Part shown: piece after piece, positions 1 to 64,000 of the stretch
How the letters are laid out: every line of letters begins with the position of its first letter
Position numbering within the stretch: position 1 is the first letter of the stretch
Assembly (NCBI RefSeq): GCF_002005445.1
Contig: NZ_CP014692.1
Span: 2,976,501 to 3,040,500 of the forward strand
Direction: 5' to 3'
Source: Acetobacter aceti
GTDB taxonomy: Bacteria; Pseudomonadota; Alphaproteobacteria; Acetobacterales; Acetobacteraceae
Length of the DNA stretch: 64,000 bases
The notes under the pieces: generated by a model
What the model was told of the DNA's origin: nothing
What the model saw: only the letters and a program-made list of their open reading frames with translations
Database searches by the model: none
Translations under genes and position numbers: made by a program

Positions 1-306
1 CCGATGCTGATGCACTGCAAGTCCGGCGCGGATCGTGCGGGGCTTGCCTCTGGTCTTGTGGTGATGTTCGAGGGCGGCACGACTGATGACGCGCTTCGCC
101 AGCTGTCATGGCGCTTCGGGCATTTCAACAGTTCCCGAACCGGCATTCTGGATGCCTTCTTCTGGCGTTATCGCACGGAAGCCGAAGGTCGCATTCCGTT
201 TCTGGAGTGGGTCGAACATCACTATGACGAAGTCGCCCTCAAGCGTGATTTCGTTGCGGGTAAGCTGGCGTCGTTCGTCACGGACAAGGTGTTGCGGCGG
301 GAGTAA
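1..306 (+). CDS. Tyrosine/dual-specificity protein phosphatase, C-terminal part (partial)
   Basis: The reading frame is open at the left window edge, so the 5' end is missing. The visible 100 or so residues carry the cysteine phosphatase P-loop HCKSGADRAG (H-C-x5-R), in which Cys is the nucleophile and Arg binds phosphate. A helical tail with many Trp, Phe and Arg follows. This is the hallmark of the PTP/DSP superfamily; substrate (protein, phosphoinositide or other) cannot be told. The gene converges on the ABC-F gene to its right. Family call is firm, subfamily is not. Confidence 0.75.
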   Translation, partial: PMLMHCKSGADRAGLASGLVVMFEGGTTDDALRQLSWRFGHFNSSRTGILDAFFWRYRTEAEGRIPFLEWVEHHYDEVALKRDFVAGKLASFVTDKVLRRE

Positions 307-428
307 TATCAACAACGCTATGGATTGATCGTTTGCGGGCTCTGTCCGCACCCGCAAGGAGGCACAGCCCCCTGATCTCAATTGATGAACAACAAAACCG
401 GTTTCCAAAGACACCGCCTTTGGCGGGA

Positions 429-448
429 TTCGGGGCCGTGCCCCCGAA
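429..448. repeat. GC-rich intergenic hairpin, possibly a REP-like element or terminator
   Basis: Between the convergent phosphatase and ABC-F genes lies TTCGGGG-ccgtgc-CCCCGAA, a 7-bp perfect stem, preceded by a smaller AAAG...CTTT inverted repeat. No T-run follows. Similar GC-rich hairpin stretches are common between genes in this family of bacteria (recalled, not checked). It could serve as a bidirectional terminator for the two converging genes. Confidence 0.35.
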
Positions 449-498
449 ACCTCTCCAGAATCAGGGGCAGTCCATAAAACCGTTGGTATAATTCATCC

Positions 499-2121
499 TT
501 ATGCGTGCAGACCGGGCGCTTCCCGGCCTGTGCGGGCGACATATTCCGAATAGCCACCATCATAGGGATGGAGACCTTCCGGCGTCAGTTCCAGCACCCT
601 GTTGGAAAGCGCCGCGAGGAAGTGCCGGTCATGCGAGACGAACAGCATGGTGCCTTCATATTTCGACAGGGCATTGATGAGCATTTCCTTTGTGCCGATA
701 TCAAGATGGTTGGTCGGCTCATCGAGGACAAGGAAATTCGGTGGATCGAACAGCATCAGCGCCAGCACAAGGCGCGCCTTCTCGCCGCCTGACAGAACAC
801 GGCAGGGCTTGTCGATATCGTCGCCGGAAAAACCGAAGCCACCAGCCAGTGCCCGAAGCGCGCCCTGATTGGCGAGCGGGAAACTGTCCTCCAGCGTCTC
901 GAAGATCGTGCGGTCGCCATCGAGCAGATCCATGGCGTGCTGGGCGAAGTACCCCATCTTCACACTGCCGCCGATCGTGACCGTGCCGGCGTCCGGTTCC
1001 GTCGTGCCAGTGACGAGTTTCAGCAGTGTGGACTTACCCGCGCCGTTCACACCAAGAACGCAGCACCGCTCCTGACGACGGATCATCAGGTCGAGACCTT
1101 CATAGATCACCTTGCTGCCGTATTTCTTGTCCACGCCTTTCAGGGTCGCAACGACATCGCCTGAACGGGGTGCGGGTGGAAATTCGAAAGATAGGGTCTG
1201 GCGGCGCTTCGGTGGCTCGACACGGTCGATCTTGTCCAGTTTCTTCACACGACTCTGGACCTGCGCCGCATGGGAGGCGCGGGCCTTGAAGCGGTCGATA
1301 AAGGCGATTTCCTTGGCGAGCATGGCCTGCTGACGCTCGAACTGGGCCTGCTGCTGCTTTTCGTTCTGGGCGCGCTGCTGTTCGTAAAATTCGTAGTCGC
1401 CCGAGAAGCTGGTCAGGTTGCCGCCGTCAATCTCGATGACCTTGTTGATGATGCGGTTCATAAAGGCGCGGTCATGCGAAGTCATGAGCAAGGCGCCATC
1501 GTAGTTCGCAAGGAACTGTTCGAGCCAGATCAGACTTTCGAGGTCGAGATGGTTGCTCGGTTCGTCAAGAAGCATGGCGTCGGGGCGCATGAGCAGGATG
1601 CGCGCCAGAGCGACGCGCATCTTCCACCCGCCGGACAGCTTGCCGACATCGCCGTCCATCATTTCCTGACTGAATCCGAGGCCGTCCAGCACCTCGCGCG
1701 CCTTTCCGTCCAGCGCGTAGCCACCCAGTTCCTCAAAACGCGCCTGCACTTCCCCGAAGCGCTCCAGAATGGCGTCCATCTGATCCATCTGCTCGGGATC
1801 AGCCAGAGCCAGTTCCAGTCTGGCCAGTTCCGCCGCCACGGTGGAAACTTCGCCCACGCCGTCCATGACTTCGGCGACGGCGCTTCGGCCTTCCATTTCG
1901 CCGACGTCCTGACTGAAGAACCCGATGGTCAGCCCCTTGTCCGTGACGACAGTTCCCTCGTCAGGCTCTTCCTGTTTGGTGATGAGGCGGAACAGGGTTG
2001 TCTTGCCCGCGCCATTGGGGCCGACGAGGCCGATCTTTTCACCTTTCTGGAGTGAAGCAGACGCCTCGATGAAGATGACACGCTTGCCGTTGTGCTTGCT
2101 GATATTGTCGAGACGGATCAT
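499..2121 (-). CDS. ABC-F family ATP-binding protein (YbiT/EttA-like)
   Basis: A 540-residue soluble protein with two ABC ATPase domains and no membrane segments, the ABC-F layout. Domain 1 has Walker A GPNGAGKTT (about residues 34-42), signature LSGGW (about 162) and Walker B LLDEPSNHLD (about 184-193). Domain 2 has GVNGAGKST, LSGGEKARL and LVLDEPTNHLD. The charged Gln/Lys-rich segment between them (about 240-310) is the P-site tRNA interaction linker. Members of this family bind the ribosomal E site and regulate translation or rescue stalled ribosomes. Which paralog this is (YbiT, Uup or EttA type) I infer only loosely; the YbiT type looks nearest. It stands alone and converges with the phosphatase gene. 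Confidence 0.9.
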   Translation of the reverse strand: MIRLDNISKHNGKRVIFIEASASLQKGEKIGLVGPNGAGKTTLFRLITKQEEPDEGTVVTDKGLTIGFFSQDVGEMEGRSAVAEVMDGVGEVSTVAAELARLELALADPEQMDQMDAILERFGEVQARFEELGGYALDGKAREVLDGLGFSQEMMDGDVGKLSGGWKMRVALARILLMRPDAMLLDEPSNHLDLESLIWLEQFLANYDGALLMTSHDRAFMNRIINKVIEIDGGNLTSFSGDYEFYEQQRAQNEKQQQAQFERQQAMLAKEIAFIDRFKARASHAAQVQSRVKKLDKIDRVEPPKRRQTLSFEFPPAPRSGDVVATLKGVDKKYGSKVIYEGLDLMIRRQERCCVLGVNGAGKSTLLKLVTGTTEPDAGTVTIGGSVKMGYFAQHAMDLLDGDRTIFETLEDSFPLANQGALRALAGGFGFSGDDIDKPCRVLSGGEKARLVLALMLFDPPNFLVLDEPTNHLDIGTKEMLINALSKYEGTMLFVSHDRHFLAALSNRVLELTPEGLHPYDGGYSEYVARTGREAPGLHA

Positions 2122-2485
2122 GGGGGTTCAGGAGTCCTCGGGCGGGCTGACGGAAGCCGCCGGGTTACTATCAACCGCAGTCCGGTGCAAACCGGGATCG
2201 GCACTTCGGAAAATCCGGGACGATCAGGAGTGGACCGCTTTCACGGAGAGACCGCGAGAGATCCCTGCGGCATTCATCATGCGGGTTCGAATGCTATTTG
2301 CCTGCACCATCACAGGCTGCGCCTTTAATGCGCATGAGACTGGCTTGAATTTCGAAATACAGTGAATCTGCATTATGAAATTATAAACTTTACTCCCACA
2401 AAACAGGGCGTGTAGAGACTTTGATAAAATATGCGACAGAGTCTTTGGCGCATATGACCCGAAACAGAAATTTGAGTTGTGATAT
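2122..2485. other. Divergent intergenic region between the ABC-F gene and glf
   Basis: A 364-bp spacer between two divergent genes. The left part is GC-rich; the right 130 bp (about 2340-2485) is AT-rich and must hold the promoter of the glf gene. I could not fix -35/-10 boxes with confidence. No RNA gene or riboswitch was recognised. Confidence 0.4.
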
Positions 2486-3634
2486 ATGAAAGTCTGCATC
2501 GTCGGAGCGGGTTTCAGTGGCGCCATTGTCGCCCGTCATCTGGCCCGGAAAGGCCACGAGGTGATTCTGCTGGATGAACGCCCTCATGCTGGCGGCAACT
2601 GCCACACGGAGCGCGACGCCGCGACCGGCATCATGGTGCACCGTTATGGCCCGCACATCTTCCACACAGCCGATCAGCGGGCATGGGACTACATCAACCA
2701 GTTCGGAAAATTCCGTCCGTATGTGAACCGGGTCAAGGCGATTTCACAGGGCAAGGTCTATACGCTTCCTGTCAATCTCCTGACGATCAACCAGTTTTTC
2801 GGTACGACCCTCAGCCCGAAAGAAGCACGGGCTTTCATTGAGGCAAAAGCGGACAAATCCATCACTGATCCGCAGAATTTTGAAGAACAGGCGCTGTCCA
2901 TGATCGGGCCGGACCTGTATCGGGCCTTTTTTCACGGCTATACCTGCAAGCAGTGGGGCATGGAGCCGACGGAACTGCCGGCGTCCATTCTGAAGCGCCT
3001 GCCTCTCCGCTTCAACTATGACGACAATTACTTCAACCATCCGTATCAGGGCATGCCCGAGGATGGTTATACGGCTATTATCGAAAATATTCTGAAAAAT
3101 GACCGTATTGAAGTCCGGCTTGGCGCCTCCTTTGAGGCGGTCGCTGAAGAATTCGACCATGTTTTCTATACCGGTCCGATTGACCGTTATTTTGGATTCA
3201 AGCTTGGACGACTGGGCTATCGGACGCTGGATTTCGAGCGGATCGAGGATGAAGGCGACTATCAGGGCACAGCCGTCATCAATTACTGCGACCAGTCAGT
3301 CCCCTTTACGCGCATCTCGGAACACAAGCATTTCGCGCCGTGGGAAGCCGACAGGTTCTCACACACGGTCTGCTTCAAGGAATACAGCCGACTGGCCGGG
3401 GAGAAGGACATTCCCTACTATCCCATCCGTCAGGTCCATGAAAAACGCATGCTGGAAAGCTATATCGAGCTGGCCAGAACGGAAAAGAACATCTCTTTCA
3501 TGGGGCGTCTCGGAACCTACAGATATCTCGATATGGATGTGACCATCTCCGAAGCTCTGGCTGCCTGCGACCGTATCGACCAGTTGATTGCAGCCGGAGA
3601 AGCTCTGCCCGCTTTCTTCGTCGATCCCACGTAA
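2486..3634 (+). CDS. glf: UDP-galactopyranose mutase
   Basis: Interconverts UDP-galactopyranose and UDP-galactofuranose, supplying Galf for cell-surface polysaccharide. The 382 residues match the usual family length. The N-terminus has the FAD-binding Rossmann motif GAGFSG (residues 7-12), then the family stretches GGNCHTE and VHRYGPHIFHT. Further conserved family segments are YTCKQWG, RFNYDDNYFN and YTGPIDRYFGFKLG. It is monocistronic here, with no glycosyltransferase beside it. The start at 2486 follows an AT-rich promoter region. Confidence 0.95.
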   Translation: MKVCIVGAGFSGAIVARHLARKGHEVILLDERPHAGGNCHTERDAATGIMVHRYGPHIFHTADQRAWDYINQFGKFRPYVNRVKAISQGKVYTLPVNLLTINQFFGTTLSPKEARAFIEAKADKSITDPQNFEEQALSMIGPDLYRAFFHGYTCKQWGMEPTELPASILKRLPLRFNYDDNYFNHPYQGMPEDGYTAIIENILKNDRIEVRLGASFEAVAEEFDHVFYTGPIDRYFGFKLGRLGYRTLDFERIEDEGDYQGTAVINYCDQSVPFTRISEHKHFAPWEADRFSHTVCFKEYSRLAGEKDIPYYPIRQVHEKRMLESYIELARTEKNISFMGRLGTYRYLDMDVTISEALAACDRIDQLIAAGEALPAFFVDPT

Positions 3635-3787
3635 GCCGGCGTTCCGGGATCGTTTATCGGTCGTCAGAACCAGCGCTTCGGGGTGTGGCCTTCCAGAAGA
3701 GGACCGTCCCGGAGCGTATCGAAAACAACAGAAACGCTGACCCCTCAGGGCTTCTCGTCCTGACAAAAACTCCGCTGATGCTTCGTC

Positions 3788-5104
3788 TTATGAGCTGACG
3801 CGGGCTCCGGGATGCCGTTCAGCGCCTGCGTGATGAAGGTCATGATCATGTCTGTCGGGCATGGCGCCCGGTCCGCCGATCATGTGGCCAATGGGTGTCA
3901 GATAATCGACGTGATCGCAGATGATCTTGAACACGGCCAGCATCGGCACGGACAGAAACGCGCCTGCAATGCCCCACATCCAGTCCCAGAACAGCAGGGA
4001 CGCCATCACCAGCACCGGATTCAGCGTAAAACGCCGGGCCAGCAACATTGGGGTAATGGTCTCGCCTTCGAGCAGGTGAATGCAAAGGTAAACTGCTGGA
4101 GGCAGCAGCGCCTGCACAGCGGTCGGGAAGGTCAGAAGACCCACACAGAAATAGATGATCATGCCGGTGAACGGCCCGATGATGGGGATGTAGTTCAGCG
4201 CGAACGCCACCACCCCCCACAACAGGGGCGTCGGCATGCCCAGCATCCAGCACTGGAGTGTGTTGGCGATTCCCACGAACACATTCATCATGGTGATGGT
4301 CGCCAGATAGAGCGAAATGTTCCGCTCGATGTGCGACGAAATCTGAACGGCGCGACGCTTGTCGTTGAAGGTCGGCATGATCTCGACAAAACGCCGCAAC
4401 AGGCTGTCTCCCTGCGCGAGCAGAAAGAACAGCATGATGAAGAAGGTGAAAAGCTGCCCCATGAACGCCTGGGTACCGAGCAGAAGCGACGAACCAAGCG
4501 GCATGATGCCGGACGCGACACCCGGCGCATGTGGATCGGTCGGCACGCCCAGCAGCTTCTGTATTCTCTGGCCGGTGCTTTCCAGAAAATGGAGAGGATC
4601 ATTCAGAATGGCCAGGTGCGACTGAACGAGGGTGATCTCCTGCGGCAACTGTGAGAGCCACCCGGCGGCAGGCACCGAAACAGCCATTCCAACCGCTGCG
4701 AACCCTCCGAATACGCTGCCGATCAGCAGGAATGCGATGATTGGCCGGGGCAGCTTCACCCAGTGCGAGATGACGCGCATCGGTGTCACCAGCATCAGGT
4801 TCGTCACCACGGCCATCACCATCGGCAGCACGATCGAGGCGGCGAGTTTCAGGGTGTAGAGCATGGCCAGAACGGTCAGGATGATCAGGCAGACCTGATT
4901 GACGCTCAGCCGCGCGCGTCGCACCGCTTCATGCATACGGGCCTGCTGGGCGCGTTCCGCCGCAGCTTCCTCATCGGGTTCACTCACCAGAACGGATGGA
5001 GGAAGGGTTGCGCGTGTTGCTCCATTCTCAGGGTCGGCTGAAGGCTGTGGCCCTGCTTTCGGCAACGCCTCTGGAGAAACGGCCTCATCCATGTCGTGCG
5101 GCAT
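3788..5104 (-). CDS. AI-2E family transporter (PerM/YdiK-like)
   Basis: A 438-residue polytopic membrane protein. About 65 hydrophilic residues at the N-terminus precede a pair of helices (LTVLAMLYTLKLAASIVLPM), followed by a long periplasmic segment and a C-terminal set of about five helices with the family-typical NYIPIIGPFTGMIIY. Members were first described as autoinducer-2 exporters, but most have unknown substrates and some are ion antiporters. The His-rich C-terminal tail (PDRHDHDLHH) is unusual. A GGGAG site lies just upstream of the ATG at 5104. Confidence 0.85.
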   Translation of the reverse strand: MPHDMDEAVSPEALPKAGPQPSADPENGATRATLPPSVLVSEPDEEAAAERAQQARMHEAVRRARLSVNQVCLIILTVLAMLYTLKLAASIVLPMVMAVVTNLMLVTPMRVISHWVKLPRPIIAFLLIGSVFGGFAAVGMAVSVPAAGWLSQLPQEITLVQSHLAILNDPLHFLESTGQRIQKLLGVPTDPHAPGVASGIMPLGSSLLLGTQAFMGQLFTFFIMLFFLLAQGDSLLRRFVEIMPTFNDKRRAVQISSHIERNISLYLATITMMNVFVGIANTLQCWMLGMPTPLLWGVVAFALNYIPIIGPFTGMIIYFCVGLLTFPTAVQALLPPAVYLCIHLLEGETITPMLLARRFTLNPVLVMASLLFWDWMWGIAGAFLSVPMLAVFKIICDHVDYLTPIGHMIGGPGAMPDRHDHDLHHAGAERHPGARVSS

Positions 5105-5296
5105 GCCCCGGACTCCCTTTGCCCTCAGCGGCGTGTCTTTTACCGCTGCGTATCCGGAACGGTGGGAGACAGGTCTTGAATTCTGACATTGCTACAGACT
5201 GTGGAAGACAAGTCTCTGTCAATTCCTTATTGTCAGAGTACTGCTTTGCCGACAGTCCAGCCATACGGACACGTCCCCGTATGGCCCGGCGTCTGT

Positions 5297-5902
5297 TCAG
5301 ACCAGTCCGTGAGAGCGGACCATGGCGAATGCGGCGAGCGTCACCATGCAGGTGATTTCATTATCCCGGACCATCCGCTCGAATTCGGCCAGCGGAAGCG
5401 TGTGGCAGGTAATATCCTGCTCCGTTTCCTCAAGCGCGCTTTCCCCCGCCGTCAGGTCGGTCGCGAGGTAGACATGGCCGCGCTGGGTTGAATAGCCCGC
5501 GCCCTGGTAGACAACGCCGACATGCTGCATCCGTGCGGCGGACAGGCCGGTTTCTTCCCGAAGCTCTCCGGCGGCGACGGCGTCCGGATCGGCGTCGGGC
5601 TTCGTCTCCCACATCCCCATGGGAAACTCCCACATCCGGCGCTGCACCGGATAGCGAAACTGCTGGATGAGCGTCACGGTCCTCCCGCTGCCCTCGCCGC
5701 CCACAGGCATGATGACGACGAAGTCTCCGCGCTCGACAACCCCGTAAAGACCATCCTTCCCGTTCGGTCGACGAATGATGTCCTCACGCACTCGTGTCCA
5801 CGGATTCTCATAGGCGATGCGGGAGGAAAGCGTGACATATCCTCCATCATCGGGTGTATCTGTAAACTGATTGATATTCTCTGCTGACGGCATGGTCGTC
5901 AT
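5297..5902 (-). CDS. NUDIX hydrolase (ADP-ribose pyrophosphatase-like)
   Basis: A 201-residue protein with the substrate pattern of ADP-ribose/nucleoside-diphosphate-sugar pyrophosphatases: RIAYENPWTRVREDII, VVIMPV and LIQQFRYPVQRRMWEFPMG precede the Nudix box. The box reads AAGELREETGL, with the EExG metal ligands present; the first Arg of the REUxEExGU consensus is Gly here. The ATG at 5902 has a perfect GGGAGG site. It would hydrolyse ADP-ribose or a related compound in the cytoplasm. Confidence 0.85.
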   Translation of the reverse strand: MTTMPSAENINQFTDTPDDGGYVTLSSRIAYENPWTRVREDIIRRPNGKDGLYGVVERGDFVVIMPVGGEGSGRTVTLIQQFRYPVQRRMWEFPMGMWETKPDADPDAVAAGELREETGLSAARMQHVGVVYQGAGYSTQRGHVYLATDLTAGESALEETEQDITCHTLPLAEFERMVRDNEITCMVTLAAFAMVRSHGLV

Positions 5903-6018
5903 GACGGATTACCTCCCTTCTGGGGTGGAAATTCATGTCGAGGCGTCTGAAACGTCCCTGTTTCCCAGACGTTGCAGGCTAGACCGCCTGCTCTCACGCA
6001 GAAACCCCTGCCCCTGCA

Positions 6019-7260
6019 TTGACTGCCCTGACCACTGTCACCGGATGCTGCATGATCTCCTCTTCTCCTCATTCTTCATCCGTAATCGCACGCACCTATC
6101 CCGTCCTGCTGTTCACACTGGCCTGCTACACGGTGATCGGCCTTCAGATGGCGGTCGTGCCGCTTTTCGTGCATCTCACACTGGGATACAGCGCGGCTCT
6201 CGCGGGATTTGCGGTCTCCGCGCAGTATCTGGCGACGCTGGCGACCAGAACCTGGGCAGGAAACCGGCTCGACACCAACGGCGCCCGCCCCGTGGTCACC
6301 ACCGGTCTGGCTGTCGGTGCTTTTTCCGGCGTCATGCTTGCCGCATCGGCGCTGTGCGCGTCGGAAACACCGCTGTCCCTTGGTCTGCTCCTCTTCGGAC
6401 GTGTCCTTCTCGGCTTTAGCGAAAGCTGGGTGGCGGTCGGCGTCATCATCTGGAACATGCAAAGGGCGGGCCCAGAGAATGCGGCGGCTGTCATTTCATG
6501 GAACGGCGTGTGCTCCTATGGCGGCATTGCTCTTGGTGCGCCGATCGCGGCCATGATCTTTTCGTCGCACGCAATGTTTGGCGGTCTTGCGGGCGTGGGG
6601 CTTCTGTCAACGCTCCTGTTTGCAGTCTGCATTCCACACGCCCTCCGACAGGAAACCACCCGTCCGGCTCCACAGACTGGCCCGAAACCCGGTTTCGCCA
6701 CCATTTTCCGCGCCATCATGCCATATGGCTTTGCGCTTGGAGCAGGCTCGGTCGGGTTTGGTGCGATCGTTTCCTGCCTGACGCTCTATTTCAATAATCA
6801 GAACTGGAGCGGTGCGGCGATTGCGCTTGCCGTCTTCGGAGGTTTCTTCGTCCTGACGCGATTTGTTTTCTCATCCATGATCAGGAAAATCGGCGGAGAA
6901 AGAGTGGCGTTAATCTCCATGGCGGTGGAAACGCTCGGTCTGCTGATCATCGCAGGCGGTCCATCTCCCATTCTGGCCAATGTGGGGGCAGCCCTGACAG
7001 GCGTGGGGTTTTCACTGGTTTTCCCGGCTTTGGGAGTGCTGGCCATCGAGCGGCTGGGCGCGGAAAATCGTGGCGTGGCGCTGGGTGGGTTTTCCGTGTT
7101 TCTGGATCTCGCCATCGGGGCGTCCGGTCCGGGGCTGGGGATGATCATTCCCGTCTGGGGCTTCCCGACACTGTTTGTGGTGGCGGCAGCGTTCTGCGCG
7201 GCTGGTTTTTTCCTGACCATGACCCTGCCCAAAAACAGCCGTCCCGCTTCTGTCCGATGA
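6019..7260 (+). CDS. MFS transporter (YhhS/arabinose-efflux-like)
   Basis: About 413 residues with 12 predicted membrane helices, the size of a classical major facilitator. The helix 2-3 loop has AGNRLDTNGARPVV, matching the MFS loop-2 motif, and helix 5 has GIALGAPIAAMIF. The C-terminal half has GVGFSLVFPALGVLAIERLGAENRG, similar to YhhS-type drug/sugar efflux carriers. Substrate unknown. An in-frame ATG at 6052 may be the true start, because the first 11 residues look atypical. Confidence 0.85.
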   Translation: MTALTTVTGCCMISSSPHSSSVIARTYPVLLFTLACYTVIGLQMAVVPLFVHLTLGYSAALAGFAVSAQYLATLATRTWAGNRLDTNGARPVVTTGLAVGAFSGVMLAASALCASETPLSLGLLLFGRVLLGFSESWVAVGVIIWNMQRAGPENAAAVISWNGVCSYGGIALGAPIAAMIFSSHAMFGGLAGVGLLSTLLFAVCIPHALRQETTRPAPQTGPKPGFATIFRAIMPYGFALGAGSVGFGAIVSCLTLYFNNQNWSGAAIALAVFGGFFVLTRFVFSSMIRKIGGERVALISMAVETLGLLIIAGGPSPILANVGAALTGVGFSLVFPALGVLAIERLGAENRGVALGGFSVFLDLAIGASGPGLGMIIPVWGFPTLFVVAAAFCAAGFFLTMTLPKNSRPASVR

Positions 7261-7640
7261 GGGAGCGTCGTTGTTCACCGCCTGTGCCGTTTAAATGAAT
7301 TGACTGACACTTCCTGCGGCAGGATTCTGTTGTAGCAGGAGACGCACAGGCAAATAGCCTCAACAAAACGGTGCAGACAGGACGAAGCGTTATATCACCA
7401 TGCCCGGTGTCGCTGCTGCTCTGCGTGGAACTCTGGAAGAGCCTATTTCCGGATGACAATCAGGCGAATGAAACGTCAGCCGGACCTCTGGCAACCGGGT
7501 TTGGTCTATCTGGGACCGAATGCGATCTGTCCGCCGCTGCATTTTCCCTTCTATCACGCGCCAACCGCCCGGTGACCGGTCGCCAGCATCGGCAGGAGAC
7601 CGTCCTCGACTCACGTCTTTAACAACGATAGCCAAACGTC
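7261..7640. other. 380-bp intergenic region with a possible 40-codon ORF
   Basis: Between the MFS and photolyase genes. The only coding hint is a plus-strand ORF at 7453-7575 (40 codons, Trp- and Pro-rich, containing LWQPGLVYLGPNAICPP). It may be a small protein or a remnant, and has no convincing ribosome-binding site. The rest shows no RNA gene or repeat that I recognise. Confidence 0.3.
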
Positions 7641-9074
7641 ATGTCCATCGCCCCCGTCATCGTCTGGTTTCGTGAAGACTTCCGCCTCTCCGACAATGCT
7701 GCGCTTTCCGCCGCAGCCAGAGACGGCGCGCCGATCCTGTGCATCACCATTCTCGAGCCAGAACCCCGGCAGGGAGCCGCCCATGACTGGTGGCGCGATG
7801 GGGCCATCCGTGCTCTGGAGGCTGCCCTGCAGGAAAAAGGGGGACGGCTGCATGTCCTGCGCGGCAAGGCGGAAGACATTGTTCCGGCGCTCGCGAAAGC
7901 CTGCAAAGCCGCCAGCGTGCACTGGAACCGTCGCTACGATCCGGCAGGCCGCGCCATAGACACGACCATCAAAACCCAACTGAAATCCACAGGAACAGAA
8001 GCGCACAGTTTCCCCGGCGCACTCCTTCATGAACCGTGGACCATCAGGACACAGGCGGACAAACCATTTCAGGTCTTCACTCCGTTCTGGCGAGCTGCCC
8101 GCAAATATGGAGACCCGCGTCCTTCCCTCCCTGCTCCAGACACACTGACATTCGCTCCTCTTCCGAAAACAGACCAGTTTCACTGCCTGAATCAGGATGA
8201 GTTTGGCCTTCTGCCAGTAGCGCCGGACTGGGCCACTGGTTTTCGGGAAACATGGAAACCGGGCGAGAAAGCCGCGCACGAGCATCTCTCGCTTTTTGTC
8301 GAAGATACTCTTCGCGGCTACAGCGAGGAGCGTGACTATCCAGCCGCCGAAGCCTGTTCCCGACTTTCGCCTTACCTGCGCTTTGGTCATGTCACGCCCG
8401 CCCAACTCTGGCACGCCGCCATGCAGGCGGATGCACCCGCCCAGAACAGGGACAAATTCCTCGCCGAGCTGGGATGGCGGGAGTTTGCCTGGTCGATCCT
8501 GTTCGAGCAGGCAAACGTCGCAACCCGGTCACTCCGACCGGAATTCGATGCGCTGCCGTGGCGCACCGACCCCAAAGGTCTGAAAGCCTGGCAGAGTGGC
8601 CGCACCGGCTATCCGCTTGTTGATGCCGGAATGCGTGAACTCTGGCATACCGGCTGGACGCACAACCGCGTTCGCATGGTCGTGGCGTCCTTTCTGGTGA
8701 AACATCTGTTACTTGACTGGCGGGAAGGCGAACGCTGGTTCGCGGACACGCTGGTGGACCATGACCCGGCCAGCAACCCGATGAACTGGCAGTGGAACGC
8801 CGGCACCGGCGTCGATGCCGCGCCGTTCTTCCGCATCATGAACCCTGTTCTGCAGTCCGAGAAATTCGACGCGGACGGCGAGTATATCCGTCGCTGGGTG
8901 CCGGAACTTCATCGCGTCCCGGCGGGTATGATCCATGCGCCATGGGCTGCGGATCAGGAAACACTGAAAGGGTGCGGCGTGGTTCTGGGACGCAACTATC
9001 CTCACCCCATCATTGAGCATAAACTCGCGCGGGAGCGTGCCCTGTCCGTGTGGAAAACCTTTCGCGGCGCCTGA
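7641..9074 (+). CDS. phrB: Deoxyribodipyrimidine photolyase
   Basis: Light-dependent repair of UV-induced pyrimidine dimers. The 477-residue protein has an N-terminal photolyase alpha/beta antenna domain (IVWFREDFRLSDNAAL at residues 7-22) and a C-terminal FAD-binding domain. The latter has LSPYLRFGHV, GWREFAWSILF, GYPLVDAGMRELWHTGW, HNRVRMVVASFLVKHLL and DHDPASNPMNWQW. These match class I CPD photolyases, with the Trp residues of the electron-transfer and dimer pocket present. The gene stands alone, followed by pirin. Confidence 0.95.
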   Translation: MSIAPVIVWFREDFRLSDNAALSAAARDGAPILCITILEPEPRQGAAHDWWRDGAIRALEAALQEKGGRLHVLRGKAEDIVPALAKACKAASVHWNRRYDPAGRAIDTTIKTQLKSTGTEAHSFPGALLHEPWTIRTQADKPFQVFTPFWRAARKYGDPRPSLPAPDTLTFAPLPKTDQFHCLNQDEFGLLPVAPDWATGFRETWKPGEKAAHEHLSLFVEDTLRGYSEERDYPAAEACSRLSPYLRFGHVTPAQLWHAAMQADAPAQNRDKFLAELGWREFAWSILFEQANVATRSLRPEFDALPWRTDPKGLKAWQSGRTGYPLVDAGMRELWHTGWTHNRVRMVVASFLVKHLLLDWREGERWFADTLVDHDPASNPMNWQWNAGTGVDAAPFFRIMNPVLQSEKFDADGEYIRRWVPELHRVPAGMIHAPWAADQETLKGCGVVLGRNYPHPIIEHKLARERALSVWKTFRGA

Positions 9075-9212
9075 CGACCTGACGCCTCACTTTCGGAAAC
9101 GATCTCTTTCCATCCCTTCTCTTTGAGAAAGCGCCATAAAGCGCCATGTCCTGTTGCAGACAGGCGCACCAACCGGTGACGCCTCCCACTCCTCGGAAAG
9201 GGAGAGTTGACC

Positions 9213-9914
9213 ATGATCGAAGTCAGACCATTCGCCGGACTGGGCGCCGCCAACCATGGGTGGCTGGATGCTCACCATCACTTCTCTTTCGCCAGCTATC
9301 ATGACCCCGAGCGCGTTCACTGGGGTGCGCTGCGGGTCTGGAACGATGACGTCATCGCCGGAAATACCGGCTTCCCGCCTCATCCGCACCGTGACATGGA
9401 AATCATCACCTATGTCCGGACAGGGGCCATCACGCACGAGGACAGCCTCGGCAACAAGGGACGGACGGAAGCCGGCGACGTGCAGGTCATGTCCGCAGGC
9501 ACCGGCATCACCCACGCGGAATATAACCGTGAGGATGAACCGACCACCCTGTTCCAGATCTGGATCATGCCGACGGCGCGTGGTCACAAGCCGCGCTGGG
9601 GTTCCCGTCCCTTCCCGAAGGACGATCGCGCCGGTCAGTTCATCACGCTGGCGTCTGGCAAGGAAGGCGATGGTGAGGCGCTCTGGATCGGCGCCGATGC
9701 CCGCGTGCTGGGCGCGACCCTGAAGAGGGGCGAAAGCGTCACTTATGAGACCAGTAAGGAGCGTTATCTTTATCTGGTCTCGGCAAAGGGCGCGATCACG
9801 GTAAACGGTGTGGCCGCTGCTGCCCGCGACGGTGTGGCGATCCATGATGAGGACCGCATCACTGTCCACGCAGTAGAGGACGCGGAACTGGTGCTGGTAG
9901 ACAGCGCAGCCTGA
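9213..9914 (+). CDS. Pirin family protein (YhaK/YhhW-like)
   Basis: A 233-residue bicupin. Cupin 1 carries the metal ligands in GFPPHPHRDMEI and TGITHAEYN, spaced as in pirins with quercetinase activity. ATG 9213 is preferred over the in-frame TTG at 9207, because GGGAG ends 8 nt before the ATG. Pirins act as redox sensors or quercetin 2,3-dioxygenases; the physiological role here is unknown. A hairpin (GCTGATG ... CATCAGC at 9925-9950) follows the stop and may terminate transcription. Confidence 0.9.
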   Translation: MIEVRPFAGLGAANHGWLDAHHHFSFASYHDPERVHWGALRVWNDDVIAGNTGFPPHPHRDMEIITYVRTGAITHEDSLGNKGRTEAGDVQVMSAGTGITHAEYNREDEPTTLFQIWIMPTARGHKPRWGSRPFPKDDRAGQFITLASGKEGDGEALWIGADARVLGATLKRGESVTYETSKERYLYLVSAKGAITVNGVAAAARDGVAIHDEDRITVHAVEDAELVLVDSAA

Positions 9915-10172
9915 TTATTTCTTTGCTGATGGTCTCCAAAGATCATCAGCATTTCACACGCTTCATGAGACAAGACACTATTTAACACATTTCCCGCTTT
10001 ACTACAGGCTTAATTGCAAATGAACCATTGCCGTTCAATAATAAAAAAAATACCTGCACATTACCATTGTGAAGATAGCATTCTCCTCAAGGAGCTTACC
10101 TCCTTGCCCACAAAGAGTTCTTCAGAAATTCCAGAGAACACAGTTCATAATCTTTAAATCGAATAAATAATT

Positions 10173-11609
10173 TCATGAAAGGTCCGACAAGCCATAAACT
10201 TCAATCTGATCAAGATTGAGATAACTTGGCTCTCCATTTACAACTACACGCATAAAGCGTGCTTCCAACCCGGAGTCAGAAAGCCAGATGAAAGGCGTTC
10301 CATCAATTCCACCAAATATTTCATTGGAATTTTGATAATAAAACTCATTCCAGTTCTCTCCATCAAGAGATGAAAAAAGACTGAAGTGACACATACGGTC
10401 CAGAGCCACATCAAGGCGATTAAAAATCCTGATTTCCTGTATACGATTTAAAGACCCAAAATCAATTTGCCACCATGGATTCTGTTCTTTTTCAGTGTGA
10501 GCCTGCGATCGACTATTGGGCCGCCGGTTAATAAGATTTTGGGAATCCGCATCAGCTCCCCATGGATGAGCTGATGAACTTTGTGAGGTCTGGCAGTTCG
10601 TTGAGATCAGTGGCCATTTTGGAGCTGGAAAAGGAGAAGTTTTCCATGCTCTCTCGGAGAGGTATGTATGCCAGTAATCATGAAGACCCCTGTCCTCTAC
10701 AGCATTTGTTAAAAGATGAAAATCTTCTTTTTCACTTTCAGACTTGTCTCCCCACATTTTTTCTGCGGCAAAATCTCCATGCAAGCCACGCTTTACACGG
10801 AGATCGAAATCCTCATCGGATTTAATATTGAAATGCGCAATAAACGCCACATCAAGAATACGAGTTTTCCTGCCGCCTTCATTCAGAAACCCCCATGCGT
10901 TCCAAGGAAAATTATCATAATAACCTGACATCCGCTCCCCTAAGGCATTATAAGAAATCAGTTCTCTTTTTATACTATCGTAATCATGATGCACCGGATG
11001 GCCATTATTTTCAAAAAACTCTTTATATGGAAATTTATTTGATTTTATAAAAACTTTTGTAAAAGGAGTGGCGGTCTCCTCTCTCCTTGTGTAGTTAAGA
11101 AGGACACTTCCAATTGGCCTCGTTTTGTGTCCATTACTACCAAAACTACACCAATTAAAATAAAGAGCATCCATATCAGATGGAAACCCCTGAACAAATC
11201 GATTTATATATTCCTTTGATCGTATGAATAAAAACTCGTCTACATCAAGAAACATCATCCATTCCGTTTCGTGGATATAGTTTCGTGCAAAATGAAAATA
11301 CATCTGAAACTGAAGACCGGGAAACGGATAATGAACAAATGTCACAAAAGGCTCATTCCCATTTAAAAAAGGCAAAACTGCCTGATATAATTCAGAGGGG
11401 TCATCATCATTGCAATAAAGATAAACATGATCGATCCCGATGGATCGATGATAGGAAAGCCATTCGCTTATATAGCGGGCTTCCCATCGTGCGCATGCCG
11501 CCAATGAAAAGCGATATTTGGGTGCAGGCCATTGGCCATGATTTTCCGCCACGGCGCGAGGAAGAAAAGGATATGAACCAAGATTGTTTTTATCTATAAA
11601 TGCATTCAT
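10173..11609 (-). CDS. Glycosyltransferase family 92-like protein with C-terminal discoidin (F5/8 type C) domain
   Basis: A 478-residue two-domain protein. Residues 33-300 resemble GT92/DUF23 transferases: AACARWEARYISEWLSYHR, IDHVYLYCNDDD, and the acidic DVDEFLF (about 122-128) that would coordinate the nucleotide-sugar metal. Residues 335-478 look like a discoidin/F5/8C carbohydrate-binding fold (WWQIDFGSLNRIQEIRIFNR, FSLFSSLDGENWNEFYYQ, FMRVVVNGEPSYLNLDQIEVYGL). AGAGGT precedes the ATG. The gene and its flanks are much more AT-rich than the neighbours, which suggests horizontal transfer. No signal peptide is seen, so it probably acts in the cytoplasm on a surface polysaccharide. Confidence 0.8.
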   Translation of the reverse strand: MNAFIDKNNLGSYPFLPRAVAENHGQWPAPKYRFSLAACARWEARYISEWLSYHRSIGIDHVYLYCNDDDPSELYQAVLPFLNGNEPFVTFVHYPFPGLQFQMYFHFARNYIHETEWMMFLDVDEFLFIRSKEYINRFVQGFPSDMDALYFNWCSFGSNGHKTRPIGSVLLNYTRREETATPFTKVFIKSNKFPYKEFFENNGHPVHHDYDSIKRELISYNALGERMSGYYDNFPWNAWGFLNEGGRKTRILDVAFIAHFNIKSDEDFDLRVKRGLHGDFAAEKMWGDKSESEKEDFHLLTNAVEDRGLHDYWHTYLSERAWKTSPFPAPKWPLISTNCQTSQSSSAHPWGADADSQNLINRRPNSRSQAHTEKEQNPWWQIDFGSLNRIQEIRIFNRLDVALDRMCHFSLFSSLDGENWNEFYYQNSNEIFGGIDGTPFIWLSDSGLEARFMRVVVNGEPSYLNLDQIEVYGLSDLS

Positions 11610-11918
11610 GATGACCTCTTAACCTTAACCCTCAAACCAATCTCAACACTATACAAGATAGAAACAAGGAAAATATTTTCCTATACATCTCGAAAAGATA
11701 TTACTTTTATTTCCATTCCATCCATAGAAAAATTGTTCATTTTTTAATGATTGATTTAATGTTTTCTTTTCATACCAACATCCCGAGATAAATTTTTCGG
11801 CTAGCAAAGCCTTTCACTGATAACTCTATTTCTCCAAAGAGCGCTACAGGTATCGCCAAAGACTTGCGACCTGCGACCAACCACGATACCGCAGGACACC
11901 GTTATCCGTGGAGACTCC
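11610..11918. other. AT-rich divergent intergenic region
   Basis: The 309 bp between the glycosyltransferase and the creatininase-like gene are strongly AT-rich up to about 11820 and return to the GC-richer chromosome composition at about 11830. This marks the right edge of the AT-rich islet. Both divergent promoters must lie here. No direct repeats or integrase that would explain insertion were seen. Confidence 0.4.
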
Positions 11919-12725
11919 ATGTTCCTTTCCCGCTTTCGCGCCCTCACTGCCTGTGCGGTTCTCATCGCCCTGACCGGAACCGCCGAAGCCGTACCGCAGG
12001 TCGAATTGCAACGCCTGACATGGACAGAAATCCGCGATGCGCTGAATGCAGGCTACAACACCATCATCGTGCCGGTTGGGGGCACGGAACAGAGCGGTCC
12101 CTACATTGCGGTCGGCAAGCATAACGTCCGGGCGCAGGCTCTTGCGGACCGGATTGCGCACCAGCTCGGAAACACGCTGGTCGCGCCGGTCATCGCGTAT
12201 GTTCCGGAGGGCAGCACCTCGCCCCGCACCTCGCATATGCGCTTTCCCGGCACAATCAGCGTCACACCCGCTGTATTTGACGGTCTGCTGAAATCGGCTG
12301 CCGAGAGCTTTCGGGTTCAGGGTTTCCGGATTGTCGCGTTTATCGGCGATCATGGGGGATACCGCGCTGAAATGTGCAAGACCGCGGCGCAGATCAACCA
12401 GAGCTGGTCCGGCACCGGAGCGCATGCGGCCTGCATCAACAGCTATTACACCGTCATAGCCGGAGCCTATGACGATGCTCTCCGTCAGAAGGGACTGGAA
12501 GCGGCGGTCGGCACTCATGCCGATCTGAGCGACACATCCCTCATGCTGGCCATTGATCCGTCAATGGTCCGGACCACTGCTCTGCGAAACGCGCCCAAGC
12601 CCACCACAACAGACGGCGTCTATGGCGGCGACCCGCGTGGCGCGACGGCAGAACTGGGAGAGATCGGCGTTGACATGCAGGTCAAGGCGGCTGTGGAGGA
12701 GATCAGGGCGCTCCAGCATCCCTGA
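11919..12725 (+). CDS. Creatininase family protein with signal peptide
   Basis: A 268-residue protein. The first 25 residues are a signal peptide (MFLSRFRALTACAVLIALTGTAEA), so the enzyme should be exported to the periplasm. The mature part follows the creatininase/MftE-like amidohydrolase fold: IIVPVGGTEQSGPY with the metal-binding Glu, GKHNVRAQALADRIA with His, and FIGDHGG in place of the usual GHGGN. The ATG has GGAG 5 nt upstream. Family members cleave cyclic or linear amides; the substrate is unknown, and an exported member is atypical because most are cytoplasmic. Confidence 0.8.
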   Translation: MFLSRFRALTACAVLIALTGTAEAVPQVELQRLTWTEIRDALNAGYNTIIVPVGGTEQSGPYIAVGKHNVRAQALADRIAHQLGNTLVAPVIAYVPEGSTSPRTSHMRFPGTISVTPAVFDGLLKSAAESFRVQGFRIVAFIGDHGGYRAEMCKTAAQINQSWSGTGAHAACINSYYTVIAGAYDDALRQKGLEAAVGTHADLSDTSLMLAIDPSMVRTTALRNAPKPTTTDGVYGGDPRGATAELGEIGVDMQVKAAVEEIRALQHP

Positions 12726-12741
12726 GACCACAGGCTGGCGG

Positions 12742-13005
12742 TCAGGCGCCATCCATATTTTCGAGATCGTCGGCCGGTAGATCGGGGTCATTCTCCACCG
12801 GCTTGCGCAGCAGAAAAAATGCACCTGCTATACACACGATACCGATGAGCAGGGGTAGACGGCGTGACAGCCAGACGGGCCATGAATCAGCGTCTCCGGG
12901 ATCAATGATCAAAGTCCATCCATCCACAATGATCAGCGTAAAGCCACCGAGAAAACCCGCGCCGATCAGCATGAGGCGTCTGAGATAGTTGGGTTGACCT
13001 GCCAT
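12742..13005 (-). CDS. Small two-helix membrane protein, unknown function
   Basis: An 87-residue protein with two hydrophobic helices (LMLIGAGFLGGFTLIIVDGW and LPLLIGIVCIAGAFFLL) and an acidic C-terminus. The start at 13005 is chosen over a longer frame because a perfect GGAGGT lies 9 nt upstream. It lies downstream of the efflux genes on the same strand and converges with the creatininase-like gene. I do not recognise its family. Confidence 0.6.
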   Translation of the reverse strand: MAGQPNYLRRLMLIGAGFLGGFTLIIVDGWTLIIDPGDADSWPVWLSRRLPLLIGIVCIAGAFFLLRKPVENDPDLPADDLENMDGA

Positions 13006-13120
13006 CGGTGCATGACCTCCGTAGTGTCCTGTCTCTCTCAGAACGCCGAAGCGCGTCCTGGGAGGACATGCGTTGAACAACTGTTCCTTCTGCTGCAACA
13101 GCACACCAGAAGATTACAGC

Positions 13121-14701
13121 TTACTGCTGGAACGCTCGCGCCCAGATATTCTGTTTCTCCAGAGAAACCGGCAGCGTCGAGTTGGTCAGAGCGTTTCCGC
13201 GCCAACCGGCGCCAATGGCCGTGTAGAGATTGACAGCATCCCTCAGCCGTTCAAGCCGCGAAAGCGCCTCGGCGTTCTGCGCGTTCAGCGTCGCTCTTTC
13301 TTCCGTCAGCACGTCAAGGAAGCCGATCAGACCAGCACCATACAGCTTGCGGGCACGGTCACGAGCCAGTGCACTGTCCTGAGCCGCCTTTTCCAGTTTT
13401 TCCTGATATTCGACGTCGTCATGCCAGGCGGCCATGGCGTCCTCGACTTCCTGAAAGCCCTTGAGCACCGTCTGACGATAATGTAGACGCGACGCTTCCG
13501 CCGCAGCCTGCGCCGCACGGATGGTGGACGTATATTTTCCACCATGCATCAGCGGCAGACTGGCCATCATCAGGAACTGCCAGCTCATGCCATTGACCTG
13601 AAAAGCCTGATACATCGCCGACGCATTCGGATTGAAGGTCAGCGGCACGACAAAATGCGGGTACAGGTCAGCCACAGCCACACCGACCTCCGCCGTCGCC
13701 ACCGCATATTCCTTTTCCGCCATGCGGATATCAGGACGATTGGCAATGACAATAGACGGCAGCGTCGCCGGGAAAGAAGGCACAACCGGCAGGGGCCTGA
13801 CGACCTTCAGCTCTTCTTCCAGTTCGCCCGGCATCTTGCCCGTCAGAACGGAGATGGCGTGCGACACCTGTGACACGCGTGTCTTGAGCGGTTCGCGGGC
13901 AGCGATCTGGGAATCCAGTTCCGCCTGCGCCTGCGCCGTCTGAAGCGTGTTGCCCACACCTTCCAGATACAGACGATTGGTCAGATCAAGGTTTTCCCTG
14001 GCCACCTTGATATTGTCCGTCGCGATCTGAATCTGGAGCTGAGTCACACGCAGCAGCATGTAGTCGTTGGCCAGTTCGGAGAGCAGCACCATAAGCAGCG
14101 CGCGGCGCCCTTCCACGGAAGCCTCGACCGCATGCTCATGCGCTTCCACCCCACGCCGGATACGTCCGAACACATCGAACTCCCATGTCGCGGAAGCGCC
14201 ATAGGTCAGCATTGACGCCTGCGGCTGATTCGCCGGATTCCCCGGACGGATCGGCCAGTTATCGATGTTGATCGAATACCGGACGTCGCCGCCACCCATA
14301 TTGGCGTCCATCTGGGGATACCACGCAGCCGCAGCTTTATCGCGCAGGGCCCGCTCGGCCAGAATCCGCTGACCGGCTTCCTGCAGGTCATAGTTTCCCT
14401 TGATCGTATCCTCGACGAGCTTCGTCAGGATGGGATCATTGAACTTCGCCCACCACTCGGTCATCTCCCGGTTGGTGCGCTCGATCTCTTCCGGCGACGC
14501 AGGCTTTTCTTCCGCCGTCTCAGCAAAACCGGCAGGCAGTTTCATCCGGTCCGGCTGGAAATTCGGACCGACCGTGCAGCCCGCCAGCATGGACCCGCTG
14601 ACCAGAACTGTCAGCAACCGCCGCCAGGTGCTCCGCCTGCCGCCATTTTTCGCGCAACCGGATGAAACCGGTACGGTTTCAGAAGCCATCATTGTCCCCA
14701 T
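13121..14701 (-). CDS. Efflux outer membrane lipoprotein, NodT/OprM family
   Basis: A 526-residue outer membrane factor (TolC superfamily). A signal sequence ends in the lipobox LAGC (TVLVSGSMLAGCTVGPNF), so Cys is lipidated. Two repeats of the outer-membrane efflux domain follow with the long Ala/Gln-rich helices typical of the periplasmic barrel. Last gene of the marR-FUSC-DUF1656-HlyD operon; it forms the exit duct for the pump. Only 16 nt separate it from the adaptor gene. Confidence 0.92.
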   Translation of the reverse strand: MGTMMASETVPVSSGCAKNGGRRSTWRRLLTVLVSGSMLAGCTVGPNFQPDRMKLPAGFAETAEEKPASPEEIERTNREMTEWWAKFNDPILTKLVEDTIKGNYDLQEAGQRILAERALRDKAAAAWYPQMDANMGGGDVRYSINIDNWPIRPGNPANQPQASMLTYGASATWEFDVFGRIRRGVEAHEHAVEASVEGRRALLMVLLSELANDYMLLRVTQLQIQIATDNIKVARENLDLTNRLYLEGVGNTLQTAQAQAELDSQIAAREPLKTRVSQVSHAISVLTGKMPGELEEELKVVRPLPVVPSFPATLPSIVIANRPDIRMAEKEYAVATAEVGVAVADLYPHFVVPLTFNPNASAMYQAFQVNGMSWQFLMMASLPLMHGGKYTSTIRAAQAAAEASRLHYRQTVLKGFQEVEDAMAAWHDDVEYQEKLEKAAQDSALARDRARKLYGAGLIGFLDVLTEERATLNAQNAEALSRLERLRDAVNLYTAIGAGWRGNALTNSTLPVSLEKQNIWARAFQQ

Positions 14702-14717
14702 GATCCCGTCTTACGCC

Positions 14718-15629
14718 TTACAGGTGGTCTTGCAGCCAGGTGGTCAGCTTGCCGCGACGGCTCTGCGATTCAGGCCCGACGCTGATTGTCGCCGTCATGC
14801 CCGCCGCCAGCGTCACGCCTTCAGGCACATAGTCGAGATGCACACGAACCGGGATACGCTGCGCCAGCCGCACCCATGTGAAGATCGGATTGACATCCTG
14901 CAGGCCGAGCTTGTCCGGGTTGCCGTTGGTGTCGTTGATACCGCGGGCGATCGACACGACATGGCCGGGGATGATCTGCTTGTAGCCCATCAGCTTGACG
15001 CGGGCGACATCGCCGACATGCACGCCCCACATCTTCGTTTCCTCGAAATAGCCATAGACCCAGTAGGAGTCGGAATCGATCACGGCCAGACGGGCCTGAC
15101 CGGCTGTGGCGTAATCACCCACCCGCAGGTTCAGGTTGGTGATGAAACCGTTCACAGGCGAGTAGAGCACTGAACGCTGAAGATTCAGTTTCGCCACATC
15201 AAGCGCCGCACGGGCCGCATCCACCGCCGCGACCTGCGTCGCCACATTGGAGTTGAAGACCTCCTGCTCTTCCGCCGAGACGATGCCACCAAGACCCATA
15301 CGACGCTTCGCATCGTTCTGCTTGAGCTTCAGGTCTTCGAGAGTACCGTCCAGACGGGCCTGCGCCTCGCGGATGGCAAGACGGAAACGCACGGGATCGA
15401 GCACATAGAGCGGATCACCCTTGTGGACATACTGGTTATCCACCACGGGAACCTGCACCACCGTTCCGGAAACTTCAGGCGCCACATCCACAACGTAAAC
15501 ACGCACGCGGCCGTCACGGGTCCATGGAGCGATCATGTAGGTGTTCCACAAGGTCACCCCGAGCACTATGGCCAGCGAGACGACTGCCAGGGTCAGGATC
15601 ACTCGGATCAGTGTGCGAAGCAGTGGCAT
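14718..15629 (-). CDS. HlyD family periplasmic adaptor (AaeA/EmrA-like)
   Basis: A 303-residue membrane-fusion protein. It has one N-terminal membrane anchor (LIRVILTLAVVSLAIVLGVT), then a lipoyl-like half-motif (DGRVRVYVVDVAPEVSG), a short coiled coil (about 85-150), the second half-motif and a beta-barrel domain (YFEETKMWGVHVGD). The size and the gene order with DUF1656 and FUSC match AaeA of the p-hydroxybenzoate efflux system. It bridges the inner membrane FUSC protein to the outer membrane factor encoded next. Confidence 0.9.
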   Translation of the reverse strand: MPLLRTLIRVILTLAVVSLAIVLGVTLWNTYMIAPWTRDGRVRVYVVDVAPEVSGTVVQVPVVDNQYVHKGDPLYVLDPVRFRLAIREAQARLDGTLEDLKLKQNDAKRRMGLGGIVSAEEQEVFNSNVATQVAAVDAARAALDVAKLNLQRSVLYSPVNGFITNLNLRVGDYATAGQARLAVIDSDSYWVYGYFEETKMWGVHVGDVARVKLMGYKQIIPGHVVSIARGINDTNGNPDKLGLQDVNPIFTWVRLAQRIPVRVHLDYVPEGVTLAAGMTATISVGPESQSRRGKLTTWLQDHL

Positions 15630-15675
15630 GGCTGTGACCTGAAAACCTTATATTCGTGGAAGTGAGGCGAGTGGA

Positions 15676-15870
15676 TCAGACGTAGAGGATGAGCAGGCAG
15701 AGTACACAGGTGTACAGGGCGACCTCGAAAAGGGCGAAGTGCCAGAACCAGCGCATGATTCCGGTCCACCAGAGAAGGAACCGGATAAACATTGTGACAG
15801 GCAGGGCCACCAGTGCGTAAACCACGATCGGCGCCATAAAAACACCGAACAGATTAAACTCGGTCAGCAT
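15676..15870 (-). CDS. DUF1656 domain small membrane protein (AaeX-like)
   Basis: A 64-residue protein with two hydrophobic helices and the family start MLTEFNLFGVFMAPIVVYAL. DUF1656 proteins sit between FUSC permeases and HlyD adaptors in aae-type operons, and their exact task is unknown. The start overlaps the stop of the FUSC gene, indicating translational coupling. Confidence 0.88.
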   Translation of the reverse strand: MLTEFNLFGVFMAPIVVYALVALPVTMFIRFLLWWTGIMRWFWHFALFEVALYTCVLCLLILYV

Positions 15871-18137
15871 CAGGCAGTTCTCGAAGCAGGTCGTTTTACA
15901 CGAGGCGTGGTCAAGTGGCGCAAATCCGCGTGAGCGTACGGATGGTCCGCCGCTTGTTGCATTGGGCCACCCTTATGAAAGAAACCGGGCGCGGCGTCGA
16001 TAAGCTGGGCAGCCTGTACAAGACAGGCAGCCATGCGTCTGAGAGTGCTCAGCCCCTCTCCGGCAGGCCGCGTTTCCCGGTTTTCAGCGGAAACAGCGCT
16101 TTCCCCGACAACGGGCAGCTCCGGCAGAAGCTGAGTGGCGGCGGCTCGGAGTGCGGCGGCTGTGGCCAATGGGTCACGCCTCAGCCCCTTTAACGACGCC
16201 AGAGCATTTTCCACGATTCGCTCCTGTGGTGCCGTGACGCTCCCTTCCTCACGCAGCAACCAGCGCAACCGCATCACCGTTCTGCCCAGCGCCACAGCCG
16301 CCAGCGCCGCATCCGTCACCTGAAACACCCGCGCGCTTCCCTCTACGAAAGACAGTCTCTGAGTCATGCGCAACACACGCTGCATCTGCCGGTATTCCCA
16401 ACTGGGCCAACTGACCTTGTAGCGTAGGGGGAGTGCTGCGAATCTCTGCACGGAACGGCAGAGCGCCGAGATCAGACGGCCGACATCCAGCCGCTGGTCC
16501 GCCGGCAGCACGACGCGAAAAACCAGCACCAGCCCGACACAGCCGATCAACGTGGCGAACCAGGCGTTCATCATGGGAACATCATGATACGGCACAGGGT
16601 TATCAACCTGAACGATCACGTTGAAAAACACCGCGTAGCCGAATCCGAGCACGGCATAGCGCGGGTGAAACTGGATCCAGATCCCCGGCAGCAGGCACAG
16701 GAACAGGGAGAGCCAGAGCATTGGAAACCCATCCGTCTGCGGCAGCATGAAGGTGCGAAAGATATAGCAGGCCGGAATCGCCATTGCTGTTCCGGAGGCC
16801 AGAAGCCAGGACGCCTTTGTCGCTGACGGCGCTGTTGAAATCAGGCAGGACGCGCAGATCAGATAGACCAGCGCGCTCGGTCCCGCAGACCAGCGCAGGA
16901 TGTACCACGTCAGGCACCCCATCATCGTGACCAGCGCGCCTCGTGCGAGGTTCCTGAGTGCGGCGGGCCACTCGACAGGCGGCAGCAGACGGACCCCTTT
17001 CTCGTGCCAGGCCACATCGGAAAGATTGTCCACGGCCTGTCCAAGCTGGACGACGATATCGCGCTCCGTATCAACCGCCGCCAGACCAGCCAGATCAGGC
17101 GCTTCCCGCGCCAGAGCCTCCAGTTGCCCGATCGCCTGCCTGATCCGATTACGAATCAGAGCCGCATCACCATGAAGCAGGTCTTCCATCGGCATGTCGG
17201 CCAGTTCACCGATCAGGCGTCCGGAGATATGACGGGAAGCCCGCACAGGCCCGGCATCATCGGGTGGAATGGCGCGCAGGGCGGTGTGATGGGCGCTGAG
17301 CAGCCCCATCAGGCGACCGACCCCTTCATGCAGCGCCGCCGCGCGACGGTTTACCTGATAATCGACCGAGGAAGCGTAATCGATCGCCTCGATGACAGCG
17401 CCTGCCTGCGCCAGCAGCCGCGCTCGCTCGCTATACGGCGACATGTCCATCTCGCGGAACGCGCCGACCTGCCCTGCGTCGTCGGGTCGCGGTTCATTGC
17501 TCTGCAATTCCGTCCTGGACAGCCGGACAAACTGCCCGAGTACGTCGCGCAGAAACTGTTCGATGCGGTCTGTCGCGGTATTCTGGCTTCTCAGCGTGGT
17601 GATCTGAAACACGAAGGCTGTGCTGACAATGCCGATGACCACAACCGATAACCGCGACATCGCGCTTTCAAAAATACGATCCGGATCGACAAATGCGCTC
17701 GTCGAGATGATGATGATCGTATAGCCGGTCAGAACGGCGGCGTAGGCCCGATAGAAGCGAAGGAGTGTGGCTACGCAGCACGCCATGCCGATCAGCAGGG
17801 AGAGACCGCCGAAGAACAGCATCGGCTGCTGCGGGAAAGAGGCCATCAACGCTATGCCTAACGTCGTCCCCGCCAGAGTCCCGGCGATACGCCAGATACT
17901 TTTGGAAATCAGGGCGCCCGGCGTCGGGTTGGCCACGATCAGCACCGTGGTCACGGCGGAAATCGGATTTTCCAGCATGAGAAAACCAGCCAGCCACAAG
18001 GCCAGTCCGATCGCAAAGAAAACCCGTGTCGCATACAGGACTGTCGGGCTGAGGCGGCTCCATTCCTGACGCCATTCGCGCAGCAGATCGCTTCGCAAGC
18101 TCCTCACGTCCCTACGGGCGGAAGCTGCCACGCTCAC
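15870..18137 (-). CDS. FUSC family inner membrane transporter (AaeB-like)
   Basis: A 755-residue protein with two blocks of about five to six transmembrane helices (residues about 30-170 and 400-530), each followed by a long cytoplasmic region; this is the duplicated fusaric-acid-resistance architecture. Probably exports aromatic acids or other toxic weak acids, together with the HlyD adaptor and outer membrane factor downstream. The GTG start overlaps the marR stop in a GTGA arrangement, so the two are translationally coupled. Confidence 0.9.
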   Translation of the reverse strand: MSVAASARRDVRSLRSDLLREWRQEWSRLSPTVLYATRVFFAIGLALWLAGFLMLENPISAVTTVLIVANPTPGALISKSIWRIAGTLAGTTLGIALMASFPQQPMLFFGGLSLLIGMACCVATLLRFYRAYAAVLTGYTIIIISTSAFVDPDRIFESAMSRLSVVVIGIVSTAFVFQITTLRSQNTATDRIEQFLRDVLGQFVRLSRTELQSNEPRPDDAGQVGAFREMDMSPYSERARLLAQAGAVIEAIDYASSVDYQVNRRAAALHEGVGRLMGLLSAHHTALRAIPPDDAGPVRASRHISGRLIGELADMPMEDLLHGDAALIRNRIRQAIGQLEALAREAPDLAGLAAVDTERDIVVQLGQAVDNLSDVAWHEKGVRLLPPVEWPAALRNLARGALVTMMGCLTWYILRWSAGPSALVYLICASCLISTAPSATKASWLLASGTAMAIPACYIFRTFMLPQTDGFPMLWLSLFLCLLPGIWIQFHPRYAVLGFGYAVFFNVIVQVDNPVPYHDVPMMNAWFATLIGCVGLVLVFRVVLPADQRLDVGRLISALCRSVQRFAALPLRYKVSWPSWEYRQMQRVLRMTQRLSFVEGSARVFQVTDAALAAVALGRTVMRLRWLLREEGSVTAPQERIVENALASLKGLRRDPLATAAALRAAATQLLPELPVVGESAVSAENRETRPAGEGLSTLRRMAACLVQAAQLIDAAPGFFHKGGPMQQAADHPYAHADLRHLTTPRVKRPASRTA

Positions 18138-18661
18138 GGTTTACCTGCCACCAGACCCTGAGATTGTGAGGTTTCCTCTGTCGGAGCGCGATCATGCCCC
18201 CTGCCCGACCAGACCTGATCGAAGACGGCTTCACACTCTTTCAGGGCCTCATCCGAGACGCCGTCCAGAAAACGGACCGCAACATCGTCCGCCACACCCA
18301 GAACCGTCTCTCCCATTGCGACGCCCGCATCGGTCAGCGACACAAGCTTGGAGCGCCGGTCATCCGGATCCGTATCACGATGGATCAGACCTTGACGCTC
18401 AAGAACGTCCAGCAGCCTGACAAGCGACTGGGCCTCGACCAGCATGGCGCGCGCCAGATCTGTCTGATGGACAGGCGCGGGCAGAATCCGCAGATAATAG
18501 AGAGGCCGCCAGGTTGCGTCAGTCAGATCGAACTGACGCAGATCCAGATCGATCTCCCGTCTCCACTGCGTCGCCAGCCGGACCAGCCGGTAACTGAACC
18601 GGCGACGGAGAAGCCGAGTGGTCTCATCGGTATCATTGCCCTTCTGCGCTTGTTCCGACAC
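18134..18661 (-). CDS. MarR family transcriptional regulator
   Basis: A 175-residue winged-helix regulator. The DNA-binding part includes PVHQTDLARAMLVEAQSLVRLLDVLERQGLI followed by the wing DPDDRRSKLVSLTDAG, the MarR signature. It is the first gene of the efflux operon, so it most likely represses its own operon and is released by an aromatic ligand. The GTG start has GGAAAAG upstream. Confidence 0.9.
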   Translation of the reverse strand: MSEQAQKGNDTDETTRLLRRRFSYRLVRLATQWRREIDLDLRQFDLTDATWRPLYYLRILPAPVHQTDLARAMLVEAQSLVRLLDVLERQGLIHRDTDPDDRRSKLVSLTDAGVAMGETVLGVADDVAVRFLDGVSDEALKECEAVFDQVWSGRGHDRAPTEETSQSQGLVAGKP

Positions 18662-18680
18662 CGGTGGCTTTTCCGATCAG

Positions 18681-18706
18681 CTAATTTGAACACACACACT
18701 GATTAG
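18681..18706. promoter_or_regulatory. Possible MarR operator upstream of the efflux operon
   Basis: CTAAT and ATTAG form an interrupted inverted repeat separated by 16 bases that include a run of CA dinucleotides, about 20-45 bp upstream of the GTG start of marR. MarR proteins bind such palindromes over their own promoters. The arms are short, so this is tentative. Confidence 0.35.
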
Positions 18707-18904
18707 TTCGCATGCTTACTATCCAATGACGAAAACAGGAACCCACCACCAATGCCCAGGCAGCATAGGAGGGTTGCATATGACGCCAGCGAAGGCATCA
18801 TCTGAAAAGAGGCGACATTTTCGATAAGCTCCTTCATCTGCCTGAATTCTGCTTGGATTCAATTTTTCGGAATCGGGAGACTTTACAAACATACCGTCTG
18901 GACA

Positions 18905-19347
18905 GTCTGTTTTTTTGAGCAGGACGGGCCAGACGCCATGCCTTCAGTGGGCATTATCGACAGCCGGTCGTTTGAAACCGCTGGAAATGGCGGCCCACGC
19001 GGTTATGACGCGAGGAAGAAGATCTGGGGCCGCAAGCGGCATATCGCGACCGACACGCTGGGTCATATCGTGGTGGCTGCCGGTTACATCCCGCCGACGT
19101 TCAGGTTTGTGATGGCGCGCCGGCTGAACCTGGCCGATGGATGATCGAGATCGTCAAACGTAGCGATCGGGCCGAAGGCTTCGTCGTCCTGCCCAAAGAC
19201 TGGATCATGGAGCGTAGCCTTGCATGGCTCGGACGCTGCCGTCGCCTCACAAAGGATGTCGAGGCAACAATCCCGTCATTCCACGCGTGCTTGATGATCG
19301 CCCATATCCGCAGGGTTCTGCAAAAAATCAACCAAACCGATTTCTGA
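18905..19347 (+). pseudogene. Decayed IS5-type (IS1031-like) transposase
   Basis: Two reading frames together give the C-terminal half of a DDE transposase. Frame one (from about 18938) has GIIDSRSFETAGNGGPRGYD and GRKRHIATDTLGHIVVAA. A frameshift near 19085 moves the homology (LHPADVQ, then MIEIVKRSD) into the frame that ends at 19347 with VLPKDWIMERSLAWLGRCRRL. About 35 residues expected between DVQ and IEIVKRSD are missing, so there is an internal deletion as well. The N-terminal part is absent. No intact terminal repeats were found. Confidence 0.8.
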
Positions 19348-19497
19348 GCCATATTCTGAAAATATGATATTTCAGAAGAAGATTTTTATATATGAATTTC
19401 AAAAGGCGATATCAAAGACCTTGTACCATTACCAATGAATTTTTCATCCTCGATTTCTCGACCTGCTTATCTACAGGCAAAAAACAAAGACAAATTC

Positions 19498-19947
19498 TCA
19501 ATATTCCTTTTGCTGTCCGGGCAACGGCACCGAGGTGGGCTGCCCTTTGATCCCGGCGTAAACGAGTAACACCACCGTTTTTTCGTCTCCGGCAACCCCA
19601 CGATGCGCATCGTCAACAGATTCGGTGAAGGCTTCTCCTGCATGGAAAGTCTTGTGAACACCGCTCTCCTTATCCTGAATGGTCAGAGATCCTTCCAGCA
19701 CATACCCGGCATTTGGATAGGGGTGTCTGTGCCAGGGAAGTGCTGTTTTGGGCGCAATCGTCAATTTCAGAACTGTCAGCTCCGGTGTGCCGTTTGCATA
19801 AGGCGTATAGGGTTTTCCATTCCAGGAAGCGGTCGATTTGACAAGAATATCCGCTGATCCGCTTTTTGCTGCCTGAGCATGCAGCGGTACAGCAGCTGTT
19901 ACTGAAGCGCCGACCAGAATGAACAGAGACACCAGAAAACGCTTCAT
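19498..19947 (-). CDS. Secreted cupin-domain protein
   Basis: A 149-residue protein. It has a signal peptide (MKRFLVSLFILVGASVTAAVPLHA) and one cupin barrel with the metal ligands in LPWHRHPYPNAGYVLEG and a second His in DDAHRGVAG. Start 19947 is preferred over a 16-codon longer frame because it begins the signal peptide exactly. The enzymatic role is unknown; such small periplasmic cupins are common in Proteobacteria. Confidence 0.8.
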   Translation of the reverse strand: MKRFLVSLFILVGASVTAAVPLHAQAAKSGSADILVKSTASWNGKPYTPYANGTPELTVLKLTIAPKTALPWHRHPYPNAGYVLEGSLTIQDKESGVHKTFHAGEAFTESVDDAHRGVAGDEKTVVLLVYAGIKGQPTSVPLPGQQKEY

Positions 19948-20072
19948 CAGATCTTCACCCTTCGGAATATTTTCCAGACCCGCGAGACTGCACAAAAAGA
20001 AACGACACAGTCATACAGCTTTCATAACACCGACAGCCAAGAAACAGTCGGGCACGAATGCGTTCCCGTTCT

Positions 20073-21221
20073 TCACGTTTTCTCGACGCGATAAGGTGAC
20101 AGTTCACCGAGAGACGCCACCTCGTGCAGCACACCCGCACGTTCCATCTCCAGAAACTCGGAAACAGCATGCCTCAGGCCCGTGTGTTGTATATGGTGGG
20201 CGGAATAGGTCAGGCTCGGCACATAACCGCGCTGGATCTTGTGCTCGCCCTGCGCGCCGGCCTCCACGCGTGAAAGACCATGCTCAATAGCAAAATCAAT
20301 TGCTCTGTAATAACAGAGTTCAAAATGCAGAAATGGCCACTCTCCGACACATCCCCAGTTGCGGCCATAGAGCGTGTCAGCACCCAGCAGATTGAGCGCT
20401 CCCGCGACGGGTTGACCTTCCTCCTCGGCAAGCATCAGCACAACCCGATCGCCCAGACGCTCTGACAGAAGAGAGAAAAACTTCCGTGTCAGATAGGCGC
20501 TGCCCCATTTTTTATCGACCGTAGACTGATAAAAAACGAAAAAGGCATCCCACACCGTCTCAGTTATCTCGCTGCCGCGCACTGTGCGGAACACGAGACC
20601 ACTGGCGTTGGCATCCCGCCTTTCCCGCCGGATCACCTTGCGCTTGCGTGATGAGAGCGCCTCAAGAAAGTTCTCAAAATCCTGATAGCCACGATTATGC
20701 CAGTGATACTGCATACCAAGCCGCCGCAACCAGCCGTCCCTGCCCAGCGTTTCGTATTCCTGCTCCGTACAGAAGGTAACATGGGCAGACGACAGATCCA
20801 TCTCACCACAGACCTGAGCAATCGCCTGAGCCAGCACGGAACGTGTCTGTTCCGGCGCATCCGGTTTTACGAGAAGCCGCGCTCCCGGAACCGGAGAAAA
20901 CGGAACGGCCACCTGTAATTTCGGATAGTAGCGGCCCCCGGCCGCCTCAAAAGCTCTCGCCCAGCCATGGTCGAAGACATACTCACCATAGGAGTGCGCC
21001 TTCAGATAGGCCGGCGCCACGGCGAGCAGACGTCCGGTTTCGTCATTCAGCGCGACATGCCGCGGCAGCCAGCCGGTAGAGGGCGTGGCCGAACCACTAT
21101 CCTCCACGGCTGACAGAAAGGCATGGCTGATAAACGGATTCCCCTCGCCTGCGCAGGCATCCCATTCTTCAGCCGGGATGGATGCGATCCGGTCATGCAG
21201 GGAAACCGTCCATCCAGACAT
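20073..21221 (-). CDS. GNAT-superfamily protein, DUF482 (peptidoglycan biosynthesis-type N-acyltransferase)
   Basis: A 382-residue protein with the DUF482 pattern: WDACAGEGNPFISHAFL near the N-terminus, YGEYVFDHGWARAFEAAGGRYYPKLQVAVPFSPVPG, then RKVIRRERR and, near the end, FELCYYRAIDFAIEHGL and GEHKIQRGY. The family is distantly related to FemAB/GNAT acyltransferases; its substrate is unknown. Its start overlaps the stop of ridA by one base (TGATG), so the two form a transcription unit. Confidence 0.85.
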   Translation of the reverse strand: MSGWTVSLHDRIASIPAEEWDACAGEGNPFISHAFLSAVEDSGSATPSTGWLPRHVALNDETGRLLAVAPAYLKAHSYGEYVFDHGWARAFEAAGGRYYPKLQVAVPFSPVPGARLLVKPDAPEQTRSVLAQAIAQVCGEMDLSSAHVTFCTEQEYETLGRDGWLRRLGMQYHWHNRGYQDFENFLEALSSRKRKVIRRERRDANASGLVFRTVRGSEITETVWDAFFVFYQSTVDKKWGSAYLTRKFFSLLSERLGDRVVLMLAEEEGQPVAGALNLLGADTLYGRNWGCVGEWPFLHFELCYYRAIDFAIEHGLSRVEAGAQGEHKIQRGYVPSLTYSAHHIQHTGLRHAVSEFLEMERAGVLHEVASLGELSPYRVEKT

Positions 21222-21685
21222 CAGACAACCTCGAACAATCCTTCGACTTCGACCGGCGCATCCAGCGGCAGGGATGGTACGCCGACTGTTGAACGCGCAT
21301 GACGCCCAGCGTCCCCAAACACGGCGACCGCCAGATCTGACGCCCCGTTCATGACGCCAGCGTGGGCCGTAAATTCAGGCGCACAGGAGATGAAGCCACC
21401 CAGACGCACCACGCGCTTCACTTTCGACAGATCGCCGATTTCCGCCCTGAGCTGCGCAAGGACATTAATCAGACAGTATTTCGCCGCTTCCGTGCCGACA
21501 TCCAGCGAAACAGCTGCGCCGAGCTTCCCCGTGGCGAGCAGCTTGCCATCCTTCAGTGGCAACTGACCGGATACGACGACCAGCGAACCCGTGCGGACCG
21601 TGGCTACATAATTCGCAACAGGCGCGGCAGGCGTGGGAAGCTCGATGCCAAGCGCGGCAAGACGGGATTCCGGAGTGTCACTCAT
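21221..21685 (-). CDS. RidA family protein (reactive imine deaminase)
   Basis: 154 residues of the YjgF/YER057c/UK114 fold. Conserved features are the VVSGQLPLKDGKLL strand, KYCLINVLAQLRAEIGDLSKVKRVVRLGGF and the C-terminal ARSTVGVPSLPLDAPVEVE with the Arg that contacts the 2-aminoacrylate-type substrate. The start at 21685 is chosen for its AAGGACC site; a longer frame adds 33 residues without support. It probably hydrolyses reactive enamines/imines formed by PLP enzymes. Confidence 0.9.
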   Translation of the reverse strand: MSDTPESRLAALGIELPTPAAPVANYVATVRTGSLVVVSGQLPLKDGKLLATGKLGAAVSLDVGTEAAKYCLINVLAQLRAEIGDLSKVKRVVRLGGFISCAPEFTAHAGVMNGASDLAVAVFGDAGRHARSTVGVPSLPLDAPVEVEGLFEVV

Positions 21686-21989
21686 GGTATGGTCCTTTAT
21701 TTTACGAATGATCCTTGCAAAACGCAGGGTGCCGTTCATGGGAACGCAGGGCAAGAGGGGTACAACACTCAACGCACTCTTCAAAAATTATTGCGATGGA
21801 TTCACCCTGTCCTCAAATAAGCAAAACTGAAGTTCGTTTATTTTTAAGTCAGCATATCGCAGGCAGCGAGCGACCTCCTCCTTCCGGACCAAGCCGCGCC
21901 CCCTGTAGCTGCTCCACTCATCACAGTGCTCAGATCACAATGCTCAGCGCGACATCACTGGCGATGAAGCGCGCCGAAATCTGAAGATT

Positions 21990-23990
21990 TCAGGCCACCG
22001 GACCAAAAGCTCCATCCAGCGCAGCCTCATCCTCAACCGACAACTGAACGTCCGCGGGGACAAAACCAAACACGCGTCCATAAAACGCCAGCTCAATCTG
22101 GAAAGCCCGCTGCAATGTCTCCTCACCACGGAAACCATGCCCCTCACCCTCAAATTCCACCAGCGGACACACGACGCCGTTCCGCTTCAGCGCGGCGACC
22201 ATCGAACGCGCCTGTTCCGGCGGAACCACCGCGTCATCCAGACCTTGCAGGAAGAGCACAGGCACATGAATCCTGTCCGCCATGAAAAGCGGCGAACGCG
22301 CCCGGTAGACAGCTTCGGCCTCCGGCCATGGGCCGACAAGACTATCGAGATAACGCGCCTCGAACTTGTGCGTCTCTTCCGCCAGAGTGCGCAGGTCCGT
22401 CACACCGTAAAGACTTGTACCCGCTGCAAAAATATCCGAACTGGCGAGCGCCGACAGTACGGTCAGTCCACCCGCGCTGGAACCACGGATGACAATCCGC
22501 TTCGGGTCAACACGACCGCTGGCCGCCATGTGGGAGGCCGCAGCAATGCAGTCCTCCACATCCCGCACACCCCATTGACCATCCAGCCGCTCGCGATAGG
22601 CGCGCCCGAAACCGGTTGAGCCGCTGTAGTTCACATCCAGAACGGCAAAGCCGCGACTGGTCCACCACTGCACCTTGAACGAGAACCCTTCTGACGCACG
22701 CGCGGTCGGACCCCCATGAGCCGTCACGATCATCGGCGGCAGTTCTCCCTCCGGCACGCAACACTGTGCGCTGGCGGGCGGGTAGAAGAACGCCTGCCCC
22801 TCTGCGCCATCGGCAAGCGGAAACCGCACGCTCTCCGGCTGGGCGATATCGTCCTGTCCGAATGGCAGCACCGTGGCGGCGCGCAGCACGTGAGGCGACT
22901 GTCCCGGCGCACCCACAACGACCGCAGAGGCCCGATCCGGCGAACCATCCAGCCAGGCGAACTGATCCCCAAACGCAAGCGGGCATTGTTCAGGCAGCCC
23001 CAGACTGACGGGCGTGACCTCGTAACCAGCCCCGGCGCACGGTGTCAGCAGAAGCATCTGCGTCTGACCGGCTTTCACCGCCAGCGCGAGGATGCGGCCA
23101 TCCGCCAACAGGCTGTAGCTGCGTTGACCGAAAACCCAGTGAGGCTGGCCGATTTCAGCCTCGACCTTACAGACTGGCTCAGCCTCGCCGCTGGAAAGAG
23201 CGAAACGCCACACTGTCCACCAGCCTCCACGATCCGAGATGGCGAAAAGCGTATGATCGTCGGCCCACTGCGGTTCCGTCAGAGACTCAGGCTTCCCGCT
23301 TGCAGAGCCATTCCCGCCAGCAAGCACGGTTCTGGAATTCGGATCATCCAGCCGCATGACGCACAGTCGCGAACTGGTCCAGGGCATGGCGGGATGGTCC
23401 CACTCGATCCATGCAAGCTGCTTGCCGTCGGGGGACGGCGTCGGAGTGGAATAGAAATCCGCTCCCTGCGCGATGATGGCCTCAGATGCGCCCTCCAGAG
23501 AACCGTGCAGAGAAATGGCGACCAGGGTGTTTACAGGCTCGCCCTCTCCACGATGATCTTCCCGGACAGCGTAAACGCGCTGACCATCCGGAGCGAAGGC
23601 GAAGCTAGCGTATCGCAGCCCCCCGGAAAGAGCGAGGCAGCGCGGCTCCGCAGTATCGTCATCAAGGTCGAATGCATACACACCCCCGTCGCGCCGATTG
23701 CTGACAACGACGACACGGCCAGCCACAGCAAAGGCTCCGCCACCATATTCATGAACTCTGGTCGCCACATCGAGACCGGGAGGCGTCACATCGCATGACT
23801 CAGTTCCCTGCCGCCACGCAACCAGCGCTGTACGCCCCTTCTCTGAAGGTCGTCTTTCAAGCCACAGCACCGTCTCATCGCTCACGGCGACACCGGAAAG
23901 GGTCACGGTCCTGCCTGCGGTGAGCGATGCCGTCACAGGAGAGGGCCATGTTCCGCACGGGACAGGTTGATGGGGCACGAAAACCTCCAT
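21990..23990 (-). CDS. S9 family peptidase (prolyl oligopeptidase/acylaminoacyl-type)
   Basis: A 666-residue serine peptidase. The N-terminal half is a beta-propeller with repeated WD-like blades; the C-terminal alpha/beta-hydrolase domain has the nucleophile elbow GSSAGG (about residue 501), the acid in FLQGLDDAVVPPEQA and the His in GEGHGFRGEE. The oxyanion segment is VTAHGGPTARA. There is no signal peptide, so it is likely cytosolic and trims short oligopeptides. It diverges from the dedA-like gene at 24057. Confidence 0.92.
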   Translation of the reverse strand: MEVFVPHQPVPCGTWPSPVTASLTAGRTVTLSGVAVSDETVLWLERRPSEKGRTALVAWRQGTESCDVTPPGLDVATRVHEYGGGAFAVAGRVVVVSNRRDGGVYAFDLDDDTAEPRCLALSGGLRYASFAFAPDGQRVYAVREDHRGEGEPVNTLVAISLHGSLEGASEAIIAQGADFYSTPTPSPDGKQLAWIEWDHPAMPWTSSRLCVMRLDDPNSRTVLAGGNGSASGKPESLTEPQWADDHTLFAISDRGGWWTVWRFALSSGEAEPVCKVEAEIGQPHWVFGQRSYSLLADGRILALAVKAGQTQMLLLTPCAGAGYEVTPVSLGLPEQCPLAFGDQFAWLDGSPDRASAVVVGAPGQSPHVLRAATVLPFGQDDIAQPESVRFPLADGAEGQAFFYPPASAQCCVPEGELPPMIVTAHGGPTARASEGFSFKVQWWTSRGFAVLDVNYSGSTGFGRAYRERLDGQWGVRDVEDCIAAASHMAASGRVDPKRIVIRGSSAGGLTVLSALASSDIFAAGTSLYGVTDLRTLAEETHKFEARYLDSLVGPWPEAEAVYRARSPLFMADRIHVPVLFLQGLDDAVVPPEQARSMVAALKRNGVVCPLVEFEGEGHGFRGEETLQRAFQIELAFYGRVFGFVPADVQLSVEDEAALDGAFGPVA

Positions 23991-24056
23991 GAAGCAAAGA
24001 CGTATTCAACGATACTGATGTGCAGGGTTGACAGGAGCCTGTCCAGACGGTTCCTG

Positions 24057-24776
24057 ATGCGTTTCTGCAAGCTCTCGGGATATTTCGCCCTGTTACATTA
24101 TCTTGATACGCTGCTGTCCCATTACGGTTATGGCGTCATCGGCGTGGTCGTCATGCTGGAAAGCATGGGATTGCCCCTGCCAGCGGAAAGCCTGCTCATC
24201 ACGGCGTCTCTGCTCAGTGCGACCACACACAAGCTCAGTATCTGGGGGATCGTGATCGCGGGGGTCAGCGGTGCGATCATGGGGGATAATCTCGGCTATC
24301 TGATCGGCAGGGAACTCGGCTTTCGTGTCCTGCATCGTTATGGGAAATATGTCGGTCTTTCTTCGGACCGTATCCTGCTGGGCCGATATATTTTTCGCCA
24401 GCATGGTGGAACGGTCGTGTTTTTCGGGCGGTTCATCGCCCTTCTGCGAGTTTTCATCGCCTTGCTGGCCGGAGCGAACCGGATGCACTGGCGCACGTTT
24501 CTTTTCCATAATGCCCTTGGGGGTCTGTGTTGGGCGGGCGGCTACTCGCTGGGAGCATACTATCTCGGACATGAAGCCATGAAGATTTCCGGGCCTGTGG
24601 CCTGGGTCATTGCGGGAGTGACCGTGCTCGTTGGCCTGAGTATGTTTCTTTTTCTCAAGAAAAATGAACACCGTCTGATCGCGCAGGCCATGGAAGCCGC
24701 GAAGCATGACCGGGAACTCACCTTCGGCATGGAAAAGGAACTGGAACATGACGGTGAGCGCCACAATGACACATGA
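24057..24776 (+). CDS. DedA family membrane protein
   Basis: Around 239 residues with about five hydrophobic helices. Family marks are the re-entrant motif ESMGLPLPAESLL, GDNLGYLIGRELG and FFGRFIALLRVFIALLAGANRM with the conserved acidic and arginine residues. DedA proteins flip undecaprenyl phosphate or phospholipids and support membrane homeostasis. In-frame ATGs also occur at 24018 and 23967; the last would overlap the divergent peptidase gene. The downstream SDR gene starts inside this gene's end, so the two are coupled. Confidence 0.88.
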   Translation: MRFCKLSGYFALLHYLDTLLSHYGYGVIGVVVMLESMGLPLPAESLLITASLLSATTHKLSIWGIVIAGVSGAIMGDNLGYLIGRELGFRVLHRYGKYVGLSSDRILLGRYIFRQHGGTVVFFGRFIALLRVFIALLAGANRMHWRTFLFHNALGGLCWAGGYSLGAYYLGHEAMKISGPVAWVIAGVTVLVGLSMFLFLKKNEHRLIAQAMEAAKHDRELTFGMEKELEHDGERHNDT

Positions 24777-25731
24777 CAGGATCGAGCAGCACACGGCCTT
24801 TCTCAACACGCTGAACCGTCTGGACGGACGGACGGCGGTGGTGACGGGCGCCAACAGCGGCCTTGGACTGGAAACGGCCTGCGGTCTGGCGAGCCTCGGC
24901 GCCAAAATCATTCTCGCGTCCCGGTCCGAGGACCGCAATCTCGCGGCTCTGGCGCTCCTGCAGGAACGGGTGCCAGAGGCCACCACCGCCGAGGCCATGC
25001 AGCTTGATCTGGCTTCTCTTGCCTCCATCGAGAGGTTTGCCAACGACCTGCGCGGCCGGCTCTCGACACTCGATCTTCTGGTCAACAATGCCGGCGTCAT
25101 GGCCCCTCCTGTCAGAGGAGAGACGGCGGATGGGTTCGAGATGCAGTTTGGCGTGAACCATCTCGGCCATTTTGCCCTGACAGGTCGCCTGAAGCCTTTA
25201 CTGGAGGCTTCCGCCACAGGTGGCGTGGTGGTGGCCGTCGCCAGTCTGGCGGCATGGAAAGCCCGCATCCGTTTTGACGATCTCCAGTCCCGCTATCGTT
25301 ATTCTCCTTTTGACGCCTATCGTCAGAGCAAACTGTCGAACCTGCTGTTCGGGCAGGAACTGGCCCGTCGTTCCAGAGCCGCACGATGGAACCTGCATGG
25401 CCGCATCGCTCACCCCGGATGGGCACGGACACAGCTCGTCGTGAACGGTCCGGGCGGTGGAAAGAAAACTCCGGCGTCATGGATCGTGGAGACGGGCGCC
25501 AATCTGGCCTTCCGCTGGTTCGGACAATCCGCCGCCTGTGGAGCGGAACCCTTTCTCTACGCCTCAGCGTCACAGCTGGCTCATGACGGATGCTATTATG
25601 GTCCGGGCGGCTCAGGAGAGCGCACAGGGAAAACCGAGCTCGCCATCGTGCCGCAGTCCGCACAGGATCCCCAGATTGCCCGTCGTTTATGGGAGGTTTC
25701 CGAACGTCTGACGGGTGTGACATTCGAGTAG
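24748..25731 (+). CDS. SDR family oxidoreductase (retinol dehydrogenase/protochlorophyllide reductase-like)
   Basis: 327 residues with the classical short-chain dehydrogenase plan: NAD(P)-binding TGANSGLG (about residues 33-40), NNAGVM, a catalytic Ser region AVASLAAWK and YRQSK holding the Tyr and Lys. The length and the middle segment (FGVNHLGHFALTGRLKPLL) resemble the RDH/POR-like group. Start 24748 has AAGGAA 7-8 nt upstream and overlaps the dedA-like gene; 24766 is an alternative start. Substrate unknown. Confidence 0.88.
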   Translation: MTVSATMTHDRIEQHTAFLNTLNRLDGRTAVVTGANSGLGLETACGLASLGAKIILASRSEDRNLAALALLQERVPEATTAEAMQLDLASLASIERFANDLRGRLSTLDLLVNNAGVMAPPVRGETADGFEMQFGVNHLGHFALTGRLKPLLEASATGGVVVAVASLAAWKARIRFDDLQSRYRYSPFDAYRQSKLSNLLFGQELARRSRAARWNLHGRIAHPGWARTQLVVNGPGGGKKTPASWIVETGANLAFRWFGQSAACGAEPFLYASASQLAHDGCYYGPGGSGERTGKTELAIVPQSAQDPQIARRLWEVSERLTGVTFE

Positions 25732-26025
25732 GCCCCGTCGAGCAGGACTGGTTGAACAGGGTTGGCCGCCCGTCATGGCCCTCCGCGGTCATTCACCGGC
25801 AATGCCGGAGATACGCGGGCAGAGCCTGAGCCGGCCTTCACAGGCCGTTTCAAGGCAGCTTTGATCGCAGAGAGAATACTGGGTCATCTTGATGAAAGAG
25901 ATTAAGTTTCCAAAGGTTTTTCGAAAAAGCTTCACTGGACATTTCTTTGTGCCCTGCAGAACATTTGATGGGCACCTCCCGCTTTCGCGTCGCGCAAACG
26001 TAAATCCGAACAGTCAGGAGAAATC

Positions 26026-27033
26026 ATGATTCCCTTCTCAGTGCTTGATCTGTCCCTCATCACGCAAGGGGCGACGCCGGCGGATGCCTACCGCAACACC
26101 ATGGACCTTGCCCGACTGGCGGACGAACTCCGGTTCAAACGCTACTGGCTGGCCGAGCATCACTCCATGCCGGGGATCGCCTCCGCCGCGACAGCCATTC
26201 TTATCGGGCAGGTCGCCGGAGTCACCCGCCATATCCGGGTCGGTTCCGGGGGCATCATGCTGCCCAACCACTCTCCACTCGTGGTGGCGGAACAGTTCGG
26301 CACGCTTGAAACGCTGTTTCCCGGACGGATTGATCTTGGCCTCGGGCGCGCGCCCGGCGCGGACCAGCGCACAGCCATGGCGTTGCGCCGTGATCCGCAC
26401 GCACCGGATCGTTTTCCCGAAGATGTTGTCGAGCTTCTGCATTATTTCGAACCGGCAGACAGCGCCGCCCCGCATGACGTGCGCGCCATCCCCGGACACG
26501 GCCTGCGCGTGCCGGTCTGGATTCTTGGCTCGTCCCTGTTTTCAGCGGTTCTCGCCGCCCGGCTGGGTCTGCCCTACGCCTTCGCTTCCCACTTCGCTCC
26601 CGGTCAGATGGAGGAAGCCATTGCGCTCTACAGGCAGCGTTTCGAACCATCACAACGCTGCGCCAGTCCTCATGTCATGCTGACGGTCAACATGGTTCTG
26701 GCGGATGAGGACGCGAAAGCGGAAGTTCTGGCGACATCACTGTATCAGTATTTTCTGGCGTTACGGCGAGGCCATCCTACGACTTTTCCACCGCCGGACG
26801 CCGGGATGGGAGCCCGCCTGCTCCCACAGGAACAGGCGATGCTTCAGCATACCCTGTCCTGCACTTTTGCCGGCTCGCAGAGCACAATCCTGCCAAGGCT
26901 GACAGAATTTCTCCAGCGGCACCGCCCCGATGAACTGATGATGGCTTTTCCGCTTTATGACCATGCGGCCCGTCGACGTTCGATGGAACTGGCGGCGGGG
27001 CTGTCGCCTCCTGTCTCTGCTGGATCGGAGTAA
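26026..27033 (+). CDS. LLM class flavin-dependent oxidoreductase (luciferase-like)
   Basis: 335 residues of the bacterial luciferase-like TIM barrel: [73 protein letters not shown] and [13 protein letters not shown]. These match the MsnO8/YhbW group of FMN-dependent monooxygenases. CAGGAG lies just before the ATG. The substrate cannot be told. A strong hairpin follows the gene. Confidence 0.92.
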
Positions 27034-27055
27034 AGCAGCCGAGATTTTTCACGCC

Positions 27056-27093
27056 TGTTTTCTGAGGGGTTTTGAAAAATGCCTCAGAAAACA
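27056..27093 (+). terminator. Intrinsic-terminator-like hairpin
   Basis: TGTTTTCTGAGG and CCTCAGAAAACA form a perfect 12-bp stem with a 14-nt loop, 22 nt after the flavin oxidoreductase stop and before the converging HIT gene. No strong T-run follows on either strand, so efficiency is uncertain. Confidence 0.55.
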
Positions 27094-27185
27094 CTTTATC
27101 ATTTGAAGGCGGGTGTCATGAGAAAGGGGAACAGTTCCCCCTCCCAGAACCTGTCGGGAAAGAACATACCCCGAATGGAAGCTGA

Positions 27186-27563
27186 TTACTCGACCAGCAT
27201 GGCTCCAAGGGGACGCCCACCCAACAGATGCACATGGTAATGCGGCACTTCCTGGCCGGCATTCTCACCGACATTCCCGATCAGGCGATAGCCCGGCGCG
27301 TCAAGGTCAAACGTCCGGGCGATATCACCGATCGCCCGATTGAAAGCGACAATTTCCCTGTCACTGGCGCGCTGACTGAAATCGGCGAAGGAAATATAAG
27401 GGCCTTTTGGAATCACCAGCACATGCACCGGTGCTTTCGGAGCGATGTCGTGAAAAGCCAGCACCATATCGTTCTCGAACACCTTCCTGCAGGGAATGTC
27501 CCCACGCAGGATCTTCGCGAAGATATTGTCGGGGTCATAGTGCCCGATACCGCTTACTGCCAT
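27186..27563 (-). CDS. HIT family nucleotide-binding protein (HinT-like)
   Basis: A 125-residue histidine-triad hydrolase. The motif is HYHVHLLGG near the C-terminus; upstream are DNIFAKILRGDIPCRKVFENDMVLAF and PKAPVHVLVIPKGPY. HinT-type enzymes hydrolyse adenosine phosphoramidates. Start 27563 is preferred since GGAGG lies 5 nt upstream; a GTG 12 bases earlier would include that site in the coding region. It closes the histidine cluster, 36 nt after hisE. Confidence 0.92.
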   Translation of the reverse strand: MAVSGIGHYDPDNIFAKILRGDIPCRKVFENDMVLAFHDIAPKAPVHVLVIPKGPYISFADFSQRASDREIVAFNRAIGDIARTFDLDAPGYRLIGNVGENAGQEVPHYHVHLLGGRPLGAMLVE

Positions 27564-27599
27564 GTGCGCCTCCACAATTCTTTCACGATTTCACCCGTG

Positions 27600-28115
27600 T
27601 CACTGACGCGGACGGGATGCCTTTTCCGCAATGCCGCTCGTGCCTTCGCGGCGCTGCAGTTCCGCCCAGACCTGAGCAGGCGTTACACCCGCGTCAACCC
27701 ACAGGACAATCAGGTGATAAAGCACATCCGCGCTCTCTCCGATAAGCTCCTGCGTACGTCCTGCGACAGCTTCAATCAGACATTCGACCGCTTCTTCGCC
27801 GAATTTCTGCGCCACCTTGCTTGTGCCACGTGACATCAGACGAGCAGAGTGACTTGTCGAGGGATCCATACCGCGACGACTGAGCACCACATCAAAAAGT
27901 CTGTCGAGTACGGACGCGTCAATCTGTCCGATTTCCGGCATCGGAAAATCCGTCTTCGTCGCAGTCTGCCTTCTTGACGACTTTTTCGCCTGACCATCCT
28001 TGAGGGCCGTAGCGATGATACTGTTCTTCGGAACCGCGCCTGATTTGTTCGCCGCCCGCTGTTTCTTTGCGGTCGTATCTTTGGTCACGTTTTTCTTGGT
28101 CGGTGTCTTTGCCAT
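27600..28115 (-). CDS. hisE: Phosphoribosyl-ATP pyrophosphohydrolase with Lys-rich N-terminal extension
   Basis: Second step of histidine synthesis: PRATP to PRAMP. The catalytic MazG-like domain spans about residues 65-160, with [30 protein letters not shown] sequence holding the EExx-type metal ligands and [13 protein letters not shown]. It is longer than the usual 100-110 residues because about 60 basic, low-complexity residues (many Lys, Thr, Ala) precede the domain. It lies 11 nt after hisF in the same direction. Confidence 0.92.
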
Positions 28116-28126
28116 GGTCTTCCCGG

Positions 28127-28909
28127 TCAGTAGCCGAAGTCGAGTGTTTCAAGGGGTGGGCGCACAGGCAGCCCGGCGTCAGCCAGAGCCTGCTTCACCT
28201 GCGGAACGGTGAACTGCCCGAAATGAAAGACACTGGCCGCCAGCAACCCTGTCGCACCGGCCCGCGCACCCTCCACGAAATGTTCAAGCGCCCCAACGCC
28301 GCCGGACGCCACAACCGGCAGTCGGACAGCCGCATTCACCGCCCGCAGCAGGTCGAGATCAAAGCCCGAGCGTGTGCCGTCGCGATCCATTGACGTCAAA
28401 AGGATTTCGCCCGCACCACGAGCCGCCACGTCCCTGCACCAGTCCACCACATCAAGGCCGGTCGGAGTGCGACCGCCATGGGTATAGACCTCCCAGCCGC
28501 CCTTGCCGTCCGAACGCGCGTCAACGCCAACGACCACACACTGGCTGCCAAACTTGTTGGCGGCCTCATTGACCAGTTCAGGACGCTTCACCGCCGCCGA
28601 GTTCATGGCGCATTTGTCAGCGCCCGCCAGCAGCAGCCGTCGCATATCGCCCGTCGTGCGCACACCGCCGCCGACTGTCAGCGGCAGAAAGATACGCTCC
28701 GCCGTGCGGCTCACCACGTCCAGAATGGTGTCACGGTCCTCGTGGCTGGCCGTGATGTCGAGAAACGTCAGTTCATCCGCGCCCGCCGCGTCATAGACGG
28801 CAGCCTGCTCGACAGGATCGCCGGCATCGCGCAGCGAGACGAAGTTGACGCCCTTCACCACACGCCCGTTCTTCACGTCCAGACAGGGGATGACACGCAG
28901 TTTCAGCAT
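28127..28909 (-). CDS. hisF: Imidazole glycerol phosphate synthase subunit HisF
   Basis: The cyclase subunit that uses ammonia from HisH to make IGP and AICAR. 260 residues, the family size. The TIM-barrel marks are [19 protein letters not shown] with the catalytic Asp of [25 protein letters not shown] with the second catalytic Asp, [10 protein letters not shown] and VVASGGVG. The start overlaps the hisA stop by one base (TGATG), consistent with translational coupling. Confidence 0.97.
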
Positions 28910-30249
28910 CAGGACAGAACTCTCAGCGCATCCGCAGGAGAAATCCGTCCATCATAAAGCGCGCGCCCGACGATCACGCCCTCGATCCCCGGCACGTCAG
29001 CCGCCACACGGCGCAGCGCCGCAAGATCATCAAGAGAGCCGACGCCGCCGCTGGCGATCACGGGGACCGAGACTGTCCGCGCCAGACCAGCCGTCTGCTC
29101 AAGATCCAGCCCCTGCAACATGCCGTCACGGGTAATCTCGGTGAAAATGATCGCCGCCACCCCGGCATCCTGCATGCGCAGACCAAGATCCGTCGCCTGC
29201 ATGTCAGACACTTCGGCCCAGCCCTCTGTCGCGACCAGCCCCATACGCGCATCAATCCCGGCAACGATCCGTCCTGGGAACAGGCGACAGGCTTCCTTGA
29301 CCAGATCAGGGTTTTTCACTGCCACCGAACCCAGGATCACACGGGAAATTCCGGCTTCCAGCCAGCTTTCGATGCCAGCCAGATCACGGAGACCGCCACC
29401 AAGCTGCACCGGCACCTTCGCATTCGCCACAATCTGCTTCACGGCGTCGTTGTTGGCTGAACGACCTGCGAACGCACCGTTCAGATCCACGACATGCAGC
29501 CAGTTGAAGCCCGCGGCACACCAGGCCCGTGCCTGCGCCCCCGGATCGTCCGAATAGACCGTTGCATCATCCATCTCGCCCCGGCGCAGACGCACGCAGG
29601 CGCCGTCCTTGAGATCAATCGCGGGATAGAGGGTAAGAGCGCGGGCGGTCATGTCGGCAGACTTTCCATGATCGGTTTCAGAGGACGCTCCGTTTTGCAG
29701 GAGGCGGCTGTTTTCCTGAAGGCGTTTTACGAAATAATGGCCACGCAGCATCTGGCCGTCACCCAGCGCGTAATAGGGGTTGGTCCCCCATTTCTCGAAA
29801 CCAAGGGTCTGGAACAGCGCGATCGCTCTCCCCTGGGACTCCCGCACGTCCAGATTGAGGAACTGATAGCCCATCGCCCGGGCGCCCTTGATGATTTCCT
29901 CGATCAGGAGGCGGCCAAGACCAATGCCGCGGGCATAAGGCGCAATATGGAACTGCGTGACGCTGGCGGTCATCGCCTGCGCCTCGTTGCTGCGGGACGG
30001 CCTGACCAGCTGCGCCGATCCCACGATGATTCCATCCTGCCGCGCCACGAACAGCAGGCGTTCCGGCACCAGCAGAATACCCCGGAAATAGCGCTCGAGA
30101 ACGGACCGCCCCTGCGGCCTGACCCAGGCGAAACCGCCGCCTTCAAGAATGGACGCATCGACGCATTCACACAGCGCCTGCAGATCATCCTCGCTCAGCG
30201 TCTGGACGCGCTCGGCGATCAGACCCGGTGTGCCAGTCTCACCGCTCAT
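28909..30249 (-). CDS. hisA: GNAT acetyltransferase-HisA fusion: phosphoribosylformimino-AICAR-phosphate isomerase
   Basis: One uninterrupted 446-codon frame holds two domains. Residues 1-180 are a GNAT acetyltransferase ([21 protein letters not shown] as the acetyl-CoA loop, [25 protein letters not shown]). Residues 205-446 are HisA ([51 protein letters not shown]), the isomerase acting on ProFAR before HisF/HisH. A Met at residue 200 (ATG at 29652) begins a normal HisA and has GGAAAG about 11 nt upstream, so a separate HisA could also be made. The frame starts one base inside the hisH stop. Confidence 0.92.
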
Positions 30250-30917
30250 CAGAGCGATCCCTCCGGTGTCCAGTGCAGAAAATTGGCCAGAATACGCAAT
30301 CCGACTGTCTGGCTTTTCTCTACATGGAACTGCGTGCCGGCCCTGTTGCCCTGCGCCACAATCGCCGGAACCGCGCCGCCGTAATCGGTAGTCGCCAGCA
30401 GTTCTTCCTGCCGGGTCCCCGTCAGAGCATAGGAATGCACAAAGTAACCGTGTGGCCGGTCACCCAGCCCCTCCGTCAGCGGATGCGACCGGGACAGGAT
30501 CAGTTCGTTCCAGCCCATCTGGGGCAGCCGCAGATCCGGCGCCTCCATGGGGGCGATCTCTCCTCCAATCCAGCCAAGCCCGTCCGTCACGCCATGTTCG
30601 AGGCCACGCTCCGCCATCAACTGCATGCCCACGCAGATTCCAAGGAATGGCGCACCTCTGCCTACAGCCGTGTCCAGAGCATCCCTGAGGCCATCGACAG
30701 CCGCCAGCCCACGAGCGCAATCCGCGAAAGCGCCCTGTCCAGGCAACACGATCCGATCGGCGTCCAGCACTTTTACGGGATCATTCGTGATCACGACGGT
30801 TGCCGCCAGCCCCGACAGGCGCGCGGCTTCTTCCAGAGCACGCGCAGCCGAGGCCAGATTACCGCCGTCATAATCAATGACGACAACAGACTGAGCGCTC
30901 TGCGGTGACATCGCCAC
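30249..30917 (-). CDS. hisH: Imidazole glycerol phosphate synthase glutaminase subunit HisH
   Basis: The class I glutamine amidotransferase partner of HisF. 222 residues. Features are VVVIDYDGGNLAS, VLPGQGAFADCARGL, the nucleophile elbow GICVGMQLM and the His-Glu pair in TQFHVEKS. The GTG at 30917 is preferred because GAGGAG is 9 nt upstream; an ATG lies two codons later. It immediately follows the DUF2628 gene. Confidence 0.96.
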   Translation of the reverse strand: MAMSPQSAQSVVVIDYDGGNLASAARALEEAARLSGLAATVVITNDPVKVLDADRIVLPGQGAFADCARGLAAVDGLRDALDTAVGRGAPFLGICVGMQLMAERGLEHGVTDGLGWIGGEIAPMEAPDLRLPQMGWNELILSRSHPLTEGLGDRPHGYFVHSYALTGTRQEELLATTDYGGAVPAIVAQGNRAGTQFHVEKSQTVGLRILANFLHWTPEGSL

Positions 30918-30919
30918 GA

Positions 30920-31363
30920 TCAGACTCTCCTCGTGAAGGCGACGGCGAACGGATCTGGGATACGCTCATCAGACCCAGCGGGCGATCCAACGCGATCCAC
31001 CGCACGATCCATATACCGCAGCAGCGCCGTCTCCCGGTTTGGTCCGACGACGAGGCCGTCCGCGCCATACCCTTTCAGCCGCAGTTCCCATTCCATCACT
31101 TCCGCGCTGAACGCCGCCAGAGCGAAACGGGCGGCCAGCATCAGGGCAGGCGCGATCCACAGCTTCGCCAGCAGGGTCGCCGCGATAATGGACGCAGCGA
31201 GAAAAAGGCTGCCAGAGATCCAGGCTCCCGACCATATCAGGGCGACGCCCCCGAACAGCAGCGCACTCCATCGAAACGTCTGAGGCACCAGCACCGGCAA
31301 CTGATCCTTTTTCCGTTTCGCTGAAATGTCCTCTTCAGGCAACCAGACTGAAAAAGCCTTCAC
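30920..31363 (-). CDS. DUF2628 membrane protein within the his cluster
   Basis: 147 residues with two to three hydrophobic helices (about 30-85) and the C-terminal family signature [19 protein letters not shown]2628 proteins are found between hisB and hisH in many Alphaproteobacteria, but their role is unknown. The GTG start overlaps the hisB stop (GTGA), so it is translated with the histidine genes. Confidence 0.85.
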
Positions 31364-31956
31364 AGGACCCCCTTGGTGGACGGAATGACGCCTGCCGCCC
31401 GCTCATCGTATTCGACTGCCATCCGCAGCGCCCGCGCTGTCGCCTTGTAGGCGCTCTCGGCGATGTGGTGGCTGTTACGGCCCGTTTTCTGCGTCACATG
31501 TAATGTAATCATGGAAGCCATGGCGAACGCCCGGAAAAATTCCTCGAACAGTTCGGTGTCCATGACCCCGATCTTTTCGGTTGGGAACACGACCGACCAA
31601 GCCAGGAACGGGCGTCCGGACAGATCCACCACCACCTCCGACAGCGCCTCATCCAGAGGCACCAGCGCATGACCGAACCGGCGCACGCCACGCTTGTCTC
31701 CAAGCGCCTGCCGCACAGCCTGCCCCAGTGCGATGCCGACATCTTCCACGGTATGGTGGAAATCCACTTCCAGATCGCCCTTTGCGACAATCTCGATATC
31801 CAGCATCCCGTGCCGCGCCAGAGCCGTCAGCATATGGTCAAAAAAACCAATGCCGGTGCTGATCGAGGCTTCACCCTTACCGTCCAGATTGACGGCGACA
31901 CGGATATCAGTCTCGGTTGTTACGCGGTGGAGGGCGGCGGTACGGATTTCGTTCAT
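31360..31956 (-). CDS. hisB: Imidazoleglycerol-phosphate dehydratase
   Basis: Dehydrates IGP to imidazole acetol phosphate. The 198-residue frame from ATG 31956 has the usual monofunctional HisB length. Metal-binding signatures are [27 protein letters not shown] and [12 protein letters not shown]. In-frame ATGs at 32013 and 32043 would add 19 or 29 residues that do not resemble the family. First gene of the leftward cluster hisB-DUF2628-hisH-hisA-hisF-hisE-hit. Confidence 0.96.
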
Positions 31957-32073
31957 GGGCGCTACTGATACAGGAGGAAGGCGAGAAACGCTATTGGTTC
32001 CCACCTGTTTCATGGGCGCCGTGCGACGCTCCATTCCGCACATCCGGACATGATCCGCGAACCTATGAAGCTT

Positions 32074-34461
32074 TCAGCTGACGGAATGCAGGTTCTTGAG
32101 AGATTCAATCAGGCTGGACGCCTGACTTTCCGGCATCGGACGTCCGAGAAGAAAGCCCTGCATCTCGTCACATCCATGCTCTGCCAGCAGGGAAAGCTGC
32201 GCGCCTGTCTCGATGCCCTCTGCGGTCACCCGCAGCTTGAGCTTGTGACTCATCACGATGATGGACTCAACAATCGTCCAGGCATTCGGGTCATTGGTGA
32301 TCTTGTTGATGAACGACCTGTCTACCTTCACCTTGTCGAACGGAAAATTGTGCAGATAGGCAAGACTTGAATAGCCGGTCCCAAAATCGTCAAGCGCCAC
32401 GCGAACCCCGAGCGCCCGCAGGTCACGGACCAGAGCCAATGCCTTGGGCACGTCTTCCATCAGCAGGGTTTCCGTCACCTCAAGCTCAAGACGGGAAGGC
32501 TGCAACCCTGTTTCTTCAAGAGTCTTCATGACGGTATTCACCAGATCCACACGCCGGAACTGGGTTGGGGACAGATTGACGGCAATACTCACATCAGACT
32601 GCCATCCGGCCGCTACCCCGCAGGCGGTTTTCAGGACCCACTCTCCCAGCGGCACGATGAGACCGGTTTCCTCGGCCAGTGGAATGAAACGATCCGGAGG
32701 AATCATCCCACGTGTAGGGTGCGGCCAACGCGCCAGCGCTTCGAATCCCGTGATGACCCCGGAAACATCGAACAGCGGCTGATAATAGATCCGCAATTCA
32801 CTCCGCCCCAGCGCGGCACGCAGATCAAGCTCCAGATCATGCCGCTCCTGCACAGCCGTCTCCATACCGGCCTGAAACTCGTAGACCTGCCCCTTGCCTT
32901 TGATTTTCGCCTGATACATGGCGATATCGGCGTTTTTCAGAACCATCTGGGTGTTGTCGCCATCACGTGGACAAAGGGCGACACCAATACTGACCCCCAC
33001 ATAGACGTCATGCCCGCCCAGCGCGAAGGGCTGCCACAGACAGGCAATCAGTCTTTTCGCCAGATGAATGGCGTCATCTATGTCTGCTACCGAACGCAGG
33101 ACGATCACAAACTCATCACCCCCCAGACGAGCGATGTAGTCGGTGTCTCGAAGCTGCGCCTGAAAACGAACGGCGACTTCCTTGAGAAGCTTGTCGCCGG
33201 CGTGATGTCCGAGAGAGTCGTTGACGGCCTTGAATCCATCCAGATCCAGGCCGAGCACGGCGGCCATTGTTCCATGCTGGAGCGCGTGCTCGATAACCTG
33301 ACCAAGAACACTCTCCAGCCCCCGACGGTTGGGAAGCGCCGTCAATGTGTCATGCATCGCAAGATAACGAATATAATCTTCTGCGGCCTTACGTTCCGTC
33401 ACGTCACGAATGGCGACCACAGTGGCCTGCCCATCAACGTAAGGCACTTCGCGCGACAGAACCTCAACAGGGATTCGTCGGCCGCCCGGCCCCAGCAATT
33501 CAAGCTGTTCAGGCGCGCCAATCCGGCCGGTCAGAACGGACGCCATGTCTTTCTGCGCGCCAAAACCACCAGAAAACAGATCAGGCACCCTCAGCAGCTT
33601 GATGTCATTCAGCTCCAGTCCCGTCATCTCGAGAATGCTCAGGTTGGCGTCCATCACCACGTCATCGCGACTGATCAGAATGCCCTCGAACGTGCCATCG
33701 GCGAGATGGCGCATCCTGTCTCCTTCCCGCTGCTGGGATGTCGCAACACGGATATCGAGCAGAGATGCAACACAAAGAAGAAACACCATCGCCAGCCCGC
33801 CCGACAGACACAGGACGGACAGGGGAGAGAACAGGGCGCTATCGGGTGTCTGGATAACCGTCAGCCACTGATCAAATGGCAGGATGGACCCCATCGATCC
33901 AAGCGGCAGCAGAGCCAGGGCGAACGCCAGAAGAATGCTTGCGACCAGCCGGGGGCGGGCCGCCAGGGCGCTTCCAAGCTCCCAGAAGGCAAAAGCGCAC
34001 AGGGTGGCACCTATGACGAGTACAATCAGGACGGCGGAAAGATCATACGCAAGTGTGGCGGGACTGACAGTCGCGACAAGAATGTCAAAAGCCGAAAAGG
34101 CCATACCGAACGACAGCAGGGCTCCAGACATAATGGCCGTTTTGATGGAGCGTCTGACATTCAGATAAAAATAGGCCGCACCCACGGCGAAGCAGAAGGT
34201 CAGCAGACCCGTGATTTCGGTCGTGGGCTGAGGGAAATTCCAGAGCAGATTGGGATAGGTCGACCAGAATGTATCGAAAAAGATTGTCAGGTCGGCGATG
34301 GAAACAAGCAGGGCAAACAGCACGATCCGAAGCGGGATCGACCATTTGTTTCTGGACAGGAAAAAGATGGCCAGCGCCGCGAAAAGAAACGCCTGCAGAA
34401 CCACTGTCACATGCGAACGGAGATGCTGTTCACTGAGAAGAAATGTAAACAGCCGTTCCAT
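32074..34461 (-). CDS. Membrane PAS-GGDEF-EAL cyclic-di-GMP signalling protein
   Basis: 795 residues. The N-terminal 240 residues contain seven or eight hydrophobic helices, an unnamed sensor. A PAS domain follows (about 250-360), then GGDEF (about 365-525) with an intact GGDEF (about 446) in RLGGDEFVIVL, then EAL (about 545-785). The EAL domain keeps EAL in GFEALARW, the metal-site NLS, ETLLMED, DDFGTGYSSL, the Lys in DKVKVD, AEGIE and the Gln in EMQGFLLG. Both catalytic domains therefore look active. It would set c-di-GMP levels, which in acetic acid bacteria control cellulose synthesis and motility. Confidence 0.93.
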   Translation of the reverse strand: MERLFTFLLSEQHLRSHVTVVLQAFLFAALAIFFLSRNKWSIPLRIVLFALLVSIADLTIFFDTFWSTYPNLLWNFPQPTTEITGLLTFCFAVGAAYFYLNVRRSIKTAIMSGALLSFGMAFSAFDILVATVSPATLAYDLSAVLIVLVIGATLCAFAFWELGSALAARPRLVASILLAFALALLPLGSMGSILPFDQWLTVIQTPDSALFSPLSVLCLSGGLAMVFLLCVASLLDIRVATSQQREGDRMRHLADGTFEGILISRDDVVMDANLSILEMTGLELNDIKLLRVPDLFSGGFGAQKDMASVLTGRIGAPEQLELLGPGGRRIPVEVLSREVPYVDGQATVVAIRDVTERKAAEDYIRYLAMHDTLTALPNRRGLESVLGQVIEHALQHGTMAAVLGLDLDGFKAVNDSLGHHAGDKLLKEVAVRFQAQLRDTDYIARLGGDEFVIVLRSVADIDDAIHLAKRLIACLWQPFALGGHDVYVGVSIGVALCPRDGDNTQMVLKNADIAMYQAKIKGKGQVYEFQAGMETAVQERHDLELDLRAALGRSELRIYYQPLFDVSGVITGFEALARWPHPTRGMIPPDRFIPLAEETGLIVPLGEWVLKTACGVAAGWQSDVSIAVNLSPTQFRRVDLVNTVMKTLEETGLQPSRLELEVTETLLMEDVPKALALVRDLRALGVRVALDDFGTGYSSLAYLHNFPFDKVKVDRSFINKITNDPNAWTIVESIIVMSHKLKLRVTAEGIETGAQLSLLAEHGCDEMQGFLLGRPMPESQASSLIESLKNLHSVS

Positions 34462-35429
34462 ACAAGAATCATTCCGTTCAGGGACACATCAACTTTCTCC
34501 TGACTCTCGCACGTACTTCTTAATGATCGTATAAAGTCAATAGATGCTCGAGTTAAAAAAGAGACAGCCACTCGAAAAAGATTTCCAGGCGGACATGCGG
34601 TCCCTCGGCCGTACACCTGCTCCGGCATGATCCCGCCCATCAACACAAGATTCCCCCGGACCTGAACAGTGCAGCCAGCGGCTCCTGAAGGACACGTCTG
34701 ACACCAGCCCTGAGGCTGGCGTCACCACAGGAGGCGTATCGACACTTGCCGAAACCACGTGATCTTACGGCACTTCAGATTATGCCTCCCCACCTGAGCC
34801 TGTCAGATGAGGAGAAATCTTCTATCCAGAGCGACGGCATCCGCCGACGGCGCATCGCCATCCTGCTGCCCGGCTATCGCGCGGCGGCTATGCGGGCAGA
34901 TGGAGTTTTCGAAAGGGGAGCACAGGCGCTGCGACTTCAGGAGAGGCTGGAACTCCAGGATTTCACGGGGCGCAGGATATCTTCCGAGCCGTCCGGATAC
35001 GATGCCGCGATCTGCGCTTTGGGTTCAACACCCCTCCCCTGCGCTGCTCTGCCTCTCAGGGCCTGCAAATCCCACGGAACACACAACTCGCCGGATGAAA
35101 GCATCTCGTGAAAGTATTTATACTACCATTTTTCATGGATAGAAATAAGATTTTCAGAAAGCTGACACCCAGACATTGACAGAAAACGGTATCGTTTTTT
35201 CTGACACCATTCCCTGTCGCATTTGAAAAAACAAAAGATACACAGATATCAATGGCAACCCGCCACTCGTCATATGTGCATCACGACTTTCATGCAGGCT
35301 CTGACCACGGAATTTTCTCTTGGCTGCAAAGATGATTTTTCTTTCCTGCATGGAATGTCATACTGAATTCCGGATTCATTTTCAGATCTCTGGATTTATT
35401 TATTTTCACTGAAATCTTATGATATAATC

Positions 35430-35448
35430 ATAAATAATTATCATTACT
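35430..35448. promoter_or_regulatory. Fur-box-like sequence
   Basis: ATAAATAATTATCATTACT matches the 19-bp Fur consensus GATAATGATAATCATTATC at 12 positions, best over the right half (TTATCATTA). It lies in an AT-rich promoter-like stretch upstream of the TonB-dependent receptor. Iron control of that receptor is inferred. The distance to its start codon (about 420 bp) is long, so a leader transcript or a different target is possible. Confidence 0.45.
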
Positions 35449-35638
35449 GTAGAAACTCACCCAATATCACCAATAACATACTGCATATCGGGCGCGAACG
35501 GGACTTCCTTTGTCTGGACGCACTTACGCATTTCGCCCGCACAAACAACGGATTCCGCATGCCCTCCGCACCTCAGGGGACGGCTGAGATGCCAGTCGGA
35601 CGTTGTCTCTGCAAACCTGACATCATGGAGGCCAACAA

Positions 35639-35728
35639 ATGCTGCTCGGATATAATGCTGATTGCGTCATGATATATACCGACGACACCTCACAGTCCGA
35701 TCACCACACGATCAAAGATGATTCGTAG
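35639..35728 (+). CDS. Possible 29-residue leader peptide upstream of the TonB receptor
   Basis: The ATG at 35639 is preceded by GGAGG with a 7-nt gap, one of the better ribosome-binding sites in the window. The 29 residues (MLLGYNADCVMIYTDDTSQS, then a His-His-containing tail) match nothing I know. It ends about 140 bp before the receptor gene. It could be a small regulatory leader or noise. Confidence 0.3.
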   Translation: MLLGYNADCVMIYTDDTSQSDHHTIKDDS

Positions 35729-35869
35729 CTGTATTATTCTGGCAACACTACCTCACAATCGTCCGCCATTTGGATGTCTAGATACCGCCGTATATAGACA
35801 TCCTCACGCCTGAAGGGGAATAAAGGGCTTGCACCATATCCCTGCTCATATTCCGGACGCACCCGCCCC

Positions 35870-38272
35870 ATGTCTTGCCGCTTCCCTACTGTTTTTATTG
35901 CCGGAACGTTTTCATCAGTTCTGCTGACAACTTCGGCGCTGGCCACCACGGCCGAGCCGTTGCAGGAAGGCAAGGCCAGCAGACAGACACCAGCAAAAAC
36001 CCGGACAGCCAGAGCGCCTGTTACCGGAATCCCCGTCAAAAAAGCAGCAACCCGCACCACACTTTCCAGAGCCGCTCCCATTGCCGGAATACTGGATGGT
36101 TCCAATGGCGAAACAGTCACCGTACATGGTCATCACGCCGCTGACGGTACTGGCGCCAAATACATGAACAAGACTGTCTATCTCGGACCGCTGGGCAATC
36201 GGGATACGCTGGACACGCCTTATTCCATCATGGGCGTTCCGCATGATGTCATCGTCAATCAGCAGATCCGCAACCTCAACGATCTGGCGCAGTATCTGCC
36301 TTCCGTACAGCTGGAAGTTCGCGGCGACCCCAACACGTCCCGCCCACAGTCACGCGGTTTCGAGGCGGATGTGATTTCCAACTCTCGTCTGGACGGCCTG
36401 AACGTGGTCTCCACCACGCCTTATCCGGCGGAATGGGTGGACAATCTCCAGGTTCTGAATGGTCTGGCTGGCGCGATGTACGGGCCACAGAACCCGGCAG
36501 GTGTCTTTGAATATACCCTCAAGCGCCCGACTGACCGACGTACGGAACGATTGTCTGTCGGTGTGGATTCCGTCGGCACACCGACCGTAAACGGCGATAT
36601 TTCCGGTCGTCTTGGTCATAATGGCTGGTTCGGCTATCGTCTGAATATGCTGCACGCCGACGGTACGGCCTACACGCAGGGCAGTTCGGTACGTCGCGAG
36701 ATGGTCAGCGGTGACTTCGACATCCATCTGGATGACAAAACAGTCATCGAACTTGACGCCAGCCATTACACGTACGATCAGCGCGGCACAGCGCCCGGTT
36801 TCGGTATTCTGGCGACCGGTGTTGGCGGCGACAAGCTGCCCGAAGCGCCGGACCTGAGCAAGCGTCTGGCTCCCCAGTGGAGCGGCTACAACATGGAAAC
36901 CAACACTTTTCTTGCCAAGATCAGGCACCAGATCAACGAAGACTGGAGCTTTACTCTCGGCGGCCTGTATCAGGATGCTGCGCGGCAGGCTTTCGGTGTG
37001 ACTGATACGCTCTGCGACGGCGGCAAGTCCTGCGGTGGAAAGACCGGCAGTGACGGCTGGTACAGCTCGAAGGCGACAGCCACGACCACGGCTGACGATT
37101 TTCGTGTCGGCAGCAACATGGCCTATTTCAACGGGCGTGTTTACACCGGCCCGATCCGGCATGATCTGGTCATCGGCACCAACGGCTACATGATGGGTAA
37201 CTACAACCCTGTCGCTGCCGTGACGAGCGCCCAGAATCTCGGCGTCATGAATATGTATGGCCCTTCCCCCGATGGCGGCACGCAGCCCTATTACCGCGGC
37301 CGCTACAAATCCAGCAGTGTGACCAGTCAGGCCTTCATCATTGGTGATACGCTGAAAATCAACGAGCACTGGTCGATCATGGGAACACTGGCCTGGAGCT
37401 GGATCAATCAGGAAGGCGCGCTGAACGCCACCAGTCCGCTTGTGAAAAGATTCAGCAAATCGGCGGCTTTCAGCCCGACGACAAGCATCATGTACAAGCC
37501 AACCGAAAATCAGACGATCTACTTCACATATGGCCGGTCGGTTGAAGCAGGCCCTGTCACCCCCAACAGCGCCAGCTATACCAATACAAATATCGCACTC
37601 CCGATCGCGCATTCCGAGGAATATGAAGTCGGCTACAAGCTGCGCTTTCTCCAGAAAATGCAGTTCAACGTGGCCGGTTTCAGAATCACCTCGCCTTACG
37701 CCCTGTATGTCGCCGCTGCGAATCCCTCACAGGGCTGTTCGGCCGGAACCAACTGCCAGACCTATCAGTATGGCGGAACGCAGCGGAATTACGGTGTTGA
37801 AGCGCAGATTTCTGGTGAAGTCCTGCCCAACCTGTCCGTTCTTGCTGGTATGACCTGGCTTGATGCGGAACTGGTCCACGCGGCCTCTCCCACACTCAAC
37901 AAGAAGGAAATCGTCGGCGCGGCGCCTCTTCAGGCCAGCCTCCTGCTTGATTATCGCCTGTCGGCGTCGCTTGGGTCCTTCGCCTCGGGCTTCGCCTTCA
38001 ATGCCGGCGTGCATTACATGGGCAACCGTGCGGCCAATGTCACCAACACGCTGCATACCGGTTCCTACACCACTCTTGAACTCGGCACGCGCTACGCCTT
38101 CCATGTCGCCAGATTTCCATGGGTTGCGCGGTTCGGCGTCAGCAATGTGACAAACGAACGCTACTGGGCGTCCGTTTATACCGGTTCGCCCAGCGGCACA
38201 TCAGGCGCGGCGTCCAGCCTGTATGCCGGACTGCCCCGCGTCTATCACTTCACCCTGTCGGCAGAGTTCTGA
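35870..38272 (+). CDS. TonB-dependent outer membrane (siderophore) receptor
   Basis: 800 residues. Signal peptide to about residue 25 (SSVLLTTSALA), a Lys/Arg/Thr-rich linker, a TonB-box-like ETVTVHG (about 83-89), the plug domain (YSIMGVPHDVIVNQQIRNLN, YLPSVQ, SRGFEADVISNSRLDGLN, NLQVLNGLAGAMYGPQNPAG) and a 22-strand barrel. It ends in YHFTLSAEF with the terminal Phe needed for BAM assembly. Plug features match ferric-siderophore receptors. The exact ligand is unknown. No exbB/exbD or FecR/sigma pair lies next to it. Confidence 0.92.
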   Translation: MSCRFPTVFIAGTFSSVLLTTSALATTAEPLQEGKASRQTPAKTRTARAPVTGIPVKKAATRTTLSRAAPIAGILDGSNGETVTVHGHHAADGTGAKYMNKTVYLGPLGNRDTLDTPYSIMGVPHDVIVNQQIRNLNDLAQYLPSVQLEVRGDPNTSRPQSRGFEADVISNSRLDGLNVVSTTPYPAEWVDNLQVLNGLAGAMYGPQNPAGVFEYTLKRPTDRRTERLSVGVDSVGTPTVNGDISGRLGHNGWFGYRLNMLHADGTAYTQGSSVRREMVSGDFDIHLDDKTVIELDASHYTYDQRGTAPGFGILATGVGGDKLPEAPDLSKRLAPQWSGYNMETNTFLAKIRHQINEDWSFTLGGLYQDAARQAFGVTDTLCDGGKSCGGKTGSDGWYSSKATATTTADDFRVGSNMAYFNGRVYTGPIRHDLVIGTNGYMMGNYNPVAAVTSAQNLGVMNMYGPSPDGGTQPYYRGRYKSSSVTSQAFIIGDTLKINEHWSIMGTLAWSWINQEGALNATSPLVKRFSKSAAFSPTTSIMYKPTENQTIYFTYGRSVEAGPVTPNSASYTNTNIALPIAHSEEYEVGYKLRFLQKMQFNVAGFRITSPYALYVAAANPSQGCSAGTNCQTYQYGGTQRNYGVEAQISGEVLPNLSVLAGMTWLDAELVHAASPTLNKKEIVGAAPLQASLLLDYRLSASLGSFASGFAFNAGVHYMGNRAANVTNTLHTGSYTTLELGTRYAFHVARFPWVARFGVSNVTNERYWASVYTGSPSGTSGAASSLYAGLPRVYHFTLSAEF

Positions 38273-38390
38273 TCCGCTTTCACGAAAATCCGCTTGTTTG
38301 CAGCGCCTCGGGCCAAAGCGACAAGCGGATCAATTCCAACGAGCTGAATGAAAGACGGTAATTTTTCCGATATTTTTCCTGATGTTCATT

Positions 38391-38412
38391 GAACATCTTT
38401 TGAATAGAAAAA
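38391..38412 (+). terminator. Probable intrinsic terminator after the TonB receptor
   Basis: GATGTTCATTGAACATC is a perfect palindrome followed by TTTTG, 118 nt after the receptor stop. As RNA it folds to a 6-bp stem with a 5-nt loop and a short U tract. A longer inverted repeat (ATCCGCTTGT at 38288-38297 with ACAAGCGGAT at 38321-38330) lies just before it. Confidence 0.5.
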
Positions 38413-38413
38413 T

Positions 38414-38955
38414 GTTCCGGGGCGTGTCGTCAGTTAGGCAGGATGATGATTGAGGCGAACTGAACGGCTGCGAGAAAGGTAGATTTGAGTTTATCGTATC
38501 GGGTTGCGAGAGCGCGGAACTGTTTGAGTTTATTGAGGAGCCGCTCGATAAGGTTTCTCTCCCTGTAGAGGGCGAAGTCTGTTTTTCGTTGTGTCGTTCT
38601 GTTCCGTTTTGGTGGAATGATCGAGATAATCCGGCGCTCTGTCAGCCGATCGATCAACCTGTCCGCATCATACGCCCTGTCGGCAAGGAGAACCTCCGGG
38701 TCGATGTTTTCCAGAAGTGGTTTTGCCTGAGCAATATCGGCATCCTGACCCGGCGTCATGTCGAGTTCCACCAAATTACCCAGCATATCGCAGATGGCAT
38801 GGATATTCGTGGTCAGTCCGCCTCGTGAGCGTCCGATGGCCTGATCCGCGCCTCTTTTTGAGGGCTCCGGCACTGTGCTGGTGCGCCCGGACAATCGTGC
38901 TGTCGATCATCAGATACGCGTTGTCGCGATCGGCGATCGTCGACAAAATTTTCAT
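38414..38955 (-). mobile_element. Truncated IS5-family (IS427-type) insertion sequence
   Basis: The transposase is split in two frames, as is usual for this group. From about 38950 the frame reads KILSTIADRDNAYLMIDSTI then VRAHQHSAGALKK. After a frameshift in the A-rich CTCAAAAAGAG the homology continues as GADQAIGRSRGGLTTNIHAI and on to the stop at 38430. The catalytic residues visible are the first Asp (MIDST), the second Asp in LLADRAYDAD and the Glu in RNLIERLLNKLK. The upstream third of the transposase is missing. The right end probably is the GGGGCGTGTCGTCAGTTAG at about 38416. Confidence 0.8.
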
Positions 38956-38959
38956 AATC

Positions 38960-40120
38960 TCATGAAAATGGCGTCACAACCGCCCTCTCCTGCCTCGCCA
39001 CCTGAAGACGCCTGCATTTTTCAACATCCGCCAGCATGTTCGCCGCCATTCTCTCCCAAAGAATATCGGTCTGTCTTGCCGGTCTTGCCGGCAGTGCCGG
39101 TCCCGCAGCAATCAGGGTTTCCAGCGCGCCCGCCAGAGCCGACACATTCACATCGCACAGAACAACACCGGGAAGTCCGGAAAACTGCTCCTCCAGACCA
39201 CCCACACACGTGGCCAGCACCTGTTTTCCGGCGGCAATGGCAACAGCCCCGACACCGCTCTGACTGGCCTCCCGATAGGGCAGCACCATCACATCCGCCC
39301 AGCCGATAACACTGGCGATCCCATCTTCCTCCACCCAGCGATTTTCCACCGAAACATGCGGGAGAGCCGACAGTTTTCGCAATTCGTCCGAGTCCGGGCC
39401 GCTGCCGACAATGCGGAATTCAAACTCGAGAACCGGCGGCAGACGTTTCAGGGCTTCAAGAAGCAGATCCAGCCCCTTATAGGCCAGAAGCCGTCCGAAC
39501 ATGAGCAGTCGCACAGGACCAGGCTGTCGTTCGACGGGCTGCATTCCGCTGCCATTCCGCTGCACGGTCGGATAATCGAATGGCGGCAGGCTCGCGACCA
39601 TGATCTCGCGTTCCCGCAGTCCCACCTGCTCCCGCAACTGAGTGGCGACATGGTGCGTCAGGGCCACGATCCCCTGCGCCTGCCGGATCAGGAGAGCCTG
39701 CAATGTATGCTGGAGAGGAAAACCATCACCCGGATGCGGCACGGCATCGTGCACGACCACGATCAACGGGACACCGGCGCACCGCAGGGCACACGCCATC
39801 AGCAGATCCAGAGGGCCAGTCATGGCGCAGATTGCCAGGTCAGGCTTCCAGAGTCGTATTCTTTTCAGCAGGCGCAGGATAATGACAGGAGCACCGAGCA
39901 GCCGGACCAGCAGTCCCCCCAGGCTCCCGTAAGTTTCCACCTGCCACACCGTCATCCTGTCACGAGGAAAGCCGGGCGCCGTAAGAATTTCGGCACGGCG
40001 GGAAAGACACAGCATGACCTCACGTCCCGGGAGACGGTCGACCGCCTGAGCGAGGTTGAGCCCGAAACGTGGCCCACCACCGCGCCGCCCCCATTGCCAG
40101 ACAAGAACGCGCTTTATCAT
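38960..40120 (-). CDS. Glycosyltransferase family 4 protein
   Basis: 386 residues of GT-B fold. The N-terminal domain has a glycine-rich start (VWQWGRRGGGPRFGLNLAQAV) and VVVHDAVPHPGDG; the C-terminal GT1 domain has LLMFGRLLAYKGLDLLLEAL, IVGSGPDSDEL and VLPYREASQSGVGAVAIAAGK, where the EAS segment corresponds to the nucleotide-sugar binding EX7E region. Start 40120 forms an ATGA overlap with the upstream glycosyltransferase. The truncated IS sits directly downstream. Probably part of surface polysaccharide synthesis. Confidence 0.87.
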   Translation of the reverse strand: MIKRVLVWQWGRRGGGPRFGLNLAQAVDRLPGREVMLCLSRRAEILTAPGFPRDRMTVWQVETYGSLGGLLVRLLGAPVIILRLLKRIRLWKPDLAICAMTGPLDLLMACALRCAGVPLIVVVHDAVPHPGDGFPLQHTLQALLIRQAQGIVALTHHVATQLREQVGLREREIMVASLPPFDYPTVQRNGSGMQPVERQPGPVRLLMFGRLLAYKGLDLLLEALKRLPPVLEFEFRIVGSGPDSDELRKLSALPHVSVENRWVEEDGIASVIGWADVMVLPYREASQSGVGAVAIAAGKQVLATCVGGLEEQFSGLPGVVLCDVNVSALAGALETLIAAGPALPARPARQTDILWERMAANMLADVEKCRRLQVARQERAVVTPFS

Positions 40121-41271
40121 GCCGGCACTCGCCGCATGTCTTCGCGTGACGCTTCGGAACGTGTCATCGCCCAATGAGCCGCCAACAATTCACTGCCCGA
40201 AAACCGCTCGCGTGCGACACGCGCTGCCCGCGCGCCCAGTCTCTGACGCAGCACCACATCATCAGCAGCGCGGGACAAGTTTGCGACCGCTGATCCGATG
40301 TCCGCCTCGGCCCAGACAGCTCCTTCAGCTTCAAAAACTCCCCGTGGATCGCGAGCAGGCACCAGACGGCAAGAAACAGGCACGCCACACTCATCATTCA
40401 GGAATTCCGACGTCGCCGACCAGTCGGTCGCCACCACTGTGCGTCCCAGAAGCATGGCTTCTGCCGGAACGAGTCCGAAACCCTCACTGCGATGCAGCGA
40501 GAGCACGATATCGGCGCACTGGATCAGAGCCTGAGAATCCTCCTCCGGAAACAGTCGCTCCTCGATGCGGATATTTCCGGCTCCGGCAATGGCAGCCCTC
40601 AGGCGCTCCATGTCTTCCCGGTAGCGCCCGGCGTGTGACACTTTCAGCAGCAGGAACCGGTCGCGGCGCTCACCGAACGCCATGCGAAAAGCCTGAATCG
40701 CCGCCAGCGGATTCTTGCGCTCAAAACTGGAAGCCAGACTGAAAGAGACCAGCACGACCACCGCGTCTTCCGGCAGGCCAAAGGCACCCCGCCCCAGATG
40801 AGAGGGACGGAGCGGGCCAGCCGCCAGAGCATGGGGCACAACCCTCACGCGGCCCGGCATGATCGTTTCAAGCGCCCGGGCGGAAAACAGCGACGGCGTC
40901 CAGACCTCGTGAACGCAGTCCACAGCCATCTTCCAGAGTGGGGGAAGAACCGGCAGTTCCCATGCCCAGTATCCGATGATCCGGCGGTGACGCAGAAATC
41001 CGCGCCCCAGCTTCAACAGCACCGCAGGGAGAGAGGGAGCGTTGACGTGCAGCACCAGAGGAGACCGGGTCAGCCCGTCTTCTTCCGGCGGCGATGATGT
41101 TCCTTCGAACAGGCTGGCCTGAAAACCGCTGGCCGGAATACCCAGCGCCCGGCAAGCCCGCAGCATGATGCGTGCGCCCTCGCCCAGACCAGAGGCTCTG
41201 CTGATTTCGCCCCGACGAGCATCTGGCCACCAGCGGAAGGTGCCGGGTGATGCGCTTTCGGCGCCAGCCAC
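40117..41271 (-). CDS. Glycosyltransferase family 4 protein, possibly with a frameshifted 5' end
   Basis: 384 residues from GTG 41271. The GT-B pattern includes IIGYWAWELPVLPPLW, VDCVHEVWTPSLFSARAL, VVPHALA, VSFSLASSFERKNPLAAIQAF and LHRSEGFGLVPAEAMLLGRTVVATDWSATSEFL with the EX7E motif. No good ribosome-binding site precedes the GTG. In the next frame, 41290-41480 encodes a protein-like stretch (YGTGNELFKSLKDLNNFLDY) that could be the original N-terminus. It is co-transcribed with the next glycosyltransferase. Confidence 0.82.
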   Translation of the reverse strand: MAGAESASPGTFRWWPDARRGEISRASGLGEGARIMLRACRALGIPASGFQASLFEGTSSPPEEDGLTRSPLVLHVNAPSLPAVLLKLGRGFLRHRRIIGYWAWELPVLPPLWKMAVDCVHEVWTPSLFSARALETIMPGRVRVVPHALAAGPLRPSHLGRGAFGLPEDAVVVLVSFSLASSFERKNPLAAIQAFRMAFGERRDRFLLLKVSHAGRYREDMERLRAAIAGAGNIRIEERLFPEEDSQALIQCADIVLSLHRSEGFGLVPAEAMLLGRTVVATDWSATSEFLNDECGVPVSCRLVPARDPRGVFEAEGAVWAEADIGSAVANLSRAADDVVLRQRLGARAARVARERFSGSELLAAHWAMTRSEASREDMRRVPA

Positions 41272-41533
41272 GCCGTCAGCCCTGCCGCGCCACGCCTGCG
41301 CGGCTCGGCGGGCAGTTTGCGCCAGAGGCTGTGTAAAGGATGAAACTCTTTATCAGAGAGGGGATTCAAATCCAGAAAATCCGCATAATCTAAAAAATTA
41401 TTCAAATCTTTCAAAGACTTGAACAGTTCATTACCCGTGCCGTAAAAGCGGCGGCACGTCCAGTAAACATATACGGTCAACAGTGGATGATCCGGGATTG
41501 CAGCCAGCGCCCAGACGTGAATACTCTCTCCCC

Positions 41534-42757
41534 ATGGATGACGTCCGCGCCCCTTCCCCGGCACCACACCCCGGCTCGACCGACAGCGTCGCCATGCTGG
41601 CCCACATCATCGCTTTCAATACGACCAGCAACCTCACCGATCTCCCGCTCATCAGATGGATAGGCGAGTGGATGGATGCGCACGATGTCTCCTGGTCACT
41701 CAGCTACAATCCGGAAGAAACCAAGGCCAACCTTCACGCCATCATCGGTCCGCACCGGACGGGCGGCCTCGCTTTTGCCGGGCATGTCGACACCGTGCCT
41801 GTGGATGGACAGACCTGGTCATCCGATCCGTTTCAGCTCCACGAAAACGGCAGCCGGCTGACGGCGCGCGGGACCGCCGACATGAAGGGCTTTGTGGCCT
41901 GCATGCTGGCAGCCGTGCCCGATCTGGCGGCCATGGATCTGAAGCGTCCCGTCCACATGCTCTTTACCCACGATGAAGAGGTCACCTGCAACGGCGCGCG
42001 GATCGCCATGCAGCACGCTCAGGCCAACAATATCCTGCCATCATGGTGTGTCGTCGGAGAGCCGACTCTCATGCTACCGGTCATCGGGCACAAGGGACGT
42101 CTGTCCGTCCGGCTGACCGCACGTGGCAAGGCGGGTCACTCGGCCTATCCGGCGGACGGCGTGAATGCTCTTCATGCGCTTGGAGAAGCCATGGCGTGGG
42201 TTGCCGGGGAAGCTCGCCGTTTTGCGTTCGAAGGCAGGCAGGTTGAGGGATTTCATCCGCCGCATTCCACGATCCAGATCGGGCTGGCCAGCGGTGGTGT
42301 AGCGCTCAACATCATCCCCGAACATGCGGAAGCGGAAATCGAATGGCGCACGGTTCCCGGTGATGACGCGCATGAGCTGCTCGACCGCATGAAGCAGGCG
42401 CTGGCCGGAACTGACCGCTGGATGAAAGACACGTCGCCGGACTGCGGGCTGACCTTCGAGGTCATCAACGAACTGCCACCCCTGGCCCTTCCGAATAACG
42501 ACCCTCTGGCCACGGTAGTGCGCCAAAGCGTCGGGACGAACGCCGAGGGGTTTATCTCTTACGGAACGGAAGCCGGGATCTATCAGCAGGCGGGAATGAC
42601 CAGCATCGTGTGTGGTCCCGGCAGCATCGAACAGGCTCATCGTCCCGATGAATGGATCGAACGTAGCCAGCTTACGGCATGTGACCACTTCCTGCGTGAC
42701 ATGACCCGCCGTGTCTGCGGTGCTGACACACCGCCTCTCCTCACCCACAAGACGTAA
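41534..42757 (+). CDS. argE: Acetylornithine deacetylase
   Basis: Converts N-acetylornithine to ornithine in arginine synthesis. 407 residues of the M20 metallopeptidase family. Zinc-binding and catalytic segments are AFAGHVDTVPVDG, LTARGTADMKGFVA, LFTHDEEVTCNGA and CVVGEPT; the dimerisation domain contains GKAGHSAYPADGVNAL. The start at 41534 begins the family N-terminus; an in-frame ATG at 41483 adds 17 residues. The next gene begins 19 bp downstream. Confidence 0.92.
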   Translation: MDDVRAPSPAPHPGSTDSVAMLAHIIAFNTTSNLTDLPLIRWIGEWMDAHDVSWSLSYNPEETKANLHAIIGPHRTGGLAFAGHVDTVPVDGQTWSSDPFQLHENGSRLTARGTADMKGFVACMLAAVPDLAAMDLKRPVHMLFTHDEEVTCNGARIAMQHAQANNILPSWCVVGEPTLMLPVIGHKGRLSVRLTARGKAGHSAYPADGVNALHALGEAMAWVAGEARRFAFEGRQVEGFHPPHSTIQIGLASGGVALNIIPEHAEAEIEWRTVPGDDAHELLDRMKQALAGTDRWMKDTSPDCGLTFEVINELPPLALPNNDPLATVVRQSVGTNAEGFISYGTEAGIYQQAGMTSIVCGPGSIEQAHRPDEWIERSQLTACDHFLRDMTRRVCGADTPPLLTHKT

Positions 42758-42776
42758 AGGCGGCCAGCCACACGTC

Positions 42777-43808
42777 ATGGATACTCCCACCCCCTCCGGC
42801 GAAGATTATTCTGTCCGCACGACACCCACACGCCGACTGTCCGATCAGTTGCCGCCTTCCTTACCCAACCTTCCCTCGTTGCCGCTTGAACTGACCCAGC
42901 CGGATCTCTCGCCCTGGCGGGAGGGGAATGTCGGCATTCCCGGCGTGCATCGTCTTTCCGGTCCATTGCCGGGTCCCCATGTCGCCGTCACCGCCCTCAT
43001 GCACGGGAACGAATATGCAGGCGCCATCGTTCTGGCTGATCTGCTCAGGCAAGGCTTTGTTCCCCGACGCGGCACGCTGTCGCTGATTTTTCTGAATCTG
43101 TCGGCTTTCGCGCGCTTCTCTCCACAAAACCCGATCATGTCCCGGTTTGTGGATGAAGACATGAACCGGTTATGGGACACCGATTCCGCAACGTCAGTCC
43201 CGCGCTCCAGCGAACGGGCCCGTGTCCGTCAGCTGCTGCCCTATATCAGCACGGTCGACAGACTTCTCGATCTGCATTCCATGCTATGGCCAGCCGATCC
43301 ACTCATACTGGCAGGACCATCAGAAAAAGGCGTTTCACTGGCGGAATCTATCGGCACTCCTTCTCTGATTGTCGTGGATGACGGACATCGCGCCGGCCCC
43401 AGACTGATCGACCTGCAACACTTCAGCCATCCGGAGTCTGCTGCACAGGCCTGCCTTCTGGAGGCAGGTCAGCACTGGACATGGGCCTCTCTGAGAACCA
43501 CTCAACAGAGTGTCCGGCGGTTTCTGTCGATTTCAGAAACGGAAAAAGAAATCCAAAAGTCGGACGCTCTCCTGAAAGTTGCAGACGTCACGCACCGGAT
43601 CACCGCGCACACAGGGCATTTCACGTTTACAGAACTTTTTCCAAGCGGTGCTCTCATCCCCCATCGGGGAACGCTGATTGCTCGTGATGGGCATGACGAA
43701 ATCCGGACGCCTTACGATAACTGCCTTCTGGTGATGCCGAATTTTAGAGCCGCACGACACCATACAGCAGTGCGTCTTGCCCGCATCAGGCCGGCAAAGG
43801 CGGTCTGA
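42777..43808 (+). CDS. Succinylglutamate desuccinylase/aspartoacylase family protein
   Basis: 343 residues of the M14-like AstE/AspA zinc deacylase family. Zinc ligands are visible in ALMHGNEYAG (His and Glu) and LLDLHSMLWP (His). The conserved MNRLWD lies between them. It probably removes an acyl group from an amino acid, and its position right after argE fits amino-acid metabolism. Starts at ATG 42777; an upstream frame inside argE is unlikely. The stop lies in a hairpin. Confidence 0.85.
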   Translation: MDTPTPSGEDYSVRTTPTRRLSDQLPPSLPNLPSLPLELTQPDLSPWREGNVGIPGVHRLSGPLPGPHVAVTALMHGNEYAGAIVLADLLRQGFVPRRGTLSLIFLNLSAFARFSPQNPIMSRFVDEDMNRLWDTDSATSVPRSSERARVRQLLPYISTVDRLLDLHSMLWPADPLILAGPSEKGVSLAESIGTPSLIVVDDGHRAGPRLIDLQHFSHPESAAQACLLEAGQHWTWASLRTTQQSVRRFLSISETEKEIQKSDALLKVADVTHRITAHTGHFTFTELFPSGALIPHRGTLIARDGHDEIRTPYDNCLLVMPNFRAARHHTAVRLARIRPAKAV

Positions 43809-43833
43809 ACGACAGACTGCTGTCATTCAGACC
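43802..43833. terminator. Bidirectional hairpin between convergent genes
   Basis: GGTCTGAA and TTCAGACC make an 8-bp perfect stem, extended inside by GACAG/CTGTC. It includes the stop codon of the deacylase gene and lies before the 3' end of the converging efflux gene. No T-run, so it may be a Rho-independent terminator of low strength or simply a stabilising hairpin. Confidence 0.4.
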
Positions 43834-43897
43834 AACCAGTTACCTGAAGCGTTTTGCAAAAAGCCTCATAGGCGGAATTATGCAACGGTCTCGGGGA

Positions 43898-45490
43898 CTA
43901 AGGCGCTCCAGGCTGAACAGCATGACCTGTCACGAGATTTTCGAACTGCTCGGGCGTCTGCGCTGCAATGCCACCTGCTGGCTTGGGATAATGCAGTTTA
44001 TCATACTGCAAGACATCAAAGGTCATTGTCTGGTCAGGGGTCGGCAGCAACCTGTCAGTCCAGCCTCCTCCTGTGGACCGGATCAGACCAACGAGCGCCT
44101 GCTCAGCCCTGACCGCCACCTGCACTTCCGCGATACTCGCATCCAGAGCCGCTTCCTGCGCCACGATCGCATCGAGGTAATTCGACAATCCTCCTTTATA
44201 CAGCGTCATCGTCATGCTCTGCATGTCCATCGCTGTGTTGACCGCCCCTTTGAGGCGCGTATCTTCCTGACGCAGCAGCCTGACCCGTGACTGCTCATCC
44301 TCCACTTCCCTGAATGCGCTGAGTATTGTGGAACGATAGGAATCACGTGTCTCACGGTAGACAGACCAGGAGTACTGAAGCGCCGCACGACGCAGGCCGC
44401 CTTCAAAAATCGGCATCGAAGCGGACGCGCCATAACTCCACATGCTGTTCGCCAGCTTTGCAAGATCGAAACCGTTGGCGTTGAAACCACCATTGGCCCG
44501 CAAGGAGATGTGCGGATAAAAGGCCGCTCTTGCAACTCCGATGGAGCGATTGGCCTGAGCCATCACCCGTTCTGCCGCTGCAATATCAGGCCGTCGCTGC
44601 AGAAGCTCTGAGGGAACACCAACGGAGACATCAACTTTTCGGAACGAGAAGACATTCCGTGGCGCGATGTGAAAACTTTCAGGAGCGGTGTTCGTCAGAA
44701 TGGCGATCGCATGCTCCGTGACCTCCCGCTGCGCCTGAACATCGAGTTCGGCCGCCTGCGCCACGTAAAGCCTGTTCTGCGCCCTTGCGAGATCAAGCCG
44801 AGGCGCCGCCTGATTATCAAGCTGCGTGCGGGTCATATCGACGGCTTTGGCATAATAGGCAATGGACTGACGATAGATGGCGTCCTGCGCGTCATACCCC
44901 CTGAGAGCAATATAATCCGACGCCAGATCCGCTTCCATACTCAAGCGAACCGCCGCAAAATCAGCGGCTTTTTCCTGAGCCGCAAATTTCTGCATCCTGA
45001 CCTGATTACGGATCTCTGACCAGAAATCCGGCTCCCATGAGGCCAGTCCCCCATAAAATTCATCAGTCGCCGTTGTGGCTCCCTTGTAGCGGAACAATTC
45101 ATCTGCTGACTGTTTATTGTCAGAAGCTCCAAAGGCCAGTCCGAAATGAGGCAGAAGATCCGCACGCGCTTTCATGACAAGGGAACGCGCCTGCACAAAT
45201 CGTTCGGCGGCCGCCTGCAGGTCCGCGTTTTGTTCAAGAGTGCGCTGCTCAAGATCATCCAGAACCGGATCACCAAGCAATGTCCACCAGTTGGAGGGAA
45301 TCTGCAATTCTGCGGGTGTCGCCTTCGCAAAGGGTACTTGTCCGGTCCAGCTATCCGGAACGACAAAGTGTGGCGCCTCATAGCGGGGTGCGAGATCGCA
45401 CCCGGACAAGGCCACGACAGAGAGACAGGCGAACGTCCCGGTCAGAAAGCGTTTCAGACAGTATGACGATGCCATCGAAAGCTGTGTCAT
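43898..45490 (-). CDS. RND efflux outer membrane lipoprotein, NodT family
   Basis: 530 residues of the TolC-like outer membrane factor superfamily. The signal peptide ends with lipobox LSGC (FACLSVVALSGCDLAPRY), and two OEP repeats follow (about 80-260 and 290-480). It completes the tripartite pump with the adaptor and permease upstream. Its ATG overlaps the adaptor stop by four bases (ATGA). The C-terminal tail past residue 490 is long for the family. Confidence 0.92.
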   Translation of the reverse strand: MTQLSMASSYCLKRFLTGTFACLSVVALSGCDLAPRYEAPHFVVPDSWTGQVPFAKATPAELQIPSNWWTLLGDPVLDDLEQRTLEQNADLQAAAERFVQARSLVMKARADLLPHFGLAFGASDNKQSADELFRYKGATTATDEFYGGLASWEPDFWSEIRNQVRMQKFAAQEKAADFAAVRLSMEADLASDYIALRGYDAQDAIYRQSIAYYAKAVDMTRTQLDNQAAPRLDLARAQNRLYVAQAAELDVQAQREVTEHAIAILTNTAPESFHIAPRNVFSFRKVDVSVGVPSELLQRRPDIAAAERVMAQANRSIGVARAAFYPHISLRANGGFNANGFDLAKLANSMWSYGASASMPIFEGGLRRAALQYSWSVYRETRDSYRSTILSAFREVEDEQSRVRLLRQEDTRLKGAVNTAMDMQSMTMTLYKGGLSNYLDAIVAQEAALDASIAEVQVAVRAEQALVGLIRSTGGGWTDRLLPTPDQTMTFDVLQYDKLHYPKPAGGIAAQTPEQFENLVTGHAVQPGAP

Positions 45491-46674
45491 CCTTCGATCT
45501 CCGCATCTTCACGCTCGTATCCCTTCGCAGGCGTGACCACCCGTACTTCCTGATTTTCCAGAAGGTCAGCAGGCGGGTTACGGATGATCCGGTCTCCCGG
45601 CTGCAAGCCTGAAATCACGTCTGTGCGTGTATCCGCCATCCGCCCCACCACAATGGAACGGAAATGCGCATGGTTGTCGCTACCCACAACAGCGACCTGC
45701 ATCCCGGCTTCCTGAAAAACCAGCGTTGACGTCGGGATCTGCCAGATCCCGCCTTCTGCGGGCGCTTTCAGGTGAACGGAGGCAAATGTTCCCGGCCAGA
45801 GCAGGTGATCCGGATTTTCAATCGTAAATTCCGTGACAGCCGTTCGTGTGTTGGGATCATAGCCTTTGGCGACAGTCAGGAACTGCGCCTCAAAGACCTT
45901 GTTGGGAAACTGGGGAACCGACACCGTAGCCGTGAGACCCGGTTTAAGCATGTAGGAAAAGACTTCAGGAACGGAAACAAACAGCCGCATCCGGTGCATA
46001 TCGGAAACGACGAACATCTGGTTGGCGTCACCGCTGGCAGAGTGCTCGCCGCCACCGGCGCTGACGTAATCTCCCACGTTGATATCACGGGAAGTCACGA
46101 CCCCATCGAACGGAGACACGACTGTCTTGAATTTTTCCAGAGCAGCAAAGCGATCCAGATTATGCTCGGATGCCTGCATTTCCGCATAGCCGGACTTACG
46201 GTTTGCATCCGCCACTGACACGGACTGGCCTGACACAGCCTGTGACTGCGCCATCGCATGCCAGCGGTTCGCGCTGACAACCGTCAGGTTATATTTCGCT
46301 GACTGGGCCTCCAGATCTGCTTTGGCCTGCGCATACTGGGCATCCAGGCCAGGCGCATTGATTTCCGCGAGGACATCGCCCGCTTTCACATCGGATCCGA
46401 AATCCTTATACCACATTTTCACATAACCGGACGCCTGCGGATAGATCGGCGCCTGATACCAAGCGTCGATCGTGCCCGGCAGTGTCAGCGCCAGCATTTT
46501 CGCCCCGGGCTCAGGTGTGACAACTTCCACATCAGGAACAGCACTGTGTTCGGTGACAAGCTTCACCTCGTGAGCAGAGTGCATCCTTTCGACAATCACA
46601 TACCCTGAGGCCAGCACAAGCACGCCGGCAACCAGAAACAATCCGGAATATTGACGGATCGAGCGCGCCATCAC
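45487..46674 (-). CDS. RND efflux periplasmic adaptor (HlyD/AcrA-like)
   Basis: 395 residues. One N-terminal anchor helix (YSGLFLVAGVLVLASGYVIV), then ALTLPGTIDAWYQAPIYPQASGYV (barrel-sandwich hybrid), a coiled-coil hairpin (about 110-175), VVSPFDGVVTSRDINVGDYV and beta-barrel and membrane-proximal domains. Adaptor linking the RND permease to the outer membrane lipoprotein. It overlaps both neighbours by four bases, so the three genes form one translationally coupled operon. Confidence 0.93.
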   Translation of the reverse strand: MMARSIRQYSGLFLVAGVLVLASGYVIVERMHSAHEVKLVTEHSAVPDVEVVTPEPGAKMLALTLPGTIDAWYQAPIYPQASGYVKMWYKDFGSDVKAGDVLAEINAPGLDAQYAQAKADLEAQSAKYNLTVVSANRWHAMAQSQAVSGQSVSVADANRKSGYAEMQASEHNLDRFAALEKFKTVVSPFDGVVTSRDINVGDYVSAGGGEHSASGDANQMFVVSDMHRMRLFVSVPEVFSYMLKPGLTATVSVPQFPNKVFEAQFLTVAKGYDPNTRTAVTEFTIENPDHLLWPGTFASVHLKAPAEGGIWQIPTSTLVFQEAGMQVAVVGSDNHAHFRSIVVGRMADTRTDVISGLQPGDRIIRNPPADLLENQEVRVVTPAKGYEREDAEIEG

Positions 46675-49600
46675 ACGGCCTCCTTACGAGAAGATTTTCG
46701 GCTGTAGAAAATTGCATAGACACATGGAACAAAAAGGAGAGTCGAAACCGTCGCCACCAGAAGACCGCCGATGACAGCCTTGCCCAGCGGCGCATTCTGG
46801 GAGTTGCTGATCGACATGGGCACCATACCGACAATCATCGCGCTCGCGGTCATGATTACCGGACGGATACGACCGTAACCCGCTTCCAGCGCCGCCCTGA
46901 GCGGCTCTCCATGTAAGCTGAGCCGTTCTCTTGCGTAATCAACGACGAGAATGGAGTTGGCGGTGGCTGTTCCCATGCACATGATCGCACCCGTCAATGC
47001 CGGGACAGAAAGATGCGTCCTGGTCAGGAACAGGCTCCATGCAATACCTGCCAGCGCCCCCGGCAGGGCCGAGATGATGATGAAAGGATCAAGCCAGGAC
47101 TGAAAGTTCACGACAATCAGAAGATAGATCAGCACAATGGAGACCATCAGACCCGCAACCAGCTCCACATAAGCAGTGCTCATGGTCGTGGCCTGACCTT
47201 CAATATCGACAGCAGCACCACGCGGTACATCCTTGCTTGTCGCAGCCACTTCACGCTTCACGCCCTTCAGAACCGATCCAAGATCCGTTCCTTCTGCCGA
47301 CACATAGATGTCGAAGGCAGGCATGGAGTTGTAGTGAGAAACTTCGCCAGGCGTACCGATAGCATTGATTTTGCTCATTGCTCCGAGAAGCTGCATGGAT
47401 TTTCCTGAAGGATCACCGTCACCTTTGTCCACCGGAATGGTCAGAAGATCATTGTAGTGCGCCAGCTGATCTTGCGAGACGTAGGTATTCAGAGTGAATG
47501 TCACACCCATTTTCGGATCAAACCAGTATTGCGGGTCGACCTGAGAGCTTCCGGACAATGTCATCAGTTCGTTGTCGGCAAGATTGCCTTCATCGATTCC
47601 GGTTGCCTGTTCGAACGTACGATCACCCTGCACGAAAAGAGTCGGCGTGCGCATGGTCTGCTGCAACGATACATCCGCAGCACCCGATACTTTCCGAATT
47701 CTGTTAGCCAGCGCGACAGCATATTTATAGCTTGCCTGCAGATCCGGACCGGTCACTTTCACATCGATTGGCGAAGGTGAACCAAAGTTCAGAATTTTTG
47801 CTGTCAGGTCAGCCGGCTGGAATGTAAAGACTGTTCCCGGGAAGCTCGCAGAAAGGCCGCGACGCAGGATGGCGCGGTAGTCCCAAACAGGTGACGCTTC
47901 ATCCTTCAGTGTGATCGTCAGATCGCAATCCTGCGAACCAAGCGTCGGTGTCGGAATAAAGGCCTGGTTATGCGGTCCTTCCGGCAGACCACAGTTACTG
48001 ACTACATCCTCAACCTTTCCATCCAGAAGCTCGTGAATACGATCACTGACCAGAGTGGCGGTGCGGCTGGCGACTTCAATACGTGACCCAAGCGGCGCAC
48101 GCATGTGCATCTGCAACTGATCAGATTTGATTTCCGGAAAGAAGTCCTGCCCGGCGACCGCGTAGAGACCACAGGAGAGAACGGACGCGCCAAGAAACAC
48201 CGTGACGAATGAGCGCCGATTGGCAATCAGACGCTCAAGCAGTGATCCATATCCTTCACGGAAAGCCGTGAATTTCCGCTCAAATCCTTTCTGGAAACGA
48301 GTGAATGCATTGTGCCCATGCGGCAGAGCTTCATGTTCCTGACCGTGAGCGCCAACATGTACATGACCTGCCAGAAGAAACTTCGCCATGGTCGGAACAA
48401 GCGTACGCGAGAGGATGAAAGACGCGATCATCGCGAAGATGATGGCTTCAGCCATCGGCATGAACAGCCAGCCGGCGACGCCATCCAACTCGAAAAGAGG
48501 CAGCCAGACAATGCAGATACAGGTCGTGGACACGAAGGTCGGGATCACGATCTGATTGGCTGCATCGATAATCGCTTCTTCCAGCTCCTTACCCATCTCC
48601 AGATGTGTATCGATGTTCTCGATCATCACTGTGGCGTCATCCACGAGGATACCCACTGCGAGAGCAAGGCCACCAAGTGTCATGACATTGATGGTTTGTC
48701 CGGCCCAGCCGAGTCCGATGATGGAGCAGAGAATGGCAAGAGGAATGGAGGTGGCGATAATGACAGTCGGACGCCATGACCCGAGGAAAAGCAGCACGAC
48801 AAGTCCGGTCAAGGCAGCAGCTGTTGCCATTTCCCTGAGCACGTCCGTGATGGAGTCCTTCACGAAACCGGAAGCATCATTCAGGATGCTGAGTTTTACC
48901 GCAGAAGGCAGGACAGCCTGAAGGCGCGGCATCATTTTCCGGACGCCATCCACAACGCTGAGAGTCGATGCCTCACCGCTCTTCATGACGACCATGATAA
49001 CAGCCTGCCGTCCCTTGACGATCACACTGTTTGTCTGTGGATGTCCGCCGCGATAGACTTCACCAACATCATGAATATAGACCACGGCGTTCCCAACACG
49101 CTTGATCGGAATATCGGCGATATCCTCCAGCGTTCGCGGCGTCGCATTGGTCTGCACCATCCAGTCGGTCGCACCAATCTTCTGGTCACCAGCCGGACGC
49201 ACGACGTTCTGTCGGTCAAGGGCGTTCTGCACATCCATCGCGGAAAGGTGGTGTGCCTGCAACTCCTTCTGATTGAGCGCAATCATCACGAAACTGTCCA
49301 TGCCGCCATAAGGATGCGGCACGACGGCTCCAGGCACCGTAACAAGCAGGGATCGCACACGGATAAAGGCCAGCTTGAACAGATCCGATGGTGTCATCGT
49401 ATCGGATGTCAGCTTCAGCGTGATGACCGGCACCGATGATGCTTCAAGCCGCATGATCATCGGCGCAGCGATATGTTCCGGCAACTGCTGGAGGACCGTC
49501 TGCGAGATGGCGGTCACGTCCGCTTCGGCGGCCCCGATATCAGTTCCGGGCTGGAAGTAGATCTTGACGATTCCTCGCCCATAGAAGGAATCGGCTTCCA

Positions 49601-49844
49601 TATGCTCGATTCCCTCCACAGTGGAGGTCACACCTTGCTCGAAGTTGTACATGATACGGCCAGCGAACTCTTCGGGGAGCATCCCCGAATAGGACCAGAC
49701 GACTGCGATGGCCGGGATTCTGATGTTCGGAAAAACGTCAGTCGGGGTCTTTTTGATAGAAAGAAACCCGAACATGACAATCAGAATCGAGAGAACAACA
49801 AAGGTGTAAGGCCGCCGCAGAGCGGTGACGACGATTGCATTCAT
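46671..49844 (-). CDS. RND efflux permease (AcrB/HAE1 superfamily)
   Basis: 1057 residues, the normal RND length, with 12 helices and two large periplasmic loops. The N-terminus is ALRRPYTFVVLSILIVMFG. TM4 carries the proton-relay Asp pair in GILVDDATVMIEN, and the duplicated half has ALTGAIMCMGTATANSILVVDYARERL. Exports drugs or other toxic compounds by proton antiport; the substrate is not evident. Start 49844 is preferred over one 21 codons earlier, which lacks the family N-terminus. The TetR gene precedes it on the same strand, 232 nt away. Confidence 0.95.
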   Translation of the reverse strand: MNAIVVTALRRPYTFVVLSILIVMFGFLSIKKTPTDVFPNIRIPAIAVVWSYSGMLPEEFAGRIMYNFEQGVTSTVEGIEHMEADSFYGRGIVKIYFQPGTDIGAAEADVTAISQTVLQQLPEHIAAPMIMRLEASSVPVITLKLTSDTMTPSDLFKLAFIRVRSLLVTVPGAVVPHPYGGMDSFVMIALNQKELQAHHLSAMDVQNALDRQNVVRPAGDQKIGATDWMVQTNATPRTLEDIADIPIKRVGNAVVYIHDVGEVYRGGHPQTNSVIVKGRQAVIMVVMKSGEASTLSVVDGVRKMMPRLQAVLPSAVKLSILNDASGFVKDSITDVLREMATAAALTGLVVLLFLGSWRPTVIIATSIPLAILCSIIGLGWAGQTINVMTLGGLALAVGILVDDATVMIENIDTHLEMGKELEEAIIDAANQIVIPTFVSTTCICIVWLPLFELDGVAGWLFMPMAEAIIFAMIASFILSRTLVPTMAKFLLAGHVHVGAHGQEHEALPHGHNAFTRFQKGFERKFTAFREGYGSLLERLIANRRSFVTVFLGASVLSCGLYAVAGQDFFPEIKSDQLQMHMRAPLGSRIEVASRTATLVSDRIHELLDGKVEDVVSNCGLPEGPHNQAFIPTPTLGSQDCDLTITLKDEASPVWDYRAILRRGLSASFPGTVFTFQPADLTAKILNFGSPSPIDVKVTGPDLQASYKYAVALANRIRKVSGAADVSLQQTMRTPTLFVQGDRTFEQATGIDEGNLADNELMTLSGSSQVDPQYWFDPKMGVTFTLNTYVSQDQLAHYNDLLTIPVDKGDGDPSGKSMQLLGAMSKINAIGTPGEVSHYNSMPAFDIYVSAEGTDLGSVLKGVKREVAATSKDVPRGAAVDIEGQATTMSTAYVELVAGLMVSIVLIYLLIVVNFQSWLDPFIIISALPGALAGIAWSLFLTRTHLSVPALTGAIMCMGTATANSILVVDYARERLSLHGEPLRAALEAGYGRIRPVIMTASAMIVGMVPMSISNSQNAPLGKAVIGGLLVATVSTLLFVPCVYAIFYSRKSSRKEAV

Positions 49845-50076
49845 CGAACTGCCTTGCGTTAAGTGAGCAGGGTCCTGCCACCGCTCCGGAAAAGAAGCAG
49901 CGCACATGACGGGCTATCCGGTCGCAGCAGCACTGCATCCAGACATTTTTTGACATATCCATCTTTGCGGAATGACTGATATAAAATTCTTTTTTAAATA
50001 GAATCCTGCTTCTTCCCCTTGCCGAGGAGCTGTCGTTCATCCTGATCACACCCGATCAGGACATTTTCTGTTTTTT

Positions 50077-50664
50077 TCAGATCTGAATGAGCATTTTTCC
50101 GACCAGAAGCCTGATCCGTCCCTCAACATCCTCGTGACTGCCGCCAAGCCTGCGATCAAGACCCAGAACGACGATGCCATGGACGGCTTCGTACATCGTA
50201 CGGGCGAGTACGGACCGTTCCGGCACCGTGAGAGGCATATCCTCCGCGAAAAGCGTGGCGATGCGATCCAGAAGATTGCCGCGCAGGGCGAGATAATCAG
50301 ATGGCAGCGCTTCCTGAGCGGCCCAGCGCAAGGCAAACAGCGCCTCCCAGCGGTTCAGATGATCACGGGCATATCTGAAGTATCCCAGGGCCAGCGCTTC
50401 CAGCTTTTTCGATGTGGAGCCTGACATTTTTTCCGCTTCGGCAAACATGAAGTTTCCCATCTCCAGAAGCGTGCGGGCGTTCACCTCCAGAATCACATTG
50501 TCCAGTCCGCCGAAAAGGTAACCGAGAGAGCCCAGCGCACAGCCTGCCTTTCCTGTCACGGCACGTGCGGAGCAGGCCCGAAACCCTTCCTGGATGATGA
50601 TCTGTTCCGCCGCATCCGTGATGGCGCTTCTGAGCGCTTCCGGGTCCTTGCCTTTTCGCGCCAC
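50077..50664 (-). CDS. TetR/AcrR family transcriptional regulator
   Basis: 195 residues. The N-terminal helix-turn-helix is recognisable (AITDAAEQIIIQEGFRACSARAVTGKAGCALGSLGYLFG), followed by a helical ligand domain with a Trp-rich segment (LNRWEALFALRWAAQE). It sits between the RND efflux operon and a divergent small membrane protein gene. The promoter between them holds three identical-type palindromes, so it probably represses itself and the divergent gene, and perhaps the efflux operon. Confidence 0.9.
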   Translation of the reverse strand: MARKGKDPEALRSAITDAAEQIIIQEGFRACSARAVTGKAGCALGSLGYLFGGLDNVILEVNARTLLEMGNFMFAEAEKMSGSTSKKLEALALGYFRYARDHLNRWEALFALRWAAQEALPSDYLALRGNLLDRIATLFAEDMPLTVPERSVLARTMYEAVHGIVVLGLDRRLGGSHEDVEGRIRLLVGKMLIQI

Positions 50665-50720
50665 GTTTCACTCTCCCGTGCGTCTTGCCTCTCCCCATTA
50701 TGACAGGAACGGCAAAAAAG

Positions 50721-50780
50721 TGAACGATGTTCATTTTCTCACTTGCATTGCTGAACAGCGTTCATTATGAACAATGTTCA
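50721..50780. promoter_or_regulatory. Triple TGAACnnnGTTCA operator
   Basis: Three 13-bp palindromes of the form TGAACnnnGTTCA occur at 50721-50733 (GAT centre), 50752-50764 (AGC) and 50768-50780 (AAT). Every arm is perfect. Centres are 31 and 16 bp apart, about three and one and a half DNA turns. They lie in the divergent promoter between tetR (start 50664) and the YiaA-like gene (start 50810), so the TetR protein encoded next door is the obvious ligand. Confidence 0.8.
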
Positions 50781-50809
50781 GTAACAACACATCAACAAGG
50801 TCACAAACC

Positions 50810-51046
50810 ATGAGCGCATCTCGTTCCAACACCAGCATCACCGTTTCCTCAAGCTGGGTCATGTTCACCTGGATCAGCTTTGTTGTCGCCCTGCTCTCCA
50901 TGGCGATTGCCGTCATCTACATGCCGATGGAAAGCTGGCTGCGAGCCTATCTGGGTCTTTCAGGACTGTTTCTGGTGCAGTCGTCCATTTCCCTGTCACG
51001 CACCCTGCGCGATCAGGCGGAAGTTGAAGCGGCTAAAAACTCTTAG
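50810..51046 (+). CDS. YiaA/YiaB family inner membrane protein
   Basis: 78 residues with two membrane helices (FTWISFVVALLSMAIAVIYM and AYLGLSGLFLVQSSISLS) and the family end SLSRTLRDQAEVE. The function of YiaA/YiaB proteins is unknown. ATG 50810 has AAGGT 10 nt upstream and is preferred over an ATG at 50774 that would lie inside the third operator palindrome. Its promoter is shared with tetR, so it is likely under TetR control. Confidence 0.85.
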   Translation: MSASRSNTSITVSSSWVMFTWISFVVALLSMAIAVIYMPMESWLRAYLGLSGLFLVQSSISLSRTLRDQAEVEAAKNS

Positions 51047-51197
51047 AACATAAGAGGGTTTTTCCGGATTGAGACTGAGGCATCCAGTTCTGTCGGCCAA
51101 CTGAGCGAGGTCGACAGAATCTGAAGCATTTATAGTGTGGGGGAAAATACCAAGGAGAAAAAGCGGACCTTTCCCACAACACGTTATAATCGCAAAC

Positions 51198-51230
51198 AAA
51201 AAAAAGAGAGGCGCAATGGCCTCTCTTTCT
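51198..51230 (-). terminator. Intrinsic terminator of glyA
   Basis: On the minus strand AAAGAGAGGC-cattgc-GCCTCTCTTT is a 10-bp stem followed directly by a run of T residues (AAAAAAAA on the plus strand at 51198-51205). It lies 27 nt after the glyA stop. This is a textbook Rho-independent terminator. Confidence 0.85.
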
Positions 51231-51256
51231 CACAAACCCTACAGGCGGAAATCGAA

Positions 51257-52546
51257 TTACCGCTTATAGATCGGGAACTGAGCACAGAGCGCCTTGACGC
51301 GTTCGTGTACGGCGTTCTCGACGGCGGCGTCCCCCTCGCCGCCGGACGCGGCCAGCGCGGTCAGAACCTCGTCGATCATCTCGCCCACCTGACGGAACTC
51401 GGCCTCGCGGAAACCACGCGCCGTCGCCGCCGGGCTGCCCAGACGGATGCCTGACGTGATCGCAGGTTTCTCCGGGTCGAACGGCACGGCGTTCTTGTTC
51501 GCCGTGATGCCCGCGCGCTCCAGAGCCTTCTCCGCGATCTTGCCCGTCACCTTCTTCGGACGCAGATCAACCAGCAGCAGATGGCTGTCCGTGCCGCCGG
51601 TCACGAGGTCGAAGCCACGCGCCACCAGCGTCTCGCCCAGCACCTTCGCGTTGGCGGCGACGGCCTTCTGATACTCGGCAAACTCCGGCTTCAGCGCCTC
51701 GCCGAACGCGACGGCCTTGGCGGCGATCACGTGCATCAGCGGGCCGCCCTGCAGGCCGGGGAACACGGCGGAGTTGATCTTCTTGGCCAGCGCCTCGTCG
51801 TTCGTCAGGATCAGGCCGCCGCGCGGACCGCGCAGGGTCTTGTGCGTCGTGGTCGTGACGATGTCGGCGTGCGGGATCGGGCTCGGATACAGGCCGGCCG
51901 CCACCAGACCGGCGAAGTGCGCCATATCGACCATCAGGAAAGCGCCGACCTCGTCAGCGATCCTGCGGAAGCGGGCGAAGTCGATGATCCGCGGATAGGC
52001 GGAGCTGCCGGCGACGATCAGCTTCGGCTTGTGCTCGCGGGCGAGGGATTCCATCTCTTCGTAGTCGAGATGGCCGTCCTGCTGGCGCACGCCATACTGC
52101 ACGGCGTTGAACCATTTGCCGGAATAGTTCGGGGCCGCGCCGTGTGTGAGATGGCCACCGGCGGCGAGGCTCATGCCCAGCACCGTGTCGCCCGGCGCCA
52201 CGACGGCCATGAAGGCCGCCTGGTTGGCGTTGGCGCCCGAGTGCGGCTGCACGTTGGCGAAGCCCGCGCCGAACATCTTCCTGGCGCGTTCGATGGCCAG
52301 CGTCTCGACCTTATCGACCTCGGAGCAGCCGCCATAGTAGCGGCGACCCGGGTAACCCTCGGCGTATTTGTTCGTCAGAACGCTGCCCTGAGCCTGAAGA
52401 ACAGCCTCCGACACCATGTTCTCCGACGCAATCAGCTCGATCCCGTCGCGCTGACGCTCGAACTCGCTCGCAATCGCCGACGCAACTTCCGCGTCAACAG
52501 ATGCCAGCGAAGATTGAAAAAAGCGATGCAGATCCGTCTCGCTCAT
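51257..52546 (-). CDS. glyA: Serine hydroxymethyltransferase
   Basis: Interconverts serine and glycine with tetrahydrofolate; PLP enzyme. 429 residues, normal length. Marks are [45 protein letters not shown], the substrate Asp/His region [18 protein letters not shown], and the PLP lysine in [15 protein letters not shown]. Start 52546 has GGGAG 7-8 nt upstream; a frame 44 codons longer has no support. Highly GC-rich third positions indicate strong codon bias and high expression. Confidence 0.97.
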
Positions 52547-52717
52547 TTGAAACTCCCTGTCCCAGAGCCACTCATCACAAAAGCAGGCCGCGCCGGAACC
52601 GGACACCCAACCCGAAACGTACCTTGCTGTTGGCGCGATTGTAGCCTTTTCATGGACGGAAAACCACACCTCGCGCATAGATGCTCTGCATAGAGAGTTT
52701 CAAGGACAGCCTTACCC

Positions 52718-54175
52718 ATGCCTCAACCGCCCCGGCCCGGCGCATCCTCCCTGTTCCGCCGCAAATCCATCACTGCCACTCCTGAGAAGAGCGGCCTCAA
52801 ACGCGTGCTGGGTCCGGCCACCCTTGTCGCTCTTGGCGTGGGCGCCACCATCGGCGCGGGACTGTTCTCGCTGACGGGCATTGCGGCTGGCGACAATGCG
52901 GGACCAGCCGTAACCCTGTCCTACATCATCGCCGCCATCGCCTGCGGGTTTGCCGGTCTCTGCTACAGCGAGCTGGCGGGCATGATCCCGGTGGCCGGAA
53001 GCGCCTACTCCTACGCCTATGTGACGATGGGTGAACTGGTCGCGTGGATCATCGGCTGGGATCTGGTTCTGGAATATGCCGTCGGGGCCGCGACCGTCTC
53101 GGTCAGTTGGTCGGGCTATGTGACTTCACTCCTCGCCGGGTGGGGAATCCGTCTTCCAGCACGACTGACCGCCTCACCGTTTCAGACCGTCCATCTGGCG
53201 GATGGCGGCACCGCCAGCGGCATAGCCAACATACCGGCGGCCTTCATCATCATTCTCGTCTCCCTGCTGCTGATCCGGGGCACCTCCGCCTCGGCGAGAT
53301 TCAATGCGGTCATCGTCGTCCTCAAGCTCTCGGTCATCGCCGCCTTCATCGGCTTCGGCATCCCCTGGATCGACACAGCCAACTATCACCCCTTCATTCC
53401 GCCCAACGAAGGAACGTTCGGTCATTTCGGCGTGTCAGGCGTCATGCGGGCGGCAGGCACCATTTTCTTCGCCTATATCGGCTTCGATGCGCTTTCGACC
53501 GCCGCGCAGGAGACCAGAAATCCCAAGCGTGATATCCCCATCGGCATTCTCGGCAGTCTGGCGATCTGCGCGCTGGCTTATGTCAGTTTTTCCTTTGTGC
53601 TGACCGGAATCGTGAACTACGCCGATATGGCCGGAGATCCTGCGCCTGTCGCCACGGCCATCGACCGGACGCACATCGCGTGGCTCCAGCTTGCCGTCAA
53701 ATTCGGCATCATCTGTGGTTTCACATCCGTACTTCTGATGCTGCTGCTCGGACAGAGCCGCGTGTTTTTCGCGATGTCCCGTGACGGTCTCCTGCCCGCG
53801 CTGTTCAGCCGGACCCATGCCCGCTTTCACACACCATGGCTGTCCAACCTGTTCTTCATGGTGCTGACGGGACTGCTGGCCGCCTTCCTGCCGATTGCCG
53901 AACTGGGCCACATGACGTCCATCGGCACGCTGCTTGCCTTCATCATTGTCTGTGTCGGCGTACTTGTGCTGCGCCGTCAGGCTCCTGACGCTGAACGCAA
54001 GTTTCGCGTGGCGGGCGGTCCGGTCATTCCGCTGGCTGGTATCCTGTCCTGTCTGGTTGTCATGATGTCTCTGGACGCCCTGACCTGGCTTCGGCTCGTC
54101 GTGTGGCTCGGGATCGGTCTGGGAGTTTATTTTCTGTATGGACGCAGGAAAAGCAGATTGGCCGGAGCCGACTGA
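52718..54175 (+). CDS. APC superfamily amino acid permease (YfnA/CAT-like)
   Basis: 485 residues with about 12 membrane helices. The first helix has the substrate-binding GVGATIGAGLFSLTG, with the broken-helix motif of the APC fold; other marks are SYIIAAIACGFAGLCYSELAG and FFAYIGFDALSTAAQETRNPKRDIP. Closest in pattern to cationic/branched amino acid permeases of the CAT family. Diverges from glyA. The substrate cannot be deduced. Confidence 0.92.
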   Translation: MPQPPRPGASSLFRRKSITATPEKSGLKRVLGPATLVALGVGATIGAGLFSLTGIAAGDNAGPAVTLSYIIAAIACGFAGLCYSELAGMIPVAGSAYSYAYVTMGELVAWIIGWDLVLEYAVGAATVSVSWSGYVTSLLAGWGIRLPARLTASPFQTVHLADGGTASGIANIPAAFIIILVSLLLIRGTSASARFNAVIVVLKLSVIAAFIGFGIPWIDTANYHPFIPPNEGTFGHFGVSGVMRAAGTIFFAYIGFDALSTAAQETRNPKRDIPIGILGSLAICALAYVSFSFVLTGIVNYADMAGDPAPVATAIDRTHIAWLQLAVKFGIICGFTSVLLMLLLGQSRVFFAMSRDGLLPALFSRTHARFHTPWLSNLFFMVLTGLLAAFLPIAELGHMTSIGTLLAFIIVCVGVLVLRRQAPDAERKFRVAGGPVIPLAGILSCLVVMMSLDALTWLRLVVWLGIGLGVYFLYGRRKSRLAGAD

Positions 54176-54477
54176 GAACCGGCATGCTTGAATCGGCAAA
54201 TCATGATCCGGTATTGAAACGGTCATATTTTGAAAAGGCAGGTGGCTGCCATCTTTCTTACTGGACCATTTCCGCTTTTTGAGTGAGAAAGACTGCCATC
54301 ACAGGATGTATTCCCGGAGCAACAACATTACCGACAGGTAAACAGCTACCCGTCATTGCGCAAAAACGACATTGCCTTTGAAAGTATGCTGGAACTTTTC
54401 TGTGCCGACGCGATATACACCTGCATCAGGCCGCGCTTGACCAAAGCACGGCTCCCATAAAAACATCGGTTGATCCC
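54176..54477. other. 302-bp intergenic region
   Basis: Between the permease and the HlyC/CorC-type gene, both on the plus strand. A short hairpin GGCAG-gtgg-CTGCC at 54239-54252 is followed by ATCTTTCTT and may terminate the permease transcript. The remainder presumably carries the promoter of the next gene; no repeats or RNA genes were recognised. Confidence 0.35.
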
Positions 54478-55794
54478 GTGCTGCTTCTCCTGATGGGCGT
54501 CCTTGCGGTCGTCCTGCTGATTGCCATCAATATCCTCATTTCTCTCTCGGAAATTTCGTTCGCCGCCGCGCGCGATGTCAGACTGCGATCCCGCGCCGAA
54601 GCAGGAGACGAACGGGCGACAGCCTTCCTCGCCATGCGCCGCAACAGCGGACAGGTGATGACAGTGCTTCAGATTCTTTTGAACGCGGTGGGCATCCTCG
54701 GCGGTATCGTCAGTTCCGACATGCTCACCCCACCCCTGTCAGAGATTTTCCGAGGCTGGGGACTCAGCAATGCGTCCGCCGACAGTCTGGGAGCGACAGC
54801 CAGTTTCGTGTTCATCACGGGCACATTTGTCGTTTTCGCCGATCTGCTCCCCAAACGCATCGCCATGAACGCGCCGGACCGGATCGGCCTCGCCATCGGG
54901 TGGTTTCCCTCCACGGCGCTGCATCTGCTCTATCCGTTTGTCTGGGTCTTCTCCAAAATCTCTGACGCGCTGCTTCGCGCCCTGAAAATACCGGCCGCCT
55001 CCGCTGTTGAGCCGGTCACCCCGGAAGATCTGCGCGCCATTCTTGCGGCGGGCACCGCTTCCGGTGTGCTGCTGGAGCAGGAACATCTGATGATCCAGAA
55101 CGTGCTGGGTCTTCAGGACCGCGCCGTCAGTTCAGCCATGACGCCGCGTGATGAAATCGTCTTTCTCGACGTGCAGGAAACCCCGGACACGCTGCGCAAC
55201 AAGGTCCGTCAGGATTCCTATTCACGCTATCCGCTCTGCAATGGTGGCCTTGACCATGTCATCGGCTCGGTGCGGATCGAGGATATTTTTGTCGCCTCCG
55301 CCGACGAGAAAGGCGCTCTTCCCCTTGGCCGCCTGCGCCGCGACGTGCTGTCCGTCCCGGAGACGCTCAATCTGTGGGACACGCTGGCCCAGTTCGACGC
55401 CCATGGCGCGGGCTTTGCGCTGGTGATCAGCGAATACGGACTTGTCGTCGGTCTGATCACCTTCAAGGACATCATGGGCGCGTTGATGGACGGGCTCGCA
55501 ACCCCGTTCGAGGAGCAGCTTATCGTTCAGCGTGACGAGAATTCATGGCTGATCGACGGGGCTGCGCCGATCGGCGATGTCATCCGTGAACTCGGTATCG
55601 CTGATCTTCCTGACAGCAACTCCTTCGACACGATTGCAGGCTTTGTCATGCATCGTCTACGCCGTATGGCCCGCAAGGCCGATCACACGGATGCTGCCGG
55701 CTTCCGTTTTGAAGTGGTCGATGTCGAAGGCTTCCGTATCAACCAGCTACTGATCACGCGTCGGAGCAAAACGGATGACGCCGAAGCAGCCTGA
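54478..55794 (+). CDS. Hemolysin/CNNM-type membrane protein with CBS domains (HlyC/CorC family)
   Basis: 438 residues. The N-terminal DUF21/CNNM domain has about four helices (NILISLSEISFAAARDVRLR, MTVLQILLNAVGILGGIVSS). A tandem CBS pair follows (VSSAMTPRDEIVFLDV, SRYPLCNGGLDHVIGSVRIEDIF, GFALVISEYGLVVGLITFKDIMGALMD), and last a CorC_HlyC domain (LIDGAAPIGDVIRELGIADLPD). Such proteins are implicated in Mg/Co efflux or ion homeostasis. The start is GTG; an in-frame ATG lies five codons on. Confidence 0.9.
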   Translation: MLLLLMGVLAVVLLIAINILISLSEISFAAARDVRLRSRAEAGDERATAFLAMRRNSGQVMTVLQILLNAVGILGGIVSSDMLTPPLSEIFRGWGLSNASADSLGATASFVFITGTFVVFADLLPKRIAMNAPDRIGLAIGWFPSTALHLLYPFVWVFSKISDALLRALKIPAASAVEPVTPEDLRAILAAGTASGVLLEQEHLMIQNVLGLQDRAVSSAMTPRDEIVFLDVQETPDTLRNKVRQDSYSRYPLCNGGLDHVIGSVRIEDIFVASADEKGALPLGRLRRDVLSVPETLNLWDTLAQFDAHGAGFALVISEYGLVVGLITFKDIMGALMDGLATPFEEQLIVQRDENSWLIDGAAPIGDVIRELGIADLPDSNSFDTIAGFVMHRLRRMARKADHTDAAGFRFEVVDVEGFRINQLLITRRSKTDDAEAA

Positions 55795-55840
55795 ACGACA
55801 GCCCTCGCAAACCTTTACACTTTCTGTCTAGTCTTGGTGT

Positions 55841-55921
55841 TTGCCTGAAGCGGGCCGCACGGGTCGTCCGCGCGAGATCGAATTCCGCGAAGTGATCAAC
55901 GCGGTGCGTTACCTGGTTCGA
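55841..55921 (+). pseudogene. Fragment of an IS5-type transposase N-terminus
   Basis: 27 codons (LPEAGRTGRPREIEFREV then INAVRYLVR) match the start of IS5-family transposases, where RxGRPR..xxREVxNAxxY is the conserved beginning. The match stops exactly where the IS481 homology on the other strand begins, so this is a breakpoint between two elements. Confidence 0.65.
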
Positions 55922-56504
55922 GCCTTCGGGCGAAATTGTAGGCAGTGACAAAGTCCGCGAGGTTCCGACGGAGCTGGTCATGCGTCTCGTAGTAGAAGCG
56001 CTTGACGGTTGCTTCCTTGATGGTCCGGTTCATCCGCTCAAACTGGCCGTTGGTCCATGGATGCTTCACCTTTGTCAGCCGATGCTCGATGCCGTTTTCA
56101 TCGCAGACCCGATCGAAGATATGATGAAAAGCGTATTTGCACCGTGCCTGATTGGTGAACTGGATGCCGTTGTCGGTCAGAACCGTGTGAATTCTATAGG
56201 GAACGGCCTCGATCAGGCACCGAAGGAACTGCGCCGCGACCATCTTGCCAGCCTGCTGATACAGCTCGACATAGACAAGCCTGCTGGTCCGGTCGATGGC
56301 GACAAACAGACGCAGCTTGCCCTCGGCGGTCTGAACCTCGGCAATATCAATGTGAAAATAGCCGATCGGGTAGGCTTTGAACGTGCGCCTGGGCTCTTTG
56401 TCTCCCGTAACCTCGGGCAGTCGGCTGATCCCGTGCCGCTGCAGGCAGCGATGCAGAGATGAGCGCGTCAGATGCGGGATCGTCACCTGGAGCGCGTAGA
56501 GGCA
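55896..56504 (-). pseudogene. IS481-family transposase, 5'-truncated
   Basis: The reading frame covers the DDE integrase core: YFHIDIAEVQTAEGKLRLFV holds the first Asp (HIDIAE), VLTDNGIQFTNQ the second Asp, and NGQFERMNRTIKEATVKRF the Glu. The N-terminal helix-turn-helix is missing: homology begins at CLYALQ at 56504. At the C-terminus homology stops at YNFARRL near 55921. The element is therefore dead at both ends. Confidence 0.8.
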
Positions 56505-56539
56505 ACATTATCTGCGCGCCCGCTCGTTCGATGGTTTTT

Positions 56540-56675
56540 CGCGCGCCCGGCATCTTATGAGCACCACCATCTCGTTGAGCGTGATATCTTTTTGCGCTTC
56601 GATCATGCCAACGATAAAGGCTTCATGTCCGTCCAGCCTCGAACCACGCGACTGCCCCCGAACCAGTCTCACCAC
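56540..56675 (-). pseudogene. IS630-family transposase N-terminal fragment
   Basis: The minus frame reads GSRLDGHEAFIVGMIEAQKD followed by ITLNEMV, which matches the first-ORF region of IS630-type transposases just after the helix-turn-helix. Both sides run into other elements (IS481 to the left, IS3 to the right), so only about 45 codons survive. Confidence 0.6.
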
Positions 56676-56762
56676 TGAACGGGCTGCCCCCCTGCAGATC
56701 CTGACGTTGCCCCATGGAATGCCCTCGAATTGAAGTAAGATCTGTCCAACTGGAGACAGGCA

Positions 56763-57029
56763 ATGAAGAGATCACGTTTTACGCAGGACCAGATCATCGG
56801 GCTCCTGAAGGAGCATCAGGCGGGTGCGTCGGCGGTCGATCTGTGCCGCAGGCACGGGATCAGCGATGCGACGTTCTACACCTGGCGGTCGAAATACGGC
56901 GGGATGGAGGTGTCGGAAGCGCGGCGGCTCAAGGCTCTTGAAGACGAGAACGCGAAGCTGAAGCGGCTTCTGGCGGAGAGCGTGATGGACGTCTCGACGC
57001 TGAAAGAGCTCCTGGCAAAAAACTCGTGA
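56763..57029 (+). CDS. IS3 family transposase OrfA
   Basis: 88 residues. The N-terminus MKRSRFTQDQIIGLLKEHQA leads a helix-turn-helix (VDLCRRHGISDATFYTWRSKYGGM); a leucine-zipper coiled coil follows (LKALEDENAKLKRLLAESVMDVSTLKELL). GAGACAGG precedes the start. In intact elements a programmed frameshift fuses OrfA to OrfB; here orfB starts in an overlapping frame (57026) but is broken. Confidence 0.85.
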   Translation: MKRSRFTQDQIIGLLKEHQAGASAVDLCRRHGISDATFYTWRSKYGGMEVSEARRLKALEDENAKLKRLLAESVMDVSTLKELLAKNS

Positions 57030-57142
57030 CGCCCGGTTTGCGGCGGGAAGCCGTAACCTGGGCGATTACGGAGCGGGATTACTCGCAGCGGCGGGCCTGC
57101 CGGCTGATCGGCATGGAGCCGAAGACCTGGCGCTATGCGTCA

Positions 57143-57705
57143 TACCAACGGTTATGGTCATCGACCTGTGTGAGCCCACGTTCTGAGACCGATGGATCGG
57201 ATGGTTTGAGGCATGGCGGCAAGGTTGTTCCAGACTGAGCAGGCGGCATCGATGATATGCTTGATGCCGTCGAAGACGGTATTGGACAGCCAGTTGGCGC
57301 GCAGGAACTGCCAGATATTCTCGACCGGGTTCAGTTCGGGGGCGCGCGACGGCAGAAAGATCAGGCTGACGTTGCGCGGCATTCTGAGCCTGGGGGTGGT
57401 GTGCCATCCTGCTCGATCGAGCAGTACGACAGCGTGGGCGCCTCGTGCCACGCACCGCGAGATTTCCTCGATATGCAGTTGCATGCCGGCCGTGCCGGTA
57501 AACGGGAGGGCCCGGCCAGCGGCTTTGCCGCGCGCCGGGCAGATCGCCCCGAACAGCCAGGCATTGTCGTAGCTCTGGTCAGCCGGCTGGCGTGGCCGCG
57601 TGCCTCGCCGCCGCCGTCATCAGCCAGATCCTCCTCCAAAAAAGAGAATCAGAACTGACGCACTACGTCACTTCACATACGAGTCAGTCGCTACATCATT
57701 TGGTA
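57143..57705 (-). mobile_element. IS630-like element inserted in IS3 orfB
   Basis: A 563-bp insertion bounded by TACCAA (57143-57148) and TTGGTA (57700-57705), flanked by TCA on both sides (57140-57142 and 57706-57708). Removing it with one TCA copy restores the orfB frame exactly. It carries the C-terminal part of an IS630-type transposase on the minus strand (listed separately). At about half the usual IS630 length, it is itself an internally deleted copy. Confidence 0.75.
57158..57612 (-). pseudogene. IS630 family transposase, C-terminal part
   Basis: Homology runs from RRRGTRPRQPADQSYDNAWL at about 57612 through GAICPARGKAAGRALPFTGT and MQLHIEEISRC to the stop. The DDE core is present in part: VVLLDRAGWHTTPRLRMPRN (Asp) and LIFLPSRAPELNPVENIWQF (Glu). 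The N-terminal helix-turn-helix and first Asp are missing and no start codon is evident, so it is inactive. Confidence 0.8.
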
Positions 57706-58009
57706 TCACGCCGCCCGGATGATGCCGCACTGCGTGGGCGACTGCGCGAACTGGCTGGGGAGCGACGGCGATTTGGCTACCGGCGGCTGCATATCCTGCT
57801 CGGCCAGGAAGGAATGGCGATGAACCACAAGAAGCTGTTCCGGCTGTATCGCGAGGAAGGGCTGTCGGTCCGCAAGCGTGGCGGTCGGAAACGGGCGATG
57901 GGCACGCGCTCGCCGATGATGCTGCCCGACGGGCCGAACCAGCGCTGGAGCCTGGATTTCGTGTCGGACGCGCTGAACAACGGACGACGATTCCGGTCCA
58001 AAAGAGCTT

Positions 58010-58030
58010 TTAGAGCAGATTATGCTCTAA
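58010..58030 (-). terminator. Hairpin at the IS3/prophage junction
   Basis: TTAGAGCA-gatta-TGCTCTAA is a perfect 8-bp stem with a 5-nt loop, overlapping the stop codon of the last tail gene on the minus strand. AAAGCTCTTTT follows on that strand. It could terminate the tail operon. It may be a structural mark of the recombination junction instead. Confidence 0.4.
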
Positions 58031-58224
58031 TTGTTGATTCCCCCTCCCTGACTTAAATCATAAGCCGGGAGGATGAGAGTCGTAATTCCCAAAATCCACG
58101 TATCCGTAAGGCCATTAAGGGACATAATTCTGTTTGCTTGTGTTGCATCACCCAAATATTGAGCAGCGATATGCCACAATGAAATATCACTAGCACTTAC
58201 GATTATTGTTTTTCCTGATTTCAT
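58027..58224 (-). CDS. Phage tail protein X-like (LysM-like) protein
   Basis: 65 residues. The segment ISLWHIAAQYLGDATQANRI with a following ILPAY resembles the LysM fold and the small tail protein X of P2/Mu-like phages, which joins the baseplate hub to the tube. It lies last in the minus-strand tail cluster, after the hub-like gene. Its ribosome-binding site is weak. Downstream baseplate genes (gpD, gpV, gpW, gpJ) are missing because of the IS junction. Confidence 0.65.
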   Translation of the reverse strand: MKSGKTIIVSASDISLWHIAAQYLGDATQANRIMSLNGLTDTWILGITTLILPAYDLSQGGGINN

Positions 58225-58238
58225 TTCAATTTCATGGT

Positions 58239-59132
58239 TTATGTATTGGAAAGAGAGATATTATCGGATGCTCTTGTGAGATAAGAATTGTTAAGAGATG
58301 TTGTCGCTAAAATACCGGAATGTGCGGTCGCCGCCATCAAAGCTGAGGCTCCGGAAACTAGGTTGTCTCCAGAATTAGAAGCTATAGATGATATTTCAGT
58401 ATTTGAAGCATTGAAGACAGAAGAATTTAAATCGATAGATGAGGAAAGTCCGCTCTGCAAATTTGAGAAATCCAGATTTGAACTTAAAGACGAAAGAGCA
58501 CCTGCTTGAGTGGAAAGGCCGGATAACTTGCTATTTAAGAAGGATACTTCTCCACCAGCACCAACCAAATTGGCTAAAGGAGTTATTTGTCCTGCATATG
58601 AACTCGAAAAGCTTGTGAGATAATCGACATAAGAACTGGTATCTGCAAGTATGCCTGTTGTTGTGGAGAAAGCACTTGCGATATCAGAGTTGAGTAAACC
58701 AACGAGAGAGGATACGGTCGAAGTTGAGACCGAAACAACCTGAGGAATCACTTCACAAAAAATTTTATAGGGAATAACCGTTCCGCAATTGGTGTAGGAC
58801 GCCTGAAAGGCTGTGATAACAACCTTTCGTGTAATTCCGCCGCCAGAAAAACTATAGGCGTTACCGCTGCGCGCCATGGCGTCAAGTGTTCGTGCTTTCT
58901 GAAGAGCCAGACTACCACGAAAAATACCATTCCAGGTTAAAGGCTGATCATAATATCCATTGAGGACTATGACTTTTGCACCGCCAACTTGACGAAAAAT
59001 CTCGGTTGCCTGATAACCACCCCAAAATAATTCAGAAGGTACTTCAGTATCCTGGAAAACAATGGAACCCAATGTAAAATTTTGAATACCAAGAGCCGAT
59101 TCAATTGAAGAAACAATGCCAAGAAAACTCAT
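58239..59132 (-). CDS. Phage tail/baseplate protein (DNA-circulation-like), tentative
   Basis: 297 residues. The N-terminal half has a conserved look (ELFWGGYQATEIFRQVGGAK, NGYYDQPLTWNGIF, KARTLDAMARSG, FSGGGITRKVVITAF, VIPYKIFCEV), which recalls the N-terminal domain of the Mu-type DNA circulation/baseplate proteins. The C-terminal half is low-complexity Ser/Ala/Asn-rich, a fibrous stretch. Start 59132 overlaps the previous stop as TAATG. Named with caution from position between the tape-measure slot and protein X. Confidence 0.5.
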   Translation of the reverse strand: MSFLGIVSSIESALGIQNFTLGSIVFQDTEVPSELFWGGYQATEIFRQVGGAKVIVLNGYYDQPLTWNGIFRGSLALQKARTLDAMARSGNAYSFSGGGITRKVVITAFQASYTNCGTVIPYKIFCEVIPQVVSVSTSTVSSLVGLLNSDIASAFSTTTGILADTSSYVDYLTSFSSSYAGQITPLANLVGAGGEVSFLNSKLSGLSTQAGALSSLSSNLDFSNLQSGLSSSIDLNSSVFNASNTEISSIASNSGDNLVSGASALMAATAHSGILATTSLNNSYLTRASDNISLSNT

Positions 59133-60007
59133 TAAATATGTAACCCTGGATGACTGGGAACACTTTGCACCCATGACATGAGTGCTCCCGCAGGAGGAGA
59201 ACGAAGTGATTGATTGAGTTCAGCTTCAACGAAGCTCATTATTTCATGAAAATCTATGTTTTTTTCTGAATAAATATCTTTTTCTTGTTTGTTAGAATCA
59301 AAATTATGTACATCTGTGTGAATATTTTTATTTTTTTGTAAGAAATTATTTTTATAAAAAGAATTTTTTTCGTTATAATTTCTATTTGTTATATTTTTTA
59401 ATATATTATTCTTATTTATTTCTCTTTTTATATTTCTGTATATTCTATATTGATCTTTTAAATTTTCTTTATTTAAAAATATTTTTTCATTTTTAAATAC
59501 AAAATTTTTATTTGGTTTTTTATTATTTTGAATATTATTGAAATTAAATTTTTTACCATAAATAGGCATTGGTTGAGATAGAAATTGATAATTTACTGTT
59601 TTTGATGCATGTGATCTTGTCGTATTTGTATAATAAAAATTTTTACCTAAAAAATTTATTTTATTTATATTTTTTTCGTATTTATTAGTATTATGTGATA
59701 AGAATTTTCTTGTATTTTTTAAGTTTATATTTTTTGAATTAATGATTGTATTATGTATTTTTGGTGTAGTTAAATTTTTTATATTGTTTAAATTTTGATA
59801 ATTTATGTTTCTATATTTTTTATATAAATTATTTTTAAGTAAATTTAAAATATTTTTATAATTATTAAAGTTTATTGTAAAGTTTTTTTTTAGTGTAAAT
59901 TGATTTAATTTTATATGGTTATTGTTTATAAATAAATTTTTTAAGCTCTTTTTTTTATTATATACATCTAGTCTGAAGGTTGCTCCAACCATTGTAGGCG
60001 CTCCCAT
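59132..60007 (-). CDS. Asn/Lys-rich protein in the tape-measure position
   Basis: 291 residues from ATG 60007, which has a GGGGGG site 8 nt upstream; a longer frame from 60073 is possible but overlaps the chaperone extension. Apart from short ends (MGAPTMVGATFRLDVYN and EAELNQSLRSPPAGALMSWV) the sequence is a monotony of Asn, Lys, Ile, Phe and Tyr codons in DNA that is over 80 percent A+T by eye, far more than the other phage genes. Gene order (tube, chaperone, this, hub, protein X) puts it where a tape-measure protein belongs. No membrane helix or known domain is seen. It ends TAATG with the next gene. Confidence 0.6.
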   Translation of the reverse strand: MGAPTMVGATFRLDVYNKKKSLKNLFINNNHIKLNQFTLKKNFTINFNNYKNILNLLKNNLYKKYRNINYQNLNNIKNLTTPKIHNTIINSKNINLKNTRKFLSHNTNKYEKNINKINFLGKNFYYTNTTRSHASKTVNYQFLSQPMPIYGKKFNFNNIQNNKKPNKNFVFKNEKIFLNKENLKDQYRIYRNIKREINKNNILKNITNRNYNEKNSFYKNNFLQKNKNIHTDVHNFDSNKQEKDIYSEKNIDFHEIMSFVEAELNQSLRSPPAGALMSWVQSVPSHPGLHI

Positions 60008-60153
60008 GAAAATTCCCCCCCATCCATTTGTCCGATAACCACAACAGCTGCAGCTCTTAAACGCCAGTCCCATTTCATGATTAAATCATAAGGGATATTT
60101 GCTTTTAACAGGATTATGATCATTGATAAAGATGAGGAGGATACTAGTTTTTT
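59968..60153 (-). other. -1 frameshift site and extension of the tail-assembly chaperone
   Basis: The slippery heptamer A_AAA_AAC (60147-60153 on the minus strand) sits directly before the TAG stop of the chaperone. Shifting back one base leads into an open frame of 59 codons ending at 59968, including WDWRLRAAAVVVIGQMDGG and FSWERLQWLEQPSD. It has the amphipathic, Trp-containing look of the T part of gpG-GT chaperones. It overlaps the start of the next gene by 40 nt. The ATG at 60078 in that frame has no ribosome-binding site, so a separate small gene is less likely. Confidence 0.6.
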
Positions 60154-60461
60154 ATTAGATCTATATCATTATTATCCTCTGCTTCTGTGGAAAGAAGATA
60201 ATTTTCAATGGCTTTGATCCCATCTGCACCTATGTCGTTTGCTAATGTATTGAGCATATGTTTATTTTTAGGAAACGGTACTGGTACGTTGTTTATGTAT
60301 CTAATTGAACACCATTGTTGAACTATATTCATGTAGGTATCATTTCTAGATCCTTCTGCCCCACAAATTAGAATAAGATCAAGCATTTCACTTGGAATAA
60401 TCTCTTTATAAATAAGCTCCTTCCCAGAATCGCAGATCAATTTAATCTGGTTATCTTGCAT
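60144..60461 (-). CDS. Phage tail assembly chaperone, short form
   Basis: 105 residues, acidic, no membrane helix. It begins 2 nt after the tube gene stop. The position between the tube gene and the tape-measure slot, the size and the alpha-helical character match phage tail chaperones (gpG-type), which coat the tape measure during tail assembly. The end DLIKN is encoded by the slippery sequence described separately; the long form would be 164 residues. Family membership rests mainly on context. Confidence 0.6.
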   Translation of the reverse strand: MQDNQIKLICDSGKELIYKEIIPSEMLDLILICGAEGSRNDTYMNIVQQWCSIRYINNVPVPFPKNKHMLNTLANDIGADGIKAIENYLLSTEAEDNNDIDLIKN

Positions 60462-60463
60462 TT

Positions 60464-60889
60464 TCAGATTGCCCTACGCTGACTAGCAAAAAATGTTACA
60501 GACTGGGATACAACACTTTCAGCCGTAAATTTACCAGCATTCGAAAATGCCAATGTGAGACCACTATATTCAAACTTGGAAGTGCTTCCATTACTCTCCT
60601 GAATATAACAATATAAAACGCCTGATGAAATTGTATTGGAATTCCAGAAAGCAAGCTCATCTGTATTAAATAAATCGTCCAGGGCAGAATTTCCTCTATC
60701 GATCGTAAATGATCCCCGCCAACCTGCTGGCGTATTAAACTCAACAGGAGGCTTGTTAAGAGGAGAAACTTTTTGAGCTCGAATTTCTTGATGAACACTA
60801 AAATCAGTGACATCCTGAATATCGATTCTGTTTCCATTCCATATTAGAATGATAGAGCCTTGTCGGCCAAGTGTATATGAAGTAGCCAT
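60464..60889 (-). CDS. Phage tail tube protein
   Basis: 141 residues. The order IEVxDVTDFS-type strand (RIDIQDVTDFSVHQEIRAQK), VEFNTPAGWRGSFTIDRGNS, then an extended beta-rich C-terminus (SKFEYSGLTLAFSNAGKFTA) fits a tail-tube fold of the contractile-tail type. It directly follows the sheath gene and overlaps its stop as TAATG, which is the classic sheath-tube pair. Confidence 0.75.
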   Translation of the reverse strand: MATSYTLGRQGSIILIWNGNRIDIQDVTDFSVHQEIRAQKVSPLNKPPVEFNTPAGWRGSFTIDRGNSALDDLFNTDELAFWNSNTISSGVLYCYIQESNGSTSKFEYSGLTLAFSNAGKFTAESVVSQSVTFFASQRRAI

Positions 60890-62451
60890 TAGTTGCTTGA
60901 GACCGTGACACCGGCCCCTCCAGTAATATTTACAATAAACTTTTTATTAATACCAAAATAGGTTATACTTATATCCGCTTGTAGAAATCCTAAAGAAGTC
61001 CTGGATTGCGGATTGTTTGCTGTTGAACATATGACAGAGTAGGGGGTGGTGCCTGAGCCGGTACCTATCACGCCCTGCTGTTCCAGATCCGAAAGAAAGC
61101 CGGTTAATGTAGCTTCAACATCAGTGAACAGACTAGGTGAAATAGGTTGCCCGATATAGATCCCCATTCCTCCGGCAAGAGTTTCACTAATAAAATTTGT
61201 GACTCTAGTATATTCGTCTCCGTTGTTTTGTGAATTGCTGGATATATTAATCCCAGCTCTCACCGTCCAGTAGCTTCCTCCTGGAGCTGGATTGCAAATA
61301 ACATCAATCCCATTCGTAAAAAGAGATGTTAATTCAGCTGAGGAATACGTTAAATTCTGTCCTGAACTGACAAGACCTGATTTTTGACTGCCTATAACCC
61401 CGTATATCTGCTTGTTAAGGCTTGGCAGTTGCGGAGACAGCGCACCTAAACGACCTGCCACGAAACCAGTGGGAGGGACAAGTCTGGTGAGAGAGTTCTC
61501 GCTATCGTACCAATACAGCCAATCACCCAGCATGGCCTTCAGGCTATAGCTATCTACTCCAACAGCACTGCGTTTTGCAGAAGCTGCTTCAATAGTCTCA
61601 CTGGGCGCTCCGGAGGTAATCATATAAATACCTTCTGACACACCAAATTCAGCCTGAGCAGACCATGTTGTATCATCGGTAACTCCGGCGAGAACGCCCA
61701 AGCTACATTTTTGACCTCTTAGTGAATACATGCCCGTACGAGTTACACCATCTGAGCCCAAAAGTAAGCTGGCTGTTACCCCACTATTACCATCTGTGCC
61801 GCCTGCTAATTGCGTTGTACTCATGGAAGCGGGAGAAACATCAACGGCAGTGCCTAATGTTGCATTGATTATTTCGCTCGGCCCACGAATAGATGACTGA
61901 CCATTATTTATTGCTGAAACAAAATTCTCCCAAAATGTAACATTTGTTGGTTGTTCAAGAATATTGTCAAAAATTTCTGGTAAATAATTTGGCATATTTA
62001 TTGTTATTTTCCAGCTTTTGGGTGCCGACCCAGCGGAAATATTGAAAGTGATGTTGTTGGAACTTGATCCAGTATATTTTGAATTTATTAAAACTGGATA
62101 AGTTGCGTTGTCATTTTGCGACAAGATTTCTGCAGATGCAGCCGTATCTGTGCCATCGGTAACTCTTACGCCGACGAAATTAGATGCTCCTTGTAAAATG
62201 GCTGTGGAAGCGATAGTTGCCATATCAAATGTACTATCCTGCATTGAACCAAAATAGGTGCTTCGTTCAGCTGACGTTCCAAAAACTAAAGGTGTGTTTT
62301 TTGGACCCCACGAAGCAGTGCCAACGATCCCGATAATGTCGGTTTGAGCACCGGACAACGAGGTTGTGCCACTTGTTTGAATTTGAATATAAAGATCTGG
62401 AACAGCAAGTGAACTGGTGTTCAATGTTCCCGATTGACTTATAACAGCCAT
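60889..62451 (-). CDS. Phage tail sheath protein
   Basis: 520 residues. The N-terminal part has VVGI-type segments (SLSGAQTDIIGIVGTASWGP) and the domain order typical of the Mu/phiKZ-like contractile sheath family: AERSTYFGSMQDSTFDMATI, NFVGVRVTDGTD, then the C-terminal domain with LVPPTGFVAGRLGAL, LTSLFTNGIDVICNPAPGGS and FISETLAGGMGIYIGQPISP. The sheath contracts to drive the tube. Its presence makes this a myophage or phage-tail-like particle. Confidence 0.85.
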   Translation of the reverse strand: MAVISQSGTLNTSSLAVPDLYIQIQTSGTTSLSGAQTDIIGIVGTASWGPKNTPLVFGTSAERSTYFGSMQDSTFDMATIASTAILQGASNFVGVRVTDGTDTAASAEILSQNDNATYPVLINSKYTGSSSNNITFNISAGSAPKSWKITINMPNYLPEIFDNILEQPTNVTFWENFVSAINNGQSSIRGPSEIINATLGTAVDVSPASMSTTQLAGGTDGNSGVTASLLLGSDGVTRTGMYSLRGQKCSLGVLAGVTDDTTWSAQAEFGVSEGIYMITSGAPSETIEAASAKRSAVGVDSYSLKAMLGDWLYWYDSENSLTRLVPPTGFVAGRLGALSPQLPSLNKQIYGVIGSQKSGLVSSGQNLTYSSAELTSLFTNGIDVICNPAPGGSYWTVRAGINISSNSQNNGDEYTRVTNFISETLAGGMGIYIGQPISPSLFTDVEATLTGFLSDLEQQGVIGTGSGTTPYSVICSTANNPQSRTSLGFLQADISITYFGINKKFIVNITGGAGVTVSSN

Positions 62452-62476
62452 TATTTTTTCCTATATTTTTATTTTA

Positions 62477-63346
62477 CTATAAATTTGAAGAATCTTCATA
62501 ATCTATAATACCAATTCTTGAAGTTTTATTTATATCTATGCTTGGCCACAACATGGGCGGATAGGATGCCATTGATATAATAGAAAACTCTATCGTCCAT
62601 AAAAGATCAACACGATATAAATTAGCATTTAGATTATTATCATATATCTTCCTATCTTTAAAAAATATTGCTCCACGATCAAATGTTGGATTAGATAATA
62701 AATCTGATGATAATAATGAAATTGTCACAGCGTTTTCGACATTATCTCTTTCAATAATTGATGGAGAAAATATGGAAGTACAAAAAGTTTCTTCTAATCG
62801 ACTTAACTCTTGATACATAGTTATATTTTTTCCACAAAATCCAGTTATCCTTAAATCCGACGATGATAGAGTGGATGCCGAAATTTCTATACTATCAGAA
62901 TATGTTTTTTTAATTATATTATATATATTTTCTGAAACAGTTTCGGAGCTTTGTGCGGATGTAACTATAACTGGATATGAAACTTCACCTATCACAACTC
63001 CAGCCAGTCCATTTTGCAAAGCTGACCCAATAAACTCAACTTTATAGAGAGAATCTATGACGTTATTTACAGATAATCCAAAAGAACTATTTGAATCAAT
63101 AGGTTTCCATTGTCTTCCGTAACGTGTTTTGTTTTTTGTCTGGTCTGGTTGTTGATTTACAGTTATCCAGGAAATGCCAGCTTCAGACATTAAATCCTCT
63201 GATAGTTCTACTTCCTGTGGCCATCCACGGCAAATTTTTACATCTTGATTGATAATTGATTTGAGAATACCTAGAGAATTTTGCGGATAAATATAATCAT
63301 ATATTGCCTGTGCAATCTGTTGTTCAATACCCGAAACTGTGGCCAT
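62477..63346 (-). CDS. Phage structural protein of unknown function
   Basis: 289 residues, AT-rich codon use. Starts with an alpha-helical stretch (VSGIEQQIAQAIYDYIYP) typical of tail-completion or neck proteins encoded just before the sheath. The rest is beta-rich with many Ser. It overlaps its upstream neighbour as TAATG. I do not recognise the family; its place just upstream of the sheath suggests a tail terminator/connector role. Confidence 0.5.
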   Translation of the reverse strand: MATVSGIEQQIAQAIYDYIYPQNSLGILKSIINQDVKICRGWPQEVELSEDLMSEAGISWITVNQQPDQTKNKTRYGRQWKPIDSNSSFGLSVNNVIDSLYKVEFIGSALQNGLAGVVIGEVSYPVIVTSAQSSETVSENIYNIIKKTYSDSIEISASTLSSSDLRITGFCGKNITMYQELSRLEETFCTSIFSPSIIERDNVENAVTISLLSSDLLSNPTFDRGAIFFKDRKIYDNNLNANLYRVDLLWTIEFSIISMASYPPMLWPSIDINKTSRIGIIDYEDSSNL

Positions 63347-64000
63347 TATGCTTGATCGACTTTTGCAATTAGGCGTAATCCAAAATCAGTTTCTTCCACA
63401 GTTAAAATATGATAGCAATTCTGATTAGTATCTTTGATTCTTAACCCTTGGTATAATGTAATAGTAGGAATTTTAGGCATAAATATTTCCCAAATGCCCA
63501 AAGGGAGATCCGTGCCTAAACCTGTAGGTGATCGTCCTGATGCTGACATTTCTAGCATAGATACCCGATAGTCAGACGCTAATTCAATATCATTTTTCCA
63601 CACAGGCCCGGAAGGAGATCTCAAGCCAATGGTATTATTGTCACTTGAAATGTCCGACTCATAAAATGAAATAGACTTATTTGTTTGCACTATAAGTAAA
63701 GGTTTCCAAGGTTCAAATCGAGAGACAAAGTATATGTCTGCCTGTAAATTTTCTATATTGGAATCCGTTTGTGTTTCAAGATAGTCTCCTACTTGAATGT
63801 TTGTTGTATTGATAGCGGCAAATAAAAATTTATGCCCCCATAAAAGTGGTGATATTCCAGTAAAGGATGCTGATGGATCAACAAGACATCTCAAAGTTGC
63901 GATTTTATCTGTGGATAAAGGCATTGATGAATTTTGTGGGCGCATTTGTATAACGGAAAATCCCACAATATTAGCAGCTTTTCCAAATCCATAAGCTGCT
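63346..64000 (-). CDS. Phage structural protein of unknown function (5' partial)
   Basis: The frame is open to the right window edge, so the start lies outside; codons before the GTG at 63966 (AAYGFGKAANIVGFSV) look coding. At least 218 residues are visible, with PLLWGHKFLFAA, ETQTDSNIENLQADIYFVSR and LRSPSGPVW. The pattern resembles proteins near the neck of Mu-like and Acetobacteraceae prophages, but I cannot name it. Confidence 0.55.
   Translation of the reverse strand, partial: AAYGFGKAANIVGFSVIQMRPQNSSMPLSTDKIATLRCLVDPSASFTGISPLLWGHKFLFAAINTTNIQVGDYLETQTDSNIENLQADIYFVSRFEPWKPLLIVQTNKSISFYESDISSDNNTIGLRSPSGPVWKNDIELASDYRVSMLEMSASGRSPTGLGTDLPLGIWEIFMPKIPTITLYQGLRIKDTNQNCYHILTVEETDFGLRLIAKVDQA

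Follow-up and report, generated by a model that had tools for sequence, protein, structure and literature searches.

The window, a 64,000-nucleotide stretch of the Acetobacter aceti genome (contig NZ_CP014692.1, positions 2,976,501 to 3,040,500), carries a prophage gene that would yield a short and a long tail-assembly chaperone, like gpG and gpGT of phage lambda, through a -1 slip of the ribosome at a heptamer. We give this reading a probability of about 0.92. It draws on direct observations of the sequence, the relation of the two frames, their conservation and the selection on the -1 frame. Frameshifted tail chaperones are a long-known kind; what is new is the membership of this family. The reading offers a likely function for phrog_20383, an unlabelled family encoded next to the tube gene across many Acetobacteraceae, and likewise for a second domain that is annotated as a stray ORF in one phage record.

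The gene and its surroundings

The features used below are as follows (window positions unless stated otherwise):

60889 to 62451, minus strand: tail sheath, 520 aa; phrog_23 (tail sheath), E 8.5e-44
60464 to 60889, minus strand: tail tube candidate, 141 aa; phrog_12993 (unknown function), E 1.1e-34; named by its position after the sheath
60144 to 60461, minus strand: 0-frame chaperone ORF, short form, 105 aa; phrog_20383 (unknown function), E 1.4e-9
60147 to 60153, minus strand: slippery heptamer A_AAA_AAC, in the X_XXY_YYZ register
60144 to 60146, minus strand: 0-frame stop TAG, immediately 3' of the heptamer
59968 to 60147, minus strand: -1 frame extension, second domain of the long form, 59 codons plus stop
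59132 to 60007, minus strand: ORF at the tape-measure position, 291 aa; hypervariable with a conserved C-terminus
58239 to 59132, minus strand: conserved phage protein of unknown function, 297 aa; phrog_21362, E 3.2e-26, and phrog_36820, E 1.3e-25
58027 to 58224, minus strand: small LysM protein, 65 aa; PF01476, E 0.0018 (under the curated cut-off), and phrog_28233, E 4.7e-16
55896 to 58056: cluster of transposase-family ORFs (rve, HTH_Tnp_1, DDE_3, HTH_21), which ends the tail module right after the LysM gene
5902 to 6789 and 6843 to 7235 of the flanking sequence L024, right of the window: large terminase, split; the two ORFs match successive parts of phrog_2 (264-364 and 393-596)

The chaperone ORF ends ATA AAA AAC TAG, with the heptamer (60153 to 60147) in frame for a -1 slip. 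After such a slip the reading frame is open for 59 codons, up to a stop at 59968-59970, and the fused product would have 105 + 59 = 164 residues; in both respects the sequence is as the original prediction described it. That prediction also placed the gene between the tube and tape-measure genes, and the order found here fits: sheath (identified by phrog_23), tube (by position), chaperone, extension and the tape-measure position (again by position). The protein at 58239-59132 can be likened to gpU of phage P2 by position only.

A lone heptamer at one stop codon in an AT-rich prophage is weak evidence, and would be only suggestive here, because a count over seven prophage genes finds 38 in-frame X_XXY_YYZ heptamers among 1834 codons. 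One of these is the chaperone site; 25 lie in the AT-rich next ORF and 12 elsewhere.

The genome containing the window is 3.7 Mb in a single contig, and the closest named loci are from Acetobacter, with a tube identity of 98%. Genes for the portal and the major head protein lie just beyond the window edge, as does the large terminase in its two ORFs. The prophage is probably defective, judging from its genes. Because the terminase is split and transposase-family ORFs follow the LysM gene, the window copy may be silent even where intact relatives have a working signal.

Survey of relatives

Loci were collected with the tube protein as the anchor. They came from genome contigs (13), viral contigs (8), phage phiKX1, the genus (18 of 49 genomes, with 22 places in all) and the family (30 loci, 4 of them already in the set, and then 60 more). 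The family search gave a tube match in 165 of 397 genomes, and the loci taken are mostly from the better-scoring end of that list. In all, 134 sequences were collected, 132 of them with a tube; L024 and L025 are the window's own flanks. With domain profiles derived from 105 loci in which the stop adjoins the heptamer, both domains were found in 131 of the 132 tube-bearing sequences, and L016 stops at a contig edge. Removal of duplicates left 109 distinct loci.

An X_XXY_YYZ heptamer is present in all 109, which on this count is evidently not chance. The types are A_AAA_AAC (78), G_GGA_AAC (27), A_AAA_AAT (3, including the near-copies L016 and L017) and A_AAA_AAG (1). The stop codon is adjacent to the heptamer in 100 loci, 39 nt further on in 7 and 18 nt further on in 2. 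In the 39-nt subgroup (L043-L046, L091, L096 and L100), the 0-frame continues past the retained heptamer.

The second domain lies in the -1 frame in 107 of the 108 loci that could be judged. A second scan of viral contigs, partly overlapping the earlier loci, gave 30 loci; 29 of them have both domains, and each of these 29 shows the -1 relation and the heptamer. L135 is truncated by a contig end. Comparison of the 109 distinct loci supports the central claim of the original prediction, a programmed -1 frameshift in a tail-assembly chaperone gene. The alignment of relatives that it had proposed as a check finds heptamer and -1 frame kept together, rather than short ORFs that lack the heptamer or are followed by a closed -1 frame.

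L068 has an intact heptamer and a second domain that reads in +1, broken by an indel.

Selection on the slip site and the extension

A tree was built from the tube and both domains of 107 loci, and parsimony requires at least four switches between the heptamer classes A_AAA_AAC and G_GGA_AAC, together with at least three changes in the distance to the stop. What selection keeps is, on these counts, evidently the rule of slipping, and neither the letters nor the nearness of the stop.

For the extension, the ratio of nonsynonymous to synonymous change (dN/dS) was pooled over 54 codons of five close loci. It is 0.064 in the -1 frame, 1.31 in the 0 frame and 2.35 in +1, with many synonymous changes (pS 0.455). 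In the last 30 codons it is 0.062 in -1 as against 2.43 in +1, which is the frame of the next ORF. Three musti-like loci give 0.103 in -1 as against 3.89 and 1.76, and the very close pair L006 and L008 gives 0.53 in -1 and 0.55 in +1, with too few changes to tell. By these ratios the extension is evidently under purifying selection in the -1 frame only, and the GC-richer patch at its end therefore codes in -1. The GC content is 0.496 over 59968-60080, compared with 0.33 in the chaperone ORF and 0.135 over 59270-59967. The dN/dS values agree with the earlier proposal that the patch at 59970-60080 reflects coding in the -1 frame and not in that of the next gene.

Fifteen Acetobacter loci, including that of the window, form one clade (support 1.0). 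In this clade ATA makes up 20% of isoleucine codons, yet it precedes the slip in 15 of 15 loci. Among 33 loci with an A-type heptamer and GC of at least 0.6, GCA precedes the heptamer in 30; in these loci GCA accounts for 9% of alanine codons and AAA for 21% of lysine codons. The high-GC figures would show what the letters cost rather than serve as an independent test, because the 33 loci were picked for their A-type heptamer.

The family as a whole shows clearly how a frameshift signal can evolve in nature: its letters were swapped at least four times under one rule, the stop moved, and a stem-loop was lost in one clade.

Probable stimulatory signals

Across 107 loci, a 60-nt stretch that begins 5 nt past the heptamer is far more stably folded than its shuffles (mean z -3.89), whereas six other offsets give -0.42 to -0.04. 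The stem begins 6-7 nt 3' of the heptamer and has an 8-bp core, GCACCCCG/CGGGGTGC, with covarying inner pairs (77 aligned loci; L023, L056-L058, L103 and L117, that is 6 of the 83 non-clade loci with an adjacent stop, are omitted, as are the nine loci with a displaced stop). Stem cells changed on both sides number 125, compared with 65.7 in shuffles that ignore the relatedness of the loci, and the covariation score is 0.245 compared with 0.148; none of 500 shuffles reaches either value. Pairing holds in 80.1% of cells, compared with at most 52.8% for slid partners. The excess is less marked when whole pairs are counted: 11 are changed on both sides vs 9.2 in shuffles (35 of 500 shuffles). Upstream, 92 loci are more complementary to the anti-Shine-Dalgarno sequence than their synonymously resampled versions at offset -15 (z -4.5), and less so at offsets -10 and -9, control values at -30 and -29 being excluded.

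The window's own clade differs. Simple folds, pseudoknots aside, show no stem-loop after the heptamer in any of its 15 loci and no replacement signal, and the upstream Shine-Dalgarno-like excess is likewise not seen there. The minimum free energy over +4 to +62 runs from -1.0 to -15.7 in the clade (window, -2.5), as against -16.4 or lower in all 93 other loci (median -30.5). The window thus has the heptamer without the stimulatory RNA structure that is looked for a few nucleotides downstream of a -1 site. A single loss would be the simplest reading of this absence. The clade retains both the heptamer and -1 coding. Known -1 slips can go without a stimulatory structure; the missing stem-loop therefore lowers the expected rate, and not the reading itself.

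TAG is the stop after the heptamer in 12 of the 15 clade loci and in 3 of the 85 other loci with an adjacent stop.

A dnaX-type -1 frameshift signal comprises a Shine-Dalgarno-like upstream element, a heptamer and a stem-loop. The relatives outside the clade show the same three parts; the window's clade shows the heptamer only.

Comparison with known tail chaperones

The predicted fold of the short protein weakly favours tail-assembly chaperones. Foldseek puts the HK97 tail assembly chaperone (2ob9) at the top of its PDB matches; VIA-align places 3klu (yqbN), 5ir0 and 2ob9 first; and viral fold matches include named tail assembly chaperones, all with weak scores. In profile searches the window's chaperone has no Pfam match, 29 relatives give only Pfam rows of E 0.011 or worse, and the extension matches nothing in Pfam or PHROGs. 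No profile named as a tail-assembly chaperone was matched in either collection, the sole PHROG being phrog_20383.

In chaperones of the gpG/gpGT type, the short form binds the tape measure and the long form the tube, a fixed ratio of the two is needed, and neither is found in the virion. The heptamer of lambda is G_GGA_AAG. According to the available text of PMC5009743, a single lambda gene, lying between those for tube and tape measure, gives a short protein and a form extended in -1, and its X_XXY_YYZ site is close to where the first frame ends; gpG and gpGT are made at a ratio of 30:1, and such frameshifting is widely conserved among long-tailed phages. The window resembles lambda in its predicted short and -1 extended forms, its gene position and its X_XXY_YYZ heptamer, and here too a second domain in another frame would be reached by a slip close to where the first ORF stops. 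It differs in that most of its relatives have the stop right at the heptamer and a strong stem-loop, and in the lack of a Pfam match for its chaperone.

The Komagataeibacter phages phiKX1 and phiKX2 are related in both chaperone (35.6% identity) and tube (37.2%). The heptamer of the window recurs in phiKX1, at 31714, and so does the extension; the difference is that phiKX1 is a phage of 53 kb in which a stem-loop comes after the heptamer and genes of 171 and 742 aa lie past the extension. Its record (LC644975) carries no frameshift annotation and lists the extension as a hypothetical CDS of its own that starts at an internal ATG, at 31738-31917 (20330-20509 in our locus L023), in the very frame that is reached from the heptamer at 31714. 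The inducible myovirus-type phages of acetic acid bacteria, phiKX1 among them, are described in PMC8566455, in the available text of which the words frameshift, chaperone and tape measure have 0 occurrences. A search over open-licence PMC papers found no prior description of frameshifting in the phrog_20383 family.

Proposed mechanism

Most ribosomes would stop at TAG and release the 105-aa short form. A minority would slip by -1 on A_AAA_AAC, with both tRNAs re-pairing, and go on to make the 164-aa form with its 59-residue extra domain. If the pair works as gpG and gpGT do, the short form would cover the tape-measure protein in many copies and the long form would recruit tube subunits, with the slip rate setting the ratio. 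In relatives outside the clade, the stem-loop 6-7 nt after the heptamer probably aids the slip, and the Shine-Dalgarno-like stretch about 15 nt before it perhaps does so too. We infer the slip in the window's host, its rate and the binding partners of the two forms.

Alternative explanations

The second domain could instead be a separate gene, translated by re-initiation or coupling from an internal start past the stop, with the heptamer incidental. The window does have an in-frame ATG inside the extension, at 60123, and the phiKX1 record annotates the domain in just this way. However, in 72 of 107 loci the 25 codons counted on from the heptamer contain no ATG, and the earliest ATG, GTG or TTG is scattered over codons 7 to 23, with none in three loci. 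Nor would a separate gene account for the stem-loop, for the class switches of the heptamer or for its presence in 109 of 109 loci, and we consider this explanation very improbable. Slipping of RNA polymerase on the run of six A in the window and the A-type loci, with two mRNAs giving the two products, would be slightly less probable still: 27 of the 109 distinct loci have GGGAAAC, which contains no such run, at the same place and with the same frame relation, and the stem-loop and its 6-7 nt spacing suit a ribosome.

More weight is due to the idea that the signal is a fossil, which worked in ancestors and now, in a broken prophage that has lost its stimulators, yields little or no long form. 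The missing stem-loop and upstream signal in the 15 clade loci, the terminase in two ORFs and the transposase-family ORFs right after the LysM gene all suit it. Yet the clade keeps the heptamer in 15 of 15 loci, with disfavoured codons, and the extension has a dN/dS of 0.064 over five loci at a pS of 0.455. Retention and low dN/dS speak for recent function in the clade, and not for the window copy in particular; on balance we hold the fossil idea to be unlikely. The ribosomal slip at the heptamer is the reading that we prefer.

The ORF at the tape-measure position

The 291-aa ORF that follows would, by its place, encode the tape measure. Its start was picked from the preceding stretch GGGGGGGAA and would be the ATG at 60007. 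The ORF has no PHROG match at E 0.01, is rich in asparagine and lysine, and has a GC content of 0.20; the chance of 291 random open codons at that base composition is about 5e-14. Among the window, L002, L003, L017 and L018, it shows 39% identity and a dN/dS of 0.67, with a middle that cannot be aligned by eye and with first residues that overlap the extension, which explains part of its conservation. The sheath, the tube, both chaperone domains and the 58239-59132 protein show 76-96% mean identity and a dN/dS of 0.02-0.10 in the same five loci.

Two features of the ORF are nevertheless conserved among these five loci: its length, at 283-296 aa (subject to the start-codon rule), and its C-terminus, RSPPxGSLMSWVQSVPSYPGLHI and similar. 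The ORF was obtained from 10 of the 15 clade loci, the other five ending 99-1004 nt past the extension. In the GC-richer members L005-L008 it is 355-439 aa, rich in serine and arginine, with the same kind of C-terminus. A tape measure held in length and hardly in sequence would explain this pattern, and the ORF, hypervariable as it is, is relevant to the way in which tape measures fix the length of tails.

Tentatively, and with more doubt than confidence, we suggest that the tail ruler of this clade is a disordered, nearly sequence-free chain of which only the length and a C-terminal hook are held, served by a chaperone slip that now works on a bare heptamer and formerly had a stem-loop and an upstream stimulator. 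If this is true, the clade is a natural experiment on the minimal sequence for both a tape measure and a frameshift signal.

In L004, about 750-910 nt after the end of the tube gene, the ORF at the tape-measure position contains a long simple repeat that is read as alternating serine and asparagine.
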